Part shown: positions 1-40,300 of the stretch, piece after piece
Layout of the letters: every line of letters starts with the position of its first letter
Numbering within the stretch: position 1 is the stretch's first letter
NCBI GenBank assembly: GCA_017962925.1
Contig: JAGCUK010000035.1
Location: 1 to 40,300, forward strand
Reading direction: 5' to 3'
Length of the DNA stretch: 40,300 nt
Origin: Bacteroidales bacterium
Lineage (GTDB): Bacteria > Bacteroidota > Bacteroidia > Bacteroidales > UBA932
Translations under genes and position numbers: made by a program
The notes under the pieces: model-generated
The model's database searches: none
Told to the model about the DNA's origin: nothing
Seen by the model: the letters and a program-made list of their open reading frames with translations, nothing else

Positions 1-1
1 A

Positions 2-433
2 CGTACGGTGCGTCTCAGCCAGGAAGTGGTTCCCAAATCTGCCAAGGCCACGATCGACGATGTGCATCACACCGAGTTCTCATATGTGTATGTGCTTTCG
101 ATGTTTGAGGAGGATGGCACCTGGCTCCGCACCCTCGCCGAGGCACCATTCGTAGATTTCGTGCAGGACGGAGTAGTGGTGTTCGAGCCTCTAGGCATCG
201 CCTTGATCACACGTCCTCTGCACAAGGGTCCTATCAAGATTGTCGGAGAGCCTCTGCCTCACACGATTTCTGCGCTGGAAGCAGCTCTGTTGCCTCCTGC
301 ACCTCCTCAGAAGCCCGGTTCTGGTGCCAAGCCCGGCACTCCGAACCAGCCCAGCCCTAATCAGGCCGGACCTTCGGCAACCCCCAGCCGCCAGAGTACT
401 GGCAGCCGTACGACAGTTAACGGCAGGCCGTAG
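2..433 (+). CDS. C-terminal part of an unidentified protein, 5' end outside window
   Basis: The frame is open to the left edge of the window, so this is the 3' end of a longer gene. The GTG at 8 is only an internal possible start. The visible part is about 143 residues: a globular stretch with the motif YVYVLSMFEEDGTW and alternating hydrophobic segments, then a proline-, glycine- and serine-rich tail of about 50 residues that looks disordered. I do not recognise the family. The TAG stop at 431-433 directly abuts the stop of the convergent purB (CTA at 434-436 on this strand), with no intergenic base and no terminator hairpin visible. The reading frame is convincing because the window edge and the abutting stop fit. 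The function is unknown. Confidence 0.6.
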   Translation, partial: RTVRLSQEVVPKSAKATIDDVHHTEFSYVYVLSMFEEDGTWLRTLAEAPFVDFVQDGVVVFEPLGIALITRPLHKGPIKIVGEPLPHTISALEAALLPPAPPQKPGSGAKPGTPNQPSPNQAGPSATPSRQSTGSRTTVNGRP

Positions 434-1726
434 CTAGATTCCTACGCGATTGAAGATGTAATCTACGTTCTTGAAATAGTAGTCAAGAGTAAAGCAAGCC
501 TCGAGCTCCGACGGCGCAAGCAAAGCGGAGACCTCGGGGCTTTCTTTCAAGAGTGTCTGATAGTCCAGATTCTCGGTCCAGGCCTTCATGGCGATGGGCT
601 GAACCAGATCGTAGGCCTGCTCGCGGGCGAGGCCCTTGCCTATCAGCGCATTCATCACCCTCTGGGCGAAGATCACGCCCTTGGTGCGATATATATTCGC
701 CAGCATATTCTCGGGATACACCACCAGATTCTCCAGGATGCCCTTGAAACGGGTGAGCATATAATCCAGAAGCTCGGTGGCATCGGGCAGAACAATGCGT
801 TCGGTGGAGGAATGGGAGATATCCCTCTCATGCCATAATGCGACGTTTTCGTATGCGGTGGCCATGTATCCGCGCATCACGCGGGCACAGCCGCAGATAT
901 TCTCGCTGCTGATGGGATTGCGCTTGTGAGGCATTGCGCTGGAGCCCTTCTGGCCCTTGCTGAAGGCCTCTTCGGCCTCGCGAATCTCGGTGCGCTGGAG
1001 ATTGCGCACTTCGAAAGCCATCTGCTCCAGAGTGGCGGCGACCACCGCCAGGGTGGCCAGATAATAGGCGTGACGGTCCCTCTGAAGCACTTGGGTGGAG
1101 ATATCCGCAGAGGCGATGCCGAGTTTTCCGCACACGTAATCCTGAATCTGAGGAGGGATGTTGGCGAAGTTGCCTACAGCCCCGCTCATCTTTCCGGCCT
1201 CGACGCCGGCAGAGGCGAACTTGAAACGCTCGATATTGCGTTTCATCTCCTCGAACCACAACGCCCACTTCAGGCCGAAGCAGGTGATATCTGCATGGAT
1301 GCCGTGGGTGCGGCCGATGCAGGGAGTCTCCTTGAACTCTTTAGCACGCTTGCGCAGCACCTCGAGGAAATCCTCCATATCCTTCAGCAGAATGGCATCC
1401 GCCTGCTTCAGGAGATATCCGTTGGCGGTGTCCACTACGTCGGTGGAGGTGAGCCCGTAGTGCACCCACTTGCGCTCTTCGCCCAGCGTCTCGCTGACTG
1501 CGCGGGTGAAGGCAACCACATCGTGCCGGGTCTGCTCTTCTATCTCCTTGATGCGCTGAATGTTGAATCCGGCTTTGGCGCGGATCTTCGCAACATCCTC
1601 CTCGGGAATCACTCCGAGCTTGCTCCAGGCCTCGCAGGAGAGGATTTCGACCTCCAGATAAGCGGCGAATTTATTTTCCTCGCTCCACACATCCCGCATC
1701 ACTTTCCTCGAATAGCGTTCAATCAT
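434..1726 (-). CDS. purB: Adenylosuccinate lyase
   Basis: This cytosolic enzyme of the fumarase/aspartase superfamily cleaves SAICAR to AICAR and adenylosuccinate to AMP, releasing fumarate both times. The 430-residue product begins MIERYSR, as Bacillus-type PurB does. An in-frame ATG 14 codons upstream lies inside purC, and I reject it because it has no family counterpart. Visible motifs are [11 protein letters not shown] (about 66-76), [13 protein letters not shown], the GRTHGIHA histidine motif (about 138-145) and the superfamily signature [10 protein letters not shown] (about 262-271). The start lies one base after the purC stop (TGA-T-ATG), so the two genes are translationally coupled in one leftward unit. 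Length and motifs match an intact enzyme. Confidence 0.96.
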
Positions 1727-1727
1727 A

Positions 1728-2684
1728 TCAGCGAATGGTTTTAAGGAAACTTTCGATATTTGCGGCAATCCTTGCCTCCGGGTCGGCGTCCTCGCCCTTG
1801 TGGAACTTCTCGCCCGTCAAGTGTTCATAGAGCTCTATGTAGCGGTCGGTGATGCCGGCCACCACCTCGTCGGTCATCTCGGGAACCTTCTGCCCCTCCT
1901 TGCCCTGGAATCCGCCGGCCATCAGCCACTCGCGCACGAACTCCTTGGAGAGCTGCTTCTGATGTTCCCCGCGCGCCAGCCTTTCTTCGTAGCCGTCGGC
2001 GTAGAAATAGCGGGAGGAATCCGGAGTATGGATTTCATCCATCAGGAAGATCTTGCCGTCCTTGCGGCCGAATTCGTACTTCGTATCAACCAGGATGAGC
2101 CCGCGCTTCGCGGCGATCTGGGTGCCGCGCTCGAAGAGTGCCAGGGTATAGCGCTCCAACTGTTCGTATTCATCTGCCGGAACTATGCCGCGGGCGATGA
2201 TTTCCTCGCGGCTGATATCCTCATCGTGCCCTTCTTCCGCCTTGGTGGTGGGGGTGATGATGGGATGGGGGAGTTTTTCGTTCTCGCGCAAGCCGTCGGG
2301 GAGGGAAACTCCGCAGAGGGTGCGTTTGCCGTCGCGGTACTCGCGCCAGGCGTGCCCGGCCAGATATCCGCGCACCACCATCTCCACTTTATAGGGCTCG
2401 CACAGATGCCCGACGGTGACCATGGGATCCACTTCGGCTATCTTCCAGTTGGGGATGATATCCGCCGTGAGGTCCAGGAATTTCGAGGCTATCTGGTTGA
2501 GAACCTGTCCCTTGTAGGGGATGCCTCTGGGTAAAACTACATCGAATGCGGAGATGCGGTCTGTCGCGACCATTACGATATGCCCTCCTTCGAGGAAGTA
2601 AACATCACGCACCTTGCCTGAATACTTGGAAATCTGACCCGGAAGATGCAAATCGGTTTTAACTACAGCTTGTTGAAAACTCAT
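1728..2684 (-). CDS. purC: SAICAR synthetase, long type (first of two)
   Basis: This enzyme ligates aspartate to CAIR using ATP, giving SAICAR. The 318-residue product belongs to the longer, Bacteroidetes/eukaryote-like form. Motifs are SGKVRDVY near residue 22, TDRISAFD (41-48), [18 protein letters not shown] and [12 protein letters not shown] place the start at MSFQQAVVK (ATG complement at 2682-2684). The open frame runs 61 codons further upstream, but that extension crosses the divergent promoter region and the purE start and lacks family similarity. It is the first gene of the leftward purC-purB unit, divergent from purE. A second, clearly different SAICAR synthetase lies in the rightward unit at 7031-7753, so this step is encoded twice in one cluster. 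Confidence 0.95.
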
Positions 2685-2719
2685 TGTTTTTTGTTGATAA
2701 GTTGCACGAAAATGCCTTT

Positions 2720-2727
2720 CAAAGTTA
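2720..2727 (-). promoter_or_regulatory. Candidate -7 box for purC-purB
   Basis: Read leftward, the sequence TAACTTTG matches the Bacteroidetes -7 consensus TAnnTTTG and lies 35 bases before the purC start codon. I see no good TTG box at the expected 19-base spacing, so the match is partial. It sits only about 20 bases from the opposite-facing purE candidate, so the two polymerase footprints would overlap. Confidence 0.5.
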
Positions 2728-2739
2728 TAAATAATTTCG

Positions 2740-2747
2740 TAAATTTG
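2740..2747 (+). promoter_or_regulatory. Candidate -7 box for the purE operon
   Basis: TAAATTTG matches TAnnTTTG, with TTTC about 19 bases upstream as an imperfect -33 box. The purE ATG at 2782 follows about 30 bases later. The leader is too short to hold a known purine riboswitch, and I see no obvious operator palindrome in it. Confidence 0.55.
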
Positions 2748-2781
2748 TTCCCGTTGTTGGTAGATTAAATCTTTTCTTCTA

Positions 2782-3252
2782 ATGAATAAAGTAGCAGTCA
2801 TTATGGGTAGTGCAAGCGACTGGGACGTGATGGCTCCCGCCTGCGCCACGCTGGAAGAATTCGGCATTCCCTACGAGAAGAAGGTTCTCAGCGCCCATCG
2901 CAATCCCGGCCCTCTGGCCGACTATGTGAAAGCTGCGCAGGATAACGGCATCTCCATTATCATTGCCGGTGCTGGCGGAGCAGCTCATCTGCCCGGTGTG
3001 ATCGCGGCCCTCACCACAATTCCCGTCATAGGAGTGCCGGTGAAGTCCAAGGCACTGAACGGATTGGACTCTCTCCTCTCGATAGTGCAGATGCCATCCG
3101 GCATACCCGTCGCAACCATGGCGATAGATGGAGCCAAGAACGCCGCACTCTACGCCGTATCCATACTTGCCCTGGGGGATGAGGGGCTCGCAGATAAACT
3201 GCAGCAGTTCCGCAAGGCTCAGAGCGACAAGGTCCTGAATACAACAATATAA
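2782..3252 (+). CDS. purE: N5-carboxyaminoimidazole ribonucleotide mutase / AIR carboxylase catalytic subunit
   Basis: PurE makes CAIR, the substrate of SAICAR synthetase. Class I enzymes rearrange N5-CAIR made by PurK; class II enzymes carboxylate AIR directly. The 156-residue product has the family length. It carries the phosphate loop MGSASDWD (about 9-16), the active-site stretch SAHRNP (class I enzymes usually read SAHRTP), [13 protein letters not shown] and PVIGVPVKS. It is the first gene of the rightward purine operon. No purK is present in the cluster, so the sequence does not settle whether a distant PurK is used. A perfect 10-bp hairpin follows before purL. Confidence 0.95.
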
Positions 3253-3258
3253 ACTCGC

Positions 3259-3283
3259 ATGCCCACCGCACCCCGGTGGGCAT
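3259..3283. other. Perfect 10-bp hairpin between purE and purL
   Basis: ATGCCCACCG and CGGTGGGCAT flank the loop CACCC. The following bases ACGCTTTAA give only a short T run, so this is at best a weak terminator. An attenuating or RNA-stabilising role between purE and purL is equally possible. Confidence 0.55.
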
Positions 3284-3296
3284 ACGCTTTAATGAT

Positions 3297-6200
3297 ATGA
3301 GTAACAAGCGATTATTCGTCGAAAAGAAAAACCGTTTCAGCGTGGAGGCGGACAGCCTGCTCGCGGAACTTAACGAAAACCTCGGCCTGAAGATGAAGTC
3401 TCTCAGGCTTCTGAACGTGTACGACCTGTTCGGATTCTCCGACTCTTTGGTGGAAAAATGCCGTTATGGGGTATTCGGGGAAGTCGTGACCGACACCGTA
3501 AGCGATTCAGTGGATCTCGCCGGCAAGAAATATCTGGCGGTGGAATACATCCCCGGCCAGTTCGACCAGAGAGTATCCTCCGCGGTGGACTGCGTGCATC
3601 TGATAGATCCCGCCGCAGACATCCGCATCAAGAGCTCGCGCCTGCTGATCTTCGATGATACCGTGACGGAGGATATCCTCGCCAAAATCGCCCACTACTA
3701 TATCAACCCCGTGGAATGCCGCCGCAAGGACCTGGGCGTGCTCAGCCTCAACGAGCAGGCGGAGGTAAAGCCTCTGGAGGATCTGACCGGATTTATAGAT
3801 ATGCCGGAAGGGGAGTATGCGGCTTTCTGCCGCTCCCACGGCCTTGCCATGAACACCGACGACCTCCGCGAGGTGGCGCTTTACTGCCGCAAGGAAAGGC
3901 GCAATCCCACAGAAACTGAGCTTCGTATTCTGGATACTTACTGGAGTGACCATTGCCGCCATACTACCTTCACCTCCGAACTTCAGGAAATCAGCATCGA
4001 AGAGTGTTTCCTCAAGCCTGAGCTGGAGGAAAGCCTGAAGCTCTTTGCAAAGATGCGCGAGGATCTCGGCCGCCAGCAGAAGCCCGTCTGCCTGATGGAA
4101 CTGGCGACTATCGGCGCTCGCTGGCTGAAGGCCAAAGGCAAGTTGGACGACTTGGAGCAGAGCGAAGAAAACAACGCCTGCAGCATATTCATCACCGCCA
4201 CCGTGGACGGCAAACCCGAAAAGTGGCTGCTGCAGTTCAAGAACGAGACGCATAATCATCCCACGGAGATCGAGCCTTTCGGAGGCGCTGCGACTTGCCT
4301 CGGCGGTGCCATCCGCGACCCTCTCTCCGGGCGTGCGTACGTTTATCAGGCGATGCGCGTGACGGGCGCGGGGAACATCCTTGCCAGTGTGGCGGATACC
4401 ATTCCCGGCAAACTTCCCCAGAAGATGATCAGCCGCAAGGCTGCGGGCGGATACTCCAGCTACGGCAACCAGATCGGCCTTGCCACCACCCATGTAAGGG
4501 AGATATATTCAGAAGGTTACACTGCCAAGCGCATGGAGATAGGCGCGGTGGTGGGTGCGGTGCGTGCCGCTGATGTGCGCCGCGAAAGCCCCGCTCCCGG
4601 CGATGTGGTGCTGCTGCTCGGCGGACGCACTGGACGCGACGGTATCGGAGGAGCCACCGGTTCCTCGAAGGAGCACACCGAAGCTTCGCTGGAGACCTGC
4701 GGAAGCGAGGTGCAGAAGGGTAACCCCCCGGAGGAGCGCCAGATCCAGAGGCTTTTCCGCCGTCCGGAAGTGACGCGTCTGATCAAGAAGAGCAACGATT
4801 TCGGCGCAGGTGGAGTCAGCGTGGCGATCGGCGAGCTTGCCGACGGCCTGGATATCTGGCTCGACCGAGTGCCTACCAAATATGCCGGTCTGAATTCCAC
4901 CGAACTGGCAATCAGCGAGTCGCAGGAGCGTATGGCGGTAGTGATTGCCGCTACCGATGTGGATGAATTCCGCCGTCTCTGCGCTGCCGACAATATAGAA
5001 CTCACCCATGTTGCGAACGTGACCGACAGCGGCCGAATGCGCATGTACAACGCAGGAGTCAAGGTCTGTGACCTCTCCCGCGCCTTCATCGACAGCGCCG
5101 GCGCCAGGCATTTCGCCAAAGCGGCCATCCTCCCCGTAGAAGATAAGGATCCCTTCGAGCGCTGCCCCGAGGGCAAGACTCTGGAGGATAAGATGATCGC
5201 GGTGATGGGCTCGCCCAACGTGGCCTCCCAGAAGGGCCTGGTGGAGATGTTCGACTCCACCATCGGCCGTTCCACCGTGCTGATGCCTTATGGCGGAAAG
5301 CGCCAGACTACTGAGACTCAGGTGTCGGTGCAGAAGCTTCCGGTAGATGGTTACACCGATACCGCCAGCATGATGGCCTTCGGCTATAACCCCGACCTGG
5401 CCCTCTGGAGTCCCTACCATTCATCGGCTTATGCCGTGGTAGAAGCGTGCACCAAGGTGGTCTGCGCCGGCGGTGATTGGTCCCGCATGCGTTTCTCCTA
5501 CCAGGAGTATTTCGAGAGGATGACCTCCGACCCTCATACCTGGGGCAAGCCCCTCAGCGCCCTGCTGGGTGCCCTCAAGATGCAGGCTGCCCTCGGCCTT
5601 CCGTCCATCGGCGGCAAGGATTCGATGAGCGGCACCTTCGAGCATATCCACGTGCCACCCACTCTGGTGGCCTTCGGAATCACTACCGTGGATGCGGGGA
5701 AGGTGATATCTACCGAATTCAAGAAGGCGGGGAACAAGATATGGCTCATCCGTCACAAGCCTCTGCCTAACCGCATGCCGAATACGGATGCACTGGCACT
5801 CAACTGGAACTATATACATTCGCAGATCGAGGCTGGGAAGATCGTTTCTGCCTGGTCTCTTGGTTACGGTGGCGTGGCTGAAGCCCTGGTGAAGATGTCT
5901 ATGGGTAACGCCCTGGGCGTCAAGGTCAGCATTCCCGAAGATGAACTCTTCCGCCTGGCTCCCGGTTCCGTCGTGGTCGAGGCTGCCGGCGATCTGGATT
6001 GCCCTTCCGCAACTCTGCTCGGCGAAGTCACCGACGGCGGCATTTGCATCAACGGTTGCTGCATCCCTCTGGAAAAGTTGGAGGCAGCCTACGAAGGTCG
6101 CTATTTCAGGATTTATCCGCCGCGGGTTGAACCTTCCTGTGCGGGCATGACGCATTGCTCCTCCGGGAAGGCAATGCCCGTACTGGGGTCCCCCTGCGGG

Positions 6201-7034
6201 ACACAGACGGGCCCTTTGCCTGACGCGGAAAGCCCTGCAGCGGCGTCATGCACCGCACCGGTGGAGCATCCGATAGTCTGTCTCCCTGTATTCCCGGGAA
6301 CAAACTGCGACTACGACACAGCCAAGGCATTCCGCAAGGCAGGAGCAGAAGTACGCCCCTTCATCTTCCGTAACCTCCTCCCCGAAGACGTCCTCGCATC
6401 CATCGACGGCCTGGCCGCACGCATAGAAGAATGCCACATCCTTGCATTCTGCGGGGGATTCTCCTCCGGAGACGAGCCCGACGGCAGCGGTAAATTCATC
6501 GCCAACGTCATCAACAACGCGAAGGTCGGCGCGGCGATTACCGCACTACTGAAGCGCGGAGGCCTGATCCTCGGCATCTGCAACGGCTTCCAGGCACTGG
6601 TCAAGAGTGGCCTGCTGCCTTATGGCAAACTGGGTTGCGTGACACCGGATTCGCCTACGCTTTTCCGCAACGACATCAACCGCCACATCTCCCTGATAGC
6701 CACCACAGAGGTCGCCACGGTGAAATCCCCCTGGCTATCCTCCTTCAAGATAGGGGACAGGCACTCCATCGCATTCAGCCATGGCGAGGGCAAGTTCGTG
6801 GTGAGCGATGAACTCGCAGCTGAACTCTTCGCAAATGGGCAGGTCGCCTTCCGCTATGTGGACAATCCCAACGGATCTTGCTACGGCATAGAGGGTATCG
6901 TCAGCCCAGACGGGCACATCCTCGGAAAGATGGGACATAGCGAGCGTTACGAAGAGAACCTCTTCAAGAACATTTCCGGCGAGAAACGCCAGGGTATTTT
7001 TGAAAACGCAGTCAACTACTTCAGAAATATATGA
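3297..7034 (+). CDS. purL: Phosphoribosylformylglycinamidine synthase, single-chain form
   Basis: This enzyme makes FGAM from FGAR, ATP and glutamine. The 1245-residue product is the large single-chain form: N-terminal PurS-like region, linker, two AIRS-type synthetase halves and a C-terminal glutaminase. Motifs are TYWSDHCRHTTFTSEL, FKNETHNHPTEIEPFGGAATC and GGKDSMSGTF. The glutaminase (about 990-1245) has its nucleophile at C1095 in LGICNGFQ, and SHGEGKF follows. I use the ATG at 3297 (MSNKRLF); the frame opens 7 codons earlier without support. Residues about 945-990 form an unusually long Cys/Pro/Gly-rich linker that encodes competing palindromes (6142-6180). The stop overlaps the next start (ATGA). 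Confidence 0.96.
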   Translation: MSNKRLFVEKKNRFSVEADSLLAELNENLGLKMKSLRLLNVYDLFGFSDSLVEKCRYGVFGEVVTDTVSDSVDLAGKKYLAVEYIPGQFDQRVSSAVDCVHLIDPAADIRIKSSRLLIFDDTVTEDILAKIAHYYINPVECRRKDLGVLSLNEQAEVKPLEDLTGFIDMPEGEYAAFCRSHGLAMNTDDLREVALYCRKERRNPTETELRILDTYWSDHCRHTTFTSELQEISIEECFLKPELEESLKLFAKMREDLGRQQKPVCLMELATIGARWLKAKGKLDDLEQSEENNACSIFITATVDGKPEKWLLQFKNETHNHPTEIEPFGGAATCLGGAIRDPLSGRAYVYQAMRVTGAGNILASVADTIPGKLPQKMISRKAAGGYSSYGNQIGLATTHVREIYSEGYTAKRMEIGAVVGAVRAADVRRESPAPGDVVLLLGGRTGRDGIGGATGSSKEHTEASLETCGSEVQKGNPPEERQIQRLFRRPEVTRLIKKSNDFGAGGVSVAIGELADGLDIWLDRVPTKYAGLNSTELAISESQERMAVVIAATDVDEFRRLCAADNIELTHVANVTDSGRMRMYNAGVKVCDLSRAFIDSAGARHFAKAAILPVEDKDPFERCPEGKTLEDKMIAVMGSPNVASQKGLVEMFDSTIGRSTVLMPYGGKRQTTETQVSVQKLPVDGYTDTASMMAFGYNPDLALWSPYHSSAYAVVEACTKVVCAGGDWSRMRFSYQEYFERMTSDPHTWGKPLSALLGALKMQAALGLPSIGGKDSMSGTFEHIHVPPTLVAFGITTVDAGKVISTEFKKAGNKIWLIRHKPLPNRMPNTDALALNWNYIHSQIEAGKIVSAWSLGYGGVAEALVKMSMGNALGVKVSIPEDELFRLAPGSVVVEAAGDLDCPSATLLGEVTDGGICINGCCIPLEKLEAAYEGRYFRIYPPRVEPSCAGMTHCSSGKAMPVLGSPCGTQTGPLPDAESPAAASCTAPVEHPIVCLPVFPGTNCDYDTAKAFRKAGAEVRPFIFRNLLPEDVLASIDGLAARIEECHILAFCGGFSSGDEPDGSGKFIANVINNAKVGAAITALLKRGGLILGICNGFQALVKSGLLPYGKLGCVTPDSPTLFRNDINRHISLIATTEVATVKSPWLSSFKIGDRHSIAFSHGEGKFVVSDELAAELFANGQVAFRYVDNPNGSCYGIEGIVSPDGHILGKMGHSERYEENLFKNISGEKRQGIFENAVNYFRNI
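6142..6180. repeat. Competing palindromes inside the purL interdomain linker
   Basis: CGGGCAT (6142-6148) pairs with ATGCCCG (6174-6180). Alternatively GCATTGC (6152-6158) pairs with GCAATGC (6171-6177). The two foldings share bases and exclude each other. They lie in the long low-complexity linker between the synthetase and glutaminase parts of PurL, which could mark an in-frame insertion of a palindromic element. Confidence 0.45.
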
Positions 7035-7753
7035 TAAAGAAAGAATTGATTTTCGACGGCAACGAGAAGCAGGTCTTCGCTACAGAAGACCCGAATAAGG
7101 TCATCTTCCGATACAAGGATGTGACCCTTGCCTACAACAGCATCAAGCGCGCCCGTTTCGACGGAAAGGGAGCGCTGAACAACCGCATCTCCGCAATCCT
7201 GCTGGGCTATCTCAACAAAAACGGAGTACGTACCCACTTTCTCGAGCAGACCGGCGAGCGGGAGCAGCTCTGCCGCAAGATCGACATCATCCCCATCGAG
7301 GTATTCTGGCGCAAGCGCATTGCCGGCACTTTGGCAACCAGGCTCGGGGTGGAGGATGGTTTCTGCCCCGGGAACGTGATCGTGGATCTGCAGTACAACA
7401 ACGATGAACTGGAAGATCCCATCATCAACAAGCACCACGCGGTCGCACTCGGACTCGCAACCTACGACGAAATCGACATTATGATGGCGGTTGCGCGTAA
7501 GGCCGGAGCACTGCTGGAAACCCTCTTCCAGGGCATTGGGATCGAGCTGGTGGATATGAAACTGGAATTCGGGCACGCATCCGACAACGGCGAACTCATC
7601 CTCTCCGATGAGATCAGCCCCGACACTTGCCGCCTCTGGGACATCGCGACTGGTGAAAGGCTTGGCAAGGACCGCTTCCGTCTGGACCTCAGCGACGTGG
7701 TGGCATCCTACAAGACCGTTTTGGAAAGACTTGAAACCCTGAACATTCAATAA
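7031..7753 (+). CDS. purC: SAICAR synthetase, short bacterial type (second copy)
   Basis: This is a second enzyme for the CAIR-to-SAICAR step. The 240-residue product is the compact form known from Bacillus and E. coli. Motifs are GKGALNNRIS (45-54), FWRKRIAGTLATR (about 92-104), DMKLEFG and SDEISPDTCRLWD. The start overlaps the purL stop by four bases (ATGA), and purF follows two bases after its TAA, so it is firmly embedded in the rightward operon. It aligns only in core motifs with the long PurC at 1728-2684, so the two are not a recent duplication. Both copies look intact. Acquisition with the Firmicutes-like L-C-F-M-N-H-D block is an inference. Confidence 0.93.
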   Translation: MIKKELIFDGNEKQVFATEDPNKVIFRYKDVTLAYNSIKRARFDGKGALNNRISAILLGYLNKNGVRTHFLEQTGEREQLCRKIDIIPIEVFWRKRIAGTLATRLGVEDGFCPGNVIVDLQYNNDELEDPIINKHHAVALGLATYDEIDIMMAVARKAGALLETLFQGIGIELVDMKLEFGHASDNGELILSDEISPDTCRLWDIATGERLGKDRFRLDLSDVVASYKTVLERLETLNIQ

Positions 7754-7755
7754 CT

Positions 7756-9114
7756 ATGGGAATTCTCGCAGTTTATGGCGTAGAGAACGCATCTACCTAC
7801 ATTTATTACGGTCTTCACAATCTGCAGCACCGCGGGCAGGAAGGGGGAGGCATCGCCACTTTCGATGAAAAGGGCAACTCGTACCGCCACCGCGGCCTGG
7901 GCCTGCTGAGCGAGGTGTTCACCAACGGGGAGGTCGGGCAGTTGAAAGGTTCCATGGGCGTGGGCAGCGTGAAGTATGCCAATGCTTCCAAGGGCGGCCC
8001 CGAGAACGTGGAGCCCCTGTACTTCCGCCACAAGAGCGGCAACTTCGTAGTGGCCGGCGAGGGCAATCTGGTGAATGCCAGGCAGATAGCTGACTATCTC
8101 GAGAAGCACGGGACTATCTTCCAGACAGATACCGACAGCGAGTTGCTGGCGCACCTTATCAAGAAGAACTACAATGAGGAGCGAATCGACCGTATAGTCA
8201 AGGCTCTGAATATGATGGAGGGCGGATTCGCCTTCGTGGTGATGACCAGAAGCCGTGTTTATGCCTGCCGCGACAAATACGGCATCAAGCCTCTCTGCAT
8301 AGGAAAGTTGGGAGATGGTTATGTGGTGGCCAGCGAATCCTGCGCCTTCGAGATCATGGGGGCGGAGTTCCTGCGCGACGTGGATCCCGGCGAGATCGTA
8401 TCCTTCGACGGCAACGGGATGCATAGCGTACGCTGGTCGCGCTTCTCCCGCCACCGCATGTGCGCTATGGAATACATCTATTTCGCGCGTCCGGACAGCG
8501 ATATCGACGGCTGCAACGTGCACGCGTACCGCAAGGAAGCAGGCCGTCGCCTCTATAGGGAATGCCCCGCCGATGCCGACATTGTCGTCGGCGTGCCTGA
8601 ATCCGGCCTCAGCGCCGCTTTCGGTTATGCCGAGGAGAGCGGCATCCCCTTCGAGATGGGTCTGGTGAAACATAAATACGTGGGACGTACCTTCATCCAG
8701 CCGGTGCAGAGCATGCGCGAGCTGGGAGTGAAGATGAAATTGACCGCCGTGCGCAGCATAGTGGCGGGCAAGAGGATAGTGCTGGTGGATGATTCCATCG
8801 TGCGTGGCACCACCTGCCTTAAGATAGTCACGCTGCTCCGCGATGCCGGGGCCTCGGAGGTGCACGTGCGCATCGCCAGCCCCATGATGCGCTTCCCTTG
8901 TCACTACGGAGTGGATACATCCACCTCCGAGGAACTCCTCTGCTCGCATCGCTCTCTGGAAGAAGCCTGCAAGGCCATCTGCGCCGATTCACTGGGCTAT
9001 CTCAGCCCCGAATCCACTTGCGCTTCCGCTTTCGGATGCGCCGATCCCTGCCAGGCGTGCTTCACCGGGGAATATCCTACGCTTCTCTATGATGATGTTA
9101 TAACAAACGATTAA
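7756..9114 (+). CDS. purF: Amidophosphoribosyltransferase homologue with degenerate glutaminase site
   Basis: PurF normally makes phosphoribosylamine from PRPP and glutamine-derived ammonia. The 452-residue product aligns along its length with Bacillus-type PurF. The PRPP loop VLVDDSIVRGTT (342-353), YVGRTFIQP, and cysteines C236, C382 and C428/C432/C435, at or near the Bacillus Fe-S ligand positions, are kept. The N-terminal glutaminase fold is also recognisable (LQHRGQEGGGI). However, the protein begins MGILAVYG where active enzymes have CGxxGI after processing, so the initiator Met stands in place of the nucleophile Cys1. The conserved glutaminase Arg is K73, and the oxyanion Asn of HNGN is E102. 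No upstream in-frame Cys is available. It may be ammonia-dependent, a paralogue or regulatory. Confidence 0.9.
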   Translation: MGILAVYGVENASTYIYYGLHNLQHRGQEGGGIATFDEKGNSYRHRGLGLLSEVFTNGEVGQLKGSMGVGSVKYANASKGGPENVEPLYFRHKSGNFVVAGEGNLVNARQIADYLEKHGTIFQTDTDSELLAHLIKKNYNEERIDRIVKALNMMEGGFAFVVMTRSRVYACRDKYGIKPLCIGKLGDGYVVASESCAFEIMGAEFLRDVDPGEIVSFDGNGMHSVRWSRFSRHRMCAMEYIYFARPDSDIDGCNVHAYRKEAGRRLYRECPADADIVVGVPESGLSAAFGYAEESGIPFEMGLVKHKYVGRTFIQPVQSMRELGVKMKLTAVRSIVAGKRIVLVDDSIVRGTTCLKIVTLLRDAGASEVHVRIASPMMRFPCHYGVDTSTSEELLCSHRSLEEACKAICADSLGYLSPESTCASAFGCADPCQACFTGEYPTLLYDDVITND

Positions 9115-9117
9115 GAT

Positions 9118-10143
9118 ATGGCCAAAACATATGAAAACGCCGGTGTTAATCTGGAAGCCGGCTATGAGGTAGTAAGACGCATCAAGCAGCACGTGGCATC
9201 CACGTCCCGCACCGGCTCTATGGGCAACATCGGTTCTTTCGGAGGGATGTTCGACCTGTCCGTGCTAGGAATCAAGGAGCCCGTTCTGGTGAGCGGTACC
9301 GATGGAGTGGGCACCAAGTTGAAGATCGCTTTTGCGATGGACAAGCACGACACCATAGGCATCGATGCCGTGGCAATGTGCGTGAACGATGTGCTTGCAC
9401 AGGGCGCCGAGCCTCTGATTTTCCTGGATTACGTAGCCCTGGGGCACAATATCCCCGCCAAGGTTGAGGCGATAGTCGCCGGCGTTGCAGAAGGATGCCG
9501 TCAGGCAGGATGCGCCCTTGTGGGCGGCGAGACCGCGGAGATGCCCGGGATGTATTCCGATGGCGAATACGACATCGCGGGATACACCACCGGCGTAGTG
9601 GAAAAGAGCAAGTTGATCGACGGCTCCAAGGTGAAGGTCGGGGATGTGCTGGTGGGCATCGCCTCCAGTGGAGTGCATTCCAACGGCTTTTCCCTGGTGC
9701 GCAAGATAGTGGCCGATGCGGGGCTGTCTTATTTCGACGAGATTCCCGAATTCAGCGGGCGCAAGCTCGGCGAAGTGCTGCTGACTCCTACGAAGATTTA
9801 TGTGAAGCAGATGCTCCAGGTGATACGTGAGTGCGATGTGCACGGAGTAGCGCACATCACCGGAGGCGGCTTCGACGAGAATATCCCGCGCGTGCTGAGG
9901 CCCGGCCAGGGACTGGAGATAAAGGAAGGGACATGGGAGATACTGCCGGTGTTCAAGATGCTGGAGAAGTGGGGTGGCGTGCCGCATCGCGAGATGTTCA
10001 ATATCTTCAACATGGGTATAGGCATGATCGCCGTCCTGGATCCCTCCGAGGCCGATAAGGCTATTGCCATCCTCGAGGCCTGCGGAGAAAAGGCGAGCGT
10101 GATAGGTAAGGTGACTGACAAGGAAGGCGTATGCATAATCTAG
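9118..10143 (+). CDS. purM: Phosphoribosylformylglycinamidine cyclo-ligase (AIR synthetase)
   Basis: PurM closes the imidazole ring, turning FGAM into AIR with ATP in the cytosol. The 341-residue product has the usual length. It carries the family signature GTDGVGTKL (60-68), the following DAVAMCVND segment, [26 protein letters not shown], and [13 protein letters not shown], in the expected order. It starts three bases after the purF stop. Its own stop lies inside the beginning of purN (13-base overlap), so the purM-purN pair is probably translationally coupled. Nothing looks truncated or unusual. Confidence 0.97.
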
Positions 10144-10691
10144 CAGTATTCGCGAGCGGCACCGGCTCGAATTTCGAGGCGATTGCAGATGCCTGCGCAG
10201 ACGGGCGTCTGGATGCGCGGGTGGCGCTGATGGTATGCGACAAGCCGGGGGCGGCGGTGATTGCCAAGGCTGAGTCCCGGGGCATTCAGACTTTCGTTTT
10301 CAACCCGAAGAGCTATCCGTCGAAGGCGGCGTACGAGACTGAGATTGTGCGTTTGCTGAATGATGCGGGGGTGGAACTCATCTGCCTGGCAGGATACATG
10401 CGCATCATCGGAGATGTGCTGCTCAAGGCCTACGAGGGCCGCATCATCAACATCCATCCTTCGCTTCTGCCCGCCTTCAAGGGCGCTCACGCGGTGGAAG
10501 ATGCGCTGGCGTACGGGGTGAAGGTGCTGGGCGTCACCATCCACTATGTCAATTCCGAGCTGGACGGGGGCAGGATCATCGCCCAGAAAGCATATGAATT
10601 CGATGGCGATGATGCGGAAGAAGCGCATCGCATCGGGCATGAGATAGAACATCAACTTTACGTAGAAACAATAGCAAAATTGATAAAATGA
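10131..10691 (+). CDS. purN: Phosphoribosylglycinamide formyltransferase, folate-dependent
   Basis: PurN transfers a formyl group from 10-formyl-tetrahydrofolate to GAR, giving FGAR. The 186-residue product shows the substrate loop [11 protein letters not shown] near the N terminus, CLAGYMRI, the catalytic stretch [12 protein letters not shown] containing the expected Asn and His, and [11 protein letters not shown] with the conserved Asp. The ATG overlaps the end of purM by 13 bases, and the stop overlaps the purH start (ATGA). No folate-independent purT is seen in the window. The folate donor could come from the folD gene at the end of the same operon. Confidence 0.96.
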
Positions 10692-12217
10692 GAGCACTTG
10701 TCAGTGTTAGCGATAAGACCGGCCTCGTGCCCTTCGTGAAGGGGCTGGAGGCTCTTGGATGGCAGATCATAGCCACCGGCGGAACGCAAAAACTTCTTGA
10801 AAAAGAGGGCGTCAAGACCATAGGAATAAGCGATGTTACCGGCTTTCCCGAGATTCTGGATGGCCGCGTGAAGACCCTGCACCCCAAGGTGCACGGGGGC
10901 ATCCTTGCCCGCCGGGACCTGCCTGCCCATATGCAGACTCTTTCGGAGCAGGGCATCGAAACGATCGACCTCGTCTGCGTGAACCTCTATCCTTTCCGCC
11001 AGACCATCGCGAAGGAGGGAGTGACGCTGGAAGAGGCGATTGAGAACATCGACATCGGCGGGCCTTCGATGGTCCGCAGTGCCGCCAAGAACTGGAGGGA
11101 CGTGTCGATTGTCTGCGATCCTGCCGACTATGATATGGTTCTGGAGGAAATCCGCACCACCGGGAATACATCTCCCGAAACCCGCCTGAAACTCTCTGCG
11201 AAGGCATATACCCATACCGCGGAGTACGACAGCTGCATCGCCACTTACATGCGCGAGAAGGCAGGTCTGCCGGAGAAGCTTTTCTTGGAGTTTAATTTCA
11301 AGCAGGGCCTCCGCTATGGCGAGAATCCTCACCAGAGCGCTGCCTTCTATGCTCAGTCTCAGCCCGTGCCTTTCTCGCTGGCTTTCGCCAAACAGATTCA
11401 GGGGAAGGAGCTGTCTTACAATAACATACAGGATGCGAACGCGGCCTTGAGCGTGCTGCGGGATTTCGATGAACCCTTCTGCCTGGCACTCAAGCACATG
11501 AACCCCTGCGGTGCTGCCGTGGGAGCCACCATCGAAGAGGCCTGGCAGGCGGCATACGAGGCCGATACTGTCAGCATCTACGGAGGAATAGTGGGAGTGA
11601 ACCGGGAACTGACCGCAGAGGTGGCTCTGGGGATGAAACCCATCTTCCTGGAGATAGTGATAGCTCCTTCCTACACCCCGGAAGCGCTGGAGATACTTGC
11701 CGCAAAGAAGAACCTCCGCGTGCTGCAGGTGGATATGACCCGCAGCGATGCCTCCGTGCCCCAGTATGTGGGCGTGGCTGGCGGCCTGCTGGTGCAGCAG
11801 CTGGATACTCAGGTGGAGCAGGTTACGCCGGAGATGTGCGTGACCCGCGTCAAGCCTTCGGCAGGGCTGATGAAGGACCTGGAGTTCGGTTGGAAGATAG
11901 TCAAGCACGTGAAATCCAACGCAATAGCGGTCGTTCGGGACGGGCACACCATCGGAATCGGGGCAGGACAGACGAACCGCGTCGGATCCGCCCACATCGC
12001 CCTGGAAGAGGCTAAGGCCGCGGGATTTACCTCCGGCCTCATCCTCGCCTCCGACGGCTTCCTGCCGTTCGACGATACCGTGGCACTTGCCGCCGAATAC
12101 GGGGTCAGCGCCATCGTGCAGCCTGGCGGAAGCATCCGCGACGCCGATGCCATCGCCAAGGCAGACGAATTGGGAATCTGCATGTTGTTTACAGGAGTCA
12201 GACATTTCAAACATTAG
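10688..12217 (+). CDS. purH: Bifunctional AICAR formyltransferase / IMP cyclohydrolase
   Basis: PurH carries out the last two steps to IMP: formylation of AICAR with 10-formyl-tetrahydrofolate, then ring closure. The 509-residue product contains the N-terminal cyclohydrolase (MGS-like) domain with SVSDKTGL, ATGGT and KTLHPKVHGG (62-71). The C-terminal transformylase domain has LRYGENPHQ, a KHxNPCG motif (here KHMNPCG), GAGQTNRV and ASDGFLPF. Length and motif order are those of an intact enzyme. It overlaps purN by four bases and precedes purD by six bases. A very long antisense frame over this gene is a shadow. Confidence 0.97.
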   Translation: MRALVSVSDKTGLVPFVKGLEALGWQIIATGGTQKLLEKEGVKTIGISDVTGFPEILDGRVKTLHPKVHGGILARRDLPAHMQTLSEQGIETIDLVCVNLYPFRQTIAKEGVTLEEAIENIDIGGPSMVRSAAKNWRDVSIVCDPADYDMVLEEIRTTGNTSPETRLKLSAKAYTHTAEYDSCIATYMREKAGLPEKLFLEFNFKQGLRYGENPHQSAAFYAQSQPVPFSLAFAKQIQGKELSYNNIQDANAALSVLRDFDEPFCLALKHMNPCGAAVGATIEEAWQAAYEADTVSIYGGIVGVNRELTAEVALGMKPIFLEIVIAPSYTPEALEILAAKKNLRVLQVDMTRSDASVPQYVGVAGGLLVQQLDTQVEQVTPEMCVTRVKPSAGLMKDLEFGWKIVKHVKSNAIAVVRDGHTIGIGAGQTNRVGSAHIALEEAKAAGFTSGLILASDGFLPFDDTVALAAEYGVSAIVQPGGSIRDADAIAKADELGICMLFTGVRHFKH

Positions 12218-12223
12218 AATATT

Positions 12224-13549
12224 ATGGGCCTTGTTTATCCTCTTCCTACCCTGCAAGAAGCTAAAGTCGCCAAGCAAATCAACCTGGAGGATTGCCTTGG
12301 GAAAACCGTGCTGGTTATCGGCGGCGGCGGGCGCGAGCATGCCATAGTGGATGCGCTGAGCCGATCTTCGAAGGTGTCTAAAATCTATTGCGCTCCGGGC
12401 AATGCCGGAATAGGGGAGCAGGCGTTCAACGTGCCCCTGAAGGATACCGATGTAGAGGGCCTGAAAGCCTTTGCGCTGGAGAATTCGGTGGATCTGACGG
12501 TGGTCGGCCCCGAGGCTGCGCTTGCCGCCGGCATAGTGGATGCTTTCCGCGCCGCCGGGCTGAAGATTTTCGGTCATACCAAAGCGGCCACGGCCATTGA
12601 AAGTTCCAAGGAGTTCGCCAAGGAACTGATGTTTAAATATGGCATCCCCACGGCATCATATCGCAGTTTCTCGGACTATGAAGAAGCTCTGGAATATGTT
12701 TCTGGCAGGCCTTTCCCGGCTGTGCTGAAGTATGACGGTCTGGCTGCCGGCAAGGGCGTGGTGATAGCATCCGACCTGGACGAGGCCCGCAAGGCTCTGG
12801 CCGATATGCTGCTGGACAAAAGCTTCGGCGAAGGACGTGTGGTGGTTGAGGATTTCCTCACCGGCCCCGAGTTCTCCTTCCTCTGTTTTGTGGATGGAGA
12901 ACGCGTGTATCCCATGCCTCTCTCGCAGGACCACAAGCGCGCTTTCGACGGCGACAAGGGCCCGAATACCGGGGGAATGGGAGCCTACACCGGCCTGCCG
13001 TTCATTACTGATGCAGACCGCGAGTTCGCCTACAAGGAGATAATGTGCAAGGCCGCATCCGCCATGGTCGCAGAGGGGGTTCCGCTGAGCGGCGTACTCT
13101 ACGGCGGGCTGATGAAGACGCCTGACGGAATCAAGGTGATAGAGTTCAACGCGCGTTTCGGGGATCCTGAGACGGAGGTGGTGCTGCCTTTGCTGGAAAG
13201 CGATATTTTTGATATCTTTGACGCTGTTGCGATGGGCGTCCCAGCAGATGAGCCGCGCTGGGAAGAGGCTGTGACGCTGGGGGTGGTGCTGGCCTCGAAG
13301 GGATATCCCGGCAAGTATGAGAAGGGTGTTGTGATAGAAGGGCTGGATGCTGTGAAGGGGCGTATCTACCATATGGGAACCGCCCTGCGGGATGGCTCTC
13401 TGGTGACTGCCGGCGGGCGCGTGCTGATGGTGGTTTCCGGTGGTTCGGACCTGGCAGATGCCCGTGCGAAGGTGTATGAAGAAGTCCGCAAGATCAGGTG
13501 CGGGAACTTGTTCTATAGGAATGATATAGCGCATTGCGCGTTTGAATGA
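12224..13549 (+). CDS. purD: Phosphoribosylamine-glycine ligase (GAR synthetase)
   Basis: PurD joins glycine to phosphoribosylamine using ATP and has an ATP-grasp fold. The 441-residue product has [10 protein letters not shown] (31-40), [42 protein letters not shown] and [10 protein letters not shown], all in family order. Most homologues begin almost directly at the GGGREHA strand. Here about 26 residues (MGLVYPLPT...) precede it, and I see no internal ATG that would remove them, so the start at 12224 stands with some doubt. It follows purH by six bases. The stop is separated from folD by one base. Confidence 0.95.
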
Positions 13550-13550
13550 T

Positions 13551-14402
13551 ATGAGTAAGATACTAGACGGAAAGGCGCTGAGCGCCATCGTGAAAGACGA
13601 AGTAAAGGCGGAGGTCGCCGAGATTGTGGCCCGCGGTGGGCGGGTGCCGTGCCTCTGCGTGATAATAGTGGGGGAGAACCCCGCCAGCCAGGTGTATGTT
13701 CGCAACAAGGTCAAGGCCGCGGAGTATACCGGAATGGAGTCGCGTCTGGTCGCGCTTCCGGAAGGCGTTTCGGAGGATGAGCTGCTGGCGCAGATCCGCG
13801 CTCTGAATGAGGATGCTTCGGTGGACGGTATCCTGGTACAGCTTCCTCTGCCCAAGCATATCGACGAAGAGAAGGTTATCGATGCCATCTCCCCGGCAAA
13901 GGATGTGGACGGATTCCATCCTTCCAACGTGGCCGGGCTGTGGCTGGGGAAAGATTGCATTCTGCCTTGCACCCCCGCAGGTGTGATGCGCCTCCTGGAC
14001 AGTACCGGAGTGGATCTTTGCGGCAAGACTGCCGTTGTGGTAGGTCGCAGCAATATCGTGGGCAAACCCGTGGCCAAGTTGCTCCTGGACCGCAATGCCA
14101 CCATAGTGATCGCCCATTCACGCACCGCAGACCTAAGTGCCGTTTGCCGTCAGGCAGATGTGCTGGTGGCCGCGGTTGGCCGTGCCGGGCTGATTACCGG
14201 CGACATGGTGAAGCCCGGAGCCATAGTGATAGACGTGGGCATCAACCGCCTGCCGGACGGCCGTTTATGCGGCGATGTCGATTTCGCATCATGCTCCGAA
14301 GTCGCAGGCTGGATCACCCCCGTCCCCGGAGGCGTCGGCCCCATGACCATCGCCCTGCTGATGAAAAATACCCTCCGCTGCTATCAGAAGAGAATTAGTT
14401 AA
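13551..14402 (+). CDS. folD: Bifunctional methylenetetrahydrofolate dehydrogenase / cyclohydrolase
   Basis: FolD interconverts 5,10-methylene-, methenyl- and 10-formyl-tetrahydrofolate with NADP. It thereby makes the formyl donor used by PurN and PurH in this operon. The 283-residue product begins MSKILDG. A TTG nine bases upstream overlaps purD and is less likely. Motifs are YVRNKVKA with the catalytic Lys at K53, VQLPLP, DVDGFHP, the nucleotide loop [16 protein letters not shown] and [13 protein letters not shown]. The start lies one base after the purD TGA (TGA-T-ATG, the same junction as purC-purB). It is the last purine-pathway gene of the operon. Confidence 0.97.
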
Positions 14403-14412
14403 ATGTTTTAAT

Positions 14413-15042
14413 ATGAAGAAATTATTATTGTTTACCGCTGCACTGGCGATGCTGTTTGCCGGATGCTGCAATGGAAATAAGGCACAGGATGCCACCGAAG
14501 CGGCGATTAATACCATCATGAATCGCAAGAGCGTGCGGAGTTACACCGACCAGAAACTCACGGAGCAGCAGATTGAAACATTGCTTAAGGCAGCAATGGC
14601 CGCTCCCAGCGCAATCAACATCCAGCCATGGAGTTTCGTGGTGATCGATGACGATGCTGTGAAACAGGAAATCTGGGGTGAAGGATTCCAGTCCAAGATG
14701 TTTATCAGTGCCCCGGTAGTGATTGTTGTCTGTGGAGATACCAAGACAATGCGCAAGCCTTCCGGCAAGCCTGACGCCGAACCGGAAGAAGTCGACAATA
14801 TCTTCTGGGATCAGGACTGCTATGCCGCCACTGAAAACCTGCTGCTGGCAGCCGAAGCAATGGGCCTTGGCGCCGTCTGGACTGCAATTTATCCCACCGA
14901 AAGGATGGCCCGCGTCTGCGAGAAGTTAGGCCTTCCTGCTAACGTGAAGCCCCTCTGCGCCGTCCCAGTCGGCTATCCTGCCCGCGACGACCAGCCCAAA
15001 GACAAGTGGAAACCCGAAAAGATCCACCGCAACCGCTGGTAG
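14413..15042 (+). CDS. Nitroreductase-family lipoprotein
   Basis: The 209-residue product begins with a signal peptide and lipobox (LFAGC, acylated Cys about 18), so it is probably an exported lipoprotein. The mature part is a flavin-dependent nitroreductase-like domain: RKSVRSYTDQKLT, AAPSAINIQPW (flavin-contacting region), AAEAMGLGAVW and CAVPVGYPA near the end. Family members reduce nitro groups, quinones or other acceptors with NAD(P)H. The substrate cannot be read from the sequence, and the cofactor source for an exported form is unclear. It starts 10 bases after folD and may be co-transcribed with it. A strong hairpin follows at 15087-15122. Confidence 0.88.
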   Translation: MKKLLLFTAALAMLFAGCCNGNKAQDATEAAINTIMNRKSVRSYTDQKLTEQQIETLLKAAMAAPSAINIQPWSFVVIDDDAVKQEIWGEGFQSKMFISAPVVIVVCGDTKTMRKPSGKPDAEPEEVDNIFWDQDCYAATENLLLAAEAMGLGAVWTAIYPTERMARVCEKLGLPANVKPLCAVPVGYPARDDQPKDKWKPEKIHRNRW

Positions 15043-15086
15043 TTGTTTCTCGTTCCTAGTAATAGGCTGGTAATCAGTCATTTAAA

Positions 15087-15122
15087 CAAAATGGGTCACC
15101 CAAAAACGGGCAACCCATTTTG
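15087..15122. terminator. Hairpin after the folD-nitroreductase end
   Basis: CAAAATGGGT and ACCCATTTTG form a perfect 10-bp stem. Inside it CCC and GGG form a further short stem around AAAAAC. Because the arms carry A and T runs, the structure could end transcription from both directions, which suits its place between convergent genes. Confidence 0.7.
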
Positions 15123-15188
15123 CGTATAATTGTGATATTCAGCGACTTGCCTGGAACGCCCTTCCTGGCTGAAGGATGAATAACTATT

Positions 15189-15203
15189 TCATTTTGTATT
15201 AAA
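15189..15203. repeat. 15-base direct repeat, copy 1
   Basis: TCATTTTGTATTAAA occurs here and again at 16572-16586. Each copy lies at the 3' end of a leftward AT-rich gene; here it includes the stop codon. Confidence 0.5.
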
Positions 15204-15750
15204 GGTTTATTTCTACGCGGACTCCTGAAGCAGAGAACTCTGAAAGGATAAAGGATTGTTCTTTTGGCATAATCGGTACGAAACCTTCCGCATCAAGTCC
15301 TTTTTTATTAATGAATTTAATAAGTTTATCGGGAATAACGTGGTTTTCCAATGAGAAGAGGACCTGCCTATGGGACGCTTTTCCTTGGAAAGTAGATTTG
15401 TACTTCCCCATAAAATAGTTAGTGTCTGGGCTTATTTCAAATGTTCCAAAAAAACGCCTAAGTTCAGGGGAGTCATTACAAAAACGCATATCCCCAAAAG
15501 GAATTTCAACCCTGCAAACCTCATATAATCCTGCAGGAACATTATCAATCACAGCATTGTCTGACATTCCATTAAGGCACTTGGACTTGTAAATCTCGTT
15601 TGTCTCGGTATTCTCAAGGAAGAGGACAATACCATGTCCTGACATTCCCGAAGCTCGGGCTGATGCCGAAATAGTGATCATAGATTCTTGGGCAGAACAA
15701 AGTAGCGGAAACAAGAAACAGATGCAGATAAGTAAAATGTAGTTTCTCAT
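15199..15750 (-). CDS. Secreted protein of unknown function
   Basis: The 183-residue product has an N-terminal signal peptide (MRNYILLICICFLFPLLCSA, likely cleaved near the following QES). I see no lipobox. The start is the ATG complement at 15748-15750; the TTG three codons earlier is rejected. The mature part contains short beta-strand-like stretches (GHGIVLFLENTETNEIY, VPAGLYEVCRVEIPFGDM) that resemble an immunoglobulin-like or carboxypeptidase-regulatory fold, but I do not recognise a family. Base composition is clearly more AT-rich than the purine cluster, suggesting separate origin. It is convergent with the nitroreductase gene and lies in the repeat-rich segment upstream of tRNA-His. 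Confidence 0.65.
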   Translation of the reverse strand: MRNYILLICICFLFPLLCSAQESMITISASARASGMSGHGIVLFLENTETNEIYKSKCLNGMSDNAVIDNVPAGLYEVCRVEIPFGDMRFCNDSPELRRFFGTFEISPDTNYFMGKYKSTFQGKASHRQVLFSLENHVIPDKLIKFINKKGLDAEGFVPIMPKEQSFILSEFSASGVRVEINL

Positions 15751-15834
15751 AATAAACAATTGATTTAGTGTCTTGGCGATGTTGGAAAGATACCCCTACG
15801 GACAATGCAAAAACCATTCCGATTGGGTCTCTCT

Positions 15835-16185
15835 TCAGAAATGCTGCAGTACCAAACGTCCCTCAACGTTTCGGTAATAGGAGCGGACATTCTCGACCTT
15901 GCCATGGCGAAAACGCTTGTATGCCTTCACCTCGACAAGTTTCGGAGCCTTGAACTCTAGGTACAGGCTCACACGAATGCGAAATGCCTTTCTATTCATG
16001 TCATAAGATTTATAGTCCCGTAAAGGATTTCGGGAGGTGTAAGAAGCACCCCTGCGGCTCTCTTTTATAGGAAAAAGGCATTTCAGTGAGGGCTGAAATA
16101 CCTTATATTCCGAGACTATAACCACCGAAGTGGTAAAAATCTTACGACATTGCAAGATAGAAACATTTTTTAGCTTAGCTATCAT
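15835..16185 (-). CDS. Small conserved-looking hypothetical protein
   Basis: The open frame gives 116 residues from the ATG complement at 16183-16185; a shorter 54-residue product from 15999 (MNRKAFRIRVS...) is also possible. The C-terminal half is very basic and aromatic (LEFKAPKLVEVKAYKRFRHGK). I have a vague impression of similar small proteins in Bacteroides genomes but cannot name a family. There is no signal peptide and no domain I recognise. It lies between two AT-rich leftward genes and next to the repeat cluster, so it could be a remnant of a mobile or repetitive element. Confidence that it is expressed as protein is low. Confidence 0.35.
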   Translation of the reverse strand: MIAKLKNVSILQCRKIFTTSVVIVSEYKVFQPSLKCLFPIKESRRGASYTSRNPLRDYKSYDMNRKAFRIRVSLYLEFKAPKLVEVKAYKRFRHGKVENVRSYYRNVEGRLVLQHF

Positions 16186-16253
16186 ATTTCTTCTTTTTTT
16201 ATTCGCTTTTTTGCCTTGGCAAATAGGCAGTGTTGCCATTTCACGACTGAAGT

Positions 16254-16391
16254 GGGCAAGGTCTAATTCTAGGGCTGGGACCTTGCCCGGTTTTATGGCT
16301 TCTAGGCATTTCTAGTGGGCAAGGTGTCGCATCTAAAAATCGACCTTGCCCATTTTTATTATGAATGAGCCGTCAGGCGAACCGCCGGTCC
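16254..16391. repeat. Composite hairpin repeat, copy a
   Basis: There are two hairpins with the same arms. GGGCAAGGTC/GACCTTGCCC occupies 16254-16288, and TGGGCAAGGT/ACCTTGCCCA occupies 16316-16352, followed by TTTTTATT. Next comes a module at 16364-16391 beginning AATGAGCC-GTCA-GGCGAAC and ending CGGTCC. Within the module GCC and GGC can pair around the loop GTCA. The layout is the same as copies b and c, although the hairpin arms differ. Confidence 0.75.
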
Positions 16392-16408
16392 TGGTATGGT
16401 AGCCGGAG

Positions 16409-16548
16409 TGCGGTTAACGTCCCGTTTTCTTTGACGTTACCCGCAAAAAAGGCCGAAAATGCGGCTAACCTCCGTTTTTCCGGGACGTTACCCGCATCTG
16501 GGTTCCAATGAGCGCTTCAGCGCGAACGGCGGAGGGCGGTCCGAAGGA
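16409..16548. repeat. Composite hairpin repeat, copy b
   Basis: The first hairpin is TGCGGTTAACGTC / GACGTTACCCGCA at 16409-16445 (one mismatch). The second is TGCGGCTAACCTC / GACGTTACCCGCA at 16460-16496 (two mismatches). The 3' arms of the two hairpins are identical. The 42-base module at 16507-16548 contains GCGC-TTCA-GCGC and the segment GGAGGGCGGTCCGAAGGA. It differs from the module of copy c at one position. Confidence 0.75.
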
Positions 16549-16571
16549 AACTGTCTTGATGTATCACCTTA

Positions 16572-16586
16572 TCATTTTGTATTAAA
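16572..16586. repeat. 15-base direct repeat, copy 2
   Basis: TCATTTTGTATTAAA is identical to 15189-15203. It lies 6 bases beyond the stop codon of the leftward lipoprotein gene at 16593-17222. Confidence 0.5.
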
Positions 16587-16592
16587 AAGCAG

Positions 16593-17222
16593 TTATTCGT
16601 TCCTTGGGAGATTCAGTTCCTTCATATATTGTTCCCTCTCAGGGAAAGTCGCGTCGGCATTGTCCTTTTTGGGATTGTACTCCAAGAACATCTTGTTGCT
16701 ATACGGAATGCAGTATTCCATCGTTTTGGTGTTTTCAGCAAGTTCTGCATCTGACAAAGCATCATAGTAGATGTGATAATAATAGCCACACTCCTTGTTC
16801 TCCCAAAACAGCACCTTAGCAAATTGACTGCCACTTTTCATCAATTCTGCTGACAAGCAGTTTACACTTCGGAGTTTTGAGATAACAGTATCCAACTCAT
16901 CTTGCGTCAGACCCACCAAAGGCATCAGATTGTCAAAATCCTTTTGTTGAGGATTGTTAGTCCCAAGCCACATAAATTTATAGACAAAGAACTGTGACAC
17001 CCCCGTTTGGTCCAATACGAGTTGGATTCCACAATGGTCATTGAGAGCATCTGCCGTGAAAGCAAGTGCATCCGCAATACCGTCTTTGTTATCCTCATAG
17101 TTCTTGACCATCTTCTCTATCGAAAACACTTGATTATCGGTGCTCGATACTTTCTTTGTTGGCCCGCAGCCGCAAAAAAGGAGCAAAACGGTTACGGCAA
17201 AAACTGATAAACACTGTTTCAT
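16593..17222 (-). CDS. Lipoprotein of unknown function
   Basis: The 209-residue product starts MKQCLSVFAV and has a signal peptide ending in a lipobox-like LFCGC (Cys about 19), so it is predicted to be a membrane-anchored lipoprotein. The longer frame from 17270 is rejected because its start is not ATG and it would bury the signal peptide. The mature part is mixed alpha/beta by eye, with stretches such as FSIEKMVKNYEDNKDG, PLVGLTQDELDTVISKL and ECGYYYHIYYDALSDAEL. No family is recognised. It is AT-rich compared with the flanking housekeeping genes. Repeat copies a and b lie downstream and a related partial hairpin pair lies upstream, so it sits within the repeat cluster. Confidence 0.7.
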   Translation of the reverse strand: MKQCLSVFAVTVLLLFCGCGPTKKVSSTDNQVFSIEKMVKNYEDNKDGIADALAFTADALNDHCGIQLVLDQTGVSQFFVYKFMWLGTNNPQQKDFDNLMPLVGLTQDELDTVISKLRSVNCLSAELMKSGSQFAKVLFWENKECGYYYHIYYDALSDAELAENTKTMEYCIPYSNKMFLEYNPKKDNADATFPEREQYMKELNLPRNE

Positions 17223-17314
17223 TATTATGTTTTTTTTGATGTGACAATAATCCCCCGTCGGATGCAGCAATAATCGTTCCTATACGGCTTGTCCATGTCT
17301 TTTCCGCAAGATCT

Positions 17315-17366
17315 GGGTGTTGACGTTACCCGTGGTGTTGTTGACGTCCGGTTTTTCAGGACGTCA
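17315..17366. repeat. Partial hairpin pair related to copy b
   Basis: GACGTTACCCG (17322-17332) repeats the arm of copy b. A perfect 8-bp hairpin, TGACGTCC/GGACGTCA, follows at 17342-17366 with the loop GGTTTTTCA. No clear downstream module is visible. The whole stretch 17223-17568 holds no gene that I can support. Confidence 0.45.
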
Positions 17367-17568
17367 GCAGCACTTGAACGACAAAGGTATTCGTGGAAAC
17401 GTTGTGTCTAACATACTGATTTACAATGCTTTACTGAAACAGGTCGGTTGATTTTGCTGATCTGTTTTGGGTAAGTGGTTGATTATCAAGCATATAACCA
17501 CAACACCACCATGGAGCTAGTTGGGCTGGAGGCGTGGAGACATGGCAGGGAAATGATTTCGATTGAGT

Positions 17569-17696
17569 TTTGTTCCGAAAACAGGCCTTAAACGGGAACA
17601 AACGTTTGAATTTGAAGAGTTCGTTCCGGAAAAGCGGCATATTCCGGAACAAAAAATGAGCGCTTCAGCGCGAACTGCGGAGGGCGGTCCGAAGGA
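17569..17696. repeat. Composite hairpin repeat, copy c
   Basis: The first hairpin is TTTGTTCC/GGAACAAA (17569-17602). The second is a perfect GTTCCGGAA/TTCCGGAAC (17623-17650). The module at 17655-17696 is the same 42 bases as in copy b except one position (G in b, T in c). Beyond the module, 17697-17770 holds more GC-rich palindromes, including AGGGGC/GCCCCT and AGAGCTGC/GCAGCTCT. Confidence 0.75.
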
Positions 17697-17770
17697 CAAA
17701 GCCCGGGAGCCGCGGGGTACGTTAGGGGCAGAGCCCCTGACAAGACAGGGGAAGAGCTGCTCGCAGCTCT

Positions 17771-17821
17771 GCACCCAAAGCAAAAGACGAGGCCGTTTGG
17801 ACCTCGTCTTGCTTTGGGTGC
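17771..17821 (-). terminator. Long hairpin overlapping the tRNA-His 3' end
   Basis: Arms at 17771-17792 and 17802-17821 pair over about 20 bp with a two-base bulge. Read leftward, the core AAGACGAGG/CCTCGTCTT followed by TTGCTTT works as an intrinsic terminator for tRNA-His. The outer stem continues into the last bases of the tRNA acceptor strand. Confidence 0.65.
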
Positions 17822-17890
17822 GATGTGGGGCTCGAACCCACGACAACCAGAACCACAATCTGGTGCTCTACCAACTGAACTAATCGCACC
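17817..17890 (-). tRNA. tRNA-His (GTG anticodon)
   Basis: Read leftward, the sequence folds as a complete tRNA. The acceptor stem is GTGCGAT/ATCGCAC, the D arm lies around AGTTGGTAGAGC, and the anticodon arm is CCAGA-TTGTGGT-TCTGG with anticodon GTG. The T arm is GTGGG-TTCGAGC-CCCAC. The extra 5' G typical of tRNA-His (G-1, at 17890) faces the discriminator C73 (17817). CCA is not encoded and must be added. A consensus promoter lies just upstream. Confidence 0.95.
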
Positions 17891-17903
17891 GTGTTAGGGA
17901 CTG

Positions 17904-17933
17904 CAAAGGTACGAAAAAATATTAACCCTGCAA
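17904..17933 (-). promoter_or_regulatory. Promoter of tRNA-His
   Basis: Read leftward, TTG (17933-17931), exactly 19 bases, then TACCTTTG (17911-17904) give a full match to the Bacteroidetes TTG-N19-TAnnTTTG pattern. The box ends 13 bases before the mature tRNA 5' end. Confidence 0.8.
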
Positions 17934-17943
17934 GTTTTATTTG

Positions 17944-17951
17944 TATATTTG
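17944..17951 (+). promoter_or_regulatory. Candidate -7 box for the 17958 gene
   Basis: TATATTTG matches TAnnTTTG, but the -33 region reads TTA instead of TTG. The start codon follows only six bases later, so a transcript from here would have almost no leader. Confidence 0.5.
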
Positions 17952-17957
17952 TGGTGT

Positions 17958-19739
17958 ATGGCAAAAGAAATAAAGTTTTCCCTCGTTTACAGGGATATGT
18001 GGCAGTCCACAGGCAAGTATCAGCCCAGGGTTGATCAGCTTGTAAGGGTTGCCCCCGCAATCATAGATATGGGATGCTTCGACCGCGTGGAAACCAATGG
18101 CGGGGCATTCGAGCAGGTAAATCTCCTCTACGGAGAGAACCCCAACATCTCCGTCCGACAGTGGACCGCGCCTTTCCATAAGGCAGGCATACAGACCCAC
18201 ATGCTCGAGCGCGGCCTAAACGCCCTCCGCATGAATCCGGTCCCTGCTGACGTGCGTGAACTGATGTTCAAGGTGAAGAAGGCTCAGGGCACCGACATCG
18301 CCCGCTCCTTCTGCGGCCTGAACGACCATCGCAACCTCAAACTCTCCGTCGAATACGCCAAGAAAGCAGGGATGATCTCCCAGGCAGCGCTGTCCATCAC
18401 CCACTCCCCGGTACACACCGTGGAATACTACATGGGCGTGGTGGATCATCTGGTGGAATACGGCACCGATGAAATCTGCCTCAAAGACATGGCAGGCATC
18501 GGGCGCCCGACCTTCCTCGCGCAACTGGTATCTGAAATCAAGAAGAAATACCCGCACATCAAGGTACAGTATCATGGGCACAGCGGCCCCGGCTTCAGCC
18601 CCGCATCCATGCTGGAAGTGGCTCGCGCCGGCGCCGACTACCTCGACGTGGCCGTGGAACCCCTCTCCTGGGGCAAGGTCCATCCGGACGTAATCACCAT
18701 CCGCGAAATGCTCAAGGCCGACGGCTTCCTGGTGAAAGATATTAACATGGATGCCTACATGCAGGTCCGTGCCCTCACGCAGGAGTTCATCGACGACTTC
18801 CTGGGCTACTGGATCAATCCTTCCAACGCCCAGATGACCTCGCTGCTGGTAGGCTGCGGCCTCCCCGGCGGAATGATGGGCTCGATGATGGCAGACCTCA
18901 AACCCTTCCTCGGCGCAGTCAATGCGGCGGAAAGGGCGGCAGGCCGTCCGGACATGACCCTGGATACCCTGATGGTGAAGCTCTTCGAAGAAGTGCAGTA
19001 CGTATGGCCGCGCCTGGGCTATCCGCCCCTCGTGACCCCGTTCAGCCAGTACGTTAAGAACACCGCCCTGATGAACCTGCTGAACGTCATCAAGGGCAAT
19101 CCTCGCTGGACCACCATCGACAAGGACACCTGGGGAATGATTCTGGGCAAGATGGGCAAGCTTCCCGGCCCCCTCGCTCCCGAAATTATCGAGCTCGCGA
19201 AGGAAAAGGGCATGGAGTTCTACGACGGCAATCCGCAGGACATGTATCCGGACGAACTTTCCAAGTTCCGTCAGATGATGAAAGAGGAAGGATGGGACGA
19301 GGGCCCCGACCAGGAGGAACTGTTCGAGTTCGCCATGCACGAAAGGCAGTATCGCGACTTCCGCTCAGGCCTGGCCAAGCAGCGCTTCAATACCGAACTG
19401 GAAGACTTCCGCGCCAAGGCTGGAGCTCCCATCAAGCTGGTACGCCCGGTAGTGGAAACCCCCGAATTCAGCGCCGAAGAATACGCACAGAAGTATCCTC
19501 ACGCCGTTCCTTTGCAGGCTCCAGTGAAGGGTCAGTTGCTTTGGCAGGTGGATGTGGAGGATGATTCCGCGGCGCCCGTCGCCGGCACAGCCGTCAAGGC
19601 AGGTGAGCCAGTAGGATACGTGCAGACTTATTACGGCCGCGAAGAAATCCCCGCAGCCCGCGACGGACGCATAGTGGCAGTTACGGGCAAGCAGGGCAAG
19701 AATGTTGTAAAAGGTGAAATCGTAGCATACGTAGAATAA
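17958..19739 (+). CDS. Carboxyltransferase (oxaloacetate decarboxylase alpha / pyruvate carboxylase B-like)
   Basis: The 593-residue product has an N-terminal HMGL-like carboxyltransferase barrel: YRDMWQS near the N terminus (family RDxxQS, metal ligand Asp), ICLKDMAG with the lysine that is normally carbamylated, and QYHGHSG with the metal-binding HxH. A conserved carboxylase domain follows. The C-terminal part looks like a biotinyl domain (APVKGQLL...GEIVAYVE). However, the usual AMKM hairpin is replaced by TYYGREEIP, with no lysine in the turn, so it cannot be biotinylated at the normal site. The family decarboxylates oxaloacetate or carboxylates pyruvate with a separate biotin carboxylase. 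The role here is uncertain. The ATG at 17958 is chosen over a TTG nine bases upstream. Confidence 0.8.
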   Translation: MAKEIKFSLVYRDMWQSTGKYQPRVDQLVRVAPAIIDMGCFDRVETNGGAFEQVNLLYGENPNISVRQWTAPFHKAGIQTHMLERGLNALRMNPVPADVRELMFKVKKAQGTDIARSFCGLNDHRNLKLSVEYAKKAGMISQAALSITHSPVHTVEYYMGVVDHLVEYGTDEICLKDMAGIGRPTFLAQLVSEIKKKYPHIKVQYHGHSGPGFSPASMLEVARAGADYLDVAVEPLSWGKVHPDVITIREMLKADGFLVKDINMDAYMQVRALTQEFIDDFLGYWINPSNAQMTSLLVGCGLPGGMMGSMMADLKPFLGAVNAAERAAGRPDMTLDTLMVKLFEEVQYVWPRLGYPPLVTPFSQYVKNTALMNLLNVIKGNPRWTTIDKDTWGMILGKMGKLPGPLAPEIIELAKEKGMEFYDGNPQDMYPDELSKFRQMMKEEGWDEGPDQEELFEFAMHERQYRDFRSGLAKQRFNTELEDFRAKAGAPIKLVRPVVETPEFSAEEYAQKYPHAVPLQAPVKGQLLWQVDVEDDSAAPVAGTAVKAGEPVGYVQTYYGREEIPAARDGRIVAVTGKQGKNVVKGEIVAYVE

Positions 19740-20701
19740 TGAAAAAGGTACTACTGGCAATCGTTGCAGCCCTTTTGCCCCTCGCCTTGAGCGCAGGTGG
19801 CGTGAACGACGATAAACCCATCAAACAGAGCAAGATAGTTTATCTCTATCCCGAAGGCCAGGCGGCCGGCAAGGGCATAGTCGAAAACGGCGTGGCCATC
19901 ACCCTCGGCCCCGGCGAAGATAACGGCAAGCACGGCCCCGAAACTGTGAAGCCCGTGGGTATGGTCTATGACATCGGCGACAGCGCCCGCATGGAATTCT
20001 ATTTCCCGGAGAACCCCAACGGCCTGATGATCATCAACTGCCCCGGCGGGGCCTACTGGTTCGTGGCAGAGGTTAACGAAGGATATTGCACTGTGGAGTG
20101 GCTTCTGAGCCAGGGAATCGCAGTCTGCAACATGTTCTACCGCCTGCCTTATGGCCACAAGACCGTGCCGCTCACCGACGTTCAGAACGCCTTCCGCTAC
20201 TGCCGTTATCACGCTGCGGAGTGGGGGATAGATAAGATCGGTGTGATGGGATTCAGCGCCGGAGGGCATCTGGCCGCCAGCGCATCCACTCTTTTTGTAG
20301 ATGATATCACCCGCCCGGACTTTTCCGTGCTGATCTATCCGGTGATTACCATGGAGCCTGGAGTTACCCATCAGGGGAGCAAGGAAAACCTGATCGGCCA
20401 TACCTGGACTGCGGAGGATGAGGAATGGTACAGCCTCCACAGGCGCGTGAGCAACCGCACACCCGTCACCTTCCTCGGGCTGAGCGGAAACGATACCGCT
20501 GTGCCCATACAGAACAGCATAGACTACTACTACGCCTTGCGCCAGCATGGCATCAGCGCCACCATGCACATTTATCCCGACGGTGGCCACGGATGGGGCT
20601 TCAACCATCCCCCGTATCGCAAAGGAGACGGCTTGGGAAGCTATAGGGAAACCTTCAAGGCAGACCTCGCCAAGTTCCTCAAGGACCAGATAGTTAAATG
20701 A
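19739..20701 (+). CDS. Secreted alpha/beta-hydrolase, esterase-like
   Basis: The 320-residue product starts with a signal peptide (LLPLALSAGG), so it is exported. The catalytic core is an alpha/beta hydrolase of the acetyl-xylan-esterase / BD-FAE-like type. The oxyanion region is NCPGGAY (about 100-106), the nucleophile elbow is GFSAGGH with S173, the acid is probably D252 in GNDTAVP, and the base is H284 in GGHGWGF. Such enzymes remove acetyl or feruloyl groups from plant polysaccharides or hydrolyse similar small esters; the actual substrate cannot be read. The start overlaps the previous stop by one base (TAATG), and the stop overlaps the miaB start (ATGA), so the genes appear co-transcribed. 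Confidence 0.85.
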   Translation: MKKVLLAIVAALLPLALSAGGVNDDKPIKQSKIVYLYPEGQAAGKGIVENGVAITLGPGEDNGKHGPETVKPVGMVYDIGDSARMEFYFPENPNGLMIINCPGGAYWFVAEVNEGYCTVEWLLSQGIAVCNMFYRLPYGHKTVPLTDVQNAFRYCRYHAAEWGIDKIGVMGFSAGGHLAASASTLFVDDITRPDFSVLIYPVITMEPGVTHQGSKENLIGHTWTAEDEEWYSLHRRVSNRTPVTFLGLSGNDTAVPIQNSIDYYYALRQHGISATMHIYPDGGHGWGFNHPPYRKGDGLGSYRETFKADLAKFLKDQIVK

Positions 20702-22005
20702 AAAAGCTCTACATCGAAACCTACGGCTGCCAGATGAACGTGAACGACACGTAAGTGGTGTTCTCGATTCTGGCGAAGGAGGGATATGCCCGCACCGAGA
20801 ATATTGAGGAGGCGGATGTGATAATGGCCAATACCTGCTCGATTCGCGACAACGCCGAGCAGCGCATCTGGGGCCGCATCGACTATTTCAACACCTTCCG
20901 CAAGAAGCGCTCGGGGCTAATCGTCGGCATCCTGGGGTGTATGGCAGAGCGTCTGAAGGATGCTCTGCTGGACACCGGCAAGGTGGATGTAGTGGCGGGG
21001 CCGGATGCCTATAGGCACCTCCCGGACCTGCTGCAGGCAGTATATGACGGCGCCAAGGGCATCAACGTGGAACTCTCCCGCGAGGAGACCTACGGCGACA
21101 TCTCCCCGGTGCGGATCGACAAGAACGGAGTATCTGCATTCATCTCCATAATGCGCGGATGCAACAACGTATGTTCCTACTGCGTGGTGCCTTACACCCG
21201 CGGTGCCGAGCGCAGCCGCGACTGGCACACCATAGTGCGCGAAGCCTGCGAATGCGTTGAGGCGGGGTACAAGGAGGTGACGCTGCTGGGGCAGAATGTA
21301 GATTCCTATCTCTTTGAAGATGTTGACTTTGCGAAGTTGCTGGCGCTGGTGGCAGGAGTTTCCCCGACGCTTCGCGTGCGCTTCTCTACCTCCCATCCAA
21401 AAGACATCTCCGATGCAGTGATAGATACCATGGCTGCCTGGCCCAACATCTGCCATCACATCCATCTTCCCGTGCAGAGCGGCAACGACCGAATCCTTGA
21501 AAAGATGCGCCGCCGCTACACTCGGGAGTGGTATCTTGAAAGGGTGGCACGTATCCGCCAGGCCATGCCCGACTGCGGCATCACCACCGATGCAATCGTG
21601 GGATTCTGCTCCGAGACCGAGGAGGAATTCCGGGACACGCTCAGCATATTCGAGGAGGTGGGATACGATGCTGCCTTCATGTTCAACTATTCCGAACGCC
21701 CCGGCACTTTGGCATCGCGCAATTATCCCGACGATATTCCTCTGGAAGTGAAAACACGCCGCTTGAACGAGCTGATTGAACTGCAGAACCGTCTGTCGCT
21801 GAAAAGCAACAAGCGGGATGTGGGCCGTGAATTCGAAGTGCTGGTGGAAGGCCCTTCTAAGAAGGGAGACGCCCAGCTTTGCGGCCGCACCGGCTCCAAC
21901 AAGATGTGTGTCTGGAACGATACTACCCATAAGGCCGGCGACTTCGTCCGTGTCCGTGTGGTCGACTGCACCTCCGCCACCCTTCTCTGCGAACTAAAAA
22001 AATAA
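20698..22005 (+). pseudogene. miaB: tRNA-2-methylthio-N6-dimethylallyladenosine synthase with in-frame TAA at codon 19
   Basis: MiaB is a radical-SAM methylthiotransferase acting on A37 of tRNAs. The frame starting at 20698 gives the normal N terminus MKKLYIETYGCQMNVNDT and then TAA (20752-20754), where relatives usually have GAA/GAG (Glu) in the DxE-V motif. It then continues uninterrupted for 416 codons to 22005. The auxiliary cluster cysteines are C11, C47 and C81, and the radical-SAM motif RGCNNVCSYC (C155, C159, C162) is intact, as is the C-terminal TRAM-like end. Two GTG codons directly after the stop could restart translation, but the product would lack C11. The cause may be a real nonsense mutation, an assembly error or readthrough; the rest shows no decay. 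Confidence 0.85.
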
Positions 22006-22006
22006 C

Positions 22007-22014
22007 TATCTTTG
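22007..22014 (+). promoter_or_regulatory. Candidate -7 box for the LEA-type lipoprotein operon
   Basis: TATCTTTG matches TAnnTTTG and lies just after the miaB stop, nine bases before the next ATG. The -33 region is poor. It suggests that the lipoprotein-SPOR-rpoN genes can be transcribed independently of miaB. Confidence 0.55.
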
Positions 22015-22022
22015 TAAGATAG

Positions 22023-22490
22023 ATGAAAAGAATAGTCAAATTATCCCTGCTTTTGCTCCTGGCGGCGTTTGTGCTTACCGGCTGCGTGAGCAAGTACAAG
22101 AAGATAAAGGTCTCCTCGTTCGAGTTGGAGAGTGTGGTGCCGAGCAGTTTGCGCAGCGCCAACGTGGTGGTTGCGGTGGGGATAAACAATCCGGCACCGG
22201 CGTTCCAGGTGCGGGATATCGAGGCCACGGTGAAGCAGAACGGCAATGTGATGGGGCTGGTTACCGGAGAGCCGGTGAGCATAGATGGAAAATGCGACCG
22301 GGTGTACCGCATCCCGCTTCAGGCGCAACTGGCTGAAGGTGTGGGCCTTATGCAATTGCTGGCCACCTACAAGAGTTTCAATCCGGAAGAGTTTACGATA
22401 GATTTACATGCCCGCGCCAACGTTGCCGGCAAGATTGGCAAAGATATTGATTATAAAGATGTGCCACTTTCAAAGTTCTTGAAGAAATGA
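22023..22490 (+). CDS. LEA-type (LEA14-like) lipoprotein
   Basis: The 155-residue product has a signal peptide with lipobox VLTGC (Cys 21), so it is predicted to be anchored to a membrane. The rest has the pattern of a single LEA type 2 / WHy-like beta-sandwich: a first strand KIKVSSFELESV, then VVVAVGINNPAPAFQVRDIEATVKQNG, a conserved NNPxP-like turn, and alternating hydrophobic strands. Family members are small periplasmic or envelope proteins of unclear function. The stop overlaps the next start (ATGA), and a candidate promoter precedes it by a few bases. The assignment rests on fold-like pattern and is moderate. Confidence 0.65.
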   Translation: MKRIVKLSLLLLLAAFVLTGCVSKYKKIKVSSFELESVVPSSLRSANVVVAVGINNPAPAFQVRDIEATVKQNGNVMGLVTGEPVSIDGKCDRVYRIPLQAQLAEGVGLMQLLATYKSFNPEEFTIDLHARANVAGKIGKDIDYKDVPLSKFLKK

Positions 22491-23041
22491 AAAGAATCGC
22501 CATATTGTTGATCCTCGCGATGGCAGGAGGCCTCGCAGCCCGAGCCCAGCAGGTAGTGCCTCCGGGCTATGTGCTAGTGGATTCTCTGGTTTTCACTCCG
22601 CTGGCAGCAGTGGATTCCACCCTTGAAGGCAGCACCATCTTCAACGTGATGCCGGATGGAGTGAACGTGAAGCAGTCCGGAATGATACGCAACGCCGTAG
22701 AAACCCGCATCCGTTCCAATCGCTCCAAGCAATACAGCGGCTATCGCATCCGCATATTCTTCGATAATTCCCAATCTGCCCGCGGCGCCAGCGAGGCCGC
22801 CCTTTACCGTTTCAAGGTGCTGAATCCGGGGGTATCTGCCTACAGGAGTTTCTCCAGCCCGTATTTCCGCGTGACGGTGGGGGATTACCGCAATAAATCC
22901 GAGGCACTCGCCGCATTGGGCGCCATCAAGCAGCAGTTCCCCTCGGCATTCATAGTGCAGGAGCGCTTCAAATATCCCGCGGTGGAGAACCGGAGCGCGT
23001 TCAGGGTAGATACCTTGAAAGTGCTGAAGAAAGTTAACTAA
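22487..23041 (+). CDS. Secreted SPOR-domain-like protein
   Basis: The 184-residue product has a signal peptide (LLILAMAGGLAARA, cleavage probably before QQV). The C-terminal half fits a SPOR domain: YRIRIFFDNSQSARGASEAALYRF, then YFRVTVGDYRNKSEALAALGAIKQQFPSAFIVQ. The repeated strand-helix halves with VGDYRNKSEA correspond to the usual G-x-F/Y-x-x-xxxA motif. SPOR domains bind denuded peptidoglycan, often at division sites. It overlaps the preceding lipoprotein gene by four bases and ends one base before rpoN, so the three are one unit. Confidence 0.75.
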   Translation: MKRIAILLILAMAGGLAARAQQVVPPGYVLVDSLVFTPLAAVDSTLEGSTIFNVMPDGVNVKQSGMIRNAVETRIRSNRSKQYSGYRIRIFFDNSQSARGASEAALYRFKVLNPGVSAYRSFSSPYFRVTVGDYRNKSEALAALGAIKQQFPSAFIVQERFKYPAVENRSAFRVDTLKVLKKVN

Positions 23042-23042
23042 G

Positions 23043-24455
23043 ATGCAGAAACAGGGGCTCGAACTCAAGCAGACACAGCGGCTTTCTCCGCTCCAGATCC
23101 AGACCATCAAGCTCATAGAGCTGCCGGTTCAGGAGTTGGAGCAGAAAATACGTTCCGAGCTTGAGGAAAACCCCGTTCTGGATGACGGCCCGGATCCTGA
23201 AAAGCAGCAGGACGACGATCAGCCCAAGGACATCTCCATAGATGAAATAAAGGACGATGGCGATATCCCCGCCTACAAAACCCGCGTGAACAACTGGGGC
23301 AAGGATCCCCGTCCCGAATACAACACCTTCTCTGTGCGCGAAAGCTTTACCGAGAGCCTGATGGAGCAGCTAGGCTACAGGCATCTCAGCGAGCGCAATT
23401 ACCAGATCGGAGCTTTTATCATCGGCAGTCTGGACGCCGACGGATATCTCCGCCGCGATATAGAATCGCTGGTGGATGACCTTGCGTTCCGTGCGGGCCT
23501 GGAGGTGACGGAGCAGGAGGTGGAGGATATGCTGGCGATGGTGCAGGAGTTCGACCCGGCCGGAGTTGGTGCCCGGGACCTGCGCGAATGTCTCCTGATC
23601 CAGTTGAGGGCGCGTACCCAGACTGAGGATGTGAAGGATGCCTACCGCATCTTGAACGAGCAGTTCCAGGAGTTCACCAATCGCCATTTCAATAAGGTTA
23701 TGTCCCGCCTGAACCTGGATGAAACCAGGCTGAAGGCCGCCATAGGATGCATCACACGCCTGAATCCCGCCCCGGGCGGACAGCTGGATGACAGCTATTC
23801 CGACCAGGCCCAGCAGATAGTCCCGGATTTCGTTCTGGAGGAGCACGACGGCAACCTTTCCTTCACCATGCCCCGTTTCAATATCCCGGAACTCAGGGTC
23901 AACCGCAAGTATTCCGAGATGATGCTGGAGGCCAAGGGCTCCGGGGACCGCGCTCAGAAGGAGGCCGCTACTTTCATCCGCCAGAAAATAGATTCCGCGA
24001 AATGGTTCATCGAGGCCTTGAAACAGCGCCAGAACACCCTCCAGCGCACCATGCAGGCCATACTGGACTTCCAGCACGAGTACTTCCTGGACGGCGACGA
24101 CGCCAACCTCAAGCCGATGGTGCTCAAGGACATAGCGGAAAAGACCGGATTCGACATCTCCACCATCTCCCGCGTGGTGAACAGCAAATACATAGAAACT
24201 CACTTCGGCATCTTCCCGCTCAAGTACTTCTTCTCCGAAGGAATGGAGAATAAGGAAGGGGAGGAGGTGTCTACCCGCGAGCTCAAGAAGGCTCTGCAGG
24301 ACTGCGTGGACGGTGAGGATAAGAAAAAGCCGCTCACGGATGAGCAGCTTGTCTCTGAGATGGAAAAACGCGGTTACAAGGTGGCCCGCCGCACCATCGC
24401 AAAATATCGCGGTCAGCTGGGAATTCCCCTTGCCCGCTGGCGCAAGGAACTGTAG
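23043..24455 (+). CDS. rpoN: RNA polymerase sigma-54 factor
   Basis: The 470-residue product has the three expected parts of sigma-54. Region I is the Gln/Leu-rich N terminus (LKQTQRLSPLQIQTIKLIELP, ELEENPVL) that contacts AAA+ activators. An acidic linker follows (about 45-75), then the core-binding domain with GSLDADGYL and FDPAGVGARDLRECLL. The DNA-binding part contains KDIAEKTGFDISTISRVV and the C-terminal RpoN box ARRTIAKYR (about 448-456). It would direct transcription from -24/-12 promoters; I found no convincing such promoter in the window. It starts one base after the SPOR-like gene and ends three bases from the convergent upp stop, with no terminator between. Confidence 0.96.
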   Translation: MQKQGLELKQTQRLSPLQIQTIKLIELPVQELEQKIRSELEENPVLDDGPDPEKQQDDDQPKDISIDEIKDDGDIPAYKTRVNNWGKDPRPEYNTFSVRESFTESLMEQLGYRHLSERNYQIGAFIIGSLDADGYLRRDIESLVDDLAFRAGLEVTEQEVEDMLAMVQEFDPAGVGARDLRECLLIQLRARTQTEDVKDAYRILNEQFQEFTNRHFNKVMSRLNLDETRLKAAIGCITRLNPAPGGQLDDSYSDQAQQIVPDFVLEEHDGNLSFTMPRFNIPELRVNRKYSEMMLEAKGSGDRAQKEAATFIRQKIDSAKWFIEALKQRQNTLQRTMQAILDFQHEYFLDGDDANLKPMVLKDIAEKTGFDISTISRVVNSKYIETHFGIFPLKYFFSEGMENKEGEEVSTRELKKALQDCVDGEDKKKPLTDEQLVSEMEKRGYKVARRTIAKYRGQLGIPLARWRKEL

Positions 24456-24458
24456 CCT

Positions 24459-25112
24459 TTAAACCTTTTCTCCGTAAGCAAGATCTCCGGCATCGCCGAG
24501 CCCGGGCACTACCAATGAGTGGCTGGTGAGTTCCTCGTCGATGGCTGCAGTCCACAGGGTGCAGTTGGAGGGCACCGCTTTCTTTAGGGTATCCACGGCT
24601 GCAACACTGGTGATGGGGCATACGAAATGGGTATAATCAGGATCCCCTCCGTCACTTACAAGGCGGTCGTAGGCCAGCACGATGGATGAACCGGTGGCAA
24701 TCATCGTATCCGAAAGGATAAGCGTTTTGCCATAAAGTTCGGGAGTGGTGCAGTATTCGGTGTTGATATGAAACTTGTCGGCTGCGTCGTATTTGCGGTA
24801 GGCTGCGATAAAGGCATTCTCCGCATTCTCGAAATACGAAAGCATTCCGTCGTGCAGGGGCAGGCCTGCGCGGAGAATGGTCGCTAGAACTATCTTGGTA
24901 TCATAGGTTTTGACGGTGGCAGTGCCCAGGGGCGTGCGCACGTCCTTATCGCTGTATGCCAGGGTTTTGCTTATTTCATAGGCGAAGATTTCCCCGAGCC
25001 GGTGCAAGTTGTTGCGGAAGCGCAGGGCATCTTTCTGAACGCTCTTGTCCCTGATCTGGGCTATGAATGAATTGAGCAGTGAGTTCTTTTCTCCAAGATT
25101 GACGATTTTCAT
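24459..25112 (-). CDS. upp: Uracil phosphoribosyltransferase
   Basis: This salvage enzyme joins uracil to PRPP, giving UMP. The 217-residue product shows ATILRAGLPLHDGM (about 77-90), the PRPP-binding loop SDTMIATGSS (134-143) and the C-terminal uracil-binding VPGLGDAGDLAYG. In most homologues the PRPP loop reads DPMLATGGS, so the sequence is the divergent Bacteroidetes-like form, not a degenerate one. It is transcribed toward rpoN and divergently from trxB; candidate promoters for both lie in the 75-base gap. The product is probably cytosolic and intact. Confidence 0.92.
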   Translation of the reverse strand: MKIVNLGEKNSLLNSFIAQIRDKSVQKDALRFRNNLHRLGEIFAYEISKTLAYSDKDVRTPLGTATVKTYDTKIVLATILRAGLPLHDGMLSYFENAENAFIAAYRKYDAADKFHINTEYCTTPELYGKTLILSDTMIATGSSIVLAYDRLVSDGGDPDYTHFVCPITSVAAVDTLKKAVPSNCTLWTAAIDEELTSHSLVVPGLGDAGDLAYGEKV

Positions 25113-25136
25113 AATAGGCTAGAGTTATCAACAGGG

Positions 25137-25144
25137 CAAAGATA
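25137..25144 (-). promoter_or_regulatory. Candidate -7 box for upp
   Basis: Read leftward, TATCTTTG matches TAnnTTTG, 24 bases before the upp start. No good TTG box is visible at the expected distance. Confidence 0.5.
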
Positions 25145-25158
25145 ATAAAAATAATGCT

Positions 25159-25166
25159 TAACTTTG
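25159..25166 (+). promoter_or_regulatory. Candidate -7 box for the trxB operon
   Basis: TAACTTTG matches TAnnTTTG, 21 bases before the trxB ATG at 25188. It stands about 20 bases from the opposite upp box, so the promoter regions overlap. The -33 box is not convincing. Confidence 0.5.
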
Positions 25167-25187
25167 TGCGCTATTAAAGACACTCCG

Positions 25188-26108
25188 ATGGAAAAAGTCA
25201 GACTTCTCATAATTGGCGGCGGCCCGGCCGGTTACACTGCGGGCATTTATGCATCCAGAGCGGGCCTGAGCCCTGTTCTTTACGAAGGCCCCGAACCTGG
25301 CGGGCAGCTCACCACCACCACTTTGGTGGAGAACTATCCCGGTTTTGCCAAGGGAATCGATTCCCTCAGCCTCACCGGTGCCATGCGCGAACAGGCCGTC
25401 AATGTGGGAACGGATATCCGCAGGGGCATCATCACCAAGGCGGATCTTTCCGTACGCCCGTTTAAGTTCGAGATCGACGGCACTCCCGCGATCGAAGCGG
25501 ATGCTGTCATCATCGCTACAGGTGCGACCGCCAAATATCTGGGCCTGCCCTCCGAGCGCAAATACCGCGGGATGGGAGTTTCTGCCTGCGCCACCTGCGA
25601 CGGATTCTTCTACCGCAAGAAGGATGTCGCCGTGGTGGGTGGGGGAGATACCGCCTGCGAGGAGGCTACCTATCTCGCCGGCCTCTGCCGCAAGGTTTAT
25701 ATGATTGTTCGCAGGGATGTTTTCCGCGCCTCCGAGGCCATGCAGAAGAGGGTGAAGGAGACTCCCAACATCGAAATCCTCTGGAACTGCAACACCCGCG
25801 AAGTGCTGGGCGATGCCGCCGGCGTGACGGGCGTCCGCATCGAACGCAAAGATGGCGAGGTTTTTGATATAGCAGTTGACGGCTTTTTCCTTGCAATCGG
25901 TCATCATCCCAACTCCGACCTGGTGAAAGAGTGGGTGGAGATCGATGCAAACGGCTACATAGTGACAAACGGCTGCTCTTCGCATACCAACGTAGAAGGT
26001 GTTTTCGCCGCGGGAGACGTGCAGGATCCTCACTATCGCCAAGCCATCAACGCTGCGGCATCCGGATGCCGGGCGGCTTTGGATGCAGAAAAATATTTGA
26101 AGAAATGA
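25188..26108 (+). CDS. trxB: Thioredoxin reductase
   Basis: This flavoenzyme passes electrons from NADPH to thioredoxin. The 306-residue product has the FAD-binding GGGPAG (10-15), PGGQLTTTTLVENYPGF, IIATGATAKYLGLPSE, the redox pair C134/C137 in CATCDG, the NADPH-binding VVGGGDTACEEA and the C-terminal VFAAGDVQDPHYRQ. All elements of the low-molecular-weight bacterial enzyme are present. I use the ATG at 25188; a TTG 24 bases upstream coincides with the promoter box and is rejected. The stop overlaps the start of the BamD-like gene (ATGA), so they form an operon. Confidence 0.95.
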   Translation: MEKVRLLIIGGGPAGYTAGIYASRAGLSPVLYEGPEPGGQLTTTTLVENYPGFAKGIDSLSLTGAMREQAVNVGTDIRRGIITKADLSVRPFKFEIDGTPAIEADAVIIATGATAKYLGLPSERKYRGMGVSACATCDGFFYRKKDVAVVGGGDTACEEATYLAGLCRKVYMIVRRDVFRASEAMQKRVKETPNIEILWNCNTREVLGDAAGVTGVRIERKDGEVFDIAVDGFFLAIGHHPNSDLVKEWVEIDANGYIVTNGCSSHTNVEGVFAAGDVQDPHYRQAINAAASGCRAALDAEKYLKK

Positions 26109-26899
26109 AGTTATCGAGAATCATTCTTGCTGCGGCTGTTCTGATTTCGCTGTTGCCTGCCTGCAAAGGGCAGTATGAGACGCTCCTTTCCGGGAACGAC
26201 GTGGAAGCGAAGTACAAGGCCGCGTTCGAGTATTTCAACCAGGGTAAGTACCGCAAGGCCGGACAGCTCTTCGAAAGCATGTCCGTGCTCACCAGCGGCA
26301 CCCCCCAGGACGATACAGTGCAGTTCTACTGGGCTCTGAGTAACTATCGCGACAAGGATTTCTATACCGCGGAAGCCAATTTCAAGTCTTTCCTGGACAA
26401 GTTCCCCCGCAGTCCCTTTGCGGATGATGCGGAGTTCCTTCGCCTGGACTGCCTCTACAAGAGCACATATCGCTGGGAACTGGACCAGACTCCCACCTAC
26501 AATGCGATAGTGGCAATCAACGAATATCAGATGAATCATCCGGCTTCGCTCCACACTGCGTTGTGCAAGCGCATGCTGGAGGATCTCAACGAGCGCCTGG
26601 ACCGCAAGGCATATGAGAATGCCTATCTATACTATAAGATGGAGCAGTACAAGGCTGCGCGCGTGGCATTCCGTAACGTGCTGAAGGACGATGCAGACAA
26701 TATCTACCGCGAGGATATCCTCTACTACACGGCGATGTCTTCCTATAAATATGCATCTCTCAGCGTGCCCCAGAAGCAGAAGGAGCGCTACATGATATTC
26801 GTGGACGATTACCTGAATTTCGTGGGTGAATACCCGGAGTCTACTTCCCGCTGCAAAGAGCTGGAGCACCTTTACAAAAAAGCGAAAGAAAAAATTTGA
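26105..26899 (+). CDS. bamD: BamD-like outer-membrane assembly lipoprotein
   Basis: The 264-residue product begins with a signal peptide and lipobox LLPAC (Cys 20). It is followed by TPR-type helices: AAFEYFNQGKYRKAGQLFE, FYWALSNYRDKDFYTAEANFKSFLDKFPRSPFADDAEF, then YYKMEQYKAARVAFRNVLKD. This order is typical of BamD/YfiO, the essential TPR lipoprotein of the BAM complex that inserts beta-barrel proteins. The true start at 26105 overlaps the trxB stop; a much longer frame that opens inside trxB is only a shadow extension. It is followed by the omega subunit and recN, a Bacteroidetes-like neighbourhood. Confidence 0.9.
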   Translation: MKLSRIILAAAVLISLLPACKGQYETLLSGNDVEAKYKAAFEYFNQGKYRKAGQLFESMSVLTSGTPQDDTVQFYWALSNYRDKDFYTAEANFKSFLDKFPRSPFADDAEFLRLDCLYKSTYRWELDQTPTYNAIVAINEYQMNHPASLHTALCKRMLEDLNERLDRKAYENAYLYYKMEQYKAARVAFRNVLKDDADNIYREDILYYTAMSSYKYASLSVPQKQKERYMIFVDDYLNFVGEYPESTSRCKELEHLYKKAKEKI

Positions 26900-26932
26900 A
26901 ACTTTCCGCGCAGAGCGGATGGTATAAGAAGT

Positions 26933-27250
26933 ATGGAAAAGAAAATACCTGTCAACACAATCACCAGGGATATCAAGAACCTGGCAGAGCCCACGGGCAA
27001 CATTTATGAGACCGTAGTTATCCTCTCCAAGAGGGCAAACCAGATAGCGATGGCGGAGAAGAAGGAACTGAACCGCAAACTCGAAGATTTCCGCGGCGAG
27101 CGCGATGCCACCAAGGAAGAGGTTTTCGAGAATAAGGAACAGATCGAAATCTCCAAGTACTATGAGCGCCAGCCTAAGCCGGATCTCGTAGCCATCTCTG
27201 AATTCGAGAACGGCGACATTTACTTCCGCACCGCAAAGAGCGAGGAGTAG
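26933..27250 (+). CDS. rpoZ: RNA polymerase omega subunit (Rpb6-like)
   Basis: The 105-residue product resembles the Bacteroidetes Rpb6/omega family. The N-terminal VNTITRDIKNL is followed by TGNIYETVVILSKRANQIA, the helix that clamps the beta-prime C terminus. Next come ELNRKLEDF and VFENKEQIEISKYYERQPKPDLVA. The subunit helps assemble and stabilise RNA polymerase. It lies 33 bases after bamD and two bases before recN, so it is probably co-transcribed with both. The gene is intact. Confidence 0.9.
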   Translation: MEKKIPVNTITRDIKNLAEPTGNIYETVVILSKRANQIAMAEKKELNRKLEDFRGERDATKEEVFENKEQIEISKYYERQPKPDLVAISEFENGDIYFRTAKSEE

Positions 27251-27252
27251 CC

Positions 27253-28893
27253 GTGCTTCGGTCGCTTCACATAGAGAATTACGTGCTGATAGACTCTCTG
27301 GATATCTCTCTTCCGGAGGGTCTCGGCATTATTACGGGGCAGACGGGTGCCGGCAAGAGCATCCTTCTGGGTGCGCTGTCGCTGCTGATGGGTGCGAAGG
27401 GGGATGCCTCCCTGATTTCCGCCGGTGCGCAGAACTGCATAGTGGAGGGGGATTTTTCCGCCCCCGAGGCTCTGCAGCCCCTGCTTGAAGAGGCCGATGT
27501 GGAATGGGATGGGGGGAATCTGCTCATCCGCCGCGTGCTGAACGCCAGCGGGCGCAGCAGGTCCTTCATCAACGATTCTCCCGTAAACGTGCAGTTGCTT
27601 CAGGATATCGCCGGTTCGCTGGTGGATATCCACTCCCAGCACCAGAGTTTGCAACTGGCGGACCGCCGCTTCCAGATGAACGTGCTGGATTATTATGCGG
27701 GCTGTGCAGAGGATGTGGAGGCCTGCCGCGGGTTGTGGAGTGATATCCTGAGTAAAACGAAGGAACTGGATAGAATCCGGGAGAGACTCTCGCGCCTGCA
27801 GGCCGACCGCGAATACAACGAGGCCCGTTTCAAGCAGCTGGATGATGCCAGACTGAGAGATGGGGAACTGGAGGAGCTGGAGGCAGAGCAGAAGCAACTC
27901 GCCAACGCTGAATCCATAAAAGAGAACTTTGCCGCTGTGGGCGCCCTTCTTGAACCTGAGGAGGGGATGAGTGTGGAATCTGCCTTGAAAGAGGCGGAGC
28001 GCCTGCTGGGGAAGCTTTCGCAGCTCGTGCCCGGCACCGGAGAACTTGCTGAACGCCTGCACTCCTCCCGCATTGAACTGGCGGATATCGCCGAAACAGT
28101 GACGGATCTCGACTCCCACATCTCCCTTTCGCAGGAGCGTCTGGAGCAGGTGGAAGACCGCATGGGCCTGCTGTACAGCCTTATGCAGAAGCACGGATGT
28201 ACCTCCGTGGCGGAGTTGATCGCCTCGCGCGAGAAGTACTCCGAGGCCTTGTTCGATTCAACTTCGCTGGAAGAGAAGCAGGCTGCCCTCGAAAAGGATA
28301 TCGAAACCACCCGCAAGGCCCATCTGGCCCTTTGCACCAAGATACATTCCGCCCGCGCGAAATCCGCTCCCGCTCTTGCCGCCGGCATACAGGAGTCGCT
28401 CCGTTTCCTGGAGCTGGACAGGGCCGTTTTTGCAGTTGAACTCGAAGCTGCCGAGCCTTCTGCCACGGGGCAGGATGCAGTGATGTTCAGGTTCTCTGCA
28501 ACCGGCACCGCCCCCGTGGATGTGGCAAAGTGCGCATCCGGCGGTGAAATCTCCCGCATTATGCTGAGCCTCAAGGCATTGATGGCCAAGTATGCCGGCA
28601 TGCCCACCATGATCTTCGATGAAATCGACACCGGTGTTTCCGGCAGTGCAGCAGACAAGATGGGCCAGATGATATGCCGTATGGGCGAGAATATGCAGGT
28701 GCTTGCAATCACCCATCTGCCGCAGGTCGCCGCCAAGGGTTCCGCCCATTTCGTGGTGGAAAAGAGTGTCGATGCCATCTCAACCATGCGCCGTCTTTCC
28801 GACGAAGAGCGCATAAACGAAATCGCCCGCCTGCTGAGCGGCGAGCGAATCACGGAGGAAGCCAAAGCCAACGCCAGGGCCCTTTTAAACTAG
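27253..28893 (+). CDS. recN: DNA repair protein RecN
   Basis: RecN is an SMC-like ATPase acting early in double-strand-break repair. The 546-residue product begins with a GTG at 27253 (MLRSLHIENYVLIDSL), the normal family N terminus, two bases after the omega stop. It carries Walker A GQTGAGKS (29-36; most relatives have GETGAGKS), a long central coiled coil, the signature CASGGEISRIML, Walker B TMIFDEIDTGVSG and the late THLPQVAA motif. Length and order match an intact protein. In related genomes as I recall them, coaBC often stands between the omega gene and recN; it is absent here. A strong terminator follows. Confidence 0.95.
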   Translation: MLRSLHIENYVLIDSLDISLPEGLGIITGQTGAGKSILLGALSLLMGAKGDASLISAGAQNCIVEGDFSAPEALQPLLEEADVEWDGGNLLIRRVLNASGRSRSFINDSPVNVQLLQDIAGSLVDIHSQHQSLQLADRRFQMNVLDYYAGCAEDVEACRGLWSDILSKTKELDRIRERLSRLQADREYNEARFKQLDDARLRDGELEELEAEQKQLANAESIKENFAAVGALLEPEEGMSVESALKEAERLLGKLSQLVPGTGELAERLHSSRIELADIAETVTDLDSHISLSQERLEQVEDRMGLLYSLMQKHGCTSVAELIASREKYSEALFDSTSLEEKQAALEKDIETTRKAHLALCTKIHSARAKSAPALAAGIQESLRFLELDRAVFAVELEAAEPSATGQDAVMFRFSATGTAPVDVAKCASGGEISRIMLSLKALMAKYAGMPTMIFDEIDTGVSGSAADKMGQMICRMGENMQVLAITHLPQVAAKGSAHFVVEKSVDAISTMRRLSDEERINEIARLLSGERITEEAKANARALLN

Positions 28894-28911
28894 TTTCATT
28901 TTTGGGACATT

Positions 28912-28949
28912 AGTTTTCAACATTCTGCCTGTTGAAAACTTTTCTTTTT
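28912..28949 (+). terminator. Intrinsic terminator after recN
   Basis: AGTTTTCAAC and GTTGAAAACT form a perfect 10-bp stem around a 9-base loop. It is followed by TTTCTTTTT, a textbook layout for ending the trxB-bamD-rpoZ-recN operon. Confidence 0.85.
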
Positions 28950-29304
28950 CGGAATCTTGGAAGTTCGGGATTTTCTACTCACCTTTGCAAAAGTGGAAAG
29001 CCAAAGGCCAAGGCTGCCCACTCAGCAACATTATTATAAACTTATAAACTATAAGGAGGACGAAACCATGTAGCGTCATGAGGTATCGACTATAAAAGAG
29101 AATGGAGCCCCCACATCCAGCAAGATTGTTAAAGCTCCACTCAGGTGCCATAGATGTTGGTACAACGCGGGGAATAGTCACCCCCGCTCTCCACAAAAGG
29201 CAGTCAAAGGTAGGTTTTTTTTGCGAATCTGCAAAATCCCTCTCCTGATTGCCTGGAGTTGACCCAAGTTAATCTTGTTATACTTCAAGTAATCAAATAA
29301 TAAT
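28950..29304. other. Gene-free leader region before the RHS gene, possibly structured RNA or remnant
   Basis: I find no credible gene here. A strong Shine-Dalgarno sequence (AAGGAGG at about 29054) precedes ATG-TAG (about 29068), a start codon directly followed by a stop. Further on are GGAGC/GCTCC and GCGGGG/CCCCGC palindromes. A 73-codon leftward frame across it has no family character. Near the end, TTG at 29249-29251 and TAATCTTG at 29270-29277 could be a weak promoter for the RHS gene. Confidence 0.4.
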
Positions 29305-32300
29305 ATGAATACATTAAAACTTTTATTGAGATGGGTAACCAAAAAGTTGCCCAACCTTGCGTTCTTCCTGTTTTTCTGTATAAACTTAGATGCGCAAGTT
29401 ACCTTCACGCCCTCCCAGTTAACCTGGTCGGCGAATGAGACAATGACTAAGTATGCAACGGTAAGCGTTCAGGGTGGTGGTACATGGCAGGCGGATAGCA
29501 CGCTTATATCTAATCACTTTTCAGTAAGCCCTTCGAGCGGCACATCCGGCAGCACTGTTGCGATTACTCCATTGAGTACCAATACGGGGTCTATAATTGA
29601 GGGTGGGTTATATGTAATAAGCACTGGTAACGGAGGAGGCGCTTTGTATCTATATCACCTTGCGCCTCGTGCTATTTTCAGTGTCTCACCTGAACAATTA
29701 TCGTGGACATATTCCGAGACGGATTCCAAGTCAGTGTATGTGAGCGGCAGCGGATGGACGTCCAACATTATAGGCAACGGCTTCATTCGCACAGAGAATC
29801 AGCAGACGGGAACGATCACCGTGGCCCCGTCCGGAATAAACACGGGAAGTTCTACTTGTAGTGCCACCTTGCAAGTTACGAATGGTACTGAGTATCATAA
29901 TGTCTCATTGACTCAAGGAGCTTACAATAACAATGGAGGCAATAACGGCGAAAGTGGAAATCAGCAGCCAATTGCTTATCCGGATTATGTTGAATGGGAC
30001 GCCGGCGACAGGACTCCCAAGACGGTCCAGGTGGACGCCATAGGGTCTTGGACGCTGACAGATCTAACTGGTGGTGGGCATTTCTATGTGTCGCCATGGT
30101 ATGGCTCAGGTTCGGGCATAGTAACTATTACGCCCTTGTATGAAAACATGGGATACGTGGACATGACGGAGGATTTCCGTTTTCACGATTCGATTGATAC
30201 CACCTATATCATGCACCTTGTGCACAAGAGGAGGTTTACCGACGATCCGAGCGATACGACCAATACTATATTCAACGCAATCACGCCGGCGTCGGTTGAC
30301 AGACTGGCAAACGCAGACAGCCTGTCGTCATGGCTGTCGGAACAATCCGGCCATATTGAAATATCTGGGCATGATGTAGGGAGCATCCCGGTAGTGGATG
30401 GCACCACGCCGACAGGTGGCGTCACATACTCGTTGTCCATCCCCGTTGCAGCAGGAATCAAACTGACGCCAAGCGTGATGCTTGCATATAACAGCCAGGC
30501 GGAAAATGGTCTGGCCGGATACGGCTGGGATATAGGAGGGCTGTCTGCAATAACTGTCACCGCCAGGAATCGTTATTATCACGGCACCAACGAGGCGGCC
30601 GGCACAGATGACTCCCATGCGTCATGGAGCCTCGACGGAGTGCCGCTTCTGGAAAACCAGGGGCCGGATTATGCCGCAACCTATCCGCTGGTAACAGCAC
30701 GGGGACGCATCTTAGCCAAGGCCCATCGGGACACCTTCGGAGTTGTGTCACATTTTACGGTGATATATCCCGATGGAACCAGGGCCACATACGGCTGGAG
30801 TACAACAACACAGCCGCAGGCTTTTTATCCGATAACGGAAAAGACGGACCGGCTCGGAAATAGAATTACCTATGAATATGCCCAGCCGACGGACGGTGGC
30901 AGCGAATGGAGAATTACTGCCATCCGTTATGGATACACTTCAGGAGGAGCACCGTCCGCATCGGTCATTTTCGGATATACTGGACGAACCGACAAGATTA
31001 CCAAGTACTATGCCGGCGCAAGGATTACTAACGGCTTCCTGCTGAAGAGTATCGCCAGTCTGTCCGGTGCGGATACATTGGTGCGGTATTCACTGTCACA
31101 TAAAGAAGCCGAAGACGTCAACCTTCTTGAAAAGATTGAATGCTATGACGGCAGCGGGCACAGCCTCCCTCCGGCGAGGTTCAGTTACGTAACAGATGAG
31201 TGTGACGGGATTCCTAAGGGACTGTTGCGGGAGTATTCGAAAACAGTGGGGTTTGGGCTTGAAGGTAACGGGAACCTTCTCCAACACATTAAAGGGCGTT
31301 TGCTTCCCGGCAAGGCATCGGACGGTGTTGTCAGTTGGAAGAGGTTTAACAGATATATAGAAACTGAACATGGTGCATCCACCATTTACGGAAGTGGTTG
31401 CAGAGGACAAGAACTTATTTCTGTAGTACCGTCCACGGATACTACGTCTTCTTTTACGCTCAATTTCGACTCCGGGTTTCAAACGATGGAGGCAGTAGAC
31501 GTAAATGGTGATGGGGTTGACGAACTGGTTAAGATCAACTATGGAACCCCGTATGAAGACAGTACGGCCGTTATTGTCACCGTAATTAGTGTCAATTCTT
31601 TGAACTCTTATTCTACCAGACAGTTTTCTTTTCAAATTAAAGGTAATAGGGAAAGGACTTTTCCTTACGGGATTAATGAAATTGAGAATTGGACAACTCA
31701 TGGTCCGTCAGAACTGGACTACTGGTTTGGAGACTATGATGGTGATGGGAAGGCCGATCTGGTGGTTATGTCTTCGAATACGCCCTTTTTCTCGGAAACA
31801 CCTGTTTCCCGTTTTGCTGTCGTTGATCTATTCGCAGGAGAGAAGACATATGAAGGATACCTGTTCAGCCATTCTATGGGGGACGTTGACAACTATCGGG
31901 TGCTTTGCGCGGATGTCGATGCGGACGGAAGGACAGAGATAGTGCGAATCAGCGGAGAGACCCCGACGATAGAAGTGTATGGCTGCACATCCCTGAACGG
32001 TGGTTTCTCTCTGGAGCATACCTGGAATATACTATCATCAAGTGCATGGGGCCATCACGGACCATACATCACCGATGTCAACGGCGACGGATACCTCGAC
32101 TTTGTTGTAATTCCCGATAACGGGACGGCGTCGGCATGGTGTTATACGGGGACAGGTTATGAACATAGGTCCCTTTCCGGTCTGCAAATCACTGGCGGCA
32201 ATTCGTATGTTGTCTTTGCAGATGTGAATCGGGACGGCCTTGTAGACGCATTGGAACGCCTTCCTGGAAGCAGTTACATGAAGATCGCGCTCAACAGCAA

Positions 32301-35300
32301 CGGCACATCATTCCATAGCGGAGACGTCCGTGAAACCGAGGTATGGATGAGCGGGGACATCGTCCCTTTCAACATCTTCGACACATACGGCACAGGCGGT
32401 GTCGTATCGATAATGGGGCGGTTCATTGCCAAATACGGCTTTACGCGGGACCGTTCACTGCTCAGGATGATACGCTGCCACAGCGACGGCACCGGTAACG
32501 TGAGCGCAAGTGGGTATGGCAACATGATGGTTTCAGGTGAAGAAGATGTTTATGATGAGGATTATACCCGTAGTTATTCCCAGGCTGATGGATACTATAA
32601 AGTGGCTTTCCCTTTATTTCTCCTGTCATCCAAGGCTGGGAAGAGCTCAGGCGAGATTATCGAAAAGGGGAAATACAACTATGAGGATGCGGCATTTCAC
32701 CGCCTGGGCCTTGGCTTCTGCGGATTCGGAGCGTTGACTTCGGAGGATTGCATCAGTCAGACGGTAACACGCACGGTGTTTGATCCGGAGAAGTTCGGGG
32801 TGGTGGCGAGTCAGTCAACCATGCTTTCCGGCCAGCAAACACCATTCTCATCATCGTCATATGCATACGATGATCATGTCGGTATTGCAGGAAAGGCTGA
32901 CCCGCGGCTAACAGAAAGTGTTGAGACTGATGCACTCACTGGGGTGGTCACGACAGCCAGTTATAGTTATGACTCGTACGATCTCCCGGTCAGTGCCACC
33001 ACAGGGCGATCTATTAACGGAGGCGATGGTATTCAGAGCGTTACTTTGACAGGGTATTCCAATAGCGTATCTTCAACATTGTATTTATTAGGGACACCCA
33101 CTTCGGTGATAAAGACTAAGGGGACCTTTGCACGCAAGACGGAATACACGTTAGACAGCCTGAAGCGCCCTACTCGGACAAAGATTTATGCCGGCACTAT
33201 AAGCGGAGGAAGCACGTCATGGAATCTGACATCGGACCACATCGTGGCGTACGACGTCCACGGTAACGTCACCAGCGACAGGACATCTGCGTACGGTGCA
33301 ACGACCTATAACGAAAGTACCTACATGTATGATAATAATGGCCGTTATGTGACTGGCAGCACAGACCCTTTTGGACGTACCACGATATATGAGTGCTATA
33401 CAAAGTATGGCCAACCGGCGACGGTCTATAACTGGCTGACACATGAGACCGACTACGGCTATGATGCCTGGGGACGCCTCACCTACCAATTCCTTCCTGA
33501 CGGCACGGATGAATACATCACTTACGCCTGGTCCGCTTCCGGCGAGCCCGGTCTTTACTGCGTGAGCAAGACCGTAACCGGCCAGCCGGACACGAAAGTG
33601 TGGTACGATGCTCTCGGCAGGGAGGTGAGGAGCGCGAACAAACGTTTCGACGGCAGTTGGCAGTATGTGACTACGGAGTACGACGGCCGCGGCCGCCTGG
33701 CCAGGACGAGCCTCCCATACAAAAATTCGGCTACGGGTCCGAGCCTTTGGAATACTTACACATACGATAGTTACAACCGTCCGATAAGCCTGTTAGAGGC
33801 GAGCGGAAAGCAGACCACATGGAGCTACAGCGGTACGAGCACTACGACCACCAAGGAAAGGATGACCTCCACATCCACCACTGATGCGGAAGGTAACGTT
33901 GTAAGCGTCTCCGATGCAGGAGGAACTATAACATACGCGCTTCGCGATGACGGCCAGCCGTCCAGCGTGACGGTAACTCCCGCTGGAACAAATCAAAACA
34001 TTGTAACTTCCTTCACCTATGACGTCTATGGCAGGAGAACCGCGATTGTTGACCCAAGTGCTGGAACCAGATCCGATACCTACACCGACAACTCCGACGG
34101 CAGTAGCAGTGTTGCCCATACCGGCCCGAACGGAACGGTGACCACATTCTACGACCGTTTCGGCAGGGTGACCTCCGTGACACGCCCGGAGTTCAACACC
34201 AGTTATACCTACGGAACGACGCTCTACGACAGCAGCTACGGCAAACTCTTGAGCGAGACCTCCACCAACGGCACCTCAAGGTCGTTCACCTATGATGGTT
34301 ACGGACGCCCCGTCACTGAAACGGAACATGCCGACAGCACCAACTGGCTGAGAAGGACATATACCTATGGTGCCGGCAGCAATGTCGCCAGCATAAACTA
34401 TACTACCCAGAATGGATCCATCACTACGGAAACATTTACCTATGCTAACGGCCATCATTCAGGGACGACACTGCAAAACGGCACAACGGCCTTTAGTCTA
34501 TTGTCCGAAAACGCTCTCGGCCAGCCGACAGAAGTGTGGACCGGAATGGTGCAGCGGCTTTATGGATACACCGCGGCCGGCATTCCGTCCAGACGTCGGA
34601 TGTATAATGAACCAGGAACCCTGCTTCAGGACTTCGAGTTCTCATACGACAGCGCTACTGGCAACATGGCTTGGAGAAAGGACAATGTCCTGGAAATGAG
34701 GGAGGACTTCTACTATGACGGACTTAACCGTTTAATCACCGCTACACAGACTCTTCCCGCTCAATTGGATACGATGAATGTGACATGGCGTCCGTATGAA
34801 CGCGGAACCATCAGCGTGAGTCTTGATACGAAAGGCAACATACTTGGTAAGCAGGACGTCAGCTTGAGTTATGCCAACCCGAATGACCCTTACCAGAATA
34901 CGCATGCGGTAATTGATTATGGCGACTGGACGGAGGACAGGCTGTCTTACTTCAGTGTAACCACCACGAGTTTCGACCGTCCTGCCGCAGTGCTGGATGC
35001 GATGTATGCCGAGGAAGGGGAAACCCCGACTTATGCCACATACACATACAATGCTTCAGGACAGAAGGCAAAGAGCACCCAAAGTGCAAACGGCATCTCG
35101 AGGGTATACCTCGGGGACGGTATATACGAAAAGGATGAACGGTCGTATGAGGTCTGGAGTGATGACCTGATGGATATGGTTCCCTGCACCGAGACTATCC
35201 AGCGCCTGTTCCTCGGCGGAACGGCATACGATGCCCCTATGGTGCTGGTGAAAGTGGGCAATGGTGCCTGGATCCCGTACAACATCGGTCGCGATGTGCA

Positions 35301-36411
35301 GGGAAGCATTACCCATGTGGCGACACAAGACGGCTCTCTTAGGGAAGTCTATTATTATGACCCTTGGGGAAGTGTCGTGCCGATGGATAGCGACTATAAC
35401 TCGGTGGATACGCTTGCGGTGTCATTCCCTGGAGGAACCAGTTTATACTCAAAGATTATCGGTAGCCACGGTTACACCGGCCACGAGGTTATCGCCGGAC
35501 TGGGCATCATCAACTGCAACGCCCGCCTCTATGACCCTGTCACCGGCCGATTCCTCGCCCCAGACCCGCTTATTCAGGACCCGGCATCCACCCAAAACTT
35601 CAACAGATATTCGTATTGTTTAAATAATCCGCTTAAGTATACGGATGAGAGTGGGGAGATTATAGGCACAATTCTTACGGCAGTTGTAAGAGGTGTGTGT
35701 ACGATTTTCTCCAGTATATACAAAGCTGTTGAAGGAGGTATTGACAATGGCCTTGAAGGGGCCTGGAATGGTTTTGTAGAAGAATGGAAACAATATGGTA
35801 AAAGAGTTGAAAATGCTGCAAAGATTGACTGGGGGTTATTAAGGACAGATAACAATAAGTCATTTTGGGGAAATGCCTGGCTTATAATATCAAGATTCAC
35901 ATGGGAACTCCCACAAACTATTGCAGGAAATCTTACAGGACACTTCAGGAATAATCTCTGGAGAGTGAATGTAGAGTACTATCATGATGCAACGCTAATA
36001 AATCGGTACGGGAAAGATTATTTAACACCAGATGAGGTTGACTGGGGATTCACCTTGGGATCATACATAAATGGAAAAAACATAGAATCAGATCCACAGA
36101 TAGATGCAATATTTGCACATGAATATGGCCATGTAAAGCAGAGTAATATATTGGGTCTTCTATATATTCCCCTAATTGGTATTCCGAGTAGTATTGGCAG
36201 CACTTTGGATAATGTATGGGGGCATGACCACGATGATGAGTGGTATGAATTATCTGCAAATAGGATGGCCAATGAATACTATTTAAAAAATGGTGACACC
36301 GTCGCATCAGGAACGCTACAAACAAGAGGAAACAAACTAACATCATCTAACTCGGACTGGTTTGACTATGTTCTCTGGGCATATTATCTATTGCTTTGTT
36401 TTCTTATATAA
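29305..36411 (+). CDS. Secreted RHS/YD-repeat polymorphic toxin with C-terminal HExxH domain
   Basis: The 2368-residue product has a signal peptide (cleavage about residue 31, NLDAQ). Three BACON-like beta-sandwiches follow (about 31-310). An SpvB-like segment (GGVTYSLSIPV...GLAGYGWDIGG) lies at about 370-420. FG-GAP/VCBS-type motifs appear near 727-980 (DVNGDGVDE, DYDGDGKADL, DVNGDGYLD). Many YD repeats follow, then the RHS core YTGHEVIAGLGIINCNARLYDP...GRFLAPDPL at about 2057-2095. Beyond NPLKYTDESGE (about 2117) the sequence turns AT-rich. This tip holds HEYGH (H2272, E2273, H2276) and a likely third zinc ligand, E2315 in YELSAN, suggesting a metallopeptidase-like toxin. The C terminus is hydrophobic. 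Target and secretion route are unknown. Confidence 0.88.
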   Translation: MNTLKLLLRWVTKKLPNLAFFLFFCINLDAQVTFTPSQLTWSANETMTKYATVSVQGGGTWQADSTLISNHFSVSPSSGTSGSTVAITPLSTNTGSIIEGGLYVISTGNGGGALYLYHLAPRAIFSVSPEQLSWTYSETDSKSVYVSGSGWTSNIIGNGFIRTENQQTGTITVAPSGINTGSSTCSATLQVTNGTEYHNVSLTQGAYNNNGGNNGESGNQQPIAYPDYVEWDAGDRTPKTVQVDAIGSWTLTDLTGGGHFYVSPWYGSGSGIVTITPLYENMGYVDMTEDFRFHDSIDTTYIMHLVHKRRFTDDPSDTTNTIFNAITPASVDRLANADSLSSWLSEQSGHIEISGHDVGSIPVVDGTTPTGGVTYSLSIPVAAGIKLTPSVMLAYNSQAENGLAGYGWDIGGLSAITVTARNRYYHGTNEAAGTDDSHASWSLDGVPLLENQGPDYAATYPLVTARGRILAKAHRDTFGVVSHFTVIYPDGTRATYGWSTTTQPQAFYPITEKTDRLGNRITYEYAQPTDGGSEWRITAIRYGYTSGGAPSASVIFGYTGRTDKITKYYAGARITNGFLLKSIASLSGADTLVRYSLSHKEAEDVNLLEKIECYDGSGHSLPPARFSYVTDECDGIPKGLLREYSKTVGFGLEGNGNLLQHIKGRLLPGKASDGVVSWKRFNRYIETEHGASTIYGSGCRGQELISVVPSTDTTSSFTLNFDSGFQTMEAVDVNGDGVDELVKINYGTPYEDSTAVIVTVISVNSLNSYSTRQFSFQIKGNRERTFPYGINEIENWTTHGPSELDYWFGDYDGDGKADLVVMSSNTPFFSETPVSRFAVVDLFAGEKTYEGYLFSHSMGDVDNYRVLCADVDADGRTEIVRISGETPTIEVYGCTSLNGGFSLEHTWNILSSSAWGHHGPYITDVNGDGYLDFVVIPDNGTASAWCYTGTGYEHRSLSGLQITGGNSYVVFADVNRDGLVDALERLPGSSYMKIALNSNGTSFHSGDVRETEVWMSGDIVPFNIFDTYGTGGVVSIMGRFIAKYGFTRDRSLLRMIRCHSDGTGNVSASGYGNMMVSGEEDVYDEDYTRSYSQADGYYKVAFPLFLLSSKAGKSSGEIIEKGKYNYEDAAFHRLGLGFCGFGALTSEDCISQTVTRTVFDPEKFGVVASQSTMLSGQQTPFSSSSYAYDDHVGIAGKADPRLTESVETDALTGVVTTASYSYDSYDLPVSATTGRSINGGDGIQSVTLTGYSNSVSSTLYLLGTPTSVIKTKGTFARKTEYTLDSLKRPTRTKIYAGTISGGSTSWNLTSDHIVAYDVHGNVTSDRTSAYGATTYNESTYMYDNNGRYVTGSTDPFGRTTIYECYTKYGQPATVYNWLTHETDYGYDAWGRLTYQFLPDGTDEYITYAWSASGEPGLYCVSKTVTGQPDTKVWYDALGREVRSANKRFDGSWQYVTTEYDGRGRLARTSLPYKNSATGPSLWNTYTYDSYNRPISLLEASGKQTTWSYSGTSTTTTKERMTSTSTTDAEGNVVSVSDAGGTITYALRDDGQPSSVTVTPAGTNQNIVTSFTYDVYGRRTAIVDPSAGTRSDTYTDNSDGSSSVAHTGPNGTVTTFYDRFGRVTSVTRPEFNTSYTYGTTLYDSSYGKLLSETSTNGTSRSFTYDGYGRPVTETEHADSTNWLRRTYTYGAGSNVASINYTTQNGSITTETFTYANGHHSGTTLQNGTTAFSLLSENALGQPTEVWTGMVQRLYGYTAAGIPSRRRMYNEPGTLLQDFEFSYDSATGNMAWRKDNVLEMREDFYYDGLNRLITATQTLPAQLDTMNVTWRPYERGTISVSLDTKGNILGKQDVSLSYANPNDPYQNTHAVIDYGDWTEDRLSYFSVTTTSFDRPAAVLDAMYAEEGETPTYATYTYNASGQKAKSTQSANGISRVYLGDGIYEKDERSYEVWSDDLMDMVPCTETIQRLFLGGTAYDAPMVLVKVGNGAWIPYNIGRDVQGSITHVATQDGSLREVYYYDPWGSVVPMDSDYNSVDTLAVSFPGGTSLYSKIIGSHGYTGHEVIAGLGIINCNARLYDPVTGRFLAPDPLIQDPASTQNFNRYSYCLNNPLKYTDESGEIIGTILTAVVRGVCTIFSSIYKAVEGGIDNGLEGAWNGFVEEWKQYGKRVENAAKIDWGLLRTDNNKSFWGNAWLIISRFTWELPQTIAGNLTGHFRNNLWRVNVEYYHDATLINRYGKDYLTPDEVDWGFTLGSYINGKNIESDPQIDAIFAHEYGHVKQSNILGLLYIPLIGIPSSIGSTLDNVWGHDHDDEWYELSANRMANEYYLKNGDTVASGTLQTRGNKLTSSNSDWFDYVLWAYYLLLCFLI

Positions 36412-36425
36412 TAATTTTACCTTTG
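36395..36425 (+). promoter_or_regulatory. Consensus promoter of the candidate immunity gene
   Basis: TTTG (36395-36398), 19 bases, then TACCTTTG (36418-36425) give a full match to the Bacteroidetes pattern. The -33 box lies inside the end of the RHS gene. The ATG at 36430 is four bases after the -7 box, so the transcript is probably leaderless or nearly so. Confidence 0.75.
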
Positions 36426-36429
36426 TAAT

Positions 36430-36909
36430 ATGAAGACAATAGTTCATTTTTTTGTGGCTTTTATTCTTGTAGCATGTTCACTTCCTTTTGATGCTATGGT
36501 AGTTCGTTCTTTTGAGAACAGAAGTTCTATTAAGCCAATGGTTGGGATATTAGATTTTGATTATGCAGACAGATTGGTTCATGCCAATGCCCTTGTTGAT
36601 AAGGACGATAAAAGAATCCGTTTTAGCTTAGGTAGTGAAAGGGCCTGGAAGAATAAGCTGAAAGATTCTGTGTTAGTTGTTTTTATTGATCCCTCCGTGC
36701 TTTCAATAGATAGTTCATATTTAATCTCGCAAGAGGATGCTAATAGAATTAATATTACTCCATCTTGTGTATTGGTTAAGTATATTTTGTCGAGACAACA
36801 ATTCGAAGATCCTAGTTATTATTGTAGAATATTCCCACCTAATAATGAAATGAAAGATGTGAATATGATTCCATCATTTCAAGAAGTCGTCGCTAGGTTT
36901 AGCGAATGA
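36430..36909 (+). CDS. Small lipoprotein, candidate immunity protein
   Basis: The 159-residue product has a short signal peptide with lipobox ILVAC (Cys 16), predicting a membrane-anchored lipoprotein exposed to the periplasm. The rest (GILDFDYADRLVHANALVDKDDKRIRF, SVLVVFIDPSVLSIDSSYL) matches no family I know. It is AT-rich like the RHS toxin tip, starts 18 bases after the toxin stop and is followed by a strong terminator. In polymorphic toxin loci the immunity gene usually sits directly behind the toxin tip. The position, size and periplasmic location fit protection against a protease acting in the periplasm. That role is inferred from context only. Confidence 0.6.
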   Translation: MKTIVHFFVAFILVACSLPFDAMVVRSFENRSSIKPMVGILDFDYADRLVHANALVDKDDKRIRFSLGSERAWKNKLKDSVLVVFIDPSVLSIDSSYLISQEDANRINITPSCVLVKYILSRQQFEDPSYYCRIFPPNNEMKDVNMIPSFQEVVARFSE

Positions 36910-36921
36910 TTCTTGAGGCAC

Positions 36922-36962
36922 TAAGAAAAGCAGTCTCTCCGCCGGAGAGACTGCTTTTCTTA
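36922..36962. terminator. Perfect 19-bp palindrome, bidirectional terminator
   Basis: Two 19-base arms (TAAGAAAAGCAGTCTCTCC and its reverse complement) flank the loop GCC. The A run in one arm and the T run in the other let it act in both directions, between the convergent immunity gene and the leftward LysM operon. Confidence 0.9.
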
Positions 36963-36979
36963 ATGGCACTGTAATAATC

Positions 36980-38617
36980 CTACAGTAGAACTATCTTATA
37001 CTCAGGTGTATAGACAACACGGCGGACGGCGGCGTTGATGAAGCCCTTAGTGCCTTCTTCCTGCATGAAGCGGAAGTCGGTCTGCATGCCGCGTTCGCTA
37101 TAGTCCTGCAGGACCTTGGGCCACTGGCGGCCGTAGGTGCGGCAGATGTTCACGAAGAAATGCATCGTGTCGTAGCCGTGGAAGGCGAACTGATTGGGCT
37201 CTGCATTGTAGAGCGCCCTGTATGCCATTATGAAGTTGCTGACGTTCTTGGTGTTGAAATCGGTGAAGTAAGCTGCGCTGATGTGGGTGTTCACGCTATG
37301 CAGATACTCTGTTTCGATCATATTGAAAGAACGTATGCGTGAGGGCGCGTAAAGTGCCACGTCATGCTTCTTGAACAGCATCAGATTGACATTGCGCACC
37401 GCATCGTTAACGAAGGACTCGTCGTCGGCTGCAACAATGTATCGGGTGGTGCCGTTCGCACTGCAATGCCACTCGAACGCCTTCTGGATCTGCAGACCTT
37501 CCAGGATGCCGTAGCTGATAGTATGATACTTGACACCGGATGCCTTCAATGCCTCCACTATGCAGTTGGATCCCTCAGAAAGGGGAGCGCCCTTGGAGGT
37601 GATGAGGACCAGACTGTCCCCGGGCTGCATGTCTTCGATTGCCCAGCGGACTATATCTTCGTTCTGGGTAGCGGTCGGGGTAGGAGCCTGGATGGAGGGG
37701 AAATCCTTCGAAAGGGCGACAGACTGAGGATCCAGCGGCGAAACCACCAGTTTTCCCTCGGGGCACTTGGCAAGCACCACCTGCATGTCCTTTGAAGTAA
37801 TGGGGCCTATGATGATATCGTGGTCCGACAGACTGGCAGGGGTGATGAATGCGCTGTCCCTCACATCGATGGCATCGATATCCAAAGCAATTCCGGATTT
37901 GCCCAGATCGCGTGCCGCCAGCAGCAATCCTGAATAGAAATCCACGGTATTATCCGACAGGCGGCTGCTCGTAAACGGCAGAACCACAGCCACTTTGACC
38001 CTCTCCGGGATATCCAGAACGAAAGCGTTGGCACTTTCGGCCTTAGCGAGAGAATCAGCAATTGCGGTCGTATCAACAGGTGGCAGTTGTTCGGTGACTG
38101 CCGGGGTTTCCTCTTCTTCGGTGGCTACGGGTTCTTCAGTCTTCTTGCCCTTTCCAGGAAATAACCAGCGGTCAAGAGCGGAAGAACCGGTACTCGCCTC
38201 GGTTTCCTCTTTCTTGTTCTCTTTCTTCGGTTCCTCCGGCACAGGCTCAGTTGGATAAGGAACCACCACGACCGGCTTGGCAGGAGGCGTCACCTCCTCC
38301 ACAGGCTCAGGCTCATTCGCCGCAGCTGTCTTGGACGGCTTGGTGGGGATGAAAATCACCTGACCCACCTTTAACCCTGCATTCTCCAGATCCAGATTCT
38401 TATTGGAATCATAAATATCCTGAAGACTCACGTTGTAAGCCTTGCTGATAGAATATAAGGTCTGGCGCTCAGTCACCACATGAGCGTAATAACTCTTTCC
38501 GTTAACCCTAACCTTGTCCTGAGAGATCTTCACCTCGGGAGCCTGGTATGCCTGAGCCGCTGCCGGAACGGCAAGCAGCACAGAAAGGAAAATGGTAATA
38601 ATCAGTCTTTTGCTCAT
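36980..38617 (-). CDS. LysM and type I periplasmic-binding-protein fusion
   Basis: The 545-residue product has a signal peptide (LSVLLAVPAAAQA). A LysM domain follows (about 45-92: HVVTERQTLYSISKAYNVSLQDIYDSN, GLKVGQVIFIP), which binds peptidoglycan. Residues about 95-200 form a Pro/Glu/Lys-rich, probably disordered linker. The C-terminal half (about 205-545: VKVAVVLPF, DFYSGLLLAARDL, IIIGPITSKDM, FHGYDTMHFFV) resembles a type I periplasmic-binding fold as in LppC/LpoA and amino-acid-binding proteins. It probably works in envelope maintenance at the cell wall, but the ligand is not visible. The start overlaps the glycosyltransferase stop (ATGA), so it is the last gene of that leftward operon. 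Confidence 0.85.
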   Translation of the reverse strand: MSKRLIITIFLSVLLAVPAAAQAYQAPEVKISQDKVRVNGKSYYAHVVTERQTLYSISKAYNVSLQDIYDSNKNLDLENAGLKVGQVIFIPTKPSKTAAANEPEPVEEVTPPAKPVVVVPYPTEPVPEEPKKENKKEETEASTGSSALDRWLFPGKGKKTEEPVATEEEETPAVTEQLPPVDTTAIADSLAKAESANAFVLDIPERVKVAVVLPFTSSRLSDNTVDFYSGLLLAARDLGKSGIALDIDAIDVRDSAFITPASLSDHDIIIGPITSKDMQVVLAKCPEGKLVVSPLDPQSVALSKDFPSIQAPTPTATQNEDIVRWAIEDMQPGDSLVLITSKGAPLSEGSNCIVEALKASGVKYHTISYGILEGLQIQKAFEWHCSANGTTRYIVAADDESFVNDAVRNVNLMLFKKHDVALYAPSRIRSFNMIETEYLHSVNTHISAAYFTDFNTKNVSNFIMAYRALYNAEPNQFAFHGYDTMHFFVNICRTYGRQWPKVLQDYSERGMQTDFRFMQEEGTKGFINAAVRRVVYTPEYKIVLL

Positions 38618-39738
38618 AACTCTGCTGCAAAGTTAAGCAATTCTTCGGAAAAGCGCTTCCACGACAGCCGCTCGGATTCGCGGCGTATGCTCTCGACACA
38701 ATTCCTCCGTATGGAATCGTCCCCGAAAAACTCAGTTATCTTGCCGGCAACTGCCGCCGGACTCGGTTTATCCGCAACAAGTCCCGTGCCTGTATCGCCG
38801 ATGGTCTCCTTCAGCCCTCCGACCGCAGTGACTATCATCGGCACCTCGAAATGGTAGGACGCCGAACTCACGCCGCTCTGGGTGGCGCTGCGATAGGGAA
38901 GCACCGTCACATCCGCCGCAGAAAAATAGACTTTCACTTCGGAATCATCTATATACTTGCGGAAGAGGTGGATACGGTCTTTGGCGGGGGATGCGTCGAT
39001 AATCGCCTGATACTTGTCGAAGGGGCCGTAGCACTCTCCGGCGATTATCAGCTGGTAGTCCTCCGGCAGGCTGTTGAATGCCTCCAGCAGTATGTCCAGG
39101 CCCTTGTATTCCCGGATCAGCCCGAAGAACAGCAGATTCTTCATCCCCGGCCGCAGGCCCAGTGTGCGCTCTGCTTCCTCGCGGGGCAGTTTCTCTCCGA
39201 AGTGGGAATAGAGGGGATGGAAAATCACCTTGGACGGAAGGTCCGGTGCCCAACGGTGCAGGTCTTCTGCAACTGCATCGCAGAGGGTGACGCATCCGTC
39301 CAGCCCCCCAAGGAAATACTTGGTGAAGGGCTTGTCGATGATATGCTTTTCGTGTGGGATGATGTTGTCTGCGATGGCCACCACCTTGCATCCGCTGCGC
39401 CTGACTTTGCGGGCGACGCAGCCCAGTGAGGGCGCGAAATAAGGCATGACATAGCGCATCAGCAGCAGGTCCGGCTGCCAGCGGAGTATCTTGCGGGCGG
39501 CTCCGGGCCAGTTGAAAGGATTGGCCGTATCCAGCACCGCCTCCGAAGGCATGGGGAAAGAATCATCCCCGGCGGACACATACTGCGTCTTGCCGGGGAA
39601 GAGGAATCCCGGATACTGCCGGGAATAGTTGAATGCCTTCACATCCGCCGTTTTTCCCAGCTCAAGATAGAGGTTTCCATTGAACTGGGCGATGCCTCCC
39701 CGGAAGGGGTGGAATGCGGACAGGATGGCGGTTTTCAA
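38614..39738 (-). CDS. Glycosyltransferase, GT4-like
   Basis: The 374-residue product looks like a GT-B fold retaining glycosyltransferase of family 4. The N-terminal half has FHPFRGGIAQFNGNL, the glycine-rich loop for the acceptor side. The C-terminal half has LLFFGLIREYKGLDILLEAF, FSAADVTVLPYRSATQSGVSSASYHFEVP (donor-binding E-x7-E-like stretch) and VTAVGGLKETIGDTGTGLVA. The start appears to be TTG (complement at 39736-39738), because relatives begin MKTAILS and no ATG precedes it; it lies one base after the OmpH-like stop. It overlaps the LysM gene by four bases. The sugar and acceptor are not deducible; surface polysaccharide synthesis is likely. Confidence 0.85.
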   Translation of the reverse strand: MKTAILSAFHPFRGGIAQFNGNLYLELGKTADVKAFNYSRQYPGFLFPGKTQYVSAGDDSFPMPSEAVLDTANPFNWPGAARKILRWQPDLLLMRYVMPYFAPSLGCVARKVRRSGCKVVAIADNIIPHEKHIIDKPFTKYFLGGLDGCVTLCDAVAEDLHRWAPDLPSKVIFHPLYSHFGEKLPREEAERTLGLRPGMKNLLFFGLIREYKGLDILLEAFNSLPEDYQLIIAGECYGPFDKYQAIIDASPAKDRIHLFRKYIDDSEVKVYFSAADVTVLPYRSATQSGVSSASYHFEVPMIVTAVGGLKETIGDTGTGLVADKPSPAAVAGKITEFFGDDSIRRNCVESIRRESERLSWKRFSEELLNFAAEL

Positions 39739-39739
39739 A

Positions 39740-40300
39740 TTACTTGTTCTCCTTGGCCTTAGTCTTCACGTAGGCTGCGTTGAGGCCTTCGAGGATGGCA
39801 TCGGTGATGTCGAGCTCAGGATCGGCGGCTGCCACGGGAGCGGGAAGGACTGCACCCTGGGTGCTGATGATCATCGCATATTTCTTCTCGGCGTTGTATT
39901 CATCGAGGAAGGTCTTGATGGCATCTCCGATCTGGTTGAGCATAACCTGCTGCTCCTCAGCCATTTCCTGCTGCTTCTGAGCGGCATACTGCTGGAAGCT
40001 GTTCTGCTGCTGCTGGAGCTTCTGGCCCTGAACTTCCGCCACGCTGCGGGTGAGAAGGCCCTTGTCGATCTTGTCCTGGAATGCCTTGACATCCTTCTCG
40101 AGTTTAGTGTCACGGCGGTTGATTTCCTGCTGGATGCTGTTGACCTTGGTTTCGACCTGGGTACGGAGATCGTTGGCCATATCGTATTCTTCGAGTACGC
40201 GGTCCAGATTGAAATAAACGATTGCACCTGCTGCGGGTCCTTCGCTGGCAGCGGTTCCTTCCGTGCCTTCGGCGGTCTTAACGTTCTTGCAAGAGACAGC
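39740..40300 (-). CDS. OmpH/Skp-family lipoprotein, 5' end outside window
   Basis: About 186 residues are visible. The frame is open through the right edge (the last bases read leftward give AVSCKNVKTAEGTEG...), so the true start lies beyond 40300. The ATG at 40180 is internal. The SC near the edge could be a lipobox cysteine. IVYFNLDRVLEEYDMANDL then matches the first strand and helix of OmpH/Skp periplasmic chaperones. A long charged coiled coil (VNSIQQEINRRDTKLEKDVKAF, with many QQQ) and a returning strand YAMIISTQGAVL complete the fold. Such chaperones hold unfolded outer-membrane proteins. It is the upstream gene of the leftward operon with the glycosyltransferase and LysM genes. Confidence 0.85.
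   Translation of the reverse strand, partial: AVSCKNVKTAEGTEGTAASEGPAAGAIVYFNLDRVLEEYDMANDLRTQVETKVNSIQQEINRRDTKLEKDVKAFQDKIDKGLLTRSVAEVQGQKLQQQQNSFQQYAAQKQQEMAEEQQVMLNQIGDAIKTFLDEYNAEKKYAMIISTQGAVLPAPVAAADPELDITDAILEGLNAAYVKTKAKENK

Follow-up and report, generated by a model that had tools for sequence, protein, structure and literature searches.

Paired hairpins of a Bacteroidales genome as probable untagged REPIN-like elements of RAYT-like genes

Three hairpin doublets in the window

The window, by which we mean the whole 40.3-kb stretch of DNA analysed, lies on contig C84 of a genome of 2.03 Mb and 84% completeness (G000), for which all copy numbers are lower bounds. On its minus strand, two small ORFs without a Pfam match (15199-15759 and 16593-17270) and a tRNA-His gene (17816-17889) are located. 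The window contains three pairs of hairpins (doublets a, b and c). A detector looking for an 8-mer, its reverse complement, the same 8-mer and its reverse complement again (w..w'..w..w', at most one mismatch each) returns exactly these three in the whole window and none in any of eight dinucleotide shuffles of it, in agreement with a first-pass annotation of this DNA, which had described paired hairpins with shared arms at these very places. Doublet a (16253-16352) consists of hairpins at 16254-16288 and 16317-16351 with arms GGGCAAGGT/ACCTTGCCC and a hairpin-to-hairpin distance of 63 nt; doublet b (16409-16496) has arms TGCGGTTAACGTCC / GGACGTTACCCGCA and doublet c (17569-17653) GTTCCG / CGGGAAC followed by GTTCCGG / CCGGAAC, the hairpins of both being 51 nt apart. 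No strand is assigned to any of the three. Within each doublet both hairpins have their arms in common, while a, b and c have no arm sequence in common with one another, as had also been noticed before.

Folded as single-stranded DNA on both strands and compared with 200 shuffles, doublets a (z -7.1/-5.7) and b (z -3.6/-5.5) are better than all shuffles on either strand; doublet c folds more weakly (z -1.7/-2.1), 12 and 4 of the 200 shuffles being equally good. As one long hairpin, a folds on the plus strand and b on both strands; c folds into two hairpins and no single long one. Known RNA families do not account for the doublets: at the gathering threshold Rfam finds the tRNA-His alone, and at E<=10 on positions 15000-18000 it adds four matches, all at chance level. 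The earlier observation that no transposase is visible holds for contig C84 at E<=0.001: Pfam reveals no transposase among six nearby window proteins, and no C84 match at this threshold is listed in two whole-genome searches for RAYT-like proteins.

Two further features of the neighbourhood should be mentioned. Upstream of the ORF at 16593-17270, positions 17320-17373 hold GACGTTACCCG and a GACGTCC/GGACGTC hairpin resembling the b-type arms (70% to the b unit), perhaps a worn remnant. The 3' flanks of the two minus-strand ORFs (15175-15203 and 16558-16586) are similar to each other, 83% over 29 nt, and end in CATTTTGTATTAAA.

The adjoining module is a separate repeat

A conserved, GC-rich module, on the plus strand in all three cases, follows each doublet in the window. 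The shorter module that had been described after a is present (16364-16395, TGAGCCGTCAGGCGAACCGCCGGTCC); it is, in place of a reduced form, a second subtype of the module repeat, also seen elsewhere, with close copies on C66 and C55 and in the form TGAGCCGNCAGGCGAAYCGCCGGTCC. Of the long subtype, b is followed by the 5' part only (16507-16548) and c by a complete copy (17655 to approximately 17745), which points toward the 3' side of the tRNA-His gene. The 42 nt shared by the b and c modules (17655-17696 in c) contain one difference, just as reported earlier, and no such match is expected by chance; position 17696, formerly taken as the end of the module of c, falls inside the repeat, which continues to about 17745. 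The complete long module is a repeat of about 90 nt, TGAGCGCNNCAGCGCGAAC..CGGGGTACNTTAGGGGCNNNGCCCCTAA. In G000, matches to the long module are found at seven places.

The first-pass annotation had regarded the conserved module as coupled to variable arms, and one could accordingly imagine a composite mobile unit in which both move together. A module indeed follows the doublet at all three places in the window, on C66 and at the ortholog of c in a related species (G045). In addition, a 181-nt piece of the window (16316-16496), comprising half of a, the short module and all of b, recurs at G000:C66:27474-27654 with 91% identity, followed at each of the two places by a module of a different subtype; C66, however, may be a segmental copy. 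Against coupling, five of the seven long-module places lack a doublet: in the 3-kb loci of these five, all outside the window, none was detected apart from one A-rich match about 400 nt from the C55 module, which we count as chance. Other doublets, in turn, occur without a module, as no module match was obtained on C3, C62, C52 and C91, where a- or b-type doublets reside, and in 18 of 20 c-type loci, several of them overlapping, the module is seen in two only, the window and its G045 ortholog. By the criterion that the first-pass annotation had itself set (no joint occurrence of arms and module elsewhere), the proposed coupling is largely refuted, C66 being the exception, and we regard a composite unit as very unlikely; the module is a repeat separate from the doublets.

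The module shows a preference for tRNA genes. Six of the seven complete modules in G000 point toward the 3' side of a tRNA gene or, in one case, the tmRNA gene (C11 Thr, C55 Ser, C66 Pro, C69 tmRNA, C70 Met, C84 His), the one on C30 being the sole complete copy without such a neighbour; on C78 and C94 the module 3' end alone is found, with no tRNA in the locus. In G045, a tRNA (Ser, Pro or His) accompanies three of six places with the module 3' end, and of the remaining three one lies at a contig end; the single module place of another genome, G057, has a tRNA as well. This adjacency was judged on copies from two patterns, and of 61 genus genomes three contain the module 3' end. A function as terminator between converging transcripts is possible, as is a repeat that seeks tRNA flanks. 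Sharing of such flanks may by itself suffice to explain why doublet and module meet in the window.

Each arm type belongs to a dispersed family with its own RAYT-like gene

The arms had been considered specific to each copy, which they are not: every arm type represents a dispersed family shared with one RAYT-like gene. Arms of type a form seven distinct hairpins at four places in G000 (C52, C66, C84, C91), and the a-type doublet on C91 starts 5 nt past the stop codon of the RAYT-like gene C91:9793-10650. Type b occurs as doublets on C3, C62, C66 and C84, the one on C3 preceding the RAYT-like gene C3:26879-27745 by about 110 nt; elsewhere, the search for b arms gave five single matches with two mismatches versus three in the control. 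For type c, eight hairpins are distributed over C18, C26, C37, C52, C82 and C84, and c-type doublets flank the RAYT-like gene G000:C37:21081-21923 on both sides. The c pattern is present in 4 of 101 genus genomes. G045 contains nine such hairpins, including dispersed copies, and a gene (G045:C5:112359-113204) whose product is 86% identical to that of the C37 gene and which again has c doublets on both sides.

At E<=1e-20, the window's own genome holds seven RAYT-like genes, all of which have doublets (six by the detector, the one on C3 by eye). The arms of these seven look different by inspection, and a scripted comparison, possible for five of them, revealed no shared arm; dispersal is demonstrated for families a, b and c. 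Several separate enzyme-and-hairpin pairs thus seem to coexist in one genome.

The c-type doublet on C18 (L161, G000:C18:14246-14330), which begins immediately ahead of the start codon of a 334-aa ORF on the minus strand, allows a comparison of orthologous sites. In G045 (L381, contig C21; 77% identity across the site) a doublet of similar size is found, with other arms (GCTGTCC..GGACAGC, as judged by eye on the alignment). In G085 (L380, contig C11) the c-type hairpin is kept, and an additional ORF lies beside it; a RAYT gene considered at this position was rejected, the extra ORF encoding 439 aa. Neither of these two orthologs provides a clean empty site. The comparison fits repeated insertion into one site as well as replacement of one family by another.

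Identity of the RAYT-like proteins

The proteins encoded beside the doublets are approximately 280-310 aa long; their core reads, for example, MSNHVHF, and one tyrosine is invariant. In alignment A2, S52, N53, H54 and H56 as well as Y114 are invariant, corresponding to an HxH motif plus Tyr, and Y114 presumably is the catalytic residue. All 35 relatives analysed match PF01797 at E<=0.5 and the NCBIfam model REP_Tyr_transpos at E<=0.001. Individual scores are modest: above the PF01797 cut-off of 23 bits is the C91 protein (28.3 bits), below it are those of C87 (22.9), C3 (19.4) and C37 (16.2), and the C37, C3:17595, C35 and C74 proteins, searched alone, all fall under the cut-off; the G045 relative of the C37 protein has no Pfam match. 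None reaches the REP_Tyr_transpos cut-off of 80, the four matching proteins out of six scoring 27.9-38.9 bits and four further ones 15.0-25.9 (C37: 15; the first member of A2: 31.7), and the C91 protein obtained no NCBIfam match. With our own family profile, built from an alignment including C3, C87 and C91, E values are 2e-139 for C3, 2e-91 for C91, 5e-46 for C37 and 5e-50 for the G045 relative of C37. It is this profile match that places the c-type proteins in the family, their Pfam and NCBIfam scores being poor.

From an alignment of 35 members taken from named MAGs, a structure was predicted with AlphaFold (pLDDT 86.8) and compared with solved structures by Foldseek. The best solved match is 4er8 (E 9.5e-5, TM-score 0.58 by target length), a REP-associated tyrosine transposase bound to a REP hairpin. 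Searching PDB by sequence gave nothing for one protein and a single irrelevant weak match (E 0.17) for the alignment. Motif and predicted fold together assign the proteins to the RAYT/TnpAREP superfamily (HuH Y1), outside the REP_Tyr_transpos equivalog.

Some minor matches were noted. A library of defence systems gave for the 35 members one weak match to a GajA model (E 8e-4), which was disregarded. The C35 protein (L073) has a sub-cut-off match to the Pfam family Proteasome (20.8 vs 22.4 bits), taken for chance. G000 also contains two other Y1-like genes (L068 on C86 and L070 on C78) with DHxH and YLYNNP motifs; by eye, both have a direct repeat with a hairpin on either side, unlike the doublets, and may represent another RAYT or an IS-like subclass.

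Doublets beside RAYT-like genes across the genus

The genus is represented here by 101 genomes, a subset of a larger group; the family profile has matches at E<=1e-20 in 87 of them, as many as 11 in one genome. The 100 top-ranked profile-matched loci (not a random draw) yielded 96 genes, four loci having no ORF by motif. A same-arm doublet is present within 600 nt of 64 of these genes, upstream in 41, downstream in 48 and on both sides in 25; for the remaining 32 the strict detector finds none. The controls gave far lower counts, namely 1 of 288 shuffled flank sets, none of the 96 coding sequences of the genes themselves and 5 of 71 control windows of 1.2 kb, from which a G045 locus (L009) holding the ortholog of c had been left out; some of the remaining control matches look like doublets of other families. 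A looser detector tolerating two mismatches per arm was dropped, since it fires in coding DNA on L143. Some RAYT-like genes of the genus (L238, L246, L253, L258) have long tandem arrays of same-arm hairpins instead of a single doublet.

Over PF01797 matches of any subclass, doublets are not common. When the first 75 loci (about 3 kb) with any such match are taken, 19 have a doublet, compared with 6 of 40 control loci, and doublets are concentrated in loci encoding SNHxH proteins (12 of 17, against 7 of 58 other PF01797 loci). The low overall count is the reason why the analysis was narrowed to the SNHxH family, a choice made by protein motif and not by flanks. Among 80 loci of named MAGs, 79 from Bacteroidales or Bacteroidia and one from Clostridia, with a ruminant named in many, a doublet was found at 29 of the 38 that were checked.

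These counts bear on the view that the doublets serve to terminate transcription or to stabilise RNA 3' ends and are repetitive by chance. Several doublets do lie behind tRNA genes (a tRNA-Arg on C62, tRNA-Leu and tRNA-Arg in G045), and REPs are described as able to act in this way (PMC6006769). Such a function, however, needs no identity of arms between the two hairpins or with the doublets of transposase genes, and doublets occur upstream of the genes (41 of 96) as well as downstream (48 of 96). The statement of the first-pass annotation that the repeats are unlike an ordinary terminator holds, and we give the terminator reading hardly any weight. Least probable of all is that the doublets are regulatory sites (operators or RNA leaders) of each RAYT gene with the dispersed copies as escaped duplicates, since, although doublets accompany the genes on one side or on both and vary together with the protein, copies are dispersed on other contigs, some beside tRNA genes, and the predicted fold is that of a REP nuclease/transposase.

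Anatomy of the doublets and turnover of their arms

Among 72 doublets between 70 and 130 nt long, the median is 87 nt; the arms measure 9 nt, the loops about 10 and 12 and the spacer 24 nt. GGCC occurs in the spacer of 23 of them, against 4.7 on shuffling of the spacer. The GT[AG]G tag is absent, being found directly 5' of the hairpin foot in 5 of 288 feet (5.7 expected). A small excess is seen for [CT]GTC (22 of 288 feet, 7.5 expected), a frequency too low for a general tag. The two palindromes are more alike in inverted order in 25 doublets, in direct order in 36 and tied in 11, it being hard to orient palindromic arms.

Arm sequence was compared with protein identity for those 55 of the 64 doublet genes that have an exact 8-mer arm pair. 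An arm 7-mer is common to 5 of 5 gene pairs at 75% protein identity or more, to 23 of 37 at 60-75%, 16 of 184 at 50-60%, 2 of 376 at 40-50% and 0 of 101 at 30-40%, and to none of the 782 pairs below 30% or without a match. Where a gene has exact arms on both sides, upstream and downstream arms agree in 18 of 19 cases. The pairs are not independent, as 36 of the 46 arm-sharing ones fall inside a single clade of nine a-type genes (VVSNHxH), in which arms are kept down to about 58% protein identity. Without the pairs of this clade, the proportions are 2 of 2 (75% or more), 1 of 15 (60-75%), 5 of 173 (50-60%) and 2 of 376 (40-50%), so that most genes of 60-75% identity already differ in their arms. 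One clade is therefore conservative, and elsewhere arms turn over fast. Since arms are also shared by descent, the covariation represents co-inheritance plus turnover, which is consistent with specific recognition and no proof of it. Neither the dependence within the a-type clade nor the weak scores of the C37 protein change the best reading, as both the flank counts and the profile match remain valid.

Interpretation

Doublets a, b and c are small non-coding palindrome doublets of about 85-100 nt belonging to three families. Their layout and dispersal, the association of a single arm family with each gene and the way in which arms vary with the protein are direct observations. We infer that the cognate RAYT recognises, cuts and moves them in trans, and consider it highly probable that the three are REPIN-like non-autonomous elements without a tag, mobilised in this manner. 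The suggestion of a non-autonomous mobile element, voiced when the locus was first described, suits the paired hairpins well. In the proposed mechanism, a RAYT would bind its cognate hairpins as single strands, its single tyrosine would cut at the hairpin feet, and copies of the doublet would be inserted in trans into intergenic sites. Doublets of several RAYTs would gather in the same intergenic spots, and the module, with its preference for the 3' flank of tRNA and tmRNA genes, would have met the doublets by sharing that space.

A wider reading, to which we give slightly less than an even chance, sees in these proteins an undescribed RAYT subclass of uncultured, probably rumen-type Bacteroidales that radiated into many co-resident transposase-hairpin pairs, each protein recoding its arms without a fixed tag while the layout, often with a GGCC-centred spacer, is kept. 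At insertion sites used in common, one family's doublets may give way to those of another. The general question behind this is how RAYTs come to recognise their own REPs and how new pairs originate. One genome usually holds few RAYT-REP pairs. The genus considered here offers several untagged pairs per genome, with arm identity dropping sharply below 75% protein identity, one clade excepted; such a series is material for locating the residues that determine specificity by comparison and for tests with short oligonucleotides. If the wider reading is true, the genus would hold a natural series in which protein-DNA-hairpin recognition has been recoded. The doublets would also explain puzzling intergenic hairpins in Bacteroidales MAGs, which can be mistaken for RNA families or composite transposons.

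Comparison with known systems

A literature search covering titles and the openings of abstracts gave among the matches listed no report of such doublets in rumen Bacteroidales. Two described subclasses come near. Subclass 2.6, which corresponds to RAYT group 5 of Bertels, is known from Bacteroidetes, and its genes are described as flanked by untagged 'atypical secondary structures' with copies in the genome (PMC6006769). As far as that description goes, the likeness extends to the phylum, an NH[LIV]H-type HuH motif, a Ser-Ser motif after the core and the untagged flanking structures with copies. The proteins investigated here differ in a HuH-Tyr distance of about 58 aa versus a median of 82, in a Tyr motif AYVxMN versus YIH[QN]NP and in PWG versus WQ (PMC6006769), as well as in an extended helical region at the C-terminus (total length about 290 aa). 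The doublets may be of the same sort as the atypical structures of subclass 2.6, which we compare by their published description. With subclass 2.1 (TIRYT), as described, the proteins share NHVH, an ordinary HuH-Tyr spacing, a conserved Ser motif and a long C-terminal extension (PMC6006769); the account of 2.1 in the same paper reports no REP-like sequences, whereas doublets are frequent here. The domains Bac_DnaA_C, HTH_23 and HTH_28 were not detected in 35 members (E<=0.5, HMMER filters), and one weak match to HTH_26 (E 0.21) was obtained. Judged against the published descriptions, the proteins do not agree with 2.6 in spacing, Tyr motif and WQ, and they match no HTH model named for 2.1; we therefore place them at the level of the TnpAREP superfamily.

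CGTC-tagged REPs resemble the doublets in their paired palindromes and in having Bacteroidetes among the reported phyla; according to the description available, however, no RAYT gene is flanked by CGTC units (PMC3733652), and in the doublets [CT]GTC feet (22 of 288) are too few for a general tag. The pairing of a RAYT/TnpAREP with its own REP family is established, as far as described in the papers cited (PMC6006769, PMC8266576, PMC3733652), and the groups studied so far are described as relying in part on the GTAG tag (PMC8266576). The REPIN/BIME and RAYT systems of E. coli and Pseudomonas remain the closest counterpart. Both have palindrome doublets of about 90 nt, dispersal, a HuH/Y1 fold (here predicted), one repeat family per transposase gene and a gene flanked by its own repeats. 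The doublets differ in that the GT[AG]G foot is lacking, the two palindromes show no clear inversion relative to each other and copy numbers are low (at least seven hairpins for a, at least eight for c and at least four doublets for b). Up to 11 matches to the protein family per genome, and arms that mostly differ between genes 50-60% identical, set this system further apart. Although they lack the GTAG tag, the doublets probably work like REPINs.
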